Source of the DNA: Phaeodactylum tricornutum CCAP 1055/1
Taxonomy: Eukaryota > Bacillariophyta > Bacillariophyceae > Surirellales > Neidiaceae
Assembly: GCF_000150955.2 (NCBI RefSeq)
Contig: NC_011682.1
Coordinates: 716,897-780,896, forward strand
Length of the DNA stretch: 64,000 nt
Direction: 5' to 3'
Shown: piece after piece, positions 1 through 64,000 of the stretch
How the letters are laid out: the number at the start of each line of letters is the position of its first letter
How positions within the stretch are numbered: position 1 is the first letter of the stretch
Translations under genes and position numbers: made by a program
The notes under the pieces: model-generated
What the model was told of the DNA's origin: nothing
The model's database searches: none
The model's input: the letters and a program-made list of their open reading frames with translations, nothing else

Positions 1-743
1 GATTCGCGCAAATTGGTAAGAGACTGACTTTTTGGGAGTTGCGCTCGGAAAGCGTCTGCTGTACAAGAAGGGCTTTCACTTTCGCAGTCCTGTCGTTGCC
101 GTTCGAGCCGAGCCTGTTCCAATTCCAGGATGTCTGCGTATGACAATCCCGAAACAACTTGCAACCTGTAAGTTCTCTGATACAAAGCCAACCGCGAGGC
201 TTTATGTCGTGTCCACGAGCATTTGCGTTGTTTTGCCTTGGCTTCAAAAATATCAATGGGAATACTTTCGCCTTCAACAAAATCCCAGTCCAGGGCCAAT
301 GGAAAAACGTCGGTCAAGGGATGATCCCCCACCGTGAGGTTGTATTCTCGCACGCAAACGGAGGAAAACCGTACGCCTGCTGAAGTGTTGTCCACAACAA
401 TAGCACCCTCTGCGTCGTCGGTCGATGAAAATAACGAACCTTCGTCTTCATCGAAATCGGAATCACTGGATTCGATCATAGTGGGGCATGTGAGATCGGA
501 GTCTTGTTTCAAAAAGGCGGGTGAAAGAACGGAAAATTCTTCTTCTTTCGTTTCCGGACTGCTTTCGGTGAATTCAATTGTGGAATTGGTAGAAGCAGGG
601 CTTATAGGCACTGAATGTGAAGTACGATCGTCCCCATCACCGATCAATGGAAAGTCGGCCCATCCAAAGCTGATGTTCTCATCCTTCAAACCGGAAGAAG
701 GCGGCTCGATTGCAAACGTATGCGAAGATGAAGCAGTAAGCAT
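1..743 (-). CDS. Diatom REY/GDHP-motif protein, partial (runs off left edge)
   Basis: The minus strand is open without a stop from an ATG at 743 to the window edge, giving 247 residues with the C terminus missing. It begins MLTASSSHTFAIEPP. The first half is acidic and Ser/Thr rich (SSDSDFDEDEGS near residue 115). A conserved block follows around residues 140-170: VRFSSVCVREYNLTVGDHP, then PLALDWDF. A basic Lys/Arg and Gln-rich stretch follows (LELEQARLERQRQ). The block resembles one in the gene at 31179 (VREYAVTLGDHP, LSLDWE). I associate this REY..(T)LGD.P..LxW motif with diatom proteins of unknown function; that is recollection, not a search. No membrane segment or signal peptide is visible. 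Plus-strand readings of the same DNA lack any recognisable motif. The coding call is fairly secure because of the motif match; the function is unknown. Confidence 0.7.
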   Translation of the reverse strand, partial: MLTASSSHTFAIEPPSSGLKDENISFGWADFPLIGDGDDRTSHSVPISPASTNSTIEFTESSPETKEEEFSVLSPAFLKQDSDLTCPTMIESSDSDFDEDEGSLFSSTDDAEGAIVVDNTSAGVRFSSVCVREYNLTVGDHPLTDVFPLALDWDFVEGESIPIDIFEAKAKQRKCSWTRHKASRLALYQRTYRLQVVSGLSYADILELEQARLERQRQDCESESPSCTADAFRAQLPKSQSLTNLRE

Positions 744-1645
744 GAGTGCAGAATAAAAGTGAAAGAATATGAAGCTCTTTTGCTGGAAAAGTTATGTAAA
801 CAAAGCGGGGGGCAGAATGCTTCTTCAACTTTGCGAGGAGCTTTGAACGTGCTGGTTGGCATTCCATGAAATGACGCGTTGGCACGAACAGTAAAAGGGA
901 ATTCCAGAGACCGTCCCAATCGTGAATTTGGGTGATGTCACTTTCGCGAAGGTTCGCGAAACCATGGAGCTGCACGAACTTGTGACGAAGTTAAGGTCAG
1001 TTATGTTCTGAATGACGACATAGATCTAACCAATGAAAAAATCAAAAAATCATGCATTTATCAAGATGCTGACGCGCGTTATTCGTTTGACATTGGACAG
1101 AATAGTCAATATTGCTCTGACCCAATCGGAGTTTGGAATCCCCGGTCCTCATCGATTTCTAGAAGACTCTTTGACCACGTAAGCCATTCTAGATTCCGTC
1201 TTTTTATCATGTCAGAGACTTTACGAGAGCTTTCCAGACACTCTATTAACAACTTGAACCAGAAGACATTGAGTTTCGAAGCGAACTCTCCCAAAAGCAT
1301 AATAAAGCTGACTGTGAGTACCTATCTTGTTACCTTCAACTCACATTTACAGTTAGCTAAAGGGTGATTTTTTTAAATCCCACGTAATCAATTTACAGGT
1401 AAAGCGAACATCAAAACATCCATCGAAATCCATGAAAAAAAAGAATACGAAACTATTCTGCTGAGATTGGAATGATCGTCTTCGTTCGAAGAACTTCGCT
1501 GTATATTCTAATAGCAAAATTCAAGGTAGCTCATCAGTTTTCCTATGTTTGACAGTAGGCAAGAAGTTCGCTGGATTTACATGATATCCACACAATCTTC
1601 CCCTTTGCTTCGAACAGAAAAGATTAGCCTTTTGAAAACAACTCC
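744..1645. other. Intergenic, no gene seen
   Basis: About 900 bases between divergent genes. It is AT-rich with short A/T runs (around 1370 and 1435). Short open frames on both strands show no motif or compositional support. It presumably holds the promoters of both neighbours. Confidence 0.5.
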
Positions 1646-2248
1646 ATGAAGAGCCTTGCCCAAATCGTTCTGCTTATCGCTGTTGCTGGACCCGTCAGCA
1701 GCTTTACGGTGAACCCCTTAGTCAAAACAATTAGTAGGCCTGCTCCACTTTGTATGGCTGAAAGCCGGACGTCTTGGCGAGATACAACTGCCGGAAGCGG
1801 CATGCAACTTCAGCATGTACAGACTCTCATCGACAAGTTGAACAAAGACAACTATGTTGTAAGCTTGGAAATGATCGAACCGTTTCTGGTAAACGAAGCG
1901 AACACGGATCTTTACGAGCAATCCATGAAGCGAATTTACCATAAAGCACACAATATGGGTCTTCCGATTCCTGACAACTACGCACAAGATCCATCTCGCC
2001 CACCGTTCTCTCTACACGGAGACGACTCGTTGGACAAAACAGCTGGCAGTGGTATGCAGCTTCAGCATGTGGAACTCCTCATCAGCCATCTCTCGGACGA
2101 CAACTTTGACGTTAGTTTGGAAATGATTGAGCCCTTTTTGCTCAATGAAGCCAGCCCCGCTACTTTGCAGCGTTCTGTTGAAGAGATCAAACAAAAGGCG
2201 GAAAAGCTTGGCAAGGAGGTCCCGGAAAGCTTCGCGAAAAGACCGTAG
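1646..2248 (+). CDS. Plastid-directed protein of two tandem ~66-residue repeats
   Basis: A 200-residue protein without introns. Residues 1-19 form a signal peptide (MKSLAQIVLLIAVAGPVSS) followed at position 20 by Phe, then a basic, Ser/Thr/Pro-containing stretch (TVNPLVKTISRPAP). A signal peptide followed by Phe and a transit-like region is the known bipartite plastid import signal of diatoms, so import into the complex plastid is inferred. The mature part has two copies of one unit, residues 48-113 and 132-197. Both begin TAGSGMQLQHV, share VSLEMIEPFL(V/L)NEA and end P(D/E)(N/S)(Y/F)A; a roughly 18-residue linker separates them. Helical propensity is high and no catalytic motif is visible. 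I do not recognise the family. The start is well supported because the signal peptide begins at this Met. The repeat could be a binding or assembly module. Confidence 0.85.
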   Translation: MKSLAQIVLLIAVAGPVSSFTVNPLVKTISRPAPLCMAESRTSWRDTTAGSGMQLQHVQTLIDKLNKDNYVVSLEMIEPFLVNEANTDLYEQSMKRIYHKAHNMGLPIPDNYAQDPSRPPFSLHGDDSLDKTAGSGMQLQHVELLISHLSDDNFDVSLEMIEPFLLNEASPATLQRSVEEIKQKAEKLGKEVPESFAKRP

Positions 2249-2884
2249 GCTGATAGCACTTGAAAATTCTTAGTTTCACTCTGGACTTGGGATACATGCG
2301 AAAGCGACAGCAAGCAAGGCGACGTATGTCCTTTTATCTTCCCACTGCATGTAGAAGGCAACAGCTCGAATTCGACTTGCTGTTCACGTCTGATTACGTA
2401 TAGAATAGCACTTGACAGTCCAGTCCGTTTAAGGATATAGTTCAGTATGCTCCTCTTTTCTCGATTTCGTGCAAACGTAGCGTTTTTCTCAGTTTTGCAT
2501 TACCCATTGCTTACTGCTCATAAAGCGCAATCACAGCGGAAAACTGGAAGCTCACAATCAGAAAATCACTTCTGATGCATCTTACGAATTACAAAATAAC
2601 TACGGAAACGAAAGTGGCGGGTTTTGGCGTCGCAGCCTGGAACGGTCTGGGTGTTGTACGTCGACATCGAAACGGAAATGAGATCGTGTTGTTTATTGGC
2701 GCAGCATTTTGTTTCATTCATTCATAGCTCCTCAACATCGGTTGGCCTCGTCGCACATGCTGAGCAGATCAGCTCAAGTGCTGTGGTGGTAATTCGATTG
2801 TTGCTTATACTAAAGACCAATAGATCACATACCGTCGGAAGAAGCGAAGTGCGTCGAGGTATTTTCAGTTAATCAGAAATAGTC
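2249..2884. other. Intergenic, no gene seen
   Basis: About 640 bases between two plus-strand genes. A plus-strand open frame at 2624-2872 shows no family motif. This stretch probably contains the 3' end of the upstream gene and the promoter of the J-domain gene. Confidence 0.45.
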
Positions 2885-4032
2885 ATGCCTGCCGCTTCGT
2901 TGCATGCACCGAACGACGCTTTGGCGGAGCTTCTCGCTCCGGACGGGTATTACAAGTACCTAGGCGTTTGCAAGCCTTCACCGGCAGCGGAAAGCTCTGG
3001 TAGATCGTCGGAAATGGAAGGTCCTTCGGGGTCTTCTGCGAAAGAAGACACACTCGACGAAGATACTGTAAAGAAAGCATACCGTAGACTGAGTCGAAAA
3101 CACCATCCCGACAAGCCTGGCGGCGATGCCGATACGTTTCGCATGCTCAACCGAGCGCAGAAGGTTCTTCTCAATCCGAAGCTCCGCCAACAATACGATA
3201 TTTTGGGAATCGATTTGGATGATGACGAAGAGGAGCATGCCGACAACAATCATCACGATCATCCTGACGATAAAAAAGATGGGAATACGGCGCAAGGCAT
3301 TGTTCATGAAATCGCTAGTATGGCGTTGACAACTATCGTACAGCTCGGAGTTCGAACCCGTACGTACTTGTTTTCGTCAGACGAAGAGACGGTAACTGAC
3401 ACCATCGCTCACGCGCTTCATCCCTCTTCCGTTTCCGGAATTCTTTGGCAGTCATGCTGGCTGGAGTATCAATCCTCGTTACCCGGTATCGCTGGACCGT
3501 GTATCCAGCCATACTTTTTCTAGCATACATTGCTTTCACTATTCTGAAACAAGCCCGGTTGCCGGGGCATTCCCTGCTTGATATGTTACCTCCGTTGCTG
3601 ATTGCAACTGGTCTTTTGTGCATGTTCTACGGTCGCGTAGTATCGGTCGGCGACAGTGATTCGCCGGATGCCGGTACAACGACCGCACCTTCATGGACCT
3701 GGCTGTTCTGGAGCGGCGAAGTGCTGGTTATTGCCATGTTCACCTTCAATTCCATGAGTGCGATACCCAAGACTCCCCTTGTTTTGTCGTTACTCGGTAT
3801 ATTCTCGGCCCTTACGGCACTTTGGTTTCGCGGAAAGTTTTGGAATTACGTAATTGTCCTCGTCATGGAAGGCTTGCTTGGTGTATTCGTGGCCTTGGCC
3901 TTCCCCGTAATGGAACTCATTCTGGAAGCGGTTCTGAATGAGAAACTGAAACGGGTGGGCGACAAGGTTCGTGCGCATCATCGACAGTTAGAAGCCTACT
4001 ACGCGGCCAAACTGCAACAAAGGGATCACTAA
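2885..4032 (+). CDS. Membrane-bound J-domain (DnaJ-type) co-chaperone
   Basis: Two exons, 2885-3359 and 3452-4032. The 92-nt intron (donor GTACGT, acceptor GGCAG) restores the frame and gives 351 residues. The J domain lies at about residues 20-105. YYKYLGV is helix I, and HPDKPGGDADTF carries the HPD tripeptide that stimulates Hsp70 ATPase. AYRRLSRKH and LLNPKLRQQYD fit helices II and III. Helix I and helix II are separated by an unusual Ser/Gly/Glu-rich insert of about 30 residues. A His/Asp-rich acidic stretch follows (DDDEEEHADNNHHDHPDD). Exon 2 encodes several hydrophobic segments and a basic C-terminal tail (KLKRVGDKVRAHHRQLEAYYAAKLQQ). It is inferred to recruit Hsp70 to a membrane, possibly the ER. 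The compartment is not determined. The join rests on splice sites and the onset of membrane segments. Confidence 0.8.
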
Positions 4033-4125
4033 ATTAAGAAGTGGTATCTTTGAAAGAAAGCTCTAAAGGCGTGTGCTGTTTTGCGTGCACTAGAAAACAG
4101 ATATGTGACGTTGTAACGTAAACAA

Positions 4126-4707
4126 TCAGGCAAGGTACGGTGCCAGTCCAAGCATAGCCCACCCACCGATCATGAGCAGACCCCCGATCGGCGTAGTCGG
4201 TCCCAGTATTTTCCGAGGACCGATTCCCAAACACAAACAGTAGACGCTTCCGGAAAAGAGTACCGTGCCCACGCCCCACAGTTGTCCAGCAGTCCGGTAT
4301 TTGGAGAGAAGCGCCGATTTGCGTGGCTCGGGGGCTGTTTCGTGCGAGGCACAGAGCGCTGAAAGACCCACAATGGCGGAGGCGTGGAAGAGCTGGTACA
4401 GCACGGCGGTGCGCCAGTTGTCTTGAAGGCCCTTTTGAGCGAGCACACCGGCCAACTGGTGTGCTCCCATGGCACCCAGGCCGACCCCGCTTCCGCCCAA
4501 GACGGCCGCAATCTGGGCTAACGATTCTCTATGGATACCCTCGGACATACTGCACACGACAGGATTGGTGTGATGTACTGTGATGGCGGTTCTCTTGGCG
4601 CAGCAGGAGCGTGCTTTGTATGTGGGCTTGCGGACGACTCTTCGTATGGAAAGAGAAGGATGAGGATTGGGAACACCAGAATTCCCAAAAAGGGTAACAA
4701 AGCGCAT
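4126..4707 (-). CDS. DUF423 / TMEM256-like small membrane protein
   Basis: A 193-residue protein whose last 130 or so residues match the DUF423 (YgdD/TMEM256) pattern. GLGAMGAHQLAG is followed by WRTAVLYQLFHASAIVGLSAL, GTVLFSGSVYCL and TPIGGLLMIGGWAMLGLAPY, with four hydrophobic segments. The family is widespread in bacteria and eukaryotes; its molecular role is unknown. The first 53 residues are Arg/Lys and Ser rich and nearly free of acids (SLSIRRVVRKPTYKARSCCAKRT), which could be a mitochondrial presequence. Alternatively translation starts at the second Met (MSEGIH, position 4548), which would match the usual length of the family better. It is convergent with the J-domain gene, about 90 bases apart. 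Identification of the family is confident; the start is not. Confidence 0.85.
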   Translation of the reverse strand: MRFVTLFGNSGVPNPHPSLSIRRVVRKPTYKARSCCAKRTAITVHHTNPVVCSMSEGIHRESLAQIAAVLGGSGVGLGAMGAHQLAGVLAQKGLQDNWRTAVLYQLFHASAIVGLSALCASHETAPEPRKSALLSKYRTAGQLWGVGTVLFSGSVYCLCLGIGPRKILGPTTPIGGLLMIGGWAMLGLAPYLA

Positions 4708-4947
4708 CCCGGTATCTGTGCTGGTGTGAAAATTGAACGGATACTATTTGAATGTACGAAATTTTCAATTTGAATAGATGACCCTCGCTGGATTGGCTCG
4801 GGTGACCGAGATGTACAGCAGCGGTTTTCCTCGAGGTGGCGGCTGGCTGACGAACGCTGCGAGAAAAGATTGTCTTTTTCCGTTTGACCGTGAATGACTC
4901 TATACGATTGCGGCGCTAAAGACAAAATATGCCCTACCAGCTTTTTT

Positions 4948-4965
4948 CACTAGTGTCTAGTCTAC
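4948..4965 (+). repeat. Left terminal inverted repeat of the piggyBac element
   Basis: CACTAGTGTCTAGTCTAC, exact reverse complement of the right end. The first eight bases are themselves palindromic. Confidence 0.92.
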
Positions 4966-4968
4966 TTC

Positions 4969-5134
4969 TGTCCTATATTGAGGACCCATCCTCAATAAAG
5001 GACATTTTCCAAACCTCTAGAACTATACATTATAATCAGATCTGTTTAAAACAAATGCTACCATCGTGTTCCCCATGCTCTGAAATGTCTTGGGAGAGCA
5101 TGGCATGCTCTATTTCTTAACATTTTAAGAGCAT
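4969..5134. repeat. Left subterminal dyads of the piggyBac element
   Basis: Two kinds of dyad lie inside the left end. One is TGTCCTATATTGAGGAC followed by a diverged reversed copy ending AAAGGACA (4969-5004). The other is two alternating pairs of ATGCTCT and AGAGCAT (5075-5101 and 5105-5134), each able to form a hairpin. They are candidates for transposase binding sites; that role is inferred from position only. Confidence 0.7.
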
Positions 5135-5277
5135 TTGTCGTCAATGCTAGGGTTACTCAAAATATATTTGCTTTTTTTTTCGACCCGAACTGAGCCATTC
5201 CCGAGTCAATGTAGTGTCCATTGCATCCCTCATAGTCAACCTTTTATACACAACTTACACCAAGCTCATTAAAAATT

Positions 5278-7539
5278 ATGTCAGAAGGGGATTCCCGCCG
5301 AAAGATTGGTGCTCAGGTGACAGCGAAGGCCTGTCATGTTGTCCATTTGAGTGAGTGTGCTCGGCGATACGGTGCTTTGAGGACCACCAAGGTCGTTGTG
5401 GGGACTGTTGTGGAGGTCAACAATACCAGAAAGGCGCCAAACAACCGTGTATCAACCTTCATTACTGCTGACTTTGATATTGGTGGAGGATCAGTCAAGC
5501 GGAACACTCTGAACATCCGTAGCGTCAAACTCTTCAAACCGGACCAGTCGACAGTACCATCCAGTCCCGCAGCACCAATACCGGCAGTAGACAACGCAGA
5601 CACAGATTTGGCCGTTCCAGAGCAAGAGGAAGGAGAAGCGGTCTTGCAGGAGACTTCTCCTGATGAAGAATTGGAATTTCCAGCACAACCGATGATGGAA
5701 ATTGGAATAGCTGCGGGGGAACAGGTAGCAGGACCTACCGCACAAGTAGCCACGCAGGTTTGGGGTGTTGAAGACGCTTCCTTTGTAATGGCTCATGAAA
5801 CAAAGTGGTATGCTGACGAGCAAGCTACATTGATTGATATAAATGGCAGTGTCCAAAGTAAGCAGTTTGGCATCAATACACCAATTGGCGACCTTCTTGG
5901 TCCAGACTCTGACATTGATGGAAAATATTCGCGGCTGCAATATTTTCTACTCATGTTTCCACCCGACCAACTGAGCGCCATGTGTCAGCTAACAAATGTG
6001 CAGCTTGCCCAACAGAACAAGCACTGCATGTCAACAGGAGAGCTGCTTCGATTCTTTGGCATTCTAATTCTTGCGACAAAATTTGAATTTAGCAGTCGAT
6101 CGCAATTGTGGTCCACAACCGCGCCGTCAAAATACATTCCTGCCCCTGCATTCGGAAAAACAGGAATGTCGCGGCAGCGCTTTGATGATCTTTGGCGAAA
6201 TATCCGATGGAGCAACCAGTGTCCTGAACGGCCGGAAGGTATGAGCTCCCATACGTTTCGGTGGCAACTTGTCGACGATTTTGTTGAAAGATACAACAAT
6301 CATCGAGCCAATACTTTCAAACCATCTCATCTTATTTGTGTGGATGAATCAATGTCGCGATGGTATGGACAAGGGGGGGAATGGATAAATCATGGACTCC
6401 CCAATTATGTGGCTATTGACCGAAAGCCCGAAAACGGTTGTGAGATTCAAAATGCCGCATGCGGCTGTTCGGGTATCATGCTTCGATTGAAGGTTGTAAA
6501 GGGTAAGACAGCAGCAGAAGATGATGGGGACTACAATGAACAGTTGCTGCATGGAACAAAGATCCTCAAAGAGCTTGTCCTTCCTTGGTGGTGGACGGAT
6601 CGGATTGTTTGCGCTGACTCGTATTTTTCATCTGTCGGTACAGCTATGGAGTTGCAGCGACATGGTTTGAGATTTATTGGAGTTGTAAAAACAGCAACAA
6701 AACAATATCCGATGAGATACCTTTCGACTTTAGAGTTGAACCAGAGAGGCGAACGGAGAGGGCTTGTGATGCGAGATGTTGATACAAATTATAGCACTCT
6801 GTTGGCTTTTGTGTGGATGGACAGGGACCGCCGATATTTTGTGTCGAGTGCTTCCAGTCTGGATGCAGGCAAGCCCTACGTACGCTATCGTTGGAGACAG
6901 ATTGACCAATCTCCGGATGCAGATCCAGAGAGGCTGGAAATTATCATTCCACAGCCCAAAGCAGCGGAATTATACTATTCTGCATGTGGGATGATTGACA
7001 GGCACAATCAAAGTCGTCAGGATACACTGATGCTTGAACGAAAGTTGGGTACAACAAATTGGTCGACAAGGGTTAACCTCTCAATATTTGGAATGATTGT
7101 TGTTGACACTTGGTTGGCCTACAGTCTGTGTACAGGAATAGGAAGAGCTAACGGGAGAGAAGAAAAGCAGAAAGACTTCTACACTGCCTTGGCTGAGGAG
7201 CTAGTGGATAACCAATACGACAATGTTGGAAGTCGCAGAGTTTTCGTGGAGGCAAATTTGGACAATGACAGCCCAGCACTTTCAAGGACTACGGGAGAAC
7301 CAAGAAGTGGCCTGTACGCACACCTAACACCAACCAAAAAAAGAAGAAAGAACAAAGACGGTAGTTTTAGCAGCAATAGACTACAAGGACGATGCTTGGT
7401 GTGTTCCAAGAAGACAACATATGTTTGCTCAGTGTGCAAAGATGAAGAAACACCTCACTCCAGAGAACCGTGGGTTTGTTATACCACCAAGGGGAAGCTG
7501 TGCTATGCAAACCACATGGCTACCTGTCACGGCGCCTAA
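5278..7539 (+). CDS. piggyBac-family transposase (DDE_Tnp_1_7 type)
   Basis: A 753-residue, intron-free transposase that would excise and reinsert the surrounding element by cut and paste. An N-terminal region with a conserved basic segment (residues about 25-95) leads into an acidic, Pro-rich linker (100-160). The catalytic domain then carries the three Asp expected in piggyBac enzymes: CVDESMSRWYG (about D356), VCADSYFSS (about D447) and GMIDRHNQSRQD (about D574). Other family signatures are GLPNYVAIDRKPENG and FIGVVKTATKQYPM. The C-terminal 50 residues hold a Cys/His cluster (CLVCSKKT..CSVCKDEE..C..H...CH), the cross-brace zinc finger typical of the family, preceded by a basic nuclear-type stretch (PTKKRRKNK). 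No stop or frameshift is seen, so it is probably functional. It starts 312 bases inside the left repeat. Confidence 0.95.
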   Translation: MSEGDSRRKIGAQVTAKACHVVHLSECARRYGALRTTKVVVGTVVEVNNTRKAPNNRVSTFITADFDIGGGSVKRNTLNIRSVKLFKPDQSTVPSSPAAPIPAVDNADTDLAVPEQEEGEAVLQETSPDEELEFPAQPMMEIGIAAGEQVAGPTAQVATQVWGVEDASFVMAHETKWYADEQATLIDINGSVQSKQFGINTPIGDLLGPDSDIDGKYSRLQYFLLMFPPDQLSAMCQLTNVQLAQQNKHCMSTGELLRFFGILILATKFEFSSRSQLWSTTAPSKYIPAPAFGKTGMSRQRFDDLWRNIRWSNQCPERPEGMSSHTFRWQLVDDFVERYNNHRANTFKPSHLICVDESMSRWYGQGGEWINHGLPNYVAIDRKPENGCEIQNAACGCSGIMLRLKVVKGKTAAEDDGDYNEQLLHGTKILKELVLPWWWTDRIVCADSYFSSVGTAMELQRHGLRFIGVVKTATKQYPMRYLSTLELNQRGERRGLVMRDVDTNYSTLLAFVWMDRDRRYFVSSASSLDAGKPYVRYRWRQIDQSPDADPERLEIIIPQPKAAELYYSACGMIDRHNQSRQDTLMLERKLGTTNWSTRVNLSIFGMIVVDTWLAYSLCTGIGRANGREEKQKDFYTALAEELVDNQYDNVGSRRVFVEANLDNDSPALSRTTGEPRSGLYAHLTPTKKRRKNKDGSFSSNRLQGRCLVCSKKTTYVCSVCKDEETPHSREPWVCYTTKGKLCYANHMATCHGA

Positions 7540-7684
7540 CGAACAATATGGTACAAGTTTTATGTATGCATGTCCTATTTTAAATAGTAAAAGTGTGATT
7601 CTTGATCACCATGGTCAAATTCCATTTTTGTGTAGAATTTTGTACTACCGCTACAGGATTACTCTATGTTTTTGCTTCTTTTCT

Positions 7685-7726
7685 TGTCCTATATATAGGA
7701 CAAAATGATGTCCTATATCTAGGACA
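7685..7726. repeat. Right subterminal palindromes of the piggyBac element
   Basis: TGTCCTATATATAGGACA is a perfect 18-bp palindrome and is followed after six bases by TGTCCTATATCTAGGACA. The half-site TGTCCTATAT also occurs at the left end. Confidence 0.8.
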
Positions 7727-7733
7727 ACGGCCG

Positions 7734-7751
7734 GTAGACTAGACACTAGTG
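7734..7751 (-). repeat. Right terminal inverted repeat of the piggyBac element
   Basis: GTAGACTAGACACTAGTG, exact reverse complement of the left end. Confidence 0.92.
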
Positions 7752-8105
7752 CTCTATATATTTCTTGACTGTACACTTCCGTTCTGTGACAAATCTGGTT
7801 AAGTAAATAAACTCCGACAAATGATCTTTTCTAACGACTGACTTTGGCACGACTTCTTCAATAAAAGAAGAAATCCATCTACATTCGAAATCTCGTGCGA
7901 GTGGCGTGTCGAGCTGGTGCCAGTGCCCCTTGCTGTTAAGGTAATGACTGCGGAACAAAATATCACCTACGCAATCGAAGCTCAAGGCGTTTTTCTCCAT
8001 ACAAATCACGCACCAACATGACAGCACTTTCTCATCTTCCCGCGGAAGGTCGTCGGTCAGCGGTACCTGTTCCGAGGATTCGTCGTGTCCGCACTCGTTC
8101 AGCAA
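7746..8105 (-). CDS. Possible small hypothetical protein beside the transposon
   Basis: A minus-strand frame of 119 residues, MLNECGHDESSEQVPL to KKYIEH. It has a Cys-rich patch (CWCVICMEKNALSFDC) and a mixed, protein-like composition. Its stop codon lies in the CTAG of the transposon end. Because that sequence would also be present in the empty target site, the insertion need not have truncated the frame. It overlaps the 5' part of the receptor gene on the other strand, which argues against it. I do not recognise a family. It may equally be chance. Confidence 0.25.
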   Translation of the reverse strand: MLNECGHDESSEQVPLTDDLPREDEKVLSCWCVICMEKNALSFDCVGDILFRSHYLNSKGHWHQLDTPLARDFECRWISSFIEEVVPKSVVRKDHLSEFIYLTRFVTERKCTVKKYIEH

Positions 8106-10326
8106 GGGTGCATCACGTGATTCGCCTCTGCAGTCTTTATTCGGCGATTCTTGTCGATGCCCAATTCACTTCCGCTCCGGCAGCTCTACCGTTGACTGGC
8201 AACCCGTCTTGCCCCTGTCTGCAACTCGACGACACGAAGCTTACTCCCATTAATGCTGTCGATCTCACACCCAGTGTTTTGCGGAACATCGGCAACGGTA
8301 CCGTTGATTGGGCAACCTACGGAATTGGTTGTCGAACTCACGATGCGCGTACGCCGCAGTGTACGACATCGGATTGCGCGAGACTCCAAGACGTAGTCCC
8401 CACGCCTTTTCGTTGCGACTTGTCCTGGTGTCAGCGATCCTGGTGCTTTGTCGATCCCAACCATTGTGGCTTGTTGTACCGCCGATCTGCCCGCTTGCCA
8501 CGTTCGGATCGCTTCTACTCCTACGCCACCTGCGGGGACGCCGACTCCTTCACCAAAAACTACCGCTTCGCCGGACTGGAGGGACAAGTGCTGAAGATTG
8601 GGCTCAACTCCAACACGGGTGGCTGGTTGGGGGCCTACTCGTCGGATGGGCAGCAATTTAAGGGTCCCCTGTCCAAATGGTCCGGTCCAACGCTGGAATT
8701 CGTCAAGGAAGCCGCCGTGCGGGGAAACTTTTACGTGAATCTCACCCTTCCGCCACTGGAGCTGCAAGCACGGTCCTCGGACTTTTTTGGGAGCCCCAGT
8801 GATTTTGATTACTGCGTCTACGCTACCTCGTTGGGTTTTTTGGATCTTTGTGTGGCGCAGTACACCATTACGGACGTTCGGGCGTCCACGACGGATTGGT
8901 TGCTGCTAGGCTCTTCAGGAATCTACCTCGTAGCTTCCTACAACGTCAACGATTCCTGGGGTGCGTTCAAGGCCTCCGTCTCGACCATCTTTCGACCCTT
9001 TACCTTTGGAACATGGATGTTTATCGTCTTTTTCGTCATACCGGTCCTGGGCTGTCTCATGATCTTTCACGAATTTGGGAAATCGGGGTCGGCCTATCCA
9101 AGGGAAGAAATGGTCGTCATTACCCGGAGTAATGGCGAGCACGAGTTTCGCAAACTCCCGGTACCCTTCGTGCAGCATATTGTCAAATCCATCTACATTA
9201 ATTTCTTGGCCGTCATGCAGTCGTCCTACGAGCAAACGGTCATTTCGATTGGCGCGATGCTCAACCTGTTGGGCATTTCATTCTTCATTCTGACAATCAT
9301 TGCCGTCTTTACAGCCAACCTGGCGGCCATTTTGTCTTCGGAAAGCCGAAACGCGAATATCGCCAGTCTAGACGACGCCATTCGAGCTGGTTTTCGCCTT
9401 TGCAGTGAGCGCAAGAATATGGAAAGCGTCGTGAAAGCGTACCCACAAGTCAGTCCCAACATTTTTGCGGTAGATCCGCCCGAGTTGGGCGGAGATGGTG
9501 AGCCCGGATTCACTTGTGCGGGTTGCAATAGTCGACGAAGAGTTTTCGAGTTCATTGATCCCATTAAGGCCCACAGTGATCCTCGGTACTGTCACGCTGG
9601 GCTCGCACCGGAAGAAGACCTGGAAGTGTATCAGTCACAGGGAGATTACTGCAATAAAGTCATTGTTGGCTCCCCCGTACAGCATGTGCAGACTGGTTTT
9701 CCCATTTTTGAACTGGTGGCACCGTCCCTAGTTTCTTTCTTTCTCAAGCTAAAAAACGAAGGAGTTTTTGATCGTCAAGTCTTGACCGGGAAACCGCAAT
9801 CTCAATGCCCGACTGGAGAAGGCGAAGAAGGTGAGGCCTTGGGTATAACACAATTGAGTGGTATCTGGGTAGTGAGTTTCGGGTTTGCGATAGCTGGATT
9901 GTTGGTCACGTATGTACAACCGTATGTGCAACCACACATCCAGGCGTACTACCAACAAGTAGAAGGCCGGATACAAAAGCTCCACAAGCGCGAGTAAGTA
10001 GAATTCCGAAGAGAGAAAGTCTAACAAACTGCGGAAATGCGTGACCATTTGTGCTGACCCTTTGTTTCCAATTGTGGCTTGTTCCTTTCTCACGTAGTCA
10101 ACGCGGTGGTCGCATCGAAGCGTTGGAATATGGGGACCCCGTTCCAAGCAGCGCACACAACCTGATGTTGAATACGCGGTGGGGATCCGATCTACACTTG
10201 TCCGATCCGCAAAGCTTCAAGCATCCGATCGAACAAGCCGCGTCGTCCCCACCGGTATCCACCTCGGCCAGGGCGCGGACCCAATCGGAGGATGAGACTT
10301 TGGACAAAGGTGGCGTGCGCTATTGA
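8018..10326 (+). CDS. Ionotropic glutamate receptor-like channel with Cys-rich ectodomain
   Basis: Two exons, 8018-9993 and 10098-10326 (104-nt intron, GTAAGT to GTAG), 734 residues. Residues about 60-175 form a Cys-rich domain (CDLSWCQRSWCFVDPNHC, then YSYATCG). An iGluR core follows: S1 with DLCVAQYTITDVRA, M1 at about 328-350 (TFGTWMFIVFFVIPVLG), a re-entrant region, and M3 at about 408-440 ending VFTANLAAILS. That last motif corresponds to the SYTANLAAF gating signature of glutamate receptors. The S2 half-domain is followed by M4 (about 607-630) and a cytoplasmic tail encoded mainly by exon 2. This layout indicates a ligand-gated cation channel at the cell surface; the ligand is unknown. 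No N-terminal leucine-binding-type domain precedes S1. The extreme N terminus is basic and a poor signal peptide, so the true start may lie in an unseen upstream exon (an acceptor-like CTCTGCAG ends at 8133). Confidence 0.88.
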
Positions 10327-10920
10327 GAGTGAGACAGACCGATACAATGAGTCTTTGTTAACGAAAGACGGAGTAGTCTGTTGAGGCGGAGGCTGATTCT
10401 AGAATAGGTGGTGCTTTTGTCATGCACAGTTTTTGATGTCTACTACCTGTGGCTAATAGAAGGCGGCATTGGTATCCCTGATTGACGTAGCTTGTGTCTT
10501 CTTGGGGTAATCGATCATCGTGAGGAGTTTCAAACGAGTCGTGAATGAGCGTGAGCCAACTTCAACGCCAACCAAATTATCATAGGACAGAGATAAGACT
10601 GTTTGTTAGGGGGAGCTGATTTTGTTCGAATTCACTGTTCGCAAATCATATTAATCGCGACTTTCGAACCCTGGTCTGGTACTCGAGTTCGAATCGAGAA
10701 AAACCTCTCAGATTTCTCAAATCGATTTCTTTCGTGCCCCTTTTGCCTACCGAAACGCACGCGAGGGTACGAAACGCCTGCAGTTGAGCAGGAAAACACC
10801 CATTTCGCTTGTATCGACTCCGTCCGACGGAGTTGAGAGGTTCCAAGTTTCGAAACTCTGCGGTTTCGTATATATCGATGAACCAAGTCGCCTTTTCGGG
10901 AGATACAGAGCGCCATCACC
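10327..10920. other. Intergenic, no gene seen
   Basis: About 590 bases between two plus-strand genes. Open frames here have no recognisable motifs. It is the likely promoter region of the next gene. Confidence 0.45.
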
Positions 10921-13203
10921 ATGACGGCACCGCGTCTGGATGGGAGCAAGCGACAAACTGTCGTCGATCGAAATGCTAGTATGTCTTTGATGGCGTCAAA
11001 GTCGCGACAATTGTGTTTGTTGGGACTCGTTCTCGTCAGCTGCATCGTGAACGGTATTTACTGGTCATCGGTGTTGGTCGGTGATCGATGGGGCGATGTG
11101 GAGCTTAGTTTGCCTTCGCTGTCGGGGTTGTCCTCCTCGTCTGTATCCACTTTGGCATCCACTCTGGCGCGTCCCGCAACGCCTTGGTCCGTCTTTTACA
11201 ACGTCTACTTACCGCTCCGTAACGCGACGCACGCGTTGACCATTGTGGAGGAGCAACTGGAACAGATGAGTAGCTCGTACGGCGCTACCCGGCCAGGATT
11301 CGCTCCGGTTACGGTACACGTCAATACGATTGGCGATCCGATTGGAGCAGAAATGGTGCGGCAGTACTGTGCCGCACACACCAATCTACACTGCGTACAC
11401 ATGCAACACTACGCCGACGGCAATTTCGAAGACGTTACCTTGTCGCGCGTTCACCAGTTTTGCCGAAACGCCGAGATGGACGACACTCCGTCACACGATC
11501 CGGTCGTTATCTACTTGCACTCCAAGGGGACCTACCATCCCAGTGAAATGAACGATCGGTGGAGACGTTTCATGACCAGTGCAGCCATGGGGGAAGAGTG
11601 CTTGGAGTTTCAAGGTCTACCAGACCGAGATACCCCGGATATAGCGCCACCGCACCTCTCGTCAACCGATAATCCACAATGCAACGTCTGCGGTTTCATG
11701 TTTTATCCCATATGGACACCGTTTTTTCCGGGTAATGTTTGGACCGCCAAGTGCAGCTATATTCGAAAGCTCATGCCTCCACAAGTCTTCAAGAAACAAT
11801 CCGATTCGACGGCTGACAAAGCCGTGGCTCTCATGAGAGAAGGACGTTTCACCATGAACTTGTTGTCGCCGTATTTGGAGGAGGGAGGGTACTTGGGACG
11901 CGAACGATTCGCTGATGAGCACTGGGTAGGGAGTCATCCGTCGCTTGTGCCTTGCGACTTGGCTCCTCGACCTCAACTAATGAAATGGGTACATCCGCGA
12001 CTACGGAAAAAGTTCGGCGCACCACCATTTAAGTGGTCGTTAGCACCGCGTCACGGAATCAACGAAGACTGGTTGTTCTTGCAGGGGATTAAGAAGAAGT
12101 ACCGGCTGGTGGCCGACCCCGATTGGCGTCATCGAGAGTTCTTCTTGTTACCGGGAGCACTGTGGAAATGGATCACCTGGTACGATGCGGTACCGCCGGA
12201 TTCTTCATACGTGTGGAAGTGGTTTCCGGACGGCCTAGAGTGGCTAAAACGAGCGCAAACACTGGGGACGCAAGGGTTGCTGACGTATTTGACACACGAC
12301 ACCTATCTGCACCCACCGGATGAACCTTCGAGGGTTCATCCGTTTCAAATCGCCACGACCGATAAGAGAGGCGAACCAGTACGAACCTTCTTTTATCACA
12401 TTCAGATACCTGTAAAGAATGTTCACAAGGCCGTCTTTCGTCGAGTCGTATACGAACGACTAGAAGCGATCGGCTATTTATCCCCGGGAGCGACGGTCTT
12501 TTTTAATACCGTCGGAGATGCAAGTGTACTCGATGTGGAAAAGTTAAAAGAATCCTGTGAGGAAATATACGGGCTCAATTGCGTAAACATGGAGCAGCTG
12601 GATGCCGGGATGGACATTAAAACGATGAGCCGAGTGTACGATTTTTGTCGCATTCACAGCTCTTTGCGAGTTGGCTACGTTCACACATTGGGAGGCACAG
12701 AACGATCAAGCACCCCTCGAAACGAAGAACGGCTACTGCAAACCAAGGCAATAGCCACCAACTTGTGTTGGAAAAGCACACAAGCGGATTGTGACGTTTG
12801 CTCACTAAAGACGACGTCTCGAAATCCAATTTGGGGTGCGGATGCGGTTGGCAATCGGAAGAAGGTTTCAAAGCGCAGGAGAAACTTCAAGACTCTTCAG
12901 ACAGCCAGTAGCCAGCCTGACCCTATTCCTGCCATATGGACGGCAAGTTGTGCCTACATCGCCAGTCTCGATTCGCCAAACGACTTTGCGTCCAAGACGG
13001 CACAAGTCAATTGGTCTCTTAGTCAAACCAGCGGACAACGTTGGATTTTGAGCGATAACAGTGCCAATCGTTGCAAAGTGGAGGTAGAGACTGTCGCAAA
13101 ACTTGCGCAACTCGCTAAGAATAAACAAAGGGCTCTGAAATTATGGCGCGCAAGACAGAAGAGTACGACGGCAGACGAAGAAGTTGGCACGGTGGAACAC
13201 TGA
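10921..13203 (+). CDS. Type II membrane protein, putative glycosyltransferase-like (copy A)
   Basis: A 760-residue intron-free protein closely related to the gene at 23609. A short basic N terminus precedes one signal-anchor (LCLLGLVLVSCIVNGIYWSS, residues 36-55), so most of the protein should be lumenal or extracellular. The lumenal part holds two related halves. The first has VYLPLRNATHA, GDPIGAEMVRQYC, VVIYLHSKGTYHPSE followed by W, CNVCGF and NVWTAKCSYIRKL. The second has NTVGDASVLDVEKLKESC, YVHTLGGTE, CDVCSLKT and IWTASCAYIASL. The HSKGT-plus-W and GN.W.A..SYI.KL pattern recalls glycosyltransferase-like proteins, but that assignment is tentative and no DxD site is certain. Many conserved Cys suit a secretory location. 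A basic C-terminal tail follows (KNKQRALKLWRARQK). A second Met at residue 21 (MSLMASKSR) is an alternative start. Confidence 0.85.
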   Translation: MTAPRLDGSKRQTVVDRNASMSLMASKSRQLCLLGLVLVSCIVNGIYWSSVLVGDRWGDVELSLPSLSGLSSSSVSTLASTLARPATPWSVFYNVYLPLRNATHALTIVEEQLEQMSSSYGATRPGFAPVTVHVNTIGDPIGAEMVRQYCAAHTNLHCVHMQHYADGNFEDVTLSRVHQFCRNAEMDDTPSHDPVVIYLHSKGTYHPSEMNDRWRRFMTSAAMGEECLEFQGLPDRDTPDIAPPHLSSTDNPQCNVCGFMFYPIWTPFFPGNVWTAKCSYIRKLMPPQVFKKQSDSTADKAVALMREGRFTMNLLSPYLEEGGYLGRERFADEHWVGSHPSLVPCDLAPRPQLMKWVHPRLRKKFGAPPFKWSLAPRHGINEDWLFLQGIKKKYRLVADPDWRHREFFLLPGALWKWITWYDAVPPDSSYVWKWFPDGLEWLKRAQTLGTQGLLTYLTHDTYLHPPDEPSRVHPFQIATTDKRGEPVRTFFYHIQIPVKNVHKAVFRRVVYERLEAIGYLSPGATVFFNTVGDASVLDVEKLKESCEEIYGLNCVNMEQLDAGMDIKTMSRVYDFCRIHSSLRVGYVHTLGGTERSSTPRNEERLLQTKAIATNLCWKSTQADCDVCSLKTTSRNPIWGADAVGNRKKVSKRRRNFKTLQTASSQPDPIPAIWTASCAYIASLDSPNDFASKTAQVNWSLSQTSGQRWILSDNSANRCKVEVETVAKLAQLAKNKQRALKLWRARQKSTTADEEVGTVEH

Positions 13204-13814
13204 AGACGCCAACTTGGACGGTGCATTGCCCATTGTTGAGTTGATACCGGTTACATGGTTCAGTGCATTCACATGATGCTACGGCAATGTACCGGAACAA
13301 AGTAAACACGGGTCACCCAAGATATGGTAGAGTGGTGCAAGTTCAGTTTGCCCTGAAGACGTTTTAGACACAATTTTGAAAAAGCGGCAATTCCATTGCG
13401 GAGCCTAGACGAGAGTAGTACGTCGCTGTTATTTCTGCACACCGCATGAAGGAAAGGATGAGAGCAGACTTGCGCTTTAAGCTTCTAGAGCTTTGAAGAC
13501 ATGCTAGCATAAGCGTACTGATTGCATGATACAGGTCCTCACTTACTGTGAGAGATGCGCTAAAACAAACTGACGAAAAATACCCAGAACTTACAATTCA
13601 ATAAGAGTTGTTGGTTTTCAGTCGATGACATGAGATTTGAGCTTCTAGAAGCATACTATAAGCGTTAGGCATGATGCAGCTTCTCACTGGGAGCTGGAGT
13701 CTAAGGTTACAAGTAGACATCGTTACAGCTACACGTAAAACCTCTCTTTTCCATCACACCAGCCAATCTGAGTTCGACAACTGCTCGTACGAATGGTTAC
13801 TGCTCTAGTTTACT
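13204..13814. other. Intergenic with an imperfect direct repeat
   Basis: About 610 bases between convergent genes. Two related stretches, about 13474-13552 and 13634-13692, share TT(T/G)A(A/G)GCTTCTAGA, then TAAGCGT, GCATGAT and CTCACT in the same order. No coding potential is recognised. Confidence 0.4.
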
Positions 13815-15782
13815 TCAATGTTTGCAGTCAGAATTATTGATTGGTTCGTCCCCAGCTTCTGGGTATTCCACTTCTGCTTCTGGTATTGCCACTTTCCTCT
13901 CGTCGTAGAAATTTTCTAAACTTGAAGGGTCTTTCGAAATCCCTAGAGAAAGCACTTCTTCCATCGTTTCTCTTTGGAAAGTCGTGTCGGATATGCTCAT
14001 TGGATTTTCGGAGATATTGTTTATCGTGTCGCCAACTTCATCTAGTGAATCGACTAATGAGTTCGAGTATAGATGATTTTCAAGATATTCGGCTGGATTT
14101 TCATTGGCTGTATCTTCATGGTTAACAACGTCTTTCTCGACAGTATCCTGCTGGAGAAGTTCAGTGTCAGTGCTGAAATCCGCAGCGCCAGCCTGTGTTT
14201 CTACTGCCGTTTCGGAAGATATCTCTTGAATCGCATCCCCAGAGTTGATCGACTCTTCCTGCCCCTTGCTATTAGTCGTTCTTTCGCCTCCAAAATGTAC
14301 TATTGTTTCTTCTGTCTCAGGTGTGGAAACCGCGAAGTTCGCCATAGCCGAGGTAGGCAATTTTTGTGTAGAGATGAGTTGTTTTTGTTCTCTTCCTGAT
14401 CTTTCTTTCTCTTCCGATACATCAACCAGATCAGCCGTTGTCGTCATCCATGGAGCGTCGCTTCCAAAATCGAACTCATCACCTTCCGAGATCGAGTCCT
14501 GGAAAGACTTTTTGCCAAACGCAACTCCGTCCGGCTCATCTGGGTCACTGAGCCGGGAACTGATGGAGGCATCATCATCTTTTGTCTCGATGTAGAGCTC
14601 TGGTTGACTATTGAGGTGTTTTGTCTTCACACTTTTAGAAGACTTGGCCACATCAGTAGAAGACTTGAATGCCGCTTTGGTGCTTTGCATTTGTTCTTTC
14701 GCCTTGTGAAGTGAATCGCGTATGGGGAGACCACGCAGGGCACAGAGGAACGCACCGGGTCCAGCCATTTTTGGGAGCAGGTCAAAATGAGAAACGTCGA
14801 CTTCCGATAAATCAGTATCCTTGAATTCAGCCGAATCCTTTAGTTTAGTTATCAATTTGTCCTGCCGTTGCAAAGCATCTTCGTACAGACTCAGCATGGA
14901 ATTCGCCGTAGCATCCAAGGTCATCATATGCATTTCACAGAGCGCTCGTTTGTCGTCCAGCCAACCCTTGCAACGCTGCAGATACTTTTTGACTTCCCGA
15001 GTTTCTTTTTTCACCTTGGCCTTTTGTTTCTCAATCGTTAGCATCTGGTGCATATTGCGGCAGAGCTGAGCTTCCAGAGACAATTCCTCGTCCGTTCCTT
15101 TCTTATGCCACTTTTTGGAAGCCCGCAACATAGCTTTGGCATATTCGTGAACATTGAAGTTTGTTTCCGTAAGCAAGCTTTGTGTTTTACTGAGCTTTTC
15201 GGCCATCTGCAAAAGCTTTCTTTCCATCCGCTGACGCTTAAACACATGCCTGGTCTCGACTCTGTTACCCTGCAATCGGTGAGCCTTGAGAGTTTTTTTC
15301 AACACTCGCATCTTCTTGCGCATAGCTAGAATCGTCTCGTCTCGTTTGATGTCGTCCGCGTAAAGACGTCGTTCGGCCTGATCTTTAAGGACTTCGGCTC
15401 GATGTGCGGCAGCATCTTTGAGTTGGGTCGCAGTCTCCGAGACAGCTCCCTTCCACCAGGCCGCCGCTTTCTCCTTGTGATCCATCCAACGTTTTCGAGC
15501 CTCTTCACGTTCTTCCCTCTTTCGCTGTTCCTTTTGCTTCTGGACCTCATTCACAATCTCGGCCTGTTTGTTCGTTTCACCGACGAGCTTGCGAATTGCG
15601 GTAGCAGAAAGTTTGGGGTTTTGGGCTGCTGCCAGCGCCATTTCCATGGCCAACCGCACTTCATCATCTTCTTCATGTTCGATCCGTGGCGTATCGAGAC
15701 TATCCTTGTCGTCTTCCTCCAGCTTCTCTTTCTCCGAGAGAGAAAGACTCCTTAAGGGAGCGTTTGTTACGGCCACATTCAT
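13815..15782 (-). CDS. Coiled-coil, acidic hypothetical protein
   Basis: From the Met at 15782 (MNVAVTNAPLRSLSL) the protein has 655 residues. The frame stays open upstream to a Met at 16010, which would add 76 mostly basic residues of unclear origin. Residues about 50-340 are rich in Lys, Glu, Arg and Ala with heptad-like spacing (VNEVQKQKEQRKREEREEARKRW, given here by its first and last residues only as a region), which predicts long coiled coils. The remaining part is acidic and Ser/Thr rich, probably disordered (SSRLSDPDEPDG, ISEGDEFDFGSD). A compact patch DLLPKMAGPGAFLCALRGLP sits near the middle. No catalytic motif, signal or membrane segment is seen. The order coiled coil then acidic tail recalls scaffold or trafficking adaptors, but I do not recognise a family. 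It is divergent from the RING-H2 gene at 16518. Confidence 0.72.
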   Translation of the reverse strand: MNVAVTNAPLRSLSLSEKEKLEEDDKDSLDTPRIEHEEDDEVRLAMEMALAAAQNPKLSATAIRKLVGETNKQAEIVNEVQKQKEQRKREEREEARKRWMDHKEKAAAWWKGAVSETATQLKDAAAHRAEVLKDQAERRLYADDIKRDETILAMRKKMRVLKKTLKAHRLQGNRVETRHVFKRQRMERKLLQMAEKLSKTQSLLTETNFNVHEYAKAMLRASKKWHKKGTDEELSLEAQLCRNMHQMLTIEKQKAKVKKETREVKKYLQRCKGWLDDKRALCEMHMMTLDATANSMLSLYEDALQRQDKLITKLKDSAEFKDTDLSEVDVSHFDLLPKMAGPGAFLCALRGLPIRDSLHKAKEQMQSTKAAFKSSTDVAKSSKSVKTKHLNSQPELYIETKDDDASISSRLSDPDEPDGVAFGKKSFQDSISEGDEFDFGSDAPWMTTTADLVDVSEEKERSGREQKQLISTQKLPTSAMANFAVSTPETEETIVHFGGERTTNSKGQEESINSGDAIQEISSETAVETQAGAADFSTDTELLQQDTVEKDVVNHEDTANENPAEYLENHLYSNSLVDSLDEVGDTINNISENPMSISDTTFQRETMEEVLSLGISKDPSSLENFYDERKVAIPEAEVEYPEAGDEPINNSDCKH

Positions 15783-16517
15783 GATACGACACGCAGCAGT
15801 GGGCTTTGTTCCGAACGGCAGGAGCTTGTGTGCTTGTATGTGTGCGGAAAGTCTCCCCCGACACATTCCGTGACCATACCAGCGAGAGATCTCTAGAAAG
15901 AAAAATAGTCTTTTGTAACTGTTTCGATGACCCATAGAGCTAGTGTTCAGGGCCTTTTTTCTAACGTTGGTTTTGGCCCGAAAATTAACGCATGGAATAC
16001 TACTACCCATGTCTTTTGGACCTGTCCGTCGACCGATTCGATTGGTCTGGCCACACTATTCGGTGCTTGTACTACTTCGCCGTTGGGAAATCTCAACGCG
16101 CCCCAACGTATGCTTTGCCAACATTGCCCCGGATTTCACGGGTTAAACGTCAACAGATGGACACGCCAAACTTGAAACGGGGCATAGCTCGAATTCTCAA
16201 ACGACGGTTAGTACGATTCCAATCTGGCGAATGGAATTCTCCGTAGGCGCGATGTCGTGAGGGATTCTTTCTAGGTAGGCTTGGATGCCGTGAGACGATT
16301 GAAAATATTTCGCGATTTTGATGTTCCGCAAAGAAAACCGACATCGAAACTGCCCGGGAGACAAAACACTTCTACACCCTTCCATGCCAGAGCAACACGA
16401 AACCAATAGTAAAACGTAGGGGGGATCAGCGAGCACCCGAACATTCTGTACAATAGAGTCGAGCGACTGAGACTGTATTTTAGAAACATCCCACCGCAGA
16501 CAAATTGTACGCTCACA

Positions 16518-18266
16518 TTGTCAGTATTCTTACTTCATCCACTTTCGATCATACAGCCCTTTGGGCACGTTGCCATGAGCTTTTCGAACAACATCCCACC
16601 ATCTCCAACGCAACGGATGCTGCGTGCATCGCAGCCGCGCGTATTGGAGACAAATTCGGTAGCAAGCTGGAACTCGACTGCTAGTACCATCGTATCCTCG
16701 AGCAACACGACGAATCCAGGATCTTCCAACAATAGTTCGGGAAACTCTGCGGACACTATGCAAACAGTGCAAGCGCTCTTCGGTGGATCCATTCTATTGC
16801 TCCTAATGTGTTATTTTTCAAAACCTCGGATACCTGGTGCGGAATACCACCGAGGGGAAATCTACCGGGCGCAAGCCCTCGAACGTCTGCGCCACCAGCG
16901 TCGCGAAACCCGTTTAAAGGATCCGAAACAGCGGGCTGAGGCTATTGACGCAGCCTTGATTGTTAAACGAATCGTCGCCTCGGACGAGGTAACCGGACAG
17001 CTGATATTGGGGGAGCCAGACGAAGCTATAGACCTGGACAAACAAGGTTCCAAAATCAGCTATCACTCTTTGGAAGAAACGGAGGAAGTGTCTACGTGTG
17101 TTATTTGTCTCGATGTTTTCCGGGTGGGAGACTTTGTGGCGTGGGGTAAGTTCGCGGGCTCCTTGGCACCGAGGATCACAGAAGAGAAGCGGGGTGACGA
17201 CATCCGGTGTCGGCACGTCTTTCATCAGGAATGTATCGCTCCGTGGTTGCAGAACCCCAAGCACGACGATTGTCCGGCGTGTCGGGCGATGATACTACCG
17301 GAACCACCAGAAGACACATCGGACGACGCGCTGGCAGAAGGAGGGGCTGTCGTTCAAGGCGCAGCGGATGATGATCGCAGTCAATCTTCTCAATACAGTC
17401 ATCATACAACCGGTACTAAATCTGTTTTTGTCATTGTACACGGACTGATTTCGAGGGTGCGACGCGCCAGTTCTTCCCTCGTGGGCCAGACGATTGGATT
17501 TTGTAGAATGGAAAATGATCTTGATTTACATCAACCATCGCGCCTTCGTCGGGTCTTTTCGATGGGTGATGGAAGGATTCCGGACAGGTATACCAATAAG
17601 AAGTACCCCGGACGGTTTTCCGGTAGTGGTTGCATATCGGCTGATTCACAATTTCACCAAAAACTAGCGACGAGCAGCGACAATCCACATCACTGGTCGT
17701 CAACAATCCAACTTCGTCGAGTCGTTTCGGCCGGTCCCGATTCGCCAGCTCGCCGAAGGCCTGCGCCGTCGTTACAATGGAGAACACGTAGCGTTTCGGA
17801 AGATGAGGATGAAACGGGAAGTGATCAGGACGCGCTGATACCACCATTACTTCCGCCACCTCCAGTTGGTGTTCCATTTCGACGAGTTTCTTCCAAGGCT
17901 CGATCAACGACCTCGGTTCTAGAAGGCGGGCAAAATCGGGAAGCGGACCCCGATGAGAGCGATTACAATGTGGACGTACGAAGCGATTTCTCCCAGGCCA
18001 TTTTTTGGGATAGCGCGCTTGCACAGTCAATGCTTGCTCAGGACGATGGCGCAATTGTCCAGGGCGGTTCCTTCAGACCTTCACGTATGCCCTTTCGACG
18101 CGTATTTTCCGGAACAACGTGCTCGGCCTTACGAAGGAACTCTGCCACGAGTACAGGGAGGAACCAATGGGTTAGGCCGTCCGTTTCCTGGCGGGATTTG
18201 GCAACGTCGGCAAGCGAAGGCACCGAAGACGATGAAGAGGAAGCCATAATGCTAGAAGCGGTATAA
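16518..18266 (+). CDS. Membrane RING-H2 protein, probable E3 ubiquitin ligase (RING 1)
   Basis: A 582-residue intron-free protein. An Asn/Ser/Thr-rich N terminus (SSSNTTNPGSSNNSSGNS) precedes one membrane segment (VQALFGGSILLLLMCYF, about residues 84-100). A basic juxtamembrane helix follows, containing DPKQRAEAIDAALIVKRIV. The RING-H2 finger is CVIC, then a longer loop than usual with LAPRITEEKRGDD, then CRHVFHQEC and CPAC. The spacing and paired His fit RING-H2 E3 ligases, which bring an E2 enzyme to substrates at membranes. The C-terminal half is Ser/Arg rich and low-complexity, with several R(R/K)VFS or RRVVS patches that look like basophilic kinase sites. It shares N-terminal layout with the two RING genes at 20876 and 26365 but has a longer tail and no intron. 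A second Met (MSFSNN, 16575) could be the start. Confidence 0.87.
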   Translation: MSVFLLHPLSIIQPFGHVAMSFSNNIPPSPTQRMLRASQPRVLETNSVASWNSTASTIVSSSNTTNPGSSNNSSGNSADTMQTVQALFGGSILLLLMCYFSKPRIPGAEYHRGEIYRAQALERLRHQRRETRLKDPKQRAEAIDAALIVKRIVASDEVTGQLILGEPDEAIDLDKQGSKISYHSLEETEEVSTCVICLDVFRVGDFVAWGKFAGSLAPRITEEKRGDDIRCRHVFHQECIAPWLQNPKHDDCPACRAMILPEPPEDTSDDALAEGGAVVQGAADDDRSQSSQYSHHTTGTKSVFVIVHGLISRVRRASSSLVGQTIGFCRMENDLDLHQPSRLRRVFSMGDGRIPDRYTNKKYPGRFSGSGCISADSQFHQKLATSSDNPHHWSSTIQLRRVVSAGPDSPARRRPAPSLQWRTRSVSEDEDETGSDQDALIPPLLPPPPVGVPFRRVSSKARSTTSVLEGGQNREADPDESDYNVDVRSDFSQAIFWDSALAQSMLAQDDGAIVQGGSFRPSRMPFRRVFSGTTCSALRRNSATSTGRNQWVRPSVSWRDLATSASEGTEDDEEEAIMLEAV

Positions 18267-19164
18267 AAGATACAAGCATAACAACAGATCAGTCTTTTTC
18301 CTTAGTTTTGGCTGACTAACCAAGTTTGATCGGGTCGTGTCAGTTTGAATCTTTTTTAGAAGCATGTCATTCAGGATATTTTTTGTTGCTTGAAGTAAGC
18401 AGGTTCTTTTTTTTTTCGGGCAAAGCTAAAGACTGCGTCCGCCCTATTACTTCTTGAGCCAATCAGTACGATGTAGTATGGCAAGGCGCTTATCGACGAG
18501 CGTCATTTAAATGATATTCGCGTTTGGGTTTGGCTGGCTGTCCTACAACGTCATATATCTACTAGAAAACAAATGTAACAAACGTTCCTTAAATTCATCG
18601 TCAGCGAGAATCATCGTCTCCATAAGCATCCTGCGCTCTGCCAAGCGCTTGTTGCTTTGTGGCGCTTTCGCTCACAAGGTTGCTTCAATGGAAACTTCCT
18701 TCGGTAACATTTGATTTCTTCTACTGTAGTCAAGGCAATTTTCCTTGTAGTCGAGAACCAACCGATTCTTATGTACAGTTGGTTCTCGTACACTTTCGAA
18801 TCGGGATTGCCCACTACAGTGTCAGTATCACCAGGTCTAAAAATAGTTTCCAAGCGACGCCGGTCGACCGGGGAACGGCTAGCGCCTCCGACGGGAGCAC
18901 CGTCTTCAACGCTAGATCTTCCACGAACAGTCCATCGACTCCTGTTCACAGGAGGATGTACACGGCGGCAGGAACTCTGTCAATAACGCACAGCGGAGTG
19001 AATTCTAGCGTTTCGGCAGGTATGTACGCGCTTTGGAGGAAAACCATTGTATGGCTCACCAGGACTTCTTGCTCATTAGCCTTGTTGAAAGACGGTCAAG
19101 GCCTCCTGGAGAAGAATCTGCCGTCGAAACCGACGTCACCTTTGAAAAGGTTCACATGCACCTC
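18267..19164. other. Intergenic, probably decayed sequence
   Basis: About 900 bases with poly-T and AT-rich stretches. Open frames at 18659-19177 have no motif. The 3' portion immediately precedes a recognisable gene relic and may be a decayed 5' part of it, but I could not match it with confidence. Confidence 0.35.
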
Positions 19165-19345
19165 CTCTGGTCCTTAAACAGTATTTTACCATGTCTATCT
19201 ACCGCTGGAGAAAAATTCTGAAGCTTTTGCGATCATTGAGGAAGAACTCAAATATATGAGTTTGTACGGCGGCACCCGGCCAGGATTTGCGTCGGTGACG
19301 GAACGAGTCAACAAAGCAACATTATATTTGCAACATCATGTACCC
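19165..19345 (+). pseudogene. Relic of glycosyltransferase-like gene, N-terminal part
   Basis: The DNA matches the gene at 23609 in its region 23880-24100. It reads TVFYHVYLPLEKNSEAF and AIIEEELKYMSLYGGTRPG, against TIFYNAYLPLENTTEAF and AIIEEQLQQINNSHGATRPG in the intact copy. A stop precedes the block, and similarity then decays, jumping to a LQHH-like fragment. This is a broken third member of the family. Confidence 0.75.
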
Positions 19346-19349
19346 TCGC

Positions 19350-19690
19350 TTCCCTGACCGTATTGGAACAAAAACCGCTGCTTCCTGCGATTTCTCACCA
19401 ATCAAATTCTAGTCGTGGAAGCACAACGCAACGAAAGATCTTTTCGTCCGCACACTGCTTCGGAATCTGCATGTGGAAGACATATGTTCGTGATGAATCT
19501 TCTCACGCGACGGTTCATCTTATGGGTTGAGAATGGTTTCTTCAGTCCAAACTGCGGCGTACCTTGCGTACCCAGTGTTCGTCCGCGTCTCAGCCATTCT
19601 AGTCCTTTCAGAAATCATTTCCACATGTAGCAAAAGCCGGCGTGTAGAGGATCGTCGACGTCGCCACTGCGGATTTGAGAGAGATTTACC
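19350..19690 (-). pseudogene. Relic of glycosyltransferase-like gene, inverted central part
   Basis: The reverse complement matches roughly 24870-25225 of the intact gene. Shared landmarks are GGACTAGAATGGCTG, TGGGTACGCAAGGT, CAGATTCCGAAGCAG and GTTGTGCTTC. In the intact gene this corresponds to residues about 420-540. It abuts the N-terminal relic but lies in the opposite orientation, so the third copy was both decayed and internally inverted. Confidence 0.75.
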
Positions 19691-20875
19691 TCGGGTTCTT
19701 GCCTTTGTTACTCATCGTTCAGCGGCAGAGTTGTCGTCGCGAATGCTACGGTCTCGGATACGATAGCAGCAACCAAGAGCGCCCGTCCAACACGAAATCG
19801 AAATTGCTTGAATACGCGTAGTCGAAGGCGATGTAATGATGCGACTGAACAGAGAGCAAGAAAAGACTTTCATCAGGATTTCAATTTTAAAAATCGGAAT
19901 CGGCGGCGCAAGCCTTTTGTTCTCGTTGCCAAGTGAGCTGACAGTGGGCAGCCATCTAACGGGTAGCTATCGTTGACGAGAAAAAGACTCACTTCACTGA
20001 CGAGGGTCTTGTTCACCCTAAAAATCCTGGCGACTGAATCGCTCTACAATCAAAAAGCGTTGGATGCCATTCACACGTAAGGCAGCCAATTACTGTCAGT
20101 AAGGGCTCCGCGCCTGTGTCAGCACAGCCTCGTTGGTATGAACTCATCTATACGCAAAACCGTGTCGTCGATAATATAGATAAGAAAAATCAGTGATCTT
20201 TCGTATGAAAAGGTTTACGTGTACATTTACGGGACATGCATTACAGATCATCTTGGAGTCTTCGACACAATTTAAACAGTGACGTGGAAAAATTCAAACG
20301 GCCGGGCCAGGAGCTACAAGTATGTTTATCTCGTTGGCTGTCCTGTCCCCCACGGGTATCTTTGTCAAATTACGTAACAGTCTCGTTTCCTATTCCGACC
20401 TACTGCAACGACTCAAGGTCACTCATTTGGCTGTCTGTTCCTCGGGACACAAGTAAAAGTATTCACAGTCACCCATTTTCGGAATATGTACTTTGAAAAC
20501 TACGACCTGATATCAGCAGAGTAATACACAACGTTGAAATTAAACCTTGTCACCCAAACAGAAGATGTGGGTAGACGTGAAACATAAAGGACCAGAGGAC
20601 CTGTATAGCTTTTACCCTTACGGGTTATCCTACTATGGATAGAAAAAGTTTTTTATACAGTTGTATAATCAGGATGATACGGGTTGATAATGATACTAGT
20701 GCTGTAAAATGACATCTCAGCGATTCCATTCTCTGGGAAGAGCATCTGATCGGCTTTCTCACAGTCAATCTGAAAATATCAGGAGTAGCGAAACCGTTTT
20801 GAGCTATACTACGGGTCGTCATCGGATCTGACTTCTCCATCGACGCCTTCACAGCAGCAGACAATGAATGGAGAC
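19691..20875. other. Decayed intergenic sequence
   Basis: About 1.2 kb. The stretch near 20045-20100 (GATGCCATTCAC, AAGGCA) resembles one near 23075-23110 (GAGGCCATTCACGCCAAGGCA), suggesting a duplicated flank of the family. No intact gene is supported; the frame at 20236-20496 carries no motif. Confidence 0.35.
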
Positions 20876-22269
20876 TCACTTTTCGCGTCTGAATCCGCCG
20901 TCATCCGCATCCACAACCGTACCGTCGGCTCCACCGAAGGCAACCGTTACGCTACTTCCTGCTTGTGGAACAATGTCCACCTCCTCACTACTGGCATCAG
21001 CACTTAAAGCATTGCTTGTATCCTCGTTGCTGTTCAAAGCTGTTGCGTTAAATTCACTGTCTTGTGCAAAACCTACGGAATCATTGCCGAGATCATCTTC
21101 GTCTTCTTGACTCGAGCCAGTGCGATTCAAATAATCTTGTTCGTGATTAACTTTTCGTAACGTTACGAGCGCCTGGCGGCTCGGTACGGCAGACGCTCGT
21201 TGCCATAGCGCCTTGGTGCCGTCGGAGTCTACAGCAAAACAGGCTTCTAATTTGTTAGGCAATGCAACAACACCGTGTTCGAGACAAAAGAAGCAGTGTG
21301 CTGATCGGTGCTGTTGTGCTACAATGAGCTCCGAAATGTGTTTCATGGATAGTTTGCTAGGCATTTGATCGGTCGGTAAAAAGCATTCACGGCAAAAGGG
21401 GCAATCGGAGTGTTTGAGGAGCCACTGAAGAGAAAGCGCAGAAATGAGCAGGAAAATGTTTTGAGGGGAAATAAGGAAATATTTTAAGGCTGGGACCTGC
21501 CATCGCAACTGTTGTTGCAATCAGTACGGCACAGCATGAAGCTTACCTCCTTGATACACGCGTGGTGAAAATAGTGCCTGCATTTGGGATTGGCTGACCA
21601 CGATACAATGGCTCCCACTTGTATGGAATCCATACAAACAGGACATTCGAGGCCTTCATTTTCATTGTCACATTCACTCCAAATCTCCCCGTGGTTTTCG
21701 TCGTTGCTGTCGTCGTCCGCCGACATCAACGTCTCTACAGTCATGGTACGTTCTTTCGAGCGGTTTTTGCCGTGTGCCGATGTGTCTGGTTCCCAACATT
21801 CCTTGCCATTGTGCTGCAGAACTCTGCGACACAAGTCATCGTGCGCCAAGACCTGTTTGCTCACCAACCATGATTCAATGGCACTATACCTTAACTGAAT
21901 CCTGCCCTGTTCGTCCACGCTCGATCTATGATCCTCCTCGTTGTTCGTTTCTAGGCGTTGCCTCCAAATCCGACGCAGTCTCGGGATGACAAAAGGCAAC
22001 AAGACGCAAAACAGCACTCCAACCGTCAAGAAGGTCAACAGCAGGGTAAGACCCCGGATGGAAATATTGGTTCCGTTATCCCCTTTGCCGTTGCCGAGAC
22101 TTGTAAACGGGAAAACGGGGCGCCCATCTTTATCACTTCCCGAACCATCACTTCCTGTTTTGTTGGTGCCGTTGTTGTTGTTGTTGTTGTTGTCGGTCGC
22201 TCCGTACAAAACAGCATACATGGTGGTGGTCGGAATCACTTCACAGGCTTGGTCCACAGGATTTCTCAA
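20876..22269 (-). CDS. Membrane RING-H2 protein, probable E3 ubiquitin ligase (RING 2)
   Basis: Two exons on the minus strand, 22269-21547 and 21424-20876. The 122-nt intron (GTAAGC to CTTCAG) interrupts the RING between CIKE and WLLKHSDCPFC; joined, it gives 423 residues. The N terminus has an Asn-homopolymer (about seven Asn) and Gly/Asp/Ser-rich lumenal region, one membrane segment (LTLLLTFLTVGVLFCVLLPF, about residues 74-95), then a basic stretch and a conserved SAIESWLVSKQVLAH patch. The RING-H2 is CPVC, CRHYFHHAC, CPFC. Downstream are HCFFCLEHG and an acidic Ser/Asp-rich tail. It is inferred to be a membrane E3 ligase. The gene runs tail-to-tail with the broken glycosyltransferase-like copy, as the RING at 26365 does with the intact copy. 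The splice join is supported by completion of the zinc ligands. Confidence 0.87.
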
Positions 22270-23608
22270 TCAACTCTAGTTGAATCGCTTTGTTACGCTA
22301 GACGGCGGCTGTGCCCTAGGATTGAATCAAACGAAAGGCAGTACAGAGATGCCGAGCTGGCGTCCAAAGAGAGTCAACAGGTTGGGTCCGCTGGCCTGCC
22401 AGATATGCAATATGCGAGATCCGACACCCCAAAAAGTGCCGATCCTTGGAGAGAAGAAAGGGCACTTTTTGGATGTCTCGGTTGCGTTTCGTCGAAAATC
22501 GAATGATTGCGTTAACTATAACTGTTTCTCATTACGGCGGTGTGCGACAGGACGATTATACGGACATGTCCATCTACGTCACTAGTTTGTTTCTTACATT
22601 AGTGTCAATTGATGCTATCGTCATCAGACTTTATTCTGAGGAAACTGCGTCACAGACCTGGTCAGATTCTGTCAGGTTTTTGATTACGTCGGTGGTGGAT
22701 GTGTTCGTCAGTCTGTGCGGAATTTGACGGTTTGACGAAAACAATTTGTCTTGTAATTTCTGTCTAACAGTAACACGATAATAGTAGCGTCTACTTTACT
22801 TACCTACCTCTGCCTTGGTTGGTTATTATACGATGCTCCGATGATTCCATCTACAAACTACCAAGTTGATACGAAATGAGCACTGGATAATCGGGATGGA
22901 ATACATGTGATCATTTGTCGGCAGGGAATCCGCGGTGCTCTACGAGCTGGGCTCGTTTGAACAAAGAGATTTCCCGAGTCACTTCCGGCTCTGGTCGGAG
23001 CGCAAATACTACGAGAGATAGTTGGATTGTCAATGTTATTCTCGCAACGTCAAGTCCAAGGATGCTGCGTAAGGAAAGTGTTGAGGCCATTCACGCCAAG
23101 GCAATCAGGAAGTGGCTAGTACCTGTAAGCTCTACAGCGCATGCAACGCCAAGTTTACAGGATTTGCTTGGACAATACAAAAAGATCCCTTCCCAAATGG
23201 TTCACTATCGGTGTACTGTAAACTCCGATAGAATAACGGACAACGTACATTGTGCTTGAGAATTTTCTCCTACATGAAGCGAAACGATAGAAGATAATTC
23301 TGTAAGTAGATAGACCTGGCCTCCTCGACTTAGATCCAAGATCAGTGAATCGAAGACGGGGCTCTATAACTGCACGGAATTCAAACTGAATTTTAAGATA
23401 ACGGTCATGCTAAACTTTTGGTCACTTTCAAACTAAGTAAAAAACATGAAAACCAAAGCATACGCATTCGGATATCGCCATTTTTCTAAACAGAGAAATA
23501 AAACAAACAATTCATTGGTTCTATCCCCACCAACGGCGGCGCTTAGAGATAATCTGCAAGTAGCTGTTCACTTTTTCAAGAGGAGGCCAGGCCGACGAAA
23601 CTGCCATC
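22270..23608. other. Intergenic, no intact gene seen
   Basis: About 1.3 kb between divergent genes. A plus frame at 22915-23259 of 114 residues (with VEAIHAKAIRKWLVP) resembles DNA near 20050 but has no recognised domain. The region should contain promoters for both neighbours. Confidence 0.35.
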
Positions 23609-25867
23609 ATGGTGTCTCCTTACGGAAACAAGAAAAAGGATCTAGCTAGTTCTAGCACTATGCGTGTTCCTGCGTCAAAGACAAAAGAGTTGCGTCTATT
23701 CGGACTCACGATTTTGATTTCCCTTTTGAACGCGATTTATTGGTCATCGGAAATGTTGGGTTACCGGTTGAGCGACGGGGAGCCACGGTTCCTGACGCTC
23801 CCTAGCACTTCATCGTTACTGTCTTCCCCATCCTTTACATACCCGGCAACATCTACCAAAAAACTTCCTGACGCGCCTTGGACAATCTTTTATAATGCGT
23901 ACCTGCCGCTGGAGAACACCACTGAAGCCTTTGCGATCATTGAGGAGCAGTTGCAGCAGATCAATAACTCTCACGGTGCTACAAGACCGGGACTTGCCCC
24001 AGTTAAGATAAACTTACTCACGATCGGCGATCCGATTGGAGCGGAGAAGGTGCGAGCCTACTGTTCGACGGAGACTAATCTAGACTGCGAGCATTTGCAA
24101 CACCATGAGGACGGCAGTTTCGAAGACGTTACCCTGTCTCGGTTATACGACTTTTGTAGCAACCAGGAGACCGATGATAATAAACTCGATCCCAGCACCT
24201 CGCCACACGATCCGATTGTTGTCTACCTCCATTCGAAGGGAACTTATCACCCCAGCGAAAGGAATGATCACTGGAGGCGGTACATGACAGACGCGGCGAT
24301 GAGTCAAGAATGCTTGGAGTTTCAAGATCAACACGGCCGAGAGATTGCCCCAACGACAAACATTTCTTCTACTCATAACACTCAGTGTAACGTGTGCGGA
24401 TTTCTATTTCATCCGATATGGACACCTTTTTTTCCAGGCAATATTTGGTCCGCCAAGTGCAGCTATATCCGAAAGCTGATGCATCCACAAGTCTTTAAAA
24501 ACCAATCCGAGTCGACGGCTGACAAGGCTGTGGCTCTCATGAGAGAAGGACGTTTCACTATGAATTTGCTATCCCCTTTTTTGGAAGTGGGCGGTTACTT
24601 GGGACGTGAGCGATTCGCAGATGAGCATTGGGTGGGGAGTCATCCCTCATTGGTACCTTGTGACTTGGCTCCTAGGCCGTACCTGATGAAGTGGGTCCAC
24701 CCCCGACTACGGAACAGTTTTCGTGCTCCGCCACTCGAATGGTCAGTAGCGCCTCGCCACGGAATCAACGAAGATTGGTTGTTCTTGCAGGGTCTTCAAA
24801 AGAAGTATCGGCTGGTGGCCGACCCTGATTGGCGTCATCGAGAGTTCTTCTTGTTGCCGGGAGCGCTGTGGAAGTGGATCACCTGGTACGACAAGGTACC
24901 GCCGGCGTCTTCGTATGTGTGGAAATGGTTTCCGGATGGACTAGAATGGCTGGGACGCGTGGAAACATTGGGTACGCAAGGTCTGCTGCAGTTTTTGACT
25001 GAAGACACCTTTCTATACCCGTCAGATGAAGCGTCGAGTGTGAATCCGTTTCAGATCGTCGAGAAAGATGATAAAGAAGGTTCATCGCGAACATTCTTCT
25101 TCCACATACAGATTCCGAAGCAGCTTGCTGACGAGAAGAGCTTTCGTGGAGTTGTGCTTCGACGGCTTGAATCGATTGGCGAGCAATCCCCGGGAGCAAC
25201 GGTTTTCTTCAACACAGTAGGGGAATCGGGTATACTGGACGTGGAAGAGATGAAAAACTTTTGTAGAGAGAAGTTTCATCTAGATTGTGTGCACATGGAG
25301 CACTTGGATGCCGGGATGGATCTTGTCACTTTGAATCGAGTACATGAGTTCTGCATGAGCCACAATACATCACGCGTTGGGTTTGTTAGGACAACAGGAT
25401 GGCCCGAGTTGTCGGCTGCTTTTGCGAGTCAAGAACGCCTAGAGCAAACCAGAGTTGTGGCAAATGATAAGTGCTGGACAAACACAGATTGCGATGTTTG
25501 CTCACTAAAGACCAACTCCAAATCCGGTAACATTTCACCGAAGATTCAACGTATTGTTATTTCGTCACCGTCGGTTACCCATGGTGAAGTTAACAAAGAA
25601 ACACGTGGTGATAAATCTTCCCGCAATGGATTGAAAAAGCGCGCCAAGCAGGCTCAGAAGGGACGGAGTCCTTTAATGTGGACAGCGAGTTGTGCGTACA
25701 TCAATGATTTAATTCACCCAAACGAGTTCGCCTCTCGTTTGTCGGAAGATCGTTGGAAAGACAGCCAAGTAAGTGGTGAACGTTGGATATTTAACAGCAC
25801 TTCAATCACGCACTGCCAAGTTCATACAAAGGTAACAGCAGGGCAAGCACCGATTAGTAAGAAGTGA
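23609..25867 (+). CDS. Type II membrane protein, putative glycosyltransferase-like (copy B)
   Basis: A 752-residue intron-free paralogue of the gene at 10921, aligning over nearly the whole length. It has a basic start (MVSPYGNKKKDLASS), a signal-anchor (LRLFGLTILISLLNAIYWSS, about residues 29-48), then a lumenal part with two related halves. Half one holds GDPIGAEKVRAYC, IVVYLHSKGTYHPSE, CNVCGF and NIWSAKCSYIRKL. Between the halves lies the most conserved block of the pair (HGINEDWLFLQG, ADPDWRHREFFLLPGALWKW). Half two holds NTVGESGILDVEEMKNFC, FVRTTGWPE, CDVCSLKT and MWTASCAYINDL; it has lost the HSKGT motif. A basic linker near residue 670 (RNGLKKRAKQAQKGR) and a weakly conserved end follow. 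Glycosyltransferase-like activity in the secretory pathway is a tentative inference. An alternative start is the Met of MRVPASKTK at residue 18. Confidence 0.85.
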   Translation: MVSPYGNKKKDLASSSTMRVPASKTKELRLFGLTILISLLNAIYWSSEMLGYRLSDGEPRFLTLPSTSSLLSSPSFTYPATSTKKLPDAPWTIFYNAYLPLENTTEAFAIIEEQLQQINNSHGATRPGLAPVKINLLTIGDPIGAEKVRAYCSTETNLDCEHLQHHEDGSFEDVTLSRLYDFCSNQETDDNKLDPSTSPHDPIVVYLHSKGTYHPSERNDHWRRYMTDAAMSQECLEFQDQHGREIAPTTNISSTHNTQCNVCGFLFHPIWTPFFPGNIWSAKCSYIRKLMHPQVFKNQSESTADKAVALMREGRFTMNLLSPFLEVGGYLGRERFADEHWVGSHPSLVPCDLAPRPYLMKWVHPRLRNSFRAPPLEWSVAPRHGINEDWLFLQGLQKKYRLVADPDWRHREFFLLPGALWKWITWYDKVPPASSYVWKWFPDGLEWLGRVETLGTQGLLQFLTEDTFLYPSDEASSVNPFQIVEKDDKEGSSRTFFFHIQIPKQLADEKSFRGVVLRRLESIGEQSPGATVFFNTVGESGILDVEEMKNFCREKFHLDCVHMEHLDAGMDLVTLNRVHEFCMSHNTSRVGFVRTTGWPELSAAFASQERLEQTRVVANDKCWTNTDCDVCSLKTNSKSGNISPKIQRIVISSPSVTHGEVNKETRGDKSSRNGLKKRAKQAQKGRSPLMWTASCAYINDLIHPNEFASRLSEDRWKDSQVSGERWIFNSTSITHCQVHTKVTAGQAPISKK

Positions 25868-26364
25868 AACAAAGGCTTAAAGGAGAAGGGGAAAAGGATG
25901 AAGGAATCCATGTCAGAAGCGGAGCTCAGCTGCTAGGATTGGGGATCTCTCTCAACAGCAGGAAATGTGTTTGTACAGAATACCAACTTTGGATAAATTA
26001 TAGTGCTCTATACTGAATCCTTTAACGAACACGAGATCTGGAAACACACTGTTTCCTCTACATTTATGGACAACGAATGAGCTGTTGTCCAAACAGACAC
26101 TATACCAGAATGGCAACTTTCTTTGTCAAACACAGTTTCAGGAATCATGGTTCAATAACTGTAAGCAACCCCCCCCTCCCCCTCCCCCTTCCCTTTAGAC
26201 CATGTCTTGCTTGACAAGATCCCTGTAGGAATCTGCTACCTCCGATCATGTTTCTGGAAACATGAATATCAGCATCTTCCCATCCTCCTTGGAGACAGGG
26301 TTTTTCCAGCTCAAATGAACACAAAGTATACAGCTGGGCCATCGTATCTACAGTCAATCGCTTT
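25868..26364. other. Intergenic with a C-rich tract
   Basis: About 500 bases between convergent genes. A pyrimidine run of C interrupted by single T lies at about 26169-26195, close to the 3' end of the minus-strand RING gene. No gene is seen. Confidence 0.45.
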
Positions 26365-27458
26365 TCATAAAAAAGGGATAACTGCAAGTCTTGGCGATTG
26401 TTGCAGGCCTTCCTCCAAGTCCTCTAACCGAACATCGCTTCCAATCTCGAGCGACTCTGGATGGGTCGTTCTAAGGTGTGCGTGTGCCGTATGCTGCGAG
26501 AGCGTTTGGTGGGAGCACTCTTTCATAACAGAACCAAAGTTTGTGCATCGACAAAGACGCAATTCTTCTCTAGATACATGAGACATGACTATCTCTCGAA
26601 ACATGTCGACCATTTCAGATGAATATCGATCCTCGTCGATCGTGACTAGACCGTCCCGTGCGCAATAGTAAGTTACAGCCGACCGTGCCCTCCGTTGCTT
26701 CATGAGCTCGGCTATTTGTTTCTTCTTTGCTGACTTGTACGTCTCGGCGTCAACTGGTAAGAATGTTTCGCGACAAAATGGGCAATTGCTGTGACGAAGC
26801 AGCCATTTCTGAAAAAAATGAGTATGGCAAGCAAACCATCATGTCAGGTACCTACAGAGCAAGCAACGAGGGAATTATACATTCATGCAAACTAGATATA
26901 TTCCCATACCTTGATGCATCGATGGTGGAAAACATGACTACACGTTCCTTGTAGACAAGGTGACCAGGAGACCACATCGTCGACAAGAAATTCCTCCATG
27001 CAAATCGGACATTCTCTTCCGACTCTACAAGAACTTTCGTCATCTGTTTCCACAGTGTCGCAGGAATCCATTGGCTTCAGGTGGTTATTGCTGCCTTTAG
27101 TTTCATGCGAGCGGGTGCAACTGAATATCTCGCAATTTTCCGAATGAGCCAGAACGCGTTTGCTGATGAGCCATTTTTCTATCGTTGCGTAGCGAAGTTC
27201 GATCCGTTTCGGATCAGCTTCTCTCCTCCGTTGAATATACCGCATAATCGGGGGCGCTGACATGATAAGAAACAATATCGAGAGGAGAATGATCAATCCA
27301 ATCAAGAAACCCACTACTACCATATTGGTGCTTTCCACAGTCACGGCGATTGGCGCGAGCGTTGGTGCCGACGTAAATGTTTCCGGAGTGACAGAACCAC
27401 GATCGATGTACTCCAAGTACTGCGATCGGGTGTTCTCTCCGCGTCCTACCTCCATCAC
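26365..27458 (-). CDS. Membrane RING-H2 protein, probable E3 ubiquitin ligase (RING 3)
   Basis: Two exons on the minus strand, 27458-26910 and 26808-26365, giving 330 residues. The 101-nt intron (GTATGG to TTTCAG) falls in the RING between CIK and KWLLRHSNCPFC, the same place within one residue as in the gene at 20876. The short lumenal N terminus (MMEVGRGENTRS) leads to one membrane segment (VVVGFLIGLIILLSILFLIM, about residues 47-66), then a basic stretch with DPKRIELRYATIEKWLISKRVLAH, closely matching RING 2. The finger is CPIC, CSHVFHHRC, CPFC. The C terminus is shorter than in RING 2 and contains CRCTNFGSVMKECSHQTLSQH, a Cys/His patch. It is tail-to-tail with the intact glycosyltransferase-like gene. 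A membrane E3 ligase is inferred. Confidence 0.88.
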
Positions 27459-28339
27459 TACTGGACTCTAACAAAGCACTTCTCCCGATTACGAAGCGAT
27501 GAAAAAATAGAAGTGGACAGCAATCTACAGTGAAAGAGGAATCGAACTGCTTGGCACGACGGTAGACGTTCGAGTGCTTGGAAGCTTGACGCCGTTGTCT
27601 GACAGTGACCTGCACCCATCAACCACATCGACCCTGTAGGTGCTGGGAAGTCGAAAAATCTGACCCAGATTTCAATTTTTGGATTATTTAACAGATAGAA
27701 GTGTCAAAGTCATCCGAAAAAGATCCGTGTATATATTTCATCCGGGACTTCATTCTCCCCTTATAAGTGTAAATATTGATCATCGATTGGGAGCAAAAAG
27801 ATCGTGGTCCATTTCAGACCATTAATGACTGTAATTGGATTAGGCACTTTTTCCCTGAGACGTGCGAGTCACGAATTTCATATTACGACTCGCAGGATAC
27901 GACAGGGGCAGGGCTTAAGCTATGCTAAAATGTAGGCAATATGTGGTGCAATGCTAGGGCACAGCGCCAACCCAAAAGGCATTACGGTATGCCAATTCAT
28001 GTTCTGGTCCCAAGATGCAGCAGTGCTCCTGCAATTGGATAGACACAAGCGAACTTTGAGCTTTGGCGGCTAGTACTGATGAAGGACCTTTCGCAACAAA
28101 CGTGTGGCATGCATAATTCTTAGGAACGCAATGATTAAGCCTAGAGGATAGTAAGTACAAGACCCCGTTTTGTAGCCTACTCTGCTCGAATATGCGCTTG
28201 CGGCTATGTCTTGTCCAAAGGTCTTTTCCAGCGCAAATTAGAGTGTTGTGCATGTTGGATCAAATTTCATCAATCGTCCAAATTTGGGGTCAATCGAATT
28301 GCGGAGGACCAGAAGCCACCTCGGAATTACTGCCGGGAA
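27459..28339. other. Intergenic with a short dyad
   Basis: About 880 bases. TGCGAGTC at 27863-27870 is matched by GACTCGCA at 27887-27894 (perfect 8-bp arms, 16-base spacer). No gene is recognised. Confidence 0.4.
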
Positions 28340-28864
28340 TTACCGCTCTTGCTGTTCTCGAAGACGTGCCTGCTCCTCCAGATGAAACACATTGGACTCC
28401 CAGCTGCCGAACGTAGACGGGGACGGTAAATTCGTCCCAAAGGTATGCTTGATTTGATATCGGTCAACGACTGTATCAAAAAAGTGTGGGTTGTAAAAAT
28501 CGTTTTGCTGTTTCAAATTCTCCACCCAACTGGAAGTCTCTCCAATCGCCTCCGCGACTTTCACAAAACTATCTGATTGAATTGATCTATTACGTTCCCA
28601 GCCTTCGCGCCTTTCGGCAATGTAGTTTTTGTTCCAACATACGATCGACGGGTTATCACCGACTTTTCGATTCTCAATGTTCGTAGACGACGAAAAAGTT
28701 TCACTGCGCGTAGAGCCTTTCAATGGATCCACGACCCCCTTTGGGCCCGCTTTATGCCCAATACCGCTTCCTGAGGCCGTCGAGGGTTGGGGGGCTACCG
28801 CTTCGCTCTCGAACAAGTCAGAACTTTGGCCGCTGTCGGATTCGTAAGCGGCCAGTACATCCAT
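28340..28864 (-). CDS. HCNGP / SAP30BP-like nuclear protein
   Basis: From the Met at 28864 (MDVLAAYESDSGQSSD) the protein has 174 residues. The frame extends 17 residues further upstream, but this start matches the family, whose members begin with a short acidic Tyr/Asp/Ser patch. The C-terminal half carries the HCNGP signature: ENLKQQNDFYNPHFFDTVV, then FGTNLPSPSTFGSW, against the family pattern of F.NP....K/E..., GTN.P...F.P. The end is a Glu/Arg/Gln-rich helix (LEEQARLREQQER). SAP30BP-type proteins are nuclear and are linked to transcriptional repression and to splicing. Identification rests on a short conserved region, so it is good but not certain. It lies head-to-head with the arrestin-fold gene with about 420 bases between them. 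Confidence 0.78.
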   Translation of the reverse strand: MDVLAAYESDSGQSSDLFESEAVAPQPSTASGSGIGHKAGPKGVVDPLKGSTRSETFSSSTNIENRKVGDNPSIVCWNKNYIAERREGWERNRSIQSDSFVKVAEAIGETSSWVENLKQQNDFYNPHFFDTVVDRYQIKHTFGTNLPSPSTFGSWESNVFHLEEQARLREQQER

Positions 28865-29282
28865 ATCGAGATTTTTGACTATGAAGCGAATCCGATGGTT
28901 ATCAAACAAATGCACAATGTAAAAGGAAAGGCTGGTGCGTGGTGGCCACGATCACTGCACACAAGGAACCGCGTGGACAGGTCTTGCGTTTTTCTTGCCT
29001 TACAGTTAACTTCGCAACAGAAACTCAAACTGTCTGTCCGTTTGTCCATGACGCGAGATCTCTCTGGGTTCGCTTTCGTGTCAACCTGGGAATTCACGAC
29101 TCACGGCCTCTGCAGCAATCTTCATTCGTTGCGAACCCCCGACTTGTGTTTTATGCGAACCTTACCTATATTCTCTACATAACAGTAAATTCACTACTAA
29201 CATGACAGTGAATCCTGTCCTTCCACAACGACCTGCTCAACTTATATTAATACGTTCGTGCAGCTGACAACTGTCCTTCCCC

Positions 29283-30620
29283 GTGTCGGCCAAATCACTT
29301 GCGGGATGCGAATTGTCGCCCTTCGCTAGAAAACCAAGCGAGCACAAAAAGAAAGATCTCCTTGTAAGACCTTGTACGACCAACACAGAACCATGGAAAA
29401 CAAAGCAACTTTTACCATTGTACTCGAACGAAACGGTGCGTCAAGAAGCAATCTATGGTTATTACTTTGTTCAAGCTCAAAATGAAGGGAATACTCACAC
29501 GATTGTACCTTTTTCAACAGATGGAGTCGTGCGAGCCCAAGCTTGGCTGAAAGGCACGGTACTGATGGAAGTTCACGAAACTCTGCAGAAGCCACCAGGC
29601 AGTATCGAAGTCAAGCTTGTCGGAAAAGAAATGGCTAATGACCGAAAGAAAGGTTTCCACCTTCCGCTTGGTAGTAACTGTCGTGAAAAAGAGATTTTCG
29701 AAGAATCTCGCGTACTCCAGATCATTTCTGATAAATTCGAAGGCGGCACCTTTTCCTACCCGTTTTCGATATATCTACACGCAAGCATTCCACCAAGTAT
29801 GGTATGGGGAGACAAAAAGACGGGTTGCAAGATCAAATACATATTACATGCCTCTATTGATGGGTTCCGCAGTGTAGAACGTGAACTTAGGGTGGTGGGT
29901 CCCCCGCTTAGTTCGCAGAAGCATCCTTTTTTTCTACAGCCAACAGTATTTCCTCTCAAATCAAAGCTAAAGGTCAGTCAAGGATACGTTATTCTGGCAG
30001 TCAAGCTCGAAGATTCGCATCTTGGTAAAGGTGGTAATGCCAACGTTTCTTTATCTTGTCGAAACAAATCATCGCTGTCAATTGAGAAAGCTCAGCTCCG
30101 CTTGACGGAAAGAATTGAGTACGCAACCAGGCAAGGTACCCGCAAGAAAAAAAAAGTGCTCGGTAAGATGCCTGATGTTTCTCTATCTGGCTTGGTGAAG
30201 CACACGACGGGGCGAGCTTCTTCTATGCAGCATGAGCCCGGAGGTGTTGATGGCCTGGACTATGTCGAGATGCAAGGAGATCTATCCTTTCGACACAATA
30301 CTGTGCGGCTTCCAGTTCCCTTCAAAGCTCGTTGCTCTTACAAAGGCGACTTAATTAATATTTCTCATCAGATCGAGGTGACACTCTTGATGAAGGGTAA
30401 GACACAAGTGCCAAAAGTCAGGATCCCTGTCAAAATGTTCGATCCACCAGTTCTGGAAACAGTAGTCCACTCACCATCACAAGCAAAGATCGACGAGGTC
30501 GCAACAACCATTTGGCCTAGAGACGATCCTACATGTGTCCATTCAGGGGCCGAAAGCACAAGCTCCTGTGGAACTCCGTCTATCCAGGAAGAGTTGACGG
30601 CAAAAGAGCGCACCTTTTGA
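29283..30620 (+). CDS. Arrestin-fold (alpha-arrestin-like) protein, start uncertain
   Basis: An open frame of about 445 residues. The N-terminal half has beta-strand-rich arrestin features: WLKGTVLMEVHETLQKPPGSIEVKLVGKE, then SYPFSIYLHASIPPSM and KIKYILHASIDG, like the F.F.l..PS and Y.l.a.. signatures. The C-terminal domain has VILAVKLEDSHLGKGGNANVSL and a second sandwich ending KVRIPVKMF. Such proteins act as adaptors, often linking membrane cargo to ubiquitin ligases. No PY motif is evident. The frame has no ATG before MEVHETLQ, which is too far inside the fold, and it opens with GTG; an upstream ATG at 29202 is in phase but followed by TGA. An unresolved 5' exon is therefore likely and the left coordinate is only the limit of the open frame. 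Confidence 0.72.
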   Translation: MSAKSLAGCELSPFARKPSEHKKKDLLVRPCTTNTEPWKTKQLLPLYSNETVRQEAIYGYYFVQAQNEGNTHTIVPFSTDGVVRAQAWLKGTVLMEVHETLQKPPGSIEVKLVGKEMANDRKKGFHLPLGSNCREKEIFEESRVLQIISDKFEGGTFSYPFSIYLHASIPPSMVWGDKKTGCKIKYILHASIDGFRSVERELRVVGPPLSSQKHPFFLQPTVFPLKSKLKVSQGYVILAVKLEDSHLGKGGNANVSLSCRNKSSLSIEKAQLRLTERIEYATRQGTRKKKKVLGKMPDVSLSGLVKHTTGRASSMQHEPGGVDGLDYVEMQGDLSFRHNTVRLPVPFKARCSYKGDLINISHQIEVTLLMKGKTQVPKVRIPVKMFDPPVLETVVHSPSQAKIDEVATTIWPRDDPTCVHSGAESTSSCGTPSIQEELTAKERTF

Positions 30621-31178
30621 CAATACTCTGTCTGTGCTTTATTTCCGTGATGGAGAGTATTGGTTTTAGGGCCAGCAAACGTCAGAATTAATGATGACAA
30701 TTCCCTTTGAACAATTTTATGAATTGTACTGATTATGAATCAGACCGGATAGTTGTGTGTTACAAACTGTGCCAATCTAGATAAGTGGGCCCAACATGGG
30801 CTTTTTACGTAGATGTTTACTTTGAGAATCCGACACTTGTCTTGCTAGAGTGCTTTACAGCGTGCAGTGTTAAATGGAAAACATCAGATTTGGAAGGCCA
30901 GGGAGGTGAACACCTGAAATTCTGCAAAATGTGAGGCGCTCCTAATGCACGTAGGTTCTCATTGTCAGGATTTACAGAAGACCGTGGCATACTGACTTTC
31001 AGCAATGGGGATGACTTTACCGGTACTCATTAATGACCTGATTAGGAATACAGAGTGTTTGTACGTTCTTATTGGGCCTCGTAATGACCCTTATAATCCT
31101 CGTTTCTGTTCAGGATCCCGCTCGTGTCCACTATTTTCAGATTGTGTGGGACAGCTTCGCTCTCCATTCATACAAGTC
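30621..31178. other. Intergenic, no gene seen
   Basis: About 560 bases. The downstream frame is open from 31005, but that extension looks non-coding. Confidence 0.4.
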
Positions 31179-31901
31179 ATGCAGTTCAACAATCAGTCGA
31201 GAGACGAACCAAATAAAGCAATGAGTGAAAAGCAAAGAGCGAACGCTGTCGCACGGTTTGTGTTCCAGGAAGCTGACGAGCATCTGTTGTGTCCGGTAGA
31301 GAGTTTAGAGGGTACTTTCTCCTATCAGCCATCATTGGCTTCCCTTACGGACTCCGACAGCTCTTCAATCGCAGAATCGTCAGTTCAAAGCTTGACCGAA
31401 TTATGCTCATTGCCCAAAGAAAGCCACAAGCAGCGCCGAATAAGCTTTGCCAATGTGCTGGTCCGCGAATACGCCGTGACGCTTGGGGACCACCCATACT
31501 GCAGCGATGGAGTAGCTCTATCGCTGGATTGGGAGTGTACCGATGAGCACATTCAAGGCATTGAGGACAGCCAGGAGCGCACCGAGAAATACAGATTTCC
31601 TCGGCGTCTATCGTATCAAGAACGACGCGATCGTATTTGCGGCTCGGCTCTAAGTCCCAGGATTTTCTGTGCCAGCAATGCATGTGATGGTCCCCGTGAT
31701 ATAAACGCTGTGATCGAAATGCTACAAAAGTCATGGAACCAGACCAGACTTTTGCCAGCACCAGATCTGTTTGATATCGAAGATATTGAAGACACAACTG
31801 AGCAAGGAGCTGAAATCGAGCAACCTTGTAGTTCTTCGATGGTCTTTCAATGGAAGCGGAATTGTGGCCCTCCACGAAGATCTCAATCATTCTGCGAATG
31901 A
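31179..31901 (+). CDS. Diatom REY/GDHP-motif protein
   Basis: From the Met at 31179 (MQFNNQSRDEPNKAM) the protein has 240 residues; Met codons at 31005 and 31221 are alternatives. Residues about 65-85 are Ser/Asp rich. The conserved block lies near residues 95-120: RRISFANVLVREYAVTLGDHP, followed by VALSLDWE (read as two neighbouring motifs). A second block, FPRRLSYQERRDRICGS, follows about 30 residues later. The first block matches the partial gene at the left edge of the window. Both have an acidic serine-rich region in front and basic sequence behind. No enzyme signature, signal peptide or membrane span is visible. I recognise the motif as recurring in diatom proteins of unknown function. 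Confidence 0.7.
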   Translation: MQFNNQSRDEPNKAMSEKQRANAVARFVFQEADEHLLCPVESLEGTFSYQPSLASLTDSDSSSIAESSVQSLTELCSLPKESHKQRRISFANVLVREYAVTLGDHPYCSDGVALSLDWECTDEHIQGIEDSQERTEKYRFPRRLSYQERRDRICGSALSPRIFCASNACDGPRDINAVIEMLQKSWNQTRLLPAPDLFDIEDIEDTTEQGAEIEQPCSSSMVFQWKRNCGPPRRSQSFCE

Positions 31902-32194
31902 ACCATCTACGGATACGAGACGCTTGCAAAACCATGGCCATGGGTTTAAGTTTCCCTTTCCAAAAACGGGGAGGGATTGTTTAGTTCACAAACAGTCAGC
32001 GTCCTCTTTGGGTTGCACACGAAATATCATCAGTCACTGTTTTAAAATTAAAGGGTGCGGTATCAGTCTACATGCTCGTACGCATGGAAATTTGTGTATT
32101 TCAAACGCTTACTAATGTAAGTAGTGATAAAATATATTCCATTATTGCAATTAATGTAAATGAAAACGATGCGTGTAGGAATCATGTGAATGCA

Positions 32195-33014
32195 TTACTC
32201 AGAATGAGTCTCTTTGGAGCTCTCTTTCCCTTCCATCATATCCCACAATTGATTGGCAATTTCAAAGCTGCTATGTTCTTCCGGATCGATGGAAAATTGC
32301 CTCAGTCCTTGCTGGGAAGGCACATCCTGTATTAGAGGGAAAAGATGTGTTGTGAGTTTTGGACGCGAGGAGATAAAGGTTCCAATCCGCGACTTTACTA
32401 CATACTGCCGTTCCTGCCAAACGTCGTTCTTGCGCAAAATCCCACTTAATGCCCGTACACATGGCGTACAGCGAAATTTGCTGTTGCATTCTCGGAACCT
32501 GGATCTTTCGCATTCCTTCCAAGCTTTCGGCGTCTTCAAGTTGAAGGGATATTTCCTGCTTGTATCCGGCAATTTCGTCCCGGACGCTATAGATTTCGTC
32601 GTCGTATTCCTGTAATTCTTGAGCGAGCGTATCGCGATCGGCTTTGCGTTGAGAAAGTTCCGATTGGAGGTGAAACAAAAACTCGGATTCTTCGTGACAT
32701 GCAGCCAGAGCTTCAGAGGTTTGTGAATCCAGACGTGCTTGAATCTCGAGAGCCTCTTTTTCTGTTTGCTTGATTTTGTTTTCTGCTTGCGTATTCCGCG
32801 ACTTGAGATCCGTCAAGTATGCGATTAAATCATCCTCTGCGTCATTCGACTCCGCCGACAAGCTCTCTCGCAGCGCGGCGAGTTTGGATTGGCACGCTTC
32901 CCAACGACCCATCGACGGCGCTACTATAACGGCACGGGAATCATTGAAATTGAGGTGCTCACCCTTGCGCTTGTGGACGGTAGATCTGTTCGACTTCAAC
33001 TCCAGAACGGCCAT
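32195..33014 (-). CDS. Spc24-like kinetochore protein
   Basis: Two exons on the minus strand, 33014-32406 and 32326-32195, joined over a 79-nt intron (GTATGT to ATACAG), giving 246 residues. Residues about 35-165 are a coiled coil rich in Glu, Gln, Leu and Lys. The C-terminal globular part reads VPRMQQQISLYAMCTGIKW, a strand with LAG, QFSIDPEEHSSFEIANQLW and ends DMMEGK. The ISLYA..T.I.W, LAG and F.ID...LW pattern fits Spc24, a subunit of the NDC80 complex that anchors microtubule-binding Ndc80/Nuf2 to the inner kinetochore through Spc25. The intron join removes a frame break exactly between LAGTA and DVPSQQ. It is divergent from THOC1. Length is in the usual range of the family. Spc25 is a less likely alternative. 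Confidence 0.75.
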
Positions 33015-33343
33015 TGTCGAATGGTTTTGTTGGGTCGGTTGTGGAGCTTTCTCTTAGTGAAAGACGTATATATTATGCTAACGGCCGTTGCGATTTCGAA
33101 AAACGAAGTTGGGACATATTTGAATTAGAACGACTGACAAGAATAGATGTCGCACTACAAAATAGAGTTGTCGAGTCAGGAAGCCCAAGCGTCCGTCCGT
33201 CGAAGTACAAATTTCGTTTCCGGTTATTGTTGGCGCCGCAACACCGTAACAAAATCCACCATGAGGATCCGTGTTTACAGTCTGCAGCATAGAGTCATTC
33301 ACCGTCAATCGTATAAGCAAAGTGTCTGCTTAATTGAAACAGT
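33015..33343. other. Divergent promoter region
   Basis: About 330 bases between the Spc24-like gene and THOC1, which point away from each other. It is probably a shared bidirectional promoter. No core element is recognised with confidence. Confidence 0.4.
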
Positions 33344-35716
33344 ATGAATCTTCCAGGAAATGCAGACTTCTTGGAAAAGGCTTCGCTCATGGAGCCGTTG
33401 CTTTCCATCACTGAAAAGGCAATAAATGTATCTTCGATTCCCGGAAACGACTCGTTTAACGCACCGACGGCCGCTCTTCGAGGTGAGCAGTTCGAGATCG
33501 CGTTGCGACGGCACGTTGTTAAAGCAGCATCAAAAGTTACAGAAAAAGGCGTCAGTGAGCTTGACGAATTGGGAGTGTTTTGGGATCTTTGCTTAAAAGT
33601 GTGTCTACACATTATGATAGTCAATGACAAAGCGCTTGTCGATTCCTCGGCTGCCGATCCCCGGTACAAGGACATGTCGGTCCGTAAAGTACCCTTTGTA
33701 CTGCTAGAAGACATTTTGGATGTACTGTCTTCACCACTGGCTTTGCAGTTTTGGAGTAGTCGCGTACGGCCGTCGTACGATTTCCTCTTTGCTCCAACCC
33801 TGTGGAGTCCAATACGTGGTGATAGTGCTGCGTCTCCATCGCATCCCTGTTGGTTGCCCTTTCTCAAGATCAGCCAGAAATTTTTGCGTCGATTGGTTCC
33901 AGAAGCTGCCGCACCTATTCTAGTGCAGCTTTCCACTGTCTATCCGCTTTCGGAAAAGTCGGCTACTAAGGTTTGGGGAAGTCACGGAGAAAGCACCACC
34001 GAATACGACTCGTTGGAAGACTTTCACAAAGAAGAGCAGTCTATAACTCTCGACACTACAACCCCAAATGGTTCATCTTCATCAGTATACGACTACTCCT
34101 TTTACGAATCTTTTTGGAGACTACAAGAAGACTTGTCCAATCCCAACTCCATCAAGGTGGCCGGATTTTTATCTCGTGTTCGCTCCATGATGACTGCCTT
34201 TGAAAACCAAACCTGCGATACAAATACCTCTCAAGACTCACCGATTAACCTGTACGGTCACTATTTAACGAGTTCCCGAGTTTTAGCGATTCAACTATTG
34301 GATGCGTCGTTTCAAATTCATGTATTGACGCAGTTTCTGATTGTGGCAAAACACTTGATGGCTCAAGTTCCAGTTTTGGAATCTCAATTGGCAGATCACG
34401 TTACTCGCGCCAAGAATCGACTACAGTTGGAATTGGGAGACGCTGGGCGCCATCAATTGGAATTATTGCACCACCTGTGGCAAGGGTCAGAGTCGTTGTG
34501 GCGAGATTGGAAAAGGAAGAAATGTCCGGCCGATATCGACGCACCCAAGCTTGCACTTTCTGCTGCTGGAGGGTCTCCGCCACGTAAGCGACTCCTTGGC
34601 GCGCTCGGTAGTGGCAATGGTGAAAGCAATGACGCAGACGAGAGGAATACGGATTACTCGCTGGCACAAGTACACGATGAGCTACCCGCTCTATCGAAAC
34701 GTATGAAACGGTTGGCGCCGGATCTATACACACATTTGCAAGACTACGTGGAGGCCTTAGATCCCGATGCAGGAATCGAAGCCGAGTATCATCCTAAAAA
34801 CAACGCGTTGTTCGGCTGGCGGGCGCTGCGGTTACTTTCCGTCGACCATCTAGGAGAATTCAATCTACTGGATCGCAACGGTGATTGTGAAGGTCTTGTG
34901 CGAACAATTTACCAACGCAAAGGAATTGTTATACCTGGCAAAATACCTGAAAGTGCGCTAGATGAGCTCGAAGAGTTCGAGGCTGGAGATCCCGGTGTCG
35001 GAAACGATGACAGTGAAGGGAATACAGATACGTTAAAGGAAGTCAGGGGCGTAATGGAAGAAGATGCTGAAAACCATCTCGATAGCGGAGATGACCATGT
35101 CGAAGAAAAAGTTGGAGTGCCTATAAAGGTTGAGCAACCCTCCATTGATACCGAGGACCGTGTTGACACCAGTCACAAGGTCGAAACGAATTTGAAACAA
35201 TCTTCATCTTCGCCTCATAAACAAACTGAAAAGCTTGTTCTGGAAAGCACTTTGCCTCGCGAGACTGGTGGGCAAATTGCAAAATCGGGAGATGGCAGGA
35301 TGACCCAAAGTTTCGTGCAAGAAGGTTCCAAAGAAGGATCCCGCAAACGGAGTCGATCGCCGGTCCGTTCCGAAGACGATCGGAGTCGTTTGAATCGGGA
35401 GGAGTCCCGTTCCAGAGTCCGAGATCACGGCCAGCGCGGTATCGTAGATCTCGAGGGCCGAGGTGGAGGGAAAGGAAACGGCGGTTCTAGTAGAGGCCGT
35501 AATGGACCGGGACATCATGGTATGTATAGACAAGATCAAGGAGGTCGTGGTGCTGGAAACAATCGACCGCTGCTGCCCCGGGAATCCGCTCCCAGGGACG
35601 GGCCTCCCCCACTGCGTGATGGTAGGGCTCGCCGTGGTGGTGACAATAGGCATGATGATTGGCGTGGCGACGAACGCCAGGGAGGGGGAAGAGGCAACCA
35701 TAGAGGCCGGCGGTGA
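33344..35716 (+). CDS. THOC1: THO complex subunit 1 (THOC1/Hpr1-like)
   Basis: A 790-residue intron-free protein. The order of conserved blocks follows THOC1: FYESFWRLQEDLSNPNS near residue 250, then YLTSSRVLAIQLLDASFQ and HVLTQFLIVAKHL near 310-335, and a helical core up to about 560 with NALFGWRALRLLS. THO couples transcription to mRNA export and prevents RNA-DNA hybrids; THOC1 is a structural subunit in the nucleus. Residues about 540-640 are acidic. The C terminus has a basic Arg/Ser segment (SRKRSRSPVRSEDDRSR) and then a long Arg/Gly-rich tail (GRGGGKGNGG, GGRGNHRGRR), an RNA-binding type of composition. Metazoan THOC1 ends in a death domain instead; I see none here. The start is the first Met of the frame, MNLPGNADF. 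Confidence 0.87.
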   Translation: MNLPGNADFLEKASLMEPLLSITEKAINVSSIPGNDSFNAPTAALRGEQFEIALRRHVVKAASKVTEKGVSELDELGVFWDLCLKVCLHIMIVNDKALVDSSAADPRYKDMSVRKVPFVLLEDILDVLSSPLALQFWSSRVRPSYDFLFAPTLWSPIRGDSAASPSHPCWLPFLKISQKFLRRLVPEAAAPILVQLSTVYPLSEKSATKVWGSHGESTTEYDSLEDFHKEEQSITLDTTTPNGSSSSVYDYSFYESFWRLQEDLSNPNSIKVAGFLSRVRSMMTAFENQTCDTNTSQDSPINLYGHYLTSSRVLAIQLLDASFQIHVLTQFLIVAKHLMAQVPVLESQLADHVTRAKNRLQLELGDAGRHQLELLHHLWQGSESLWRDWKRKKCPADIDAPKLALSAAGGSPPRKRLLGALGSGNGESNDADERNTDYSLAQVHDELPALSKRMKRLAPDLYTHLQDYVEALDPDAGIEAEYHPKNNALFGWRALRLLSVDHLGEFNLLDRNGDCEGLVRTIYQRKGIVIPGKIPESALDELEEFEAGDPGVGNDDSEGNTDTLKEVRGVMEEDAENHLDSGDDHVEEKVGVPIKVEQPSIDTEDRVDTSHKVETNLKQSSSSPHKQTEKLVLESTLPRETGGQIAKSGDGRMTQSFVQEGSKEGSRKRSRSPVRSEDDRSRLNREESRSRVRDHGQRGIVDLEGRGGGKGNGGSSRGRNGPGHHGMYRQDQGGRGAGNNRPLLPRESAPRDGPPPLRDGRARRGGDNRHDDWRGDERQGGGRGNHRGRR

Positions 35717-36417
35717 CAAAACGTGGCGTTGACACGATAAGTAGGCCTTATGGTGCAAGAGTAACGCCTCCTGTATTGTAGGACGTGGGTGGAAATAGGC
35801 TCATCCTTTTTGCTCATAGTTGACTGTCAGATAGGAAGGTAGGGCACACTCCATGTGCGAAGACGGGACCAAAATCGGGCGCGGCCGTTGAGGCCGATAT
35901 AGCAGGCCATTCCCGCAACGGCCTTTTCCAGCCGGGCTCACAAAACGAGCTGGAAGACAATAGAGAAGCTGACTCATAGATAAGTGGTGCCAAAGGCCTC
36001 CACCAATCAGATTCGGTTCGCTGACGTATGTCAACAGGATTAGCCGTTACCATTGGAATGAGCGAGGCGAAAACCAGACGCGAATCTTGGTGTCAGTCGT
36101 GCTCTGGTTGGTCTGATTGGTCGGCGTCGCCAAATCGGGGGCGGCCCATGGGAGCTCTTTCGGAAAACAGAGAAGCAGAAGTATACGAGTTGACAGTGAG
36201 GGGGAGCCAAATGTATCCCGTCCTGTCAACATGCGATTTTCTAGCGTCGCTGTCATGAGAACTTAGTGTTTATAGAATGTGCTTTGACGGTCTATCGATG
36301 TTTGTGAGAGGTGAACATGTTACATCTAGCGGTAGGGCGTAATTGTTTCAACATTATTGGTAAAAGCGTATGGAGATGTCGTGTAGGTTCTAACAGCGTA
36401 AAAAGTCGAGTGGGAGC
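35717..36417. other. Intergenic, no gene seen
   Basis: About 700 bases between convergent genes. It contains short GC-rich dyads around 35880-35930 (GGCCGTTGAGGCC) but no coding support. Confidence 0.4.
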
Positions 36418-37032
36418 TTACAAATCGAGGACGAAGACCTCTTCGTCATCGAAGCTGAGTCCCGGAAATTCTTCTAGCGAATGATCAATGATCGATTGAA
36501 GATTTTTGTTAGGCAAGTGATTGGGTGTGGTTGGTTGGTACGGCTCGTCGCGTCCGTAAGTGGTACTCCGGTAGTCGTTGTTCCGTAACAAGACGTGGTC
36601 GTGCGATCCGTTGCGCGTACCAATCACGTGCGCCAGAGAACGATCGTTCTCTCGTTTGGCACGGTGATCCTTGAGCTTTTCTTGTTGTCGCGCAATGCCG
36701 TCAACGATGCGAGTGAACATGACGTAGTCGCGAAAGTCGGCATGTTCTTCCTCTTCGCACAACTGGAGTTCGGAAGGGGTGCGTGTCATTTTGCCGTCTT
36801 TGTAGATAGGGATAGACTGCGAGCGTTCTTTTCGTTGGGTTGAACGAAGATCGCTGTAGAGTTGGGCCGAATCTTGGTGCAAAGGTTCGCCGAATCCAGC
36901 CGAATAGGCCAAACGCGATCGACAACGCTCGGAAGAGGCCGGATCAGGAGAGACGGTCGCCGCTGCTTTGCGTTGGTGATGCGATGGCTGAAGCTGGATT
37001 TGCCGGTTGTCTGTTCGCGTGTAGGGCATCAT
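36418..37032 (-). CDS. Hypothetical protein, diatom-type
   Basis: A 204-residue intron-free protein starting MMPYTRTDNRQIQ. The N-terminal third is basic and Ser/Gln/Pro rich and likely disordered. The middle holds the best-ordered patch: RTPSELQLCEEEEHADFRDYVM followed by FTRIVDGIARQQ (two adjoining motifs near residues 84-116), predicted helical. The C terminus is acidic (LEEFPGLSFDDEEVFVLDL). I associate the PSE.QL....AD..D..MF.R...G pattern with stramenopile proteins of unknown function, from memory only. No signal, membrane segment or catalytic motif is visible. The frame, start context and non-random composition support it as real. Confidence 0.62.
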   Translation of the reverse strand: MMPYTRTDNRQIQLQPSHHQRKAAATVSPDPASSERCRSRLAYSAGFGEPLHQDSAQLYSDLRSTQRKERSQSIPIYKDGKMTRTPSELQLCEEEEHADFRDYVMFTRIVDGIARQQEKLKDHRAKRENDRSLAHVIGTRNGSHDHVLLRNNDYRSTTYGRDEPYQPTTPNHLPNKNLQSIIDHSLEEFPGLSFDDEEVFVLDL

Positions 37033-38507
37033 TTTTGTGTGTAATGAGTGTGATGTGTGTAGAGAGTGAGATGCATGTACTGTGTGGGTGGAGTTAGGCC
37101 TCGAAAGATCTGAAAAATTATGAGATGGCTGTAATAGTAGTGAGTAAGTGAGTGACTGTGAATCTTGCCTTTTTTATGGAAGGCCTTGGATGACCGCACC
37201 GCACTGGTGGTTGGAGCCTAGCACGCGCTTGCCACTGGTTATTTTGTGAGATTTGCTCGTTGTGAATTGCCGTCGAACCAGACCGAAGCCCGCCATCAAG
37301 GTCGTCAACGTGTGGACGCCACGATGGTTTGGGAATCGAACGAAACGCTCTGCTTGACGACCGGTATTCTATTATTCCAAAGAAATCGATAGTAGAAGTG
37401 AGACTCCACCTAATTTAGATTGTGAGTTTCTAGAAACGACTATTGGACGTAAAAAGACAATAATTGGATGGAGTCAACCTTTGACATCGAGTTCCACTGA
37501 TGCTGTTCCTTCCGCTAAGTCAAGTAATAAAGCATTCCTTGCGGCATTGGAATGCTTGAAACACGTTAAATGGTTTTTTCCCATAAATGTTTGGGCGATT
37601 GACGAATCTCTGGGGAACTTCAAGGTAGAATATTGAATACAATCCCGATGACGACAACAAGGGTAAGCATCATCCTGCGGAAGAATAAATATGATTGGTC
37701 GCCGTAGCGAACAATTTTCAGATTCGCTTGAAGTTCTCACAATCGACATTTTCCACCAATTGTGATCTAGTCGGTTGTTCAGAACGTGTCTAAGAGTCAG
37801 CGAATCTAGACAGCGGGAATTGTAGCTGGATTCTAGTTGGTAGACACGTGTCCACCTTCATCCTGCTACTTCTTTTGGAGGGGGGTTAGGTAGTTCACGT
37901 ATCTGGCTTGGTAACCGCACCTGTCGCCTGTCTCTTGTGGTTATGAATCTTCTCCGAGCCAAAGATTCACCACTCCGTTCTTTTTATCGTACCGTGGGAA
38001 ACGGATTCGGTCCAGAACAAAGGGGAGGGGTATTTGCAGTGGTCGTTGGTCTGGATGATGTTGACCGTGTGTGACACGTGTCTAGTTTTGCGGACCGCAC
38101 GACGATGCCTTCCACGGGACGGTTGCTTTTGTGGATAAGGGGTAGGGGTAGAGCGCAGTGGGTCCGCATCGCGCCCAAACCAAACGCCAAGGTTCGCGCC
38201 GGTCTTTCCTTCCCGCCCAGACAATCCAGACCGACGCCACCATGATCACTGTCAGTAAGGATAGAAGGAGAGACAGACCAATAAAGCCCTTACCCGACAA
38301 ACCTTGGGACCTCCTTCCCGTCTGAATCAAGTATAAAGCTTCAAGACGAGAGAGCAGCGTCGGAGTGGTCTCTTCTACCGTAGTAGTAGTAGTACGAGTG
38401 CACTACGATTGATTGATTGATTGTGTGTGTGTGTGTGTGTGTCTCGATCTCCAGTATTGAACGACTCTAGAAAAACAAGTCCTGGTACAGACCATCGCTG
38501 CAACATC
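37033..38507. other. Long intergenic region with microsatellites at its 3' end
   Basis: About 1.5 kb between divergent genes. Short minus-strand frames at 37474-37749 and 37967-38330 have no motif. It should contain both promoters; the last 130 bases before the PDZ gene hold a compound microsatellite. Confidence 0.45.
38381..38442. repeat. Compound microsatellite (TAG)n-(GATT)4-(TG)n
   Basis: A TAG run at 38381-38394, four GATT units at 38407-38422 and about ten TG units to 38442. It lies just upstream of the PDZ gene start, probably in its 5' leader, and could vary between strains. Confidence 0.9.
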
Positions 38508-41500
38508 ATGTCGTCGCCACCCCAAATGATCAATCCGTACCGGAAAAGTCAACCGACCAAAGTTTCCACGGTAATCGCAACAAGTGCCACGGCACGAACA
38601 GACCCGTCCCGTGTGCCAGCTTCCAAGTCACACCCGTTACGAATTCCGAATCAAAGTCTTGCGGATGTATCGGCGTCGAGCACTCAAGCTCCGGCTCGTC
38701 CATCCGCATCCCTTCCGCCAGCTTCGTCATCGAGTTCGTCGTCTTCGCTCCCCAAGTCTTCTACGCTAGTCACGTCGTCCAAGTCCACCGCCCCCATTCC
38801 GACTTCACTCCGATCCAAACTCAAAAAAGAAATTGAGAATCTGCGACGTGCCAAGCTGTTGCAAGCGCAACGCATCGAAGCGGAAAAGCAACGCCAACGA
38901 CTCGAAAAGCAACGTCGCAAAGAAGCAGCGCGTACTCGTAAAAATGCCGCCGCCGTTGCAGCGGCAGCAGTAGCACCTGCCGAGGCAGTTCACGTGGCCT
39001 CCGGCAACGAACCCCGTATCAATCTACCGAAAACGCCCGTTGCCGCCGCCACGGTAGCGCGTGCGGTGACAGCGCACGCGCCCTTGTCCGATCCATTGTC
39101 CGTGCCTACGAGCGCAACGGCTCCCCCAACTCGTCTAACGACCGAGGGAAACGAGCCTCCGACACGGCACGCAACCCAACCGGCAACGGGTCCGTCCACG
39201 AACGTTGCGCAAGTGACCGTGACGCCTAGTCCCACTGTGCGTGTAACAGACTCGGCGAATCATCCGTCACCGTCCACTCTGCGCGTGTCAACAAATCCCG
39301 CATCGACCCCCATGGCGACTGCCGCTCAGGCTCCAGTGTCTGTGGAAAAGTACTCGACTCCCGCCCAAACTGGAACTAGTCATTCGAATCCTTCAATTCT
39401 CCCACAAGCGTGGCGACCATCGTTTCCCCCCGGCTTTCCGGTCGCTGCCGTGCACGGAACTGTCGGTCCTGAGTGGCCTTCCCCTTGGTACCCATGGCAA
39501 GGTCCAGTCCCACAGCATCACCATCAACAGCAATTCCAGACTCCCTACGGCGGCGTTTGGAACATTCCAACGCAGACGTCACCAGTCTTGGCGTCAGCAG
39601 GTCCAGCGACTTTGCCCAATAATTATCCTTATGGATATTCGCTCCCTCCTTTCGCCGTACCGTTCTGGAACGGCAACTTTGCACCGTTTTCGTCACCCGA
39701 TCCTAATTCGAACAACGACACCTTCGCCGTCCAATCCCCACCACCGCTCGCTCCCTACTCGTCTTCTAATCCACTCCTACCGAACACGAAATCCACAAAA
39801 CTTTCCCACAGTGTCCGAGGCACCGCGGCGCTGGCAAAGAACAACGATACCCTCTGTGACGCACTCACCGTACCGTCGCCCTTTGCCGGGTCGTATGAAC
39901 TGTTACCCACTCCCATTGTTGTTATTAAAAAGCCAAACGAATCGTTCGGGGTCACGTTGCAGAAGGAAAGTCAAAGTGCGCTTGTCGAACCTGCGTGGTT
40001 GGTCAAACACGGGCTGTTGCCGCCGGATGCCGTGGAAGCATCACAGGGTGAAAAGGCGGTAGAACCTGAGGCAACGGTATCCTTCGTAGAGAGAAAGAAC
40101 CTCACCAAGGCAACAGACAAGGCCGTACCGACCGAGAACTCGATGCCTCCTACGATCGGAGAACCAGTCGCGGCCTTGCCGGAATCCAAAGAGACCCCTA
40201 GGCGTCGAAAGCCTCGTCGACGTCGCATTACCTTTGCCACGATGGTCATTCAGGATCCGACTATTCAGAATCAAGGGAACGCTATGAATTCCCAGTCGCT
40301 GCAATCGGGTGACATTGTCATCGAAATTGACAAACAGCCTATCGCGGGCAAGACTTTCCCTGAGGCGTGCTCATTCTTCCGGGACTGCCAGACGACTGAT
40401 GCTGACGGGATAATTCGTTGCCCAGTTCGGGTGGCCCGACGAAAACACTTGCCGTTGAAGCCATTGCCTATCGACCAGGTCACTTCAATTAAGTTAGCTG
40501 CAGAGTCATCGCCACCCCAAAGCATCGGTCCCATCACCGAAAGTGACCTCTTTGTATTCGACGCCTGTCTTCTCAACGCAACTATGGATGCGGAGCGAGT
40601 ATTGGGAATGGTTCCATCCGATGCTGTACTTCAATCTTATGTAGATGCTGCGTTGGCTCTCAAAGGTAAAAGCCTTGGCACGTTGCAAAGCGCATGGCGT
40701 GGTGTGGCAGCGACGGTGGAACAGCGCATGGCACAAAGGGCCGCTCAGCATTGGACAGAGCAATGGCAAGCGGAACCAATTGAATTTCGTTCCACCCCGC
40801 GCAGAATCTTGTCTGACGCTCAGCGCAGTACTCTCCGTATGGCATCACGCCCCGCCAAGGGTTGCCGATGCGGTAGTATGGAGCACGACTACGTTCACGA
40901 CAGCAAGTGCCAGTTGTATAGCAACTTGCGGCTTGTCGATTCCTCCGGGTCCAATGCTTTGGACCCAAAGACTCGAGACCGCTTACTAGCCGCCAAATTA
41001 CCGAAGGATTTGAACGCTGTAGAGACTGCTTTCAAAGACCGATTCGTCCGCATACAAAATGAGAAACAGGCAGAAAAGATAGAGGCGGCTTTCGTCTCCA
41101 AAATGGAAGAGTTACAGTTGGCACAAGGCAAGGCAATTTTAGCGCCCTCTTTGACCACCATGGTTTTGTCGGCAGCTGTAGAATTACAATCTGAGATTGT
41201 CTCGAATTCGCCGTTTCGACCGGAGTCTTTAGTAATCGTGGACGAACCTAGTGTTGACCTAAAAACATCCACAAACGTCACGACTGGAGGAAATGGCGAA
41301 GACTCGGATGAGGATGATGACGTTCCGTTAAGTGCTCTCGGAAAGCGCCCGGCCGCCGAGATGAAATCCAATACGGCGAAAAAAAATAAGCCCGAAATAA
41401 TGATTAGTCGCGGCTACCTCGCCAAGCTGCTGTTGTTGATCAGTGACAAGTGGGGCCACTTGTACCGCGAACCATCTGATGTTGAGTACGCGTGGTAAGT

Positions 41501-42148
41501 CTGATAGTCGGTTTTACTGTTGCAAAAATTGCTAGATGCCTTAAGCCGAAATTTACCCTCCAACTATTTCCCAGGCGCTGGGAAGTGTATCATGGTCAAA
41601 CGTCTGATTGTGCATCGCAGTGGAAGCCACACGCAAAAAATCCTCGCCAGGAAGGATCGAGGAGTCTAGAAAACATACGATTTGTGATTGATGATTCCGT
41701 TTTGGCAATCGTTGAATCCCGCAGCGCTTCGATGAAGGAGTACAGCGAAGCGTTCAAAGTACTGTCATATATTTCGAGCACAAGTCGGACTGGTGTCTGC
41801 GAAGAGCTGGCCGCTTTACTTCGCATGGGTGTCCTTCATGTCGATAAGACTGGCATTCCGGTTCTTGCAAAGAAATGGTATGAACGGGTTGACCTGTTGT
41901 TACTAGAAGACATGCACTTCAGTTGGGGCACGCAGGCGGATATGAGTGGAAGGTTTGCGATTTCTGAGACTCTGCGACGGCGCCTCGAGAAGCGGTGGAC
42001 GAGAACGGCGCAGGGGTGGGCACTAAATAACTATGTGGACGACATCGTTTTCGATTTTGTTGAGTTTGACGAGTGGCGAGCAACCTTTGAAGACAAGCAG
42101 CAGTCTACGACCGAAGCTATTGAAGGTATTGGAAAGTTCGGCATTTAA
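38508..42148 (+). CDS. Large split-PDZ-domain protein with CxCGS motif
   Basis: Two exons, 38508-41494 and 41575-42148 (80-nt intron, GTAAGT to TTCCCAG), 1186 residues. The start MSSPPQMINPYRK is preferred over an in-frame GTG inside the microsatellite. Residues 1-430 are low-complexity, Ala/Pro/Thr/Ser rich, with a short basic coiled coil (LKKEIENLRRAKLLQAQRIE, near 105-150). Around 465 a PDZ-like fold begins (PIVVIKKPNESFGVTLQKES). It is interrupted by about 100 residues and resumes with LQSGDIVIEIDKQPIAGKTF and a final strand. Further on is CRCGSMEHDYVHDSKCQLY, a Cys/His knuckle possibly binding zinc. The C-terminal 250 residues, crossing the splice join (EYAW-RWEVYHG), form a globular region I do not recognise. 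A scaffold role is inferred. The exon join gives continuous sequence and removes a stop. Confidence 0.78.
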
Positions 42149-42273
42149 CCGTGTGCAGTCGTTATAAAGCTAGAAGTAATGTCATCTGTTCCTCATTAAC
42201 GCCACTGCATAAAACGTTCATATCTATACTACCGATGTCATACCCAAGATGCCTGAACGGAATTGGCTTACGT

Positions 42274-45200
42274 CTACATTAGAGACTTGCGCATGAACTC
42301 CTCATAGCTAGCCCCGAAAAGACGGGCGACGTCTCGTCTAATTTCGGCACGGGTAGGAGTCCACCCCGAAGCTACCATCTTGGCCATTTCATCCTTCAGA
42401 ACTGCCGCAATTACGGCTCGCGAGTGGGGCCATTTGTATAACAGCTGATCAAGAACCCTGGCATCGCTGTGTTGCGCCGTAAAGGCAGTACCTAACATTT
42501 CAATTCGCATTTGGGTAATCTCTCGAATAATGCTTGGGTTGTTGCAGAACCACCAACATCCGTAAATGTGCAAATTGCGAAACTTGGACGCCAAGACACA
42601 AGCCTCGTGTTGGTTGTTACGAGATAAAAAGGTTGCGAGAAAGCGAACTTTTGGAAACCTGGAACACAGCCGCCCAAGCATACCAGCATCAGCAAACGCA
42701 ACCATACCATCGCCTGCTTGCTTTAAGGCTGGGTTAACTCTCCGATGCGCTCCAATCTTTAGGGCCACAGGTAAATCGCGCTCCTCGCAGATTTTCATCA
42801 ACACGTTGCCCAAGAAATCACTGTTCTCATTAATAACACTCGGACTGTCATCTTCTGTGCTATTGCAGCTAATTTCTTGGTTCTTGAGCTGAGCGAAAGC
42901 GCCCGGGAGTTTCAATGCCTCTTCATTAATACCGGTAGATGTCGAGGAACCCAAGGTGCCTTTTTCCAGCAGAAAGTCATGCGGCGTCGACGCCATCATG
43001 TATTCCGGACTCATTGTATCGCACCAGTCTCGTAAGTACTGACGCGCCCCCTCGATAGTATTGTCGTATCCCGAGCCCTTCAAAGCCAATTCAATCGTTC
43101 GGCAATCACCAGTCAGGAGGGGATCTACACGTAAAGCAGAGCGATAATTGTCCGAATAATCTTTTGGTTTAGGACGCCAGTACCTCTCTTCGTTGGGATC
43201 AAAGGGAATGTTTGTCATAATGTTGTACCGGACACCCGATTTGCTGAAAACTAAAGAACTGAACTTCTCTGCTCCGGTTAGGCCTTCGTCCCGGAAGCCT
43301 TTGTAAAATTTACGAATCAAGTTTAAGTCGCGGTCCGCTAGTGCGTTCTCTAATCCGAGAGACACCAAAACTGTAATGACTCCGCGACATGCCTCCGAGA
43401 GCGGTGATCTCTCCACAAAAAGTGCCCGCCAAATTGTATCCGCTTGCTGTTTCTTTGGCAAAGCATAGAAGCCGTCTGGTGTCATCGATGCCGGAGCAGT
43501 TATAAAGAACTCCGCCACTAAATAATGCTGCGCAAGAACAAAGAAAAAGTGTGAAAGAATGTTTCTGGATACTTTCTTATAAGTAACGGATCGCCCACTG
43601 CTACACATACATAAGTCAATAGCTCATCAATACCCCACAAGCAGAGCGGGCCGTGTGAGGGTGGCAGCAAGTGAGTATGCAAATCAATGGCGATAGCGGA
43701 GGCTACTTCAGAAGTTACAACTGTATCGATCGTATCTTTGTGGATAGACAACAACAGTAGTCGGCTGTGATTCGGGACAGGACTACGTCGAAATGCTAAA
43801 GGACAACCCTGACTCAAACAAGACACATCTGCCATAGATGTACACGCTGTGGCGAAACCATCAATAAAGGCGCCGTCGTTGTCCCCGATTTCTTTCAGAA
43901 TACTCAAAATGTCGTCCCCGACAATCATGCGAGCGTATAGAGTGGACACTCCAGCCACGAGGTCATTCATGGCCCGCTTGTCGGCAATCGCGTTTAAATT
44001 TCCGCCGTCGGTTGCCAAGAGGTACGACCGGACTATTCCATGGTATGCTACCGGCTGCCGCGGACCACTACAAACTAAAGCACCCAAAACATCTGACAAT
44101 GGTTTTTGCAGTTGAGTTCTGCTGCCTACTGGCACTTTGCAGGAGCACCGAAATTCATACCAATCTTGACTCAGATTGTAGTGCAATCCATCAGCGTATG
44201 TCGTAGTTGCGTCTTCCGTGTTATTGAGTTCTGACCCTTGTAACCAACCTGTATAGACACCTTTAGCGGTTGTAAACGTCATTTCTTCCGTCAATGAATA
44301 GCGACTACTTTTCTCATCCTCACTATCTCTCCTGCGGTCTGGCGTCAACCAGCGCAGCAAGCATGCCCAAGCAAACGCCATCGCGACATTGAGCGGCTGT
44401 GTAGTCTGACTTCTTGTTACCAGATCTAGCACAGTTGGTCCAAGGCGGATTCCGCCCTTAGCTGCTCCGTTTTGAGTAATGAAAAAAGAACTTAGACCAA
44501 AATATGGATGCGTCAGCCTTGATCGCCAGTCTTGCCATACTTCTAAGGCGGCTGTAGCGTGGGGTTCCAGTCCCGACGCCCCGCCAGCAGCTAGAATCTG
44601 TGTTTCCACAAGCGCATCTAAGTATGCCAAGAGCAACGGTCCAGCAACTCCGTCAACAGTGAGTGCATCTGTCATTGTTCGTTTAGTCAGAGCCAGTATG
44701 TGTGCTAAGGCTGTGTGCGTGCCATTGGCAACCCGTAACTTTAGAGCCAAGTCAATTTCGAGTTCGGCCCGCGTTGAGCGTACTACTACCCCGTGGGATT
44801 CTTTCATTTTATGAAACGCTACTGGAAGATCCCCCTCAGAATCAAGAATTACCAAAGCCTTGGCCGGGACCGGTTCTGCCTTGGGAACCATTGGGTCTCC
44901 TTCACGATGGGATGTGATCCGATCGACCATGGTATTCAAAAATACAACCTTGTCGGCCAAGAAACGCAACATTCTTGCATTGTCCTGCGCCAAACTATTC
45001 ATATGACGCGCCAAGACATCCCCATTCTGGGGAATGTTGTCCATATCGATGACACAAAGCTTTTTGTGTGGGGTTAGAGCTGGTTTCCAAAGGCTGCGTT
45101 CCTCCCACATGTCTTGATAGTACTCCAAAAAATCGTACAGGTCTTTCATAGCCTGGGTCTCGGATGATGCCAAGCCCGCCTCCGTTACTCCTACACCGAT

Positions 45201-45647
45201 AACCGAGGGTCCACTAGTCTTCCGGGAAACGTCATAAAAAGCTGCCTTGTCTTCGACTCGTCCCCACGAAAATGCCCCGTAGCATCGGTATCGGTCAGTC
45301 TTTATTTCGCCCGATGGCAGGACGGTGTCCACCGGAAACGTTCCGTTGTCATCCCCATCCTGCGTCGCCATATATTCCAGAAAGGAGCGTCCCCGCGTTT
45401 GCACCAAAACTGAATGACTAAAGGAGTTTAAAGCCGGCACGAGAACGGAACGCAAAAACCGTCCCGTCCCCAAGCACAGACAATCCAAATTCTGTAGGCT
45501 CGCCGCCTCTTGGTCGTCAGAACCATTTTCCCGTGGCAACCAACAACGCATTCCCCCAGTGTCTTCGCTATTGTTGTCAATTACAGTCATGTTGTTGTTC
45601 CCGCCGATGTGTATAATAGTGAGCCTGATATTTATCGAATGCATCAA
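42274..45647 (-). CDS. Fused uronate reductase (UxaB/UxuB-like) and uronate isomerase (UxaC-like)
   Basis: Two exons on the minus strand, 45647-43611 and 43527-42274, with an 83-nt intron (GTATGT to TGCGCAG), giving 1096 residues. The N-terminal half is of the mannitol dehydrogenase family: GTGRFLRSVLVPAL near residue 60, GVGVTEAGLASSET, DMDNIPQNGD (about 201), FLNTMVDRIT (about 237) and LKLRVANGTHTALAH, the segment that carries the catalytic Lys. From about residue 650 it becomes glucuronate isomerase: DLHTHLLPPSHGPLCLWGID with the metal-binding HxH, then ELLTY-HYLVAEFF across the splice, ERSPLSEACRGV, YGCWWFCNNPSIIREIT and QHSDARVLDQLLYKW. In bacteria these are separate enzymes of hexuronate catabolism: the isomerase makes fructuronate or tagaturonate and the reductase reduces it with NAD(P)H. 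The fusion would do both steps. No targeting signal is clear. Met at residue 20 is an alternative start. The order and bacterial character suggest gene transfer; this is inference. Confidence 0.88.
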
Positions 45648-46028
45648 CCATCGTTGCTTTCAATATCCTGGCGTGAACCTGCTGATGGTTTGGTCCGTCT
45701 CTGACATTCCTCGAGAAGCCCTACCCCTTGAAAGGCTAGGTCTTCACATCCACCGTCAAGTGTAGTGTGATTGGATCGATCCTTCCGCCCCTCACAGCGT
45801 GTATGCGAAAACTATTTTCTAGACCTACCAAAATAAGAACGGCAATTTTCGTCTAGTTGACTGTGACTATTAACAGAGAACGCAGCAATAGGATTGGACC
45901 GGAGCGGAATCAATGAAGTGGTGGTGTATAAGACCTTTGGCGAACTAGATACTCATCAGTGATTTGGCACTGTATGAACTTTGACCAAGAAAGACAAGGC
46001 TGAGAAATACTCATCGAACCGTATCCCA
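45648..46028. other. Intergenic, no gene seen
   Basis: About 380 bases between two minus-strand genes. Probably the promoter of the fusion gene. Confidence 0.4.
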
Positions 46029-46964
46029 TTAGCTAATTTTTCCTTTCCCGTTACTCAAAATCGTCCAGCTAGGGACGTAGAGTGGCACCCGTTGTTGATA
46101 GCCAGCGTACGCAGAATACTTTTCCCGGGTAATCCTTTCCGTCAATCTGCCAGAGCCTTGGAATAACAGCGCCAAAAGAATACATCCAATATAAGACCAA
46201 TGAATCATGACACCGGTACAGCTAAATGCGAAGAGAGAATAGGAGGTCCATAGGCACTGCTCGGCAGCATAGTTGGGCTTTCGCACAATCGCAAAAAGAC
46301 CCGATTGCAAAAATCCCTGCAAGTACTCTCCCTCCAATGCTTCGCCTGCATTCTTGCGTCTGTACTTTTCCGTTTGGAACGTGTTCTGCTGATTGTCAGC
46401 AATTGCCTCGATGCATATAAACGTCATTGCCGAAAACGCAGCAATGAAGTCGACGCTAGTGAGCGCGTTTCCTGAAGTAAAATCTACCGAGACAGCGTGG
46501 ACATGAGCGACAATGGACGGCGCCGCAATCAACAAGAGCAGAACATTCTGGAAGATGCTGATAAATGCTAGATTGAAAAAGTGCCATACGACAGGGTTTG
46601 CTAAGATGGATACCATCTTCCCTTGCGCTACATAACTCCATCGATAGTCTTCATCGCCTCGCCACGGCGGCCACGCGTATCCACCGCGTCGATAAAAATT
46701 ATATGTCAATCTTAGGCTCCAAAAAGTGGTAACTGCTGCCATGAGCGTAGTCCTAGCGTCGCATACAACGATGCATGCGTACACCGCCGGTAGAATGCTC
46801 CACAATTTGTCGACCTGCGAATAATTCCCTGTAAGAGTCGAGACAAGCCAAGTGCCGACAGTGACAATACACCAAATTACGCCTGTACAGAAAACTGGCG
46901 TACCAGGCGTTGTCAAGGCATCTATTGTGTCCGAAAGCAAATACAGCGACGGAGAATCTGACAT
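46029..46964 (-). CDS. DUF1295 / steroid 5-alpha-reductase-like membrane protein
   Basis: From the Met at 46964 (MSDSPSLYLLSDTID) the protein has 311 residues; the frame extends 53 residues further upstream without support. It has about seven hydrophobic segments. Family blocks are QVDKLWSILPAVYA, TFWSLRLTYNFYRRGGY, EDYRWSYV, a helix with IEAIADNQQNTFQTEKYR, GLFAIVRKPNYAAEQCLW and ITREKYSAYAGYQQRVPLYVPSW split over the end. These match DUF1295, whose relatives include steroid and enoyl reductases that use NADPH in membranes. The usual NADPH-binding end of the family (KP.Y....W, Y..Y...P..P) is present. Substrate unknown. It lies between the uronate fusion and OGDH on the same strand with no sign of co-transcription. 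Confidence 0.85.
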   Translation of the reverse strand: MSDSPSLYLLSDTIDALTTPGTPVFCTGVIWCIVTVGTWLVSTLTGNYSQVDKLWSILPAVYACIVVCDARTTLMAAVTTFWSLRLTYNFYRRGGYAWPPWRGDEDYRWSYVAQGKMVSILANPVVWHFFNLAFISIFQNVLLLLIAAPSIVAHVHAVSVDFTSGNALTSVDFIAAFSAMTFICIEAIADNQQNTFQTEKYRRKNAGEALEGEYLQGFLQSGLFAIVRKPNYAAEQCLWTSYSLFAFSCTGVMIHWSYIGCILLALLFQGSGRLTERITREKYSAYAGYQQRVPLYVPSWTILSNGKGKIS

Positions 46965-47715
46965 TAGATCGTCTCTGGAAACAACCGTTGAACCGTTTCG
47001 GAATGAAGCAAATGCAGGGCAAGTAAGCTGTGTCTGAAAATTTACAGTTAACTGTAAATTGGTTCGCTGAAGGCGTCCACTTCGCGGAGAAATGAAACAT
47101 GGAAAAAAGTAACTGTAAAACAAAGGGTAATATATTTGTCAAACGGACGCTAAATGTAAAAGCATGAAAACCGGAGTAGAAAAACGGGAATCGTGTTGTC
47201 GCATGAATGACTGTTAATTAATATTTTGCCGACGACTTCAGAGACAAATTAGGTAGCTCGAATCGTTCGAACTGACGGTGACTGTGACACGAGACAGAGA
47301 TTTTGAATGACAGAATTATTGGACACGGAACATGGTTGTCGTCCAAAGTGGTCGGGATGTGTGTGTCTGTTTGTGTGTCAGTCAGTCAGTCAGTTTCCAC
47401 TCCAAGGTACCAGCTGAGCTGGCTCGCAAAATTGGATTACAAAGCTATCCTGCATTAGATTAGAAAAGAAGTATCCCCATAGATCACTGCGGAATGTAGG
47501 GTCACCGCTGGCCTTGCTGGATTAATGTAACAAGTTACAGTTAGTAGATTACTGTCAGAGTCTGCTCTTCGCATTCTTTTTTTGGAAAGGCATTGTAGCA
47601 GTTTTGCAATCAGTTGTCGCCTAGAAAATGTTCGTTCTGCTTACAAAACCATTGTGTGCGACACACTTGCTGTAAATTAAACTCGATTTTTGCACTGTCT
47701 CTTAAACATTGATTT
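46965..47715. other. Intergenic with short tandem repeats
   Basis: About 750 bases between two minus-strand genes. A CAGT run lies near 47378-47395 next to TG-rich sequence. No gene is seen. Confidence 0.45.
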
Positions 47716-50700
47716 CTAGTCCTCAAAACCTCCATCTCCCGCCACGCCATAGACTCCCGCCATGATGTTGTTATATTCCATTTGATGTACTTTACCCATG
47801 CCTGTCGCTGGCGCCGCACTGACTGGGCGGCCTACGTAGCGAGGGCGTTTTTCGTTGCCGTTTAATTCGCGCGTCGCCGTCATGATACGAGCCAATACAT
47901 AACTATAGGCTCCCTGCGCACAAAGACAAGCAAGACATGTTAGAAAATGCCATTTTTCTGTTTGCAAGGAAGACTTTCCAAAACCGTACCATATTCTTTG
48001 GTTCTTGTTGGGCCCAAATCAATTCGGCATTGGGGTATTTCTGCGCATTCTTCGCGATCCGATCGAACGCGAATGGAGCAATTTGTTCCAAACGCACCAG
48101 AGCCACATCCGTACGACCTAATTTTTCACGCTCCGCCAGGAGCTCGTAGTATATCTGCCCAGTGCAAAAGACCAGCGTCTTGACTTGCTCTGGATGATGG
48201 CTTATTGCCGGATCAGTCTCGTCGTAGACGCGCTTGAAGGATGTACCTGGTCCCATTTCTTCCAAGGTCGAAACGCAGCGCTTGTGACGAAGCAAGTTCT
48301 TTGGTGCTACGACTACTAGTGGCTTACGGAAATCACGATGAATCTGACGGCGCAAACAATGAAAGTAATTTGCCGGGGTCGTGCAATTGACAACTTGCCA
48401 ATTGCAGCGCTGAATTTGCATACGTTCGTCCCGTGCCAAGCGCGGAATGTAGTGCGGATCTTCGTCCACTTGCTGCAGAAACCTCTCCACACGGCAACTA
48501 GAGTGTTCGGCACCTTGTCCATCGTACCCATGGGGCAACAGCATGACAAGGCCAGACTGGCGCAACCACTTGTCTTCACCTGACGAGATGAACTGATCAA
48601 TCAAGACTTGCGCGCCATTGACGAAGTCACCAAATTGGGCTTCCCATAAAATGAGCGCGTTCGGGTTTTCCAAACTGTACCCGTGCTCAAATCCAAGAAC
48701 AGCAAACTCGGAAAGAATCGAATTACGAGCAATGAAGCCGGCTTGCGTATCCGTCTTGCTCAGCTCTTCAAGTGGGGCACTTGGAGCCATCTTTTTGGCG
48801 AGAAAATTCAATGGAGTGTATTCCTCTTCGGTATTCTGATCCTTGACGACGGCGTGCCGGTGACTAAAGGTACCGCGCTGAACGTCTTGACCGGTAATAC
48901 GCACATGATTCCCTTCAAGTAGGAGCGAACCAAACGCCAAGGCTTCGGCAGTGCCCCAGTCAATACCTTCGCCATTTTCCGCCATTTCCCGACGCGCCTT
49001 GAAGATTTTGGCCATTTGACGATGCAATTTAAAATCGGCTGGAACCGTTCCAGCTTGGATTCCTATCTTGCGCAGAGTCTCAACCTCCACGCCGGTAGGA
49101 CGAATACGACTAATCTGCGACGGCCCTTTGAAACCGGTCCATCTGGAGCTCAACCAATCCGTCTCTTTTTTCACATACGTCTTGGAAGCTTCGAAATCCT
49201 TTTCGTAGCTTTCCAGCGTAAAGTCACGGATCTCTTGACATTCTTCTTTGGACAAGGTTCCTTCTTCAATCAATCGCTTTTCAAAAATATCCAGGGTTGG
49301 TGGGTGTCGAGAAATTTCCTTGTAGAGTTTTGGTTGTGTAAAGGCCGGCTGATCTAGTTCGTTGTGACCGTTACGACGGTAGCAGACCATCTCGATAATA
49401 ACATCCATGCCCCATTCGTGACGCCATTCGACGGCGGTCTCGAGTGCCGTCGACACTGCTAGGGGATCGTCGCCGTTACAGTGAAAGATGGGGCAATTGA
49501 AGGCCTTGCCCAAATCCGACGAGTAGGGCGTCGAGCGCGAATGAATGGGGTTGGTGGTGAAGCCAATCTGATTGTTGATGATGACGTGAATGGTTCCACC
49601 GACGTCAAAATCGGGCACCTCGGCCATTTGCATGGTCTCGTAGACCACCCCTTGCCCGGCAAAGGCGGCGTCGCCGTGCAATAGGATCGGTACAACGTTA
49701 CGGATATCTTCTTCTCGGTTTCCACCGTAGTACTGTTTGGCGCGAGCCTTACCCGCCACGACCGGGTTGACGCATTCCAAATGTGATGGATTGGCGACCA
49801 AACTTAGATGAATTTGTCGACCATCGGGATAGGTCCGGTCCATTGACGAACCCAAATGGTACTTGACGTCACCCGACATACCCCAGTGATCATCCGATGT
49901 ACTCTTTTGGTGATCTTTGATATTATAGTTGGTGCCTTGGAATTCGGAAAAGATAAGGGGCATGGGTTTGCGCATGACGTTGGCGAGAATATTGAGTCGA
50001 CCGCGGTGGGGCATGCCGATGACGAAACTGTGCGCCCCGAGCTCGGACGCGCGATCAATGGCGTCTTTGAGAGCCGGGACGATGGCTTCACCCCCATCTA
50101 AACCAAAGCGCTTGGTGGTATTGAACTTGTGCGCCAAGAAATTCTCAAAGCTATCGGCGAAGCAGAGACGTTCAAAGATGTGTGTTTTCTTTTCGACATC
50201 GTACCGCGTCCATCGCGGATTCTCGACGCGTTCCCGAATCCAGTTCATCTTGTCGATATCGCCAATGTGCATGTATTCCACACCGAGCGTGTTGCAATAC
50301 GTTTTGCGCAGTTCCTGTAGGATCATGCGGAGCGTGACTTTGTTGGGAGAATTGGAGAGCTCTTCCAAGTAGCCCTTGTTTCCACCGGAAGAGGCGCCAC
50401 GAAAGACGAGACGACGATCCATGTCGGCTTCCGTAAAGCCGTAGTGTTCCGCAGTAAGCTCGGGAGGGAATCCGTCCTTGCTGAGTAGCTCGGGCTTGAG
50501 ATTGGAAGGGCGTTGGGGAAATGCCTCGCGGGTGTGAAGATGAAGAGGATCCAATTGCGCGGCCAAGTGTCCGTTGACCTGGTAGGATCGAATCAAATGT
50601 GCTACCGCTAGGGAATCCGACGGAGCGGCTTCGATCGACATACTCGATGCCCGGACTGGCTTGGGCGATGGTACGGCGGTCGGGGACGCGAAATCGGCTT

Positions 50701-51013
50701 CGTTGTAGGCCACACTCTGTTCCAGATTGTCAAAGTAGCGTTTCCATGATTCGTGCACACTGGTAGGATCGCGTAGGTAGGCTTCGTACATTTCTTCCGC
50801 ATAGACAGAGGACGTTCCCGTCAAGAACGATTCGTTCTCGTGCACGGTAAGACTGGAGGCAGCGCTGGTACTCAGGCTTCGCTGCGCCACACGGGAACGA
50901 GACAAGGATCGGGACAACGTGCCAGGATCAGGAACGCGCCGTGAAGGAGATGGACGATTCCGGCACGGACCTGGACGTTTCAACAAGAGCAAAAGCTGTC
51001 GGGCGGACGACAT
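47716..51013 (-). CDS. OGDH: 2-oxoglutarate dehydrogenase E1 component, mitochondrial
   Basis: Two exons on the minus strand, 51013-47990 and 47913-47716, with a 76-nt intron (GTACGG to GCGCAG), giving 1073 residues. The join reads QQEPKNM-GAYSYVLARI, exactly the family sequence. The first 50 residues are Arg/Ser rich with almost no acids (RNRPSPSRRVPDPGT), a mitochondrial presequence. The lipoamide-complex docking type start follows (FLTGTSSVYAEEMYEAYLRD). Then come GMPHRGRLNILANVMRKP, HLGSSMDRTYPDG, and the thiamine diphosphate region GDAAFAGQGVVYETMQ with INNQIGFTTNP. The C-terminal domain has LLPHGYDGQGAEHSSCRVER and ends YVGRPVSAAPATGMGKVHQME. It decarboxylates 2-oxoglutarate and transfers succinyl groups to E2 in the TCA cycle. 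Length is typical for the eukaryotic enzyme. Very confident. Confidence 0.97.
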
Positions 51014-51962
51014 TATGGAGAGAGTATTCTTTTGTCTAATGCAGTTGGTACTTTCAATTACTGCAATCCAGATGACTCAGCGAGACACTTACACAAAACT
51101 GTGTCGGAATCTCGAACCAAACAGCCAAACCAGCCGACGAGAGCGCCAACACGGAAGAGCAAGACGATGAACGAATAGAGAGCTTCCCTTTCAATTCCGA
51201 CGACAACACGACAAATTTGGTATCGCTTTGTGGTTAGGAGTTGAACGAGATGGTTTGCTGGACAGTACAGTGCAGTGTGTCTGTTGTTACAATGGTGGTG
51301 ACTCTGCTGGAAGGGATCGAAAGATCTCTACTGCCGTCTTTCGAGACGAACCCTTTTTTGGCAGCCGCCGGCAGACGAAGGACTTACAGTCAGGTAGCTA
51401 CCAGTAGCTCTCTAGTAGAGAACTCTACTAGAGTAGAGCTCTAGTTAGAGCGCTCTACTAGTAGAGTAGAGCTACTAGCAGCTAGCTACTGACTGATCTC
51501 TATGTAGGAGCACACAAATCTGACAATGAAAACGCTTCTTACGGTACTCACACGACGATTTCCAACGATCAACTGTAAGTGGAAAGGGTAGGTATAGTAC
51601 CAGACATGTCTGGGGATCTTACAGTGGTCACCATGTGTCGTCGTATGAACCAGTATGTCTCGAACTCTGGGGGTTTGTCTTGGTCCGTCCTAATGTTGTC
51701 GTCGCTTGTGAGAGAACTCGCACCGCCTGGTAGTGACCACCAAACGCACGGGGTACGCTACCACCATGACGAAAAGGAGCTCCTCGTCAATGAACACGAA
51801 AAGTCTGACCGGAAACAACAGTATCTATAGAACCTAAACTGCAGTTTGGTGGTTCCTGCAGCAGTGACGAGCCGTCAGTGATTATCCGGTTGGTCCGAGT
51901 CGTCCTTGTCCGAGTCTACCCGTTGCCCCAAATCTCTATATAGATCCATCCATATCTAACTT
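51014..51962. other. Divergent intergenic region with a palindrome cluster
   Basis: About 950 bases between OGDH and the TPR gene. Apart from the inverted repeat cluster near 51400-51490, nothing is recognised. It should hold both promoters. Confidence 0.45.
51394..51489. repeat. Nested inverted repeats based on CTCTACTAG
   Basis: CTCTAGTAGAG-AA-CTCTACTAGAG forms a perfect 11-bp hairpin at 51410-51433. CTCTACTAGTAGAG at 51453-51466 is a perfect palindrome. Outer arms (GTAGCTACCAGTAGCTC and GAGCTACTAGCAGCTAGCTAC) pair imperfectly around both. The whole could form a cruciform of nearly 100 bases. Confidence 0.85.
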
Positions 51963-53441
51963 ATGTGGCGACAATTGGGCCTTCCCTCTCGCATAGGAGC
52001 AGTTGCTAAAAGGCAGCGACTGCCGGCGTCTCCCTTTTCCCAACATCACCACCCAAAACATCAGGGACAACGGGCATCTCTATCAGTTGTGTCCGCCACT
52101 TTCTCCCCGCCGTACCAATCTCGTCGTGCAGCTGGTTTGTTGTTCCATCGATCGTTGGCAACGAGTGCTCGTGCCCGTGGGGCTGCTACAAGTCTTTCCA
52201 AAAAGGGCAAGCACATCGACAACTCAAGCAGCAGCAACGACAAGAACACTTTACGGATTAAAAGTCGTCCTGACGGAGAAGCAGAGGTAGAATCCAAATT
52301 TTCCCTACCCGACAAAGACAAGGAACTCGAACTCGTCGCCGTTCAAAACGAAATTCAGGATCGATACAAAGCCGGTAACTACCCAAGTGCACTGAAATTG
52401 AGTCGAGAGTTACAAACGAAGACGGAGTCGCATTTTGGATTGGATCATCCGGCAACAGCCAGTGCTTACAACAACGTTGGACTCATGCACAAACTCCTCG
52501 GAAACTTTGACGACTCGCGGCGAGCCTACGAAATGGCCCGTAAGGTATACAAACGTGTGCTCGGGAGCGACCACGCCTCATACGCATCGACGCTCCACAA
52601 TTTGGGCAATCTCAATCGTACACAAATTCATTTCGATGCCAATTTAAGAGCCACTGATCGACTTTCCTTGGTCGAACAGGCCCTGGAGTACCTGCAACGC
52701 GCCTACCGAATTCGAGTGGAAGAGTTGGGACCACATCATCCCCACACCGTGGCCTCGCGGTCCAGTTGGGGTGCCACCCTGGCGGCACAAATCTTGCATT
52801 ACCACAAAATGACCACCAAACACACCTCCAACAATGGTGAAACCTCAACGAGCCAACTGCCGTACTATATTTCTGTCTTACCGGCCGACGTGTCAACACA
52901 GGCATGGGAAGCAGCACACGAGCATTTGAAGGAAGCCTTGGACACGGCCATTGCCAATCCTCGCGGACCTAGTTTGCCACAAAAAAAGAACAAGAAAACT
53001 CGCCACGGAAGCAAACAACAACGCACCAAGAAAGCGTCAACTACTTCCACAACACCCAACTTGTCGTCGCTGTCTGAGCTTCCACTCTCTCTACAGACTC
53101 TATCAGCCGCCTCGGCCGCACAAAATTTGGCCGTTTTTTGCAAAGCCCGTGCGACAACTACGACCCCCTATGACCAAGCACTGCTGTCACAAGCGCACGA
53201 ACTCTACAAACAAACACTACACGTCCGATCACAGTTGTTGCCCTCCACGCATCCCGATTTGTACGCGACGCAGTTTAGTTTAGCCGAACTGTTACAGGCC
53301 ATGGGGGATGAGGAGGCCGCCAATACCTTGCGACAAGCTATTGTTGATACGTACGATCCTCCGTCCAACGACAGCAGTGACGACCATACCAGCGGCGACG
53401 GTGCAGACAATGCTCCAGATGTAGACTCCAAACGGTTGTAA
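51963..53441 (+). CDS. TPR-repeat protein, kinesin-light-chain-like, probably mitochondrial
   Basis: A 492-residue intron-free protein. Residues 1-80 are Arg/Ser/Ala/His rich with almost no acids (MWRQLGLPSRIGAVAKRQR), a likely mitochondrial presequence. A Lys/Ser linker follows. TPR motifs of the kinesin-light-chain type occupy about 140-270: HPATASAYNNVGLMHKLLGN, ARRAYE-type helices, HASYASTLHNLGNL and YRIRVEELGPHHPHT. A basic low-complexity stretch (QKKNKKTRHGSKQQRTKK, about 340-360) is followed by one further TPR pair (HELYKQTLHVRSQLLPSTHP, FSLAELLQAMGD). The C terminus is acidic. TPRs bind partner proteins; no catalytic domain is present. Partner unknown. Confidence 0.85.
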   Translation: MWRQLGLPSRIGAVAKRQRLPASPFSQHHHPKHQGQRASLSVVSATFSPPYQSRRAAGLLFHRSLATSARARGAATSLSKKGKHIDNSSSSNDKNTLRIKSRPDGEAEVESKFSLPDKDKELELVAVQNEIQDRYKAGNYPSALKLSRELQTKTESHFGLDHPATASAYNNVGLMHKLLGNFDDSRRAYEMARKVYKRVLGSDHASYASTLHNLGNLNRTQIHFDANLRATDRLSLVEQALEYLQRAYRIRVEELGPHHPHTVASRSSWGATLAAQILHYHKMTTKHTSNNGETSTSQLPYYISVLPADVSTQAWEAAHEHLKEALDTAIANPRGPSLPQKKNKKTRHGSKQQRTKKASTTSTTPNLSSLSELPLSLQTLSAASAAQNLAVFCKARATTTTPYDQALLSQAHELYKQTLHVRSQLLPSTHPDLYATQFSLAELLQAMGDEEAANTLRQAIVDTYDPPSNDSSDDHTSGDGADNAPDVDSKRL

Positions 53442-54686
53442 AACCTAGAGGAGCTGCTCCGATGTAAAAGCTAGGTGTTCGTCTTGAGCTCAGATGTCAA
53501 CTTCTACCCATGTGCAGACTTGGTGCCTTCTCCTTTTCTGCTCTAGTAACATCCTGCATGAGTCGCGTGATCCGTAATATACTTGAGTCACTCCGATGTT
53601 ATGTGCGCACAAGACAATACTTCTTCAAAAGAGAAACTGGAACTGTCCGTGTGTTGTTACCAGTGCCTTAGCCTTATCCATCGAAAAAGACAGGCTCTTC
53701 GTTGGCACGTTTCTGGCGAGCGGTTCGCAAATGTGTTATGCTTCGACCAACTATGGTATGGGCAAGGTTAACGTTGGTTCCGCAATATTTCCCTAAAGTA
53801 GCATCGAGGAAAAGGACACCGCCATTGGATGCATTTATACGAAGTGAAATTAGTGTGATATCTGCCCTCTTTTCACTTGCAGTTAATCATTCTTATAATA
53901 TTCATTTCATGAACATTTTGCGGCGCATGTGGCAGTCGATGGAAACCTTTACAAGGAACAGGGGATCAAGTTGACAGGAATTAAATTTGTGAAATCCCGT
54001 ACCACCTGTCATTCACGGTCAGCGCATTTTTCTACGTCCATCATTCCATAAGTCAACCTGAACTGCCTAGAAAATTACTCGACATGGTATGGATACAACG
54101 AACGGTGTGATATCGAGTCTCTTCACAAGCTGACAGACATTCTTCGGAGGTCACACACCAATCGACTTGATCGGCCATACCGTGATCAAAGCAATCCGCT
54201 TGGCATGTATCCTGGTGCACTTCAACAACGGTTCGCTTCCACGTCCGAGAGAGTTATCGATCATAACTATATCTGAAAGATCCGAACGGCAACTGCGGGT
54301 CCTGCTCACTGCTAGCCATAGCTTCCATCTTATGGTCGAAGGAATCACGTAAACTGTGAATCAGGTCTCTAGCAACCACTTCACGACTACTAATGCGGCT
54401 CTGACTGGTATGCGCATGCGAAAAATAGAGCATAATTGGGGACGCTTTCAGTCGCAGTTAGCAAGATGGACTTTCACCAGGACCGATGTCTAGTTTTTAG
54501 AATTCTAAGTAAAGGCCACGTCGAGTCATTCTTGATCCCGATAGCTCAAAGCCAGAGATCCCTAACTGCGATCCATCTGTGTTTTCCTTCACTTCCTTTG
54601 CAACAATCTCCTCATAATTTTCAATCGCCGCCAATCAGCAAAACCTGACCCAGAAAACGGCAAGCTCAACCTTTCTTGTTCCCGGT
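53442..54686. other. Intergenic, no gene recognised
   Basis: About 1.2 kb. Frames at 53596-53796 and 54151-54352 have protein-like stretches but no motif, and are broken by stops on either side. Possibly decayed coding DNA; I could not identify a parent. Confidence 0.35.
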
Positions 54687-56130
54687 ATGAAGCTGTTTCT
54701 TTCTGTTGCCACCACGGCCCTCCTGGCCGGAGGTGCCCGTGCCGTCAATCTCCGTGCTGCTACCCCTCGTGAGGCCGCCGTCGAAGGCACTCAGTCATCT
54801 TTTGCTTCTCAGGCCGCCTCCCAGCTCGCGAAGAAGAACAAGAGAAAGAAGGGCAAGAAGTACAGCCCTTCGTCGGACAGCGATGACCCAATCATGCATG
54901 GACATCTACAAATTGGCCATGTTCTCGACGTATCCTCGGCCGATGCCAAGGCCGATATCGACCTCATCGAAAGCGCATTTGTCAATGCTTACAACAACGC
55001 CAATCCCAATGGCAAGTATGAAGTCACGTCCATGACCTTGGAGCGCGAAGTCGTCATCCCCGAAGATTTGGAGGCCACTCTGACCAGTATCAAGGGAGAG
55101 AACGTCGGACAATTGCGTCCAGGAGTGTTCATTGTAAGTCGTTGGTGTGGACTTACAACGAAGAGTGTACTCTTATAACTGCTTGATTGATTGATTTAGT
55201 GTCACTCAAACACACAAATTCGTTCTCCGCACGCCATCCTTAGGACTGGTACTACTTCTTTGGATTCCACTGTCGCTTGTGCCGTGACGATGACGACTAC
55301 GCCGCTTTGTCCGCTACCGAGCTTCCCGTTCTCGAAGCGAGTGCTCACCGCGTCTTTGAAGACCAATTCTGCCTCACACTCCACCAAAGTGGATTGGAAG
55401 AATATTCGGCTCTCGCGGACTGCTCTATCCTCTTTGACTACGATGGAGACGGCAACGATATCGATAGCGGCGATCAGCTTGAGCTCCAGAAGAAGAACAA
55501 AAGAAAGAATAAGAAAAAGGGTAAGAAGAAGCACGCCAACGACGACAAGGCTATGGATGGCCGCCTCCTTATCGGCCACGTGCTCGATCTTTCCGACGTG
55601 GATAGTCAGGCCGAAATTGAACTCATTCAGACCGCGTTTGTGGACTCCTACAATGGAGCCAACCCTGATGGCAAGTACGAACTCACATCCATGATCTTAG
55701 AGCGTGAACGAATCATTCCGGAAGATCTCGAAGGTGCCCTTGCTACCATCAAGGGAGAGAATGTTGGGCAATTACGTCCCGGAGTGTATATTGTAAGTAA
55801 TCACTCTGGACTGTCATTGAGAACCATCGGACTTGCTTGATTTTCGTGTCGCTCAAAACCACGAATTCTTTCTCCGCACCTTTCTGTCTCCAGGACTGGT
55901 ACTACTTTTTTGGATTCCACTGCCGCTTGTGTCGCGACGATGACGACTATGCTGCTTTGTCCGCTACAGAGCTTCCTACGCTCAGCGTGAGCGCTCACCG
56001 CATTTTCGAAGAAAAGTTCTGTGTTTCTCTCAAAGACAGCGGTCTGAACGAATACAGCGAAGTTTCTGAGTGCAGCATTATCTTTGGCGGAGACGGCACT
56101 TACGAAAACATTATCGAAGAAAAGCAGTAA
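54687..56130 (+). CDS. Secreted protein with two-fold repeated domains and Lys-rich linkers
   Basis: Three exons, 54687-55133, 55244-55792 and 55894-56130, with introns of 110 and 101 nt (both GTAAGT to AG), giving 410 residues. Residues 1-19 are a signal peptide (MKLFLSVATTALLAGGARA). The rest is a tandem pair. Each copy has a Lys-rich linker (KKNKRKKGKK; KKNKRKNKKKGKKK), then domain a (IGHVLD(V/L)S to NVGQLRPGV(F/Y)I), then, after the intron, domain b (DWYYFFGFHCRLCRDDDDYA, ending EEYS or NEYS). Both introns fall at the same site and retain sequence similarity, so the unit was duplicated with its intron. The C-x2-C in HCRLC recurs in both copies. Secretion is likely. Lys-rich secreted diatom proteins can be wall-associated; that is only a suggestion. 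Family not recognised. Confidence 0.87.
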
Positions 56131-56591
56131 GCATGTCTGGAATGGAAGATGATGGTTTGATTTAAGCAAAGGGGGAAAGAACAGTACTGAGAGTCAGATG
56201 ATGTTCAGCAAAAGGGAACGGAAACGAAATAACATACATAAAAGATTATCGCCTCCCTATTTGACAGCATTTTGCGGCAACATGCGTAGGGGTTTTGATT
56301 AATGCTACTATTTGGCAGGAAGAGCCGGAATATCAACAAACACAGATAAAGAAATCAAGTCGAATTATAATGAAGAGACTCGATGCAAGACCCTTCCTAG
56401 TAATCAATGAAAGCCTGAATTGGCAAGCAACAACCTTGGCAGATCCAGAATGGTTTGTACAAGCATTCTAACCATTAACAGTTGTGCTGGGAAATTTACA
56501 GTAGCATCAACTGCTTCTATGTCGCTCTATGCGCACGCATCGGCCCGAATGGACATTTCATTCCTTTCCGATATCCGAAAAATTTTATTAG
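56131..56591. other. Intergenic, convergent
   Basis: About 460 bases between two genes meeting tail to tail. No gene seen. Confidence 0.45.
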
Positions 56592-58352
56592 TCATTGCTT
56601 CGCTGACGAAGCGAGAATTTCAAAGTTTTCTTTGCCCATGAGATTGCGAAATCGTTCCAAAACTTCTTGTTGGGATCGTCCCGGCGAGTCGGCAGCTTCC
56701 GTCTGCACCACGTGCATGGCGGCCGTGTACATATTTTGCAAGGTTTGCCGCTGACCTTCTTCGTTCGGTACAATTGTCATGGCCTCCCGGAAGACCCGAA
56801 TAGCCGCTTTCCAACTTTCCCGACTTGCGTATGCGCAACCCAACGAGTATCGGGGAGCAAACTTGGTCGGCGCCAACGCAATGGACTGTTTGTAGTAGTG
56901 CAACTCGATGTCATTGTTTTCGTGTAGCACACCGAGATTACAAAAGGCCGACGCTCGGATCGTATCAGAGGCCCCGGGCGTGGCCACTACGCGTTGATAA
57001 TACACTTCCTCCGTAGTAGTGTCACCCACTTGGGAAGCGGTGTGGGCCAAACCCATGAGGGCTTCGACGTCACAATCGTCAACGGCTAGGCACGTTTCGA
57101 AACACGCCTTGGCTTTCACGTAATCTTGTTCCGCCATATAAATACTACCGAGGGAAAAATTGACTTCTCCGGAAGTGGGATGGACGTGTTGTACACAATA
57201 TTCGAGAACTTGTTTAGCCTTTTCGATTAGTCCGTTTTGTTTGTACCGATCCGCCAAGAGACCGTACGAGGCGTCGCATTTTGGATTGAGGACGACGGCA
57301 GCTTCCAGAATATCTACACTGTTCGTATCGTCCTCGCTTGAATCTGTGATGGGTGGAGGGGTGAGCAATTGCCGGACAATCTCAGGCTTATTCTGGTGCA
57401 TGCAAAAACCTCCAATAATGTAGCGTATGCCCGTATTCACGGCGTGTCCACAGTGTTTCACCCCGCCTGGTCGAATAGTGACTTGTCCTGCTTCCATGGA
57501 TAAGACGTGGTTCCAGGAAGGAGCATCTTGTTGGGCGTGTTCGTTCCCTTGTAGTCCTTGTAGTGGTTGTAATCCTTCAAACCATGTCCCGCCACCCGTG
57601 TAGTCGTCGGTGCCACTAAGTGCAATGGTGAAACTCAAACACCCCGAATCCGTGTGTATATCGGTGCGCCTTCCGGTTTCGGGGTCGTATTTGAACAAGT
57701 AGGCGTTGTCGACGCACAAATCGTGGGGAGACACCACAAAGTCGGGGTAGGTTCGGGCCAAGAGAGGAAAGAGACGTGTTTGTACGAGATGCGTGAACCA
57801 TGCGTGTACGGCGGGTATATTTTTGATCCAAAACCCAGCCACCTTGTATTGTCCGGAAGTTTGCATCGACCAGGGTATATTGTTTTGCTGGAAATGTGAT
57901 TCCGCCATGTCAATGACGTTCCGGCATTCGTCTCTGGAGAGCAAGGGAGGTGTCGTGACGTGTACCACGCGTTGCAATTGATCCGCAAAGTCAGGCACAC
58001 TCCCGGCAGCATCAATCACGTACGAATCAAGACCGGTTGCCGTTGCGGTAGTAGCATCTGCATTGAGAGAGTCGGGAGGCTGTTGGTTCGTGGGGTAGTT
58101 TTCCAGGGCTTGCGCGACGGCCTTTTCGTGACGTTGAAGAGCCACACGCCGGGCCCTGTCGAGGGTGTTGTCGGTGACGTGAGCAAGGAAAGGAGGCCGA
58201 GACGGCGTACTCTGACGCGTACTACGACCAGTGTTCGTCGACGCGGCGGATGAAGCTTGGACGCACAACGGCAAGCACTGCTGGAGAGAACCCGTAATTA
58301 GCATCAACAGGCAGACAACGGTCGAACGCAGAGACGGAATGGACTGGTGCAT
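56592..58352 (-). CDS. Prolyl-4-hydroxylase-type 2OG-Fe(II) oxygenase with TPR repeats
   Basis: From the Met at 58352 (MHQSIPSLRS) the protein has 586 residues and begins with a signal peptide or anchor (TVVCLLMLITGSLQQCLPLC). A Met 27 residues upstream is in frame but would bury the signal. The oxygenase domain spans about 125-320 of this form. DIHTDSG gives the HxD iron ligands, HCGHAV the distal His, and the Arg of NTGIRYIIGGF the 2-oxoglutarate contact; LSFTIALSG and GGGTWFEG are family landmarks. The C-terminal 220 residues are TPR-like (YGLLADRYKQNGLIEKA, VNFSLGSIYMAEQDYVKAKA, FAPRYSLGCAYASRESWKAA). It would hydroxylate proline or a related residue in the secretory pathway. Animal P4H also pairs a TPR-type domain with this fold, but there the order is reversed. 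Confidence 0.87.
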   Translation of the reverse strand: MHQSIPSLRSTVVCLLMLITGSLQQCLPLCVQASSAASTNTGRSTRQSTPSRPPFLAHVTDNTLDRARRVALQRHEKAVAQALENYPTNQQPPDSLNADATTATATGLDSYVIDAAGSVPDFADQLQRVVHVTTPPLLSRDECRNVIDMAESHFQQNNIPWSMQTSGQYKVAGFWIKNIPAVHAWFTHLVQTRLFPLLARTYPDFVVSPHDLCVDNAYLFKYDPETGRRTDIHTDSGCLSFTIALSGTDDYTGGGTWFEGLQPLQGLQGNEHAQQDAPSWNHVLSMEAGQVTIRPGGVKHCGHAVNTGIRYIIGGFCMHQNKPEIVRQLLTPPPITDSSEDDTNSVDILEAAVVLNPKCDASYGLLADRYKQNGLIEKAKQVLEYCVQHVHPTSGEVNFSLGSIYMAEQDYVKAKACFETCLAVDDCDVEALMGLAHTASQVGDTTTEEVYYQRVVATPGASDTIRASAFCNLGVLHENNDIELHYYKQSIALAPTKFAPRYSLGCAYASRESWKAAIRVFREAMTIVPNEEGQRQTLQNMYTAAMHVVQTEAADSPGRSQQEVLERFRNLMGKENFEILASSAKQ

Positions 58353-59175
58353 TGTTTGGGACACGGTTCGCCACGGGAAACAAATCGATGGGGGTACTTT
58401 CTGTGCACGAAGCGTAAGGGTGTGTTGGCACATGGGTGCAGCAAGTCATCGGTAATACCTACCACGTCAAGTACTTTAGGAATCGGCCTCGTTTGCGTCC
58501 TCCGAAAAGCGTGTGTTCGCGAATCCTGAAATCCAATTGGCATCCACTTCGTAGTGGTAGTAAACAATATTTAAAGTTTCATCGGTAAAGACGACTTCAA
58601 TGAGACTATCTCAAGACTATCTTATTTCATAATCCAATCCTATCAGTATCAATGGACAACTCTTGGTCGGCAGGATTGTCTAAACATCGCGAATGGTCCC
58701 TGTTTCGTCCACCTAGCGCATCGAAGCTAATAGAGACTTTGTTAGGATTGTCGTGTCCTTTTGAGTTAATCTCACCGGAGTGGATACGTAGTAGGTCCAT
58801 ATTTCCCGTACATTCTATGCAGGACGTCTTGATGATACGTAACGCAAGATTCACTGTAAATCGTAGGTGCTGTCTCATACTGCCTAACTGTAAGTCACAT
58901 CACCAGAAATGAAACAACTGGACTTGTTCACTTTTGACCTCATGGCACTAACACTAACTCTTTCAACCGTACGTAGAGCACACGCACCTGAATGACAACG
59001 CTCCTGGACGTAACCTCTTCACGCCCTGCCCTCTATTCCACCTGTCTCTGTCTTGTCTTTTACGGGATGAGTTTTCCTTCCCGACACTACTCTATGGACC
59101 GACAAGTCCTGCCATTGTTGTTTTGCAGCAATTGTTACATAGGTAAGGACTCTATGTTTTTAGGAACCATAGAAG
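58353..59175. other. Divergent promoter region
   Basis: About 820 bases between the hydroxylase and CPSF2. Short open frames have no motif. Confidence 0.4.
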
Positions 59176-62100
59176 ATGCTACGCGTCACTCCAATCTACG
59201 GGAGCCGCTGGAGTCCGCAAGGTCAAGCCGAAGAGCCCTCCTGTACGTTGGTGGAATACGGCGACTGTCGGGTACTCTGGAACGTGGGTTGGTGGCCTCG
59301 TCACGTACATCCGCATGCTTCCCCCAACGGCAGCAGCGGAATTCGTAGTCACAGTGATCAATTCGCCTTTCCCACGCTGCCAGCACATGATTGTCTCGTA
59401 CTCACGGACTCGACGCTACAAGCGTTGGGAGGGTTGCCCATGTACTACAGACAGATGAAAGACACCCAACCGGATCTTCCTCTGCCTCCCATCTACGCCA
59501 CATTTCCCACCGTCAAAATGGGACAAATGACCTTGTACGATCAACACGCCGCTATATCCCTCGACGGCGGGCAACCGCCCTACACGCTACGCGATCTCGA
59601 CGATGTCTTCGCTTCCGTGCACGCCATCAAGTACTCTCAAGCAATGCGTGTCTACCCACGCGACACGAACACGAAACACGCCTCTCTTTCCGTGACCGCA
59701 CACCGGGCGGGACACGTGGTGGGGGGAGCCTTTTACGTTGTTCAAAGATTACGTGATGAGACCGTTGTGGTGCTTACCACACAGTATCACGTCGCCAAAG
59801 AATTGCATCTCGACTCGAGTACCATTCTCAAACACGCCACCACGCCTGACGTTCTCGTGACGCATCCCGGGGGACCTGCTCTTCGTCTCGCTCGTTCCAA
59901 CGTACAAAATACCGTGACTCCACTCGTCCCTCCACAAATGGTCACCCAAGTCGAACGCGTCCTGGTCGAAACAGTCCTCAGCGTCCTGCGTCGCGACGGC
60001 AACGTGCTTTTACCCTGCGACGTCTCGGGGCGTGTCCTGGAGGTACTACTTGCGTTACACAATCACTGGGATCGGCACCGTCTCGCTGCGTCGTATCACT
60101 TGATTTGGTGTGGACCCATGGCACCGAACGTCCTCGACTTTGCCCGTTCCCAACTCGAATGGATGGGGACCAAACTCGGACACGTCTTTGATGCACAAGC
60201 CGGACCGCACCCCTTGACGCTGCCGCATGTTCACGTCTGTACCAATACACGGGAATTAGAAAAATTCCTGGCCGAGAACCCCAATCCTGCCTGCGTTGTT
60301 GCCTCGGGTTTGAGTTTGGAAGGCGGGCCGGCACGGGATTTACTACTGTCTTGGGCCGACAACGTCGACAACGCTATTCTCTTTACAGACGCCTCGCAAG
60401 CCTATTTGCGACAACACACGCACTCTAAAACGGAAATGCAAGCGAATCCTACTGCGATTGCGTCCACGCCAGACGAAGACCAAATAATGGCGGACGCAAT
60501 GGTCGAGTTCCCGATCGATGCATCCAGTGTTGCCGTGTCGACGACTAAGTACGGCACCAACCAGGCAGACGTAACGGCGCTGACAGCCGTTGCTCCTCTT
60601 GCAGGATCGACTACTATTGTACCCGTGGAAGATGAAACTACCGAAGATGTTGACGCTGGTTTGGTGGGAACCGCCGTGACGGAACCCTCATCATGGACGA
60701 CAGCCGGGCAACTGTTGCGGGCCTGGTTCGAAGCTAAATCACAGGGACGCGAAATGGATGATGTCGTGCAGGTTGATGTCTGGGTCCCGCACAAGAGCGT
60801 CCTGACTGGACCAGAGCTGGCAGCCTTTTTGGCACAAGAAGAAGCATCCCGTCGCCGGCAGGCTCTGGAAGAGGAACAACAAGCCATGTTGCGGGAAGTC
60901 GAATTGGCCAAAGGTCAATTGCGGTTGGGCGAGGATGAAGCCACCAGTGGTGGCGCGGGGCTTGCAAGCAGTATCAAAGCAATGGCACCGATGCGCATGG
61001 CGGCACCACGACCTCGCAAAAAATCGAGGTTCGATTCGTCTCTCTTTCTAAAGTTTTCCAAGCCGTTACATTGTAAGTGATGTTAGAGCTTTGACTCCTA
61101 GAGACAAGGAAATTGTCATAGTTGGTTTAGTTTGCTGGATTGCCTTTTTTCCTTACCCTTCCATTTATTCTCAGTAACGTTCGAAGTCCGTGAAGAAGCG
61201 GTGGGTATTGGACAGGTCGATTCAACCTCGAAGTATGGAATTGGAGAATCAGTAGGTCGTTCCGGAGACATTTTGGAAGACGACTACGGAATAGCCGTCA
61301 TCCCAGAACGTTTCACAGATATTGTATCCGGTGTCGACCCTTCCAAGTTCGCCACCGGAAGCGGACGTATCGGGGACGAGGTGCTGAGGCGTGGTTTCGG
61401 CTATGGCGTAGATGGTCAACCAGGCGGTCAGGCCAAACGATCCAAGTTGTCGGCTTTGTCTTCCGTGGCGGCACGAGTATCGGAAGATGAGGATCAAGAC
61501 GATGGCGATGATATGGACGAGCAGGCGATGGAGGCTGTCGACTTGTCTGAAGGGCACGGTATTGTCCGGGGACGGAATGGGCGGCCACCGACCAAAATTA
61601 CGACAGTGGCTCGAAAAGTGGAAGTATTGGCAGAGATCAACTACATTCCTCTGGAAGGACGAGTTGAAGCACGTGCGGCGCGACAGTCCGTGCGAGCCTT
61701 GCAGCCGAGGGAAGTCATTGTACTAGGCGGGGCTTCACAAGGAAGCGGCGACAATCCGGAAAATTTGACTGACGAAGTAACAGTCTTGGCCAAAGCAACC
61801 AAAGCTTTTACGCAAGGTATGCATGACGTGCGGATGCCATCAGATGGAGAGGTGATAGAACTTAAGGTGGGACACGCTGCCTATGCCGTACGACTCATCG
61901 ACACACCATACCATCCATTAAAGGAGCGTGAGGCGGCAGATTTATCGCATGAACCAATCGAATCCTTTGAGGCCAAAGTTGGTATGTGTACTGTGAGTGT
62001 GTTGAATACAGTAGCAACAGGTCAAAAGGTTGCAGCCGATGGAAGTATCGTTCTAGCACCAAAAGACTCTGGTGCCAACGATGATCCATCTATTTACTTA

Positions 62101-62322
62101 AGTGACGGAGACGTTTTGTTGACGGATCTTCGAGCTGAGTTGATCGCTAAGGGCATGAAAGCGGAATACAGCACGAAAGCTGGGGTTGCTCAATTAGTAG
62201 TAAACGGAAAGGTTCTTGTCCAGAAAGCGCAAGACTCGGGGCAACTGGAAGTAGAAGGACCTCTCTGCGAAGACTTTTATTTGGTGCGGGGTGTTGTCTG
62301 TGGTCAGTTCACGGTTGTATAG
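59176..62322 (+). CDS. CPSF2: Cleavage and polyadenylation specificity factor subunit 2 (CPSF100)
   Basis: Two exons, 59176-61072 and 61175-62322, with a 102-nt intron (GTAAGT to TTCTCAG), giving 1014 residues. The metallo-beta-lactamase-like region begins at once (MLRVTPIYGSRWSPQ). Landmarks are STLQALGGLPMYYRQ, YATFPTVKMGQMTLYD, LDDVFASVHAIKYSQ and AHRAGHVVGGAFYVV (about 175-190). The zinc-binding HxHxDH motif of CPSF73 is absent, as is normal for the inactive CPSF100. A beta-CASP region follows (LVETVLSVLRRDGNVLLPCD, CVVASGLSLEGGPAR), interrupted near 415-480 by an acidic insert. The C-terminal part has DDYGIAVIPERF, KVEVLAEINYIPLEGR and RAARQSVRALQPREVIVLGG. It works with CPSF73 in cleavage of pre-mRNA 3' ends in the nucleus. 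Longer than animal forms (about 780) because of inserts. Confidence 0.93.
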
Positions 62323-62622
62323 GGACGGATTCCCTTCGGCGAATTCGCTTTGTGCCACGACTCCGACTTTTACAGGCGCTCACCACACTTTGGCCTTAAC
62401 TAATAGCTTCTATCAAGCTTCGCTACTCAACAATTGGATTCAGCCGTACTTACATTCATGAGAAGGTGCACTCACTCCCTTCTGAGATACTTTAGGACCT
62501 AAAAGAACCATCAAAAACACACTTACATGTTAATAAGAAAATAAGTTTAGTACTCAAGAAAAGAGCACGATTTTATTGCCAAATCTGGATAAACATGAAA
62601 CATAAAAGAGGCTGCCAAAGGT
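62323..62622. other. Intergenic, convergent
   Basis: About 300 AT-rich bases between CPSF2 and the tryptophan synthase gene. No gene seen. Confidence 0.45.
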
Positions 62623-64000
62623 CTACAACTGAAGACGATTGGCGACAAAGTCAGCATCCTTATCACCTCGTCCCGACAAATTGACCAAGATAGTTTTTCC
62701 CGGTCCTATTTCCACGGCCAACTTCGTCGCGTACGCCACAGCGTGCGCGCTTTCCAAAGCAGGAATGATGCCTTCGACACGAGATAGCTGCATAAATGCA
62801 TCTAAGCATTCCTGATCTGTAACAGCCACATACTTCGTTCGGCCAATGTCTTTCAGGAGACAGTGCTGGGGACCAACTCCAGGGTAATCCAGCCCGGATG
62901 CGATACTGTATACTGGTAGCGGCTCGCCGGTCTCATCTTGCAAGTTGTAGCAATTCATTCCGTGGATGGATCCTTTGACGCCGAGAGTCATGGTCGCGGC
63001 GTGATCGGAGGTCTCCAAACCTCTGCCCGCAGGTTCAACCCCAATGAGTTGGACTTCGGGGTCTTCTAAAAAGGCCGTAAAAATCCCGCGCGCGTTACAA
63101 CCTCCGCCGCCGCAGGCAACAATAGCGTCAGGCAATGCGCCCCCCTCCAGATCTAAAAATTGATCGCGCGCTTCTCACCCCACGATGCTTTGAAAATCTC
63201 GTACCATTTTGGGAAAAGGATGCGGTCCAACGACGGATCCTATGGCGTAAAAGTAATTGACCGGATCTTTGAGGTACTCCTCAAAGACACTGTCGACGGC
63301 GTCCTTGAGAGTGCGGGTGCCTCGAGTGACGGTGATGAGCTTGCAACCCAAAATTCTCATTTTGGTCACGTTGGGGGCTTCTCTGAAGAAAGCAAACACA
63401 AAGCCAAATTTTGTTAGGAATTGAAAAAAAGCCAAATCAGTTTAAATTTTTTTGATAAACGAAACTAAAAATGTGAATTGCAATGGACTCACTTTTCTAC
63501 GTCAACCTGCCCCATGTGAATTTCGCATTCAATTCCGATCAAGGCGCAGGCCGTGGCGAGGGCCACACCGTGTTGTCCTGCACCGGTTTCAGCCAATACC
63601 TTGGTTTTGCCCATGTGCTTAGCCAGGAGCGCTTCCCCGAGACAGTGATTGATTTTGTGAGCTCCTGTATGGTTCAGGTCTTCACGTTTCAAAAAAATGC
63701 GGGCACCACCAATTTTTTCCGTCAAACGGCGTGCGTAGAATATGGGACTTGGTCGACCGATGAAGTCCTTGTTGAGGGAGTCCAATTCAATTTGGAAGGC
63801 GTCGGTTCGTATGAGTTTCTCGTACGATTCGGATATCTCGTTCATAATTTCTACGAGTTGCGGAGGCAATTGCTGTCCCCCGTACTCGCCAAAGTAACCG
63901 TCCTTGCTCGGCAGCTCGTGCGTTTGACCCTCAATCGTAGCAAGCCCCATTTTTTGACTGAGTTGACCGCCTACTGTCTCAATGGGGCTAAAACCGTTGG
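62623..64000 (-). CDS. trpB: Tryptophan synthase beta domain, partial, with in-frame TGA
   Basis: Runs off the right edge. Exons on the minus strand are 64000-63493 and 63382-62623, with a 110-nt intron (GTGAGT to TTCAG); the join reads [15 protein letters not shown]. Family blocks: [35 protein letters not shown] with the Lys that binds pyridoxal phosphate, [38 protein letters not shown] and [12 protein letters not shown]. The enzyme joins indole and serine to tryptophan. The frame is open upstream of the Met at 63950 ([16 protein letters not shown]), so the gene continues beyond the window; a fused alpha domain or a transit peptide is likely. An in-frame TGA at 63175-63177 falls where the family has Glu (DFQSIVG-stop-EARDQF), with perfect homology on both sides. 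It could be a true null allele, an assembly error or readthrough. Confidence 0.9.

Follow-up and report, generated by a model that had tools for sequence, protein, structure and literature searches.

The window analysed here is a 64,000-nucleotide stretch of the Phaeodactylum tricornutum CCAP 1055/1 genome (contig NC_011682.1), and all positions of the fusion gene refer to it. On the minus strand, a frame of 713 aa (43518-45659) and one of 449 aa (42274-43623), both free of stops, were joined by splicing into one gene with two exons and one intron at 42274-45644. Splicing at 43610/43528 gave an uninterrupted frame of 1097 codons, including the stop, counted from 45647. The first in-frame ATG lies at 45642-45644 and the stop codon TAG at 42274-42276, giving a fusion protein of 1095 residues. 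A preliminary description of this DNA had given 1096 residues, counted from the TTG at 45645-45647; its single spliced gene was recovered, whereas its length applies only to that start. Exon 1 (43611-45644, minus strand) encodes residues 1-678, comprising the whole reductase, a linker and the start of the isomerase. The intron (43528-43610, minus strand) is 83 nt long and has canonical GT-AG borders (GTATGT...GCGCAG). Exon 2 (42274-43527, minus strand) encodes residues 679-1095, which form the remaining isomerase barrel, and ends with the TAG. The true start of the protein may be Met1 or Met19. An out-of-frame ATG was also seen on the minus strand (45645-45651), seven bases 5' of the first in-frame ATG and overlapping the start.

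Without splicing, read-through of the first frame meets a stop about 30 codons past the junction. Other GT-AG pairs also leave the frame open, but among the pairs listed only 43610/43528 regained TYHYLVAE, a conserved stretch of Bh0493-type isomerases that is rebuilt across the junction. This junction is taken as the right one because exon 2 then starts with H679-Y680-L, which aligned to H49-Y50-L51 of Bh0493. The motifs singled out earlier (NTMVDRIT, DNIPQNGD, DLHTH, CWWFCNNP and QHSDAR) were all located in the protein, with the reductase N-terminal and the isomerase C-terminal, in the order first proposed.

Exon 1 carries the isomerase HxH motif in the same frame as the reductase, and the rest of the barrel is encoded in exon 2, whose frame by itself is insufficient for a complete isomerase. 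Because of this arrangement, we read the locus as a fusion rather than as two genes, that is, as one predicted protein that joins two enzymes and keeps the catalytic residues of both halves. It is very improbable that the locus holds two transcription units sharing a stop-free stretch, one giving a reductase mRNA and the other an isomerase mRNA that starts in exon 1 at Met604. Met604 is the sole methionine between residue 587 and the HTH motif and could serve such a start, but no in-frame stop separates the reductase from the isomerase, only about 60 residues lie between the last aligned reductase residue (587, by forced alignment) and the isomerase domain (651), and the HxH is encoded in the exon of the reductase. 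A second transcript from Met604 may exist, yet it would leave the read-through protein standing.

The surroundings of the fusion gene were characterized by a Pfam scan of 20 other frames in the window (one of 220 aa, and 19 of the 23 frames of at least 250 aa). No Pfam family was assigned to seven, and the matches obtained were eukaryotic in type. The neighbours include THO complex subunit 1 (THO1), beta-CASP and CPSF100 C-terminal domains, and the 2-oxoglutarate dehydrogenase E1 component, and further matches in the window were to arrestin-like, RING finger, TPR and DDE_Tnp_1_7 transposase families. The transposase frame (767 aa) adjoins a ligand-gated ion channel frame (window positions 5236-7539 and 7940-9997, respectively). 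No dehydratase or sugar kinase was found by Pfam among the 20 frames. The GC3 values of the two halves of the fusion gene (0.50 and 0.51) fall inside the range of six neighbouring frames (0.44-0.58), a set that leaves out 2-oxoglutarate dehydrogenase and DUF1295, whose rows were out of frame. Because its neighbours are eukaryotic in type and its GC3 lies within their range, the gene fits well into a eukaryotic contig.

Close relatives of the isomerase are present in bacteria, which could point to an assembly chimera or bacterial contamination. We consider such an artefact hardly credible, given the spliceosomal-type intron, the eukaryotic-type neighbours on both flanks, the matching GC3 and the outcome of a search with the whole protein of 240 verrucomicrobial genomes, in which nine genomes matched, all on the isomerase part, and the reductase part had no match.

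The C-terminal uronate isomerase domain

The C-terminal half (residues 651-1095; 42277-43694, minus strand, split by the intron) was assigned by alignment to the uronate isomerase type of Bh0493 from Bacillus halodurans (PDB 2q08, 2pnk, 2qee, 3hk5 and others), not to classical UxaC. It matched 2q08 with an E value of 2.3e-97 in two segments (chain positions 20-230 and 240-413), the likeness thus extending over positions 20-413, and the identity to Bh0493 was 51% over 315 common columns. Bh0493 residues H26, H28, Y50, D355 and R357, which we take to be active-site or metal-ligand residues, are all kept in the alignment. Their counterparts, all encoded on the minus strand, are H656 and H658 of the metal-binding HTH motif in exon 1 (43671-43679), Y680 in the second codon of exon 2 (43522-43524), and D1033 and R1035 (42457-42465); the metal ligands on which the earlier proposal depended are therefore present as H656 and H658. 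The fusion differs from Bh0493 in an insert of about 40 residues (864-905), in the intron placed ahead of the codon aligned with H49, and in the reductase that precedes the isomerase, which stands alone in the bacteria examined.

The preliminary description had called this half UxaC-like. Its membership of the uronate isomerase family stood, but the type did not: no match to Pfam PF02614 (classical UxaC) was found up to an E value of 1, and pairwise comparison with E. coli UxaC gave no significant similarity (E 1.8). The bacterial Bh0493-type proteins of loci L024 and L129 likewise had no Pfam family at E 0.001. Since these bacterial proteins of the same kind are also unrecognised, the silence of Pfam on the C-terminal half reflects incomplete library coverage and does not count against the assignment. 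Classical UxaC catalyses the same reaction as the Bh0493-type isomerase and belongs to the same superfamily.

The N-terminal polyol dehydrogenase/reductase domain

The reductase domain extends from residue 54 to approximately 587 (43884-45485, minus strand), with a confident local match for residues 54-434, residues 435-587 being placed by forced global alignment alone. Profile comparisons identified it as a very divergent member of the long-chain polyol dehydrogenase/reductase (Mannitol_dh) family. The E values were 2.9e-9 against a UxaB-type profile (34 rows) and 2.5e-8 against a UxuB-type profile (21 rows), compared with 0.075 to 0.65 in 24 control comparisons, in which six other proteins of the window and six shuffles were each run against these two profiles. 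The mannitol-dehydrogenase family named in the preliminary description was thereby upheld. YdfI alone gave 1.9e-6, and a combined 56-row profile gave 3.2e-13 over residues 54-434 (340 columns), a value to which the controls, run with the single-family profiles only, do not extend. A mannitol-1-phosphate dehydrogenase (MtlD) type was disfavoured, its 13-row profile reaching an E value of only 0.0044 against 2.9e-9 for the UxaB type. Among E. coli proteins YdfI was the best match (5e-7), followed by UxuB (4e-4) and UxaB (0.012), and a single-sequence search of the PDB returned ydfI with an E value of 0.0022.

Curated models scored this half low. Pfam PF01232 reached 25.8 bits, below its cut-off of 27, NCBIfam PRK03643 (tagaturonate reductase) reached 31.5 bits (E 7.4e-8) against a cut-off of 359, PRK15037 (fructuronate reductase) 13.8 bits against 603, and the D-arabinitol 4-dehydrogenase model 16.8 bits. 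An AlphaFold prediction of the N-terminal half alone from Met19 had a mean pLDDT of 32.4, which is too poor for use.

Twenty-five of the 35 columns conserved in at least 90% of the 56 rows are kept, including G-x-G-x-F-x-R, T-E, N-G, V-D-R-I, K302, N307, H310 and K396. The K302-x4-N307-x2-H310 motif (44715-44741, minus strand), placed by alignment to the reductase family, contains the catalytic lysine that the earlier proposal required. N203, D241, K302, N307, H310 and K396 aligned with N191, D230, K295, N300, H303 and K381 of mannitol dehydrogenase 1lj8, presumably its catalytic residue and partners. N203 is kept as in UxuB types, whereas UxaB types have L there, and at the position of 1lj8 R373, as read by eye from the alignments, the fusion has F, UxuB has Q and UxaB has S. 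With UxaB and UxuB the N-terminal half thus shares the profile match, the cofactor-loop glycines, K-x4-N-x2-H, VDRI and NG. It differs from them in pairwise identities of 22-31% over parts (approximately 23-24% in the UxaB-type profile alignments), long inserts, scores under the curated cut-offs and a mixed signature, in which nine of the 42 columns that discriminate UxaB from UxuB are UxaB-like, six UxuB-like and 27 neither.

This distance from all references, together with the 27 columns that resemble neither uronate reductase, would suit a fused protein with an active isomerase and an N-terminal domain that either uses a different substrate, such as mannitol, arabinitol, sorbitol or the like, or serves a structural or regulatory role. 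We regard this reading as unlikely, though a serious one. The alignment of K302, N307, H310, D241, N203 and K396 with the catalytic set of 1lj8 speaks against it, as does the fusion itself, since a uronate isomerase favours as partner the enzyme of its next step; moreover, the isomerase and UxaB-like reductase kinds are clustered in one verrucomicrobial genome, G293. A putative ketouronate reductase is the assignment that we prefer.

Relatives, gene clusters and origin

A six-row isomerase profile matched 17 of 387 verrucomicrobial genomes, with 11 full-length proteins (E 1.7e-170 or better), the G001 match and five weak matches. None of the 11 full-length isomerases is fused to a reductase. 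Two longer bacterial frames were rejected as fusions: the upstream part of a 767-aa frame in G293 coincides in part with a short-chain dehydrogenase gene that is read in a different frame, and a 722-aa frame in G166 contains a stretch without similarity to the N-terminal half.

Among the 11 loci, a uronate-gene cluster surrounds the isomerase in one, that of G293 (L129). There, the genes within 8 kb of the isomerase include a UxaB-like reductase (37%; 344 bits, under the cut-off of 359), an ExuT-like carrier (29%, with 286 residues aligned) and two dehydratases, members of the UxaA/galactarate dehydratase family that match E. coli UxaA at 49% and 32%. The UxaB-like reductase was also the sole match of the N-terminal half in the 11 loci (27%, E 1e-7). 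G293 is an independent link of a Bh0493-type isomerase to ketouronate reduction. The same region (L129, 2564-14796) also holds a LacI regulator, an RraA-like protein, an SDR and a possible glycosidase.

In the other 10 loci, homologues of UxaA, UxaB, UxuA, UxuB, ExuT and UxaC were not found within 9.9-16 kb. Family searches covered six of these 10 genomes. Each of the six encodes a Mannitol_dh_C protein away from the isomerase locus, and any match to the tagaturonate reductase model was weak (G111 and G143). Because 10 of the 11 loci are without the queried uronate homologues, the Bh0493-type family may have further roles and may not always belong to a uronate pathway. In L024 (5247-9233) and L025 (4389-8871), which come from two genomes of the other verrucomicrobial isomerase group, the ORFs flanking the isomerase looked alike by eye and no uronate genes were found. 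The isomerase may have another role there.

The nearest isomerase found was on an eukaryote-like contig, L001 (G001), the single locus matched in a scan of genome contigs, with 56% identity over the 315 common columns, compared with 49-53% to six verrucomicrobial proteins and Bh0493. This stand-alone isomerase has WWFCNNPSII and FTAQHSDARVLDQL in common with the C-terminal half of the fusion. It has several introns, none of them at the intron site of the fusion gene, and an in-frame stop, which could sit in an unrecognised intron, lies upstream; no trace of the reductase was found in the 13 kb of L001. The contig (1-13155) belongs to a record titled Verrucomicrobiaceae MAG and has a eukaryotic look, with GST, BRCT and protein kinase domains in three of seven scanned frames. 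Because the contig looks eukaryotic and its isomerase gene is split by introns, the MAG is probably contaminated by a eukaryote that also bears a Bh0493-type isomerase.

In a 14-row tree, the L001 copy and the C-terminal half of the fusion grouped with support of 100/99, apart from 12 bacterial rows. Since the bacterial sample consists of one phylum (Verrucomicrobia) and Bh0493, this grouping shows the kinship of the two eukaryote-like copies and not their origin, and a donor outside this sample is conceivable.

For the N-terminal half, the best match in the sequences searched (plasmids, phages, viral contigs, and verrucomicrobial genomes and loci) had approximately 27% identity. In the plasmid collection, its only match was on a Sulfitobacter plasmid (26.5%), and it had no match in the phage collection or viral contigs. 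The isomerase had no match in the plasmid or phage collections. Profile A1 matched one viral contig, the IMG/VR contig L124, which carries a distant isomerase relative (32%) at 5001-5909. The WWFCNNP pattern occurred in four stretches of viral contigs that were dissimilar to either half at E 1e-3, and the KLRVANGTH pattern had no match there. The source called "probably bacterial" in the preliminary description was not demonstrated, as the C-terminal half clusters in the tree with the L001 copy and away from the bacterial sequences, and the best match of the reductase is only at approximately 27%.

Predicted reaction and metabolic context

A uronate isomerase followed by a ketouronate reductase is known as a bacterial route on separate proteins. 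From the sequence relationships of both halves, we infer that each is active and that they act in sequence, and the fusion is fairly probably a bifunctional uronate isomerase/ketouronate reductase. The metal-dependent C-terminal barrel would isomerise a hexuronate, converting galacturonate to tagaturonate or glucuronate to fructuronate, at a metal centre where D1033, R1035 and Y680 would take part. The NAD(P)H-dependent N-terminal domain would then reduce the ketouronate to an aldonate (altronate or mannonate), with K302 as the predicted acid-base residue and N307 and H310 near the carbonyl. These roles of K302, N307, H310 and the isomerase residues are presumed from the mechanisms of their families. 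The aldonate would enter the KDG/KDPG route, and the intermediate might be channelled between the halves.

Galacturonate appears a likelier substrate than glucuronate because Bh0493 reportedly turns galacturonate into tagaturonate (PMC2684587) and because the G293 cluster is of the UxaA/UxaB type. Conversion of glucuronate to mannonate is a possible alternative route for the fusion.

The isomerase and reductase kinds are both known. No fusion of the two in a eukaryote was found in the open-access literature searched, as judged by titles and the opening lines of abstracts, a result that falls short of proving it unreported.

Algae possess KDPG aldolase. A more far-reaching reading, which we consider distinctly speculative, is that of a eukaryote-specific bifunctional enzyme located where algal vitamin C synthesis branches at D-galacturonate. 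It would draw galacturonate off, by way of tagaturonate and altronate, into KDG and KDPG and so feed the algal aldolase without a need for 6-phosphogluconate dehydratase. Secondary-plastid photosynthetic eukaryotes are reported to make ascorbate via D-galacturonate (PMC4396506), and the same is reported for diatoms (PMC8234872). The presence of an Entner-Doudoroff pathway in diatoms is disputed: PMC10847513 cites the claim of Fabris 2012 of such a pathway in Phaeodactylum and concludes that photosynthetic eukaryotes are without it. If the downstream enzymes exist, the uronate route would yield KDPG without the disputed dehydratase.

Diatoms are described as having glucuronate-bearing wall polymers and uronic acids in their exopolysaccharides (PMC4584364). 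The fusion points to a possible, so far unrecorded way of reusing galacturonate and other sugar acids and, if this is true, a eukaryote would be able to recycle the uronates of its wall or mucilage. With D-galacturonate as a vitamin C precursor in secondary-plastid algae, a competing sink would matter to the control of ascorbate.
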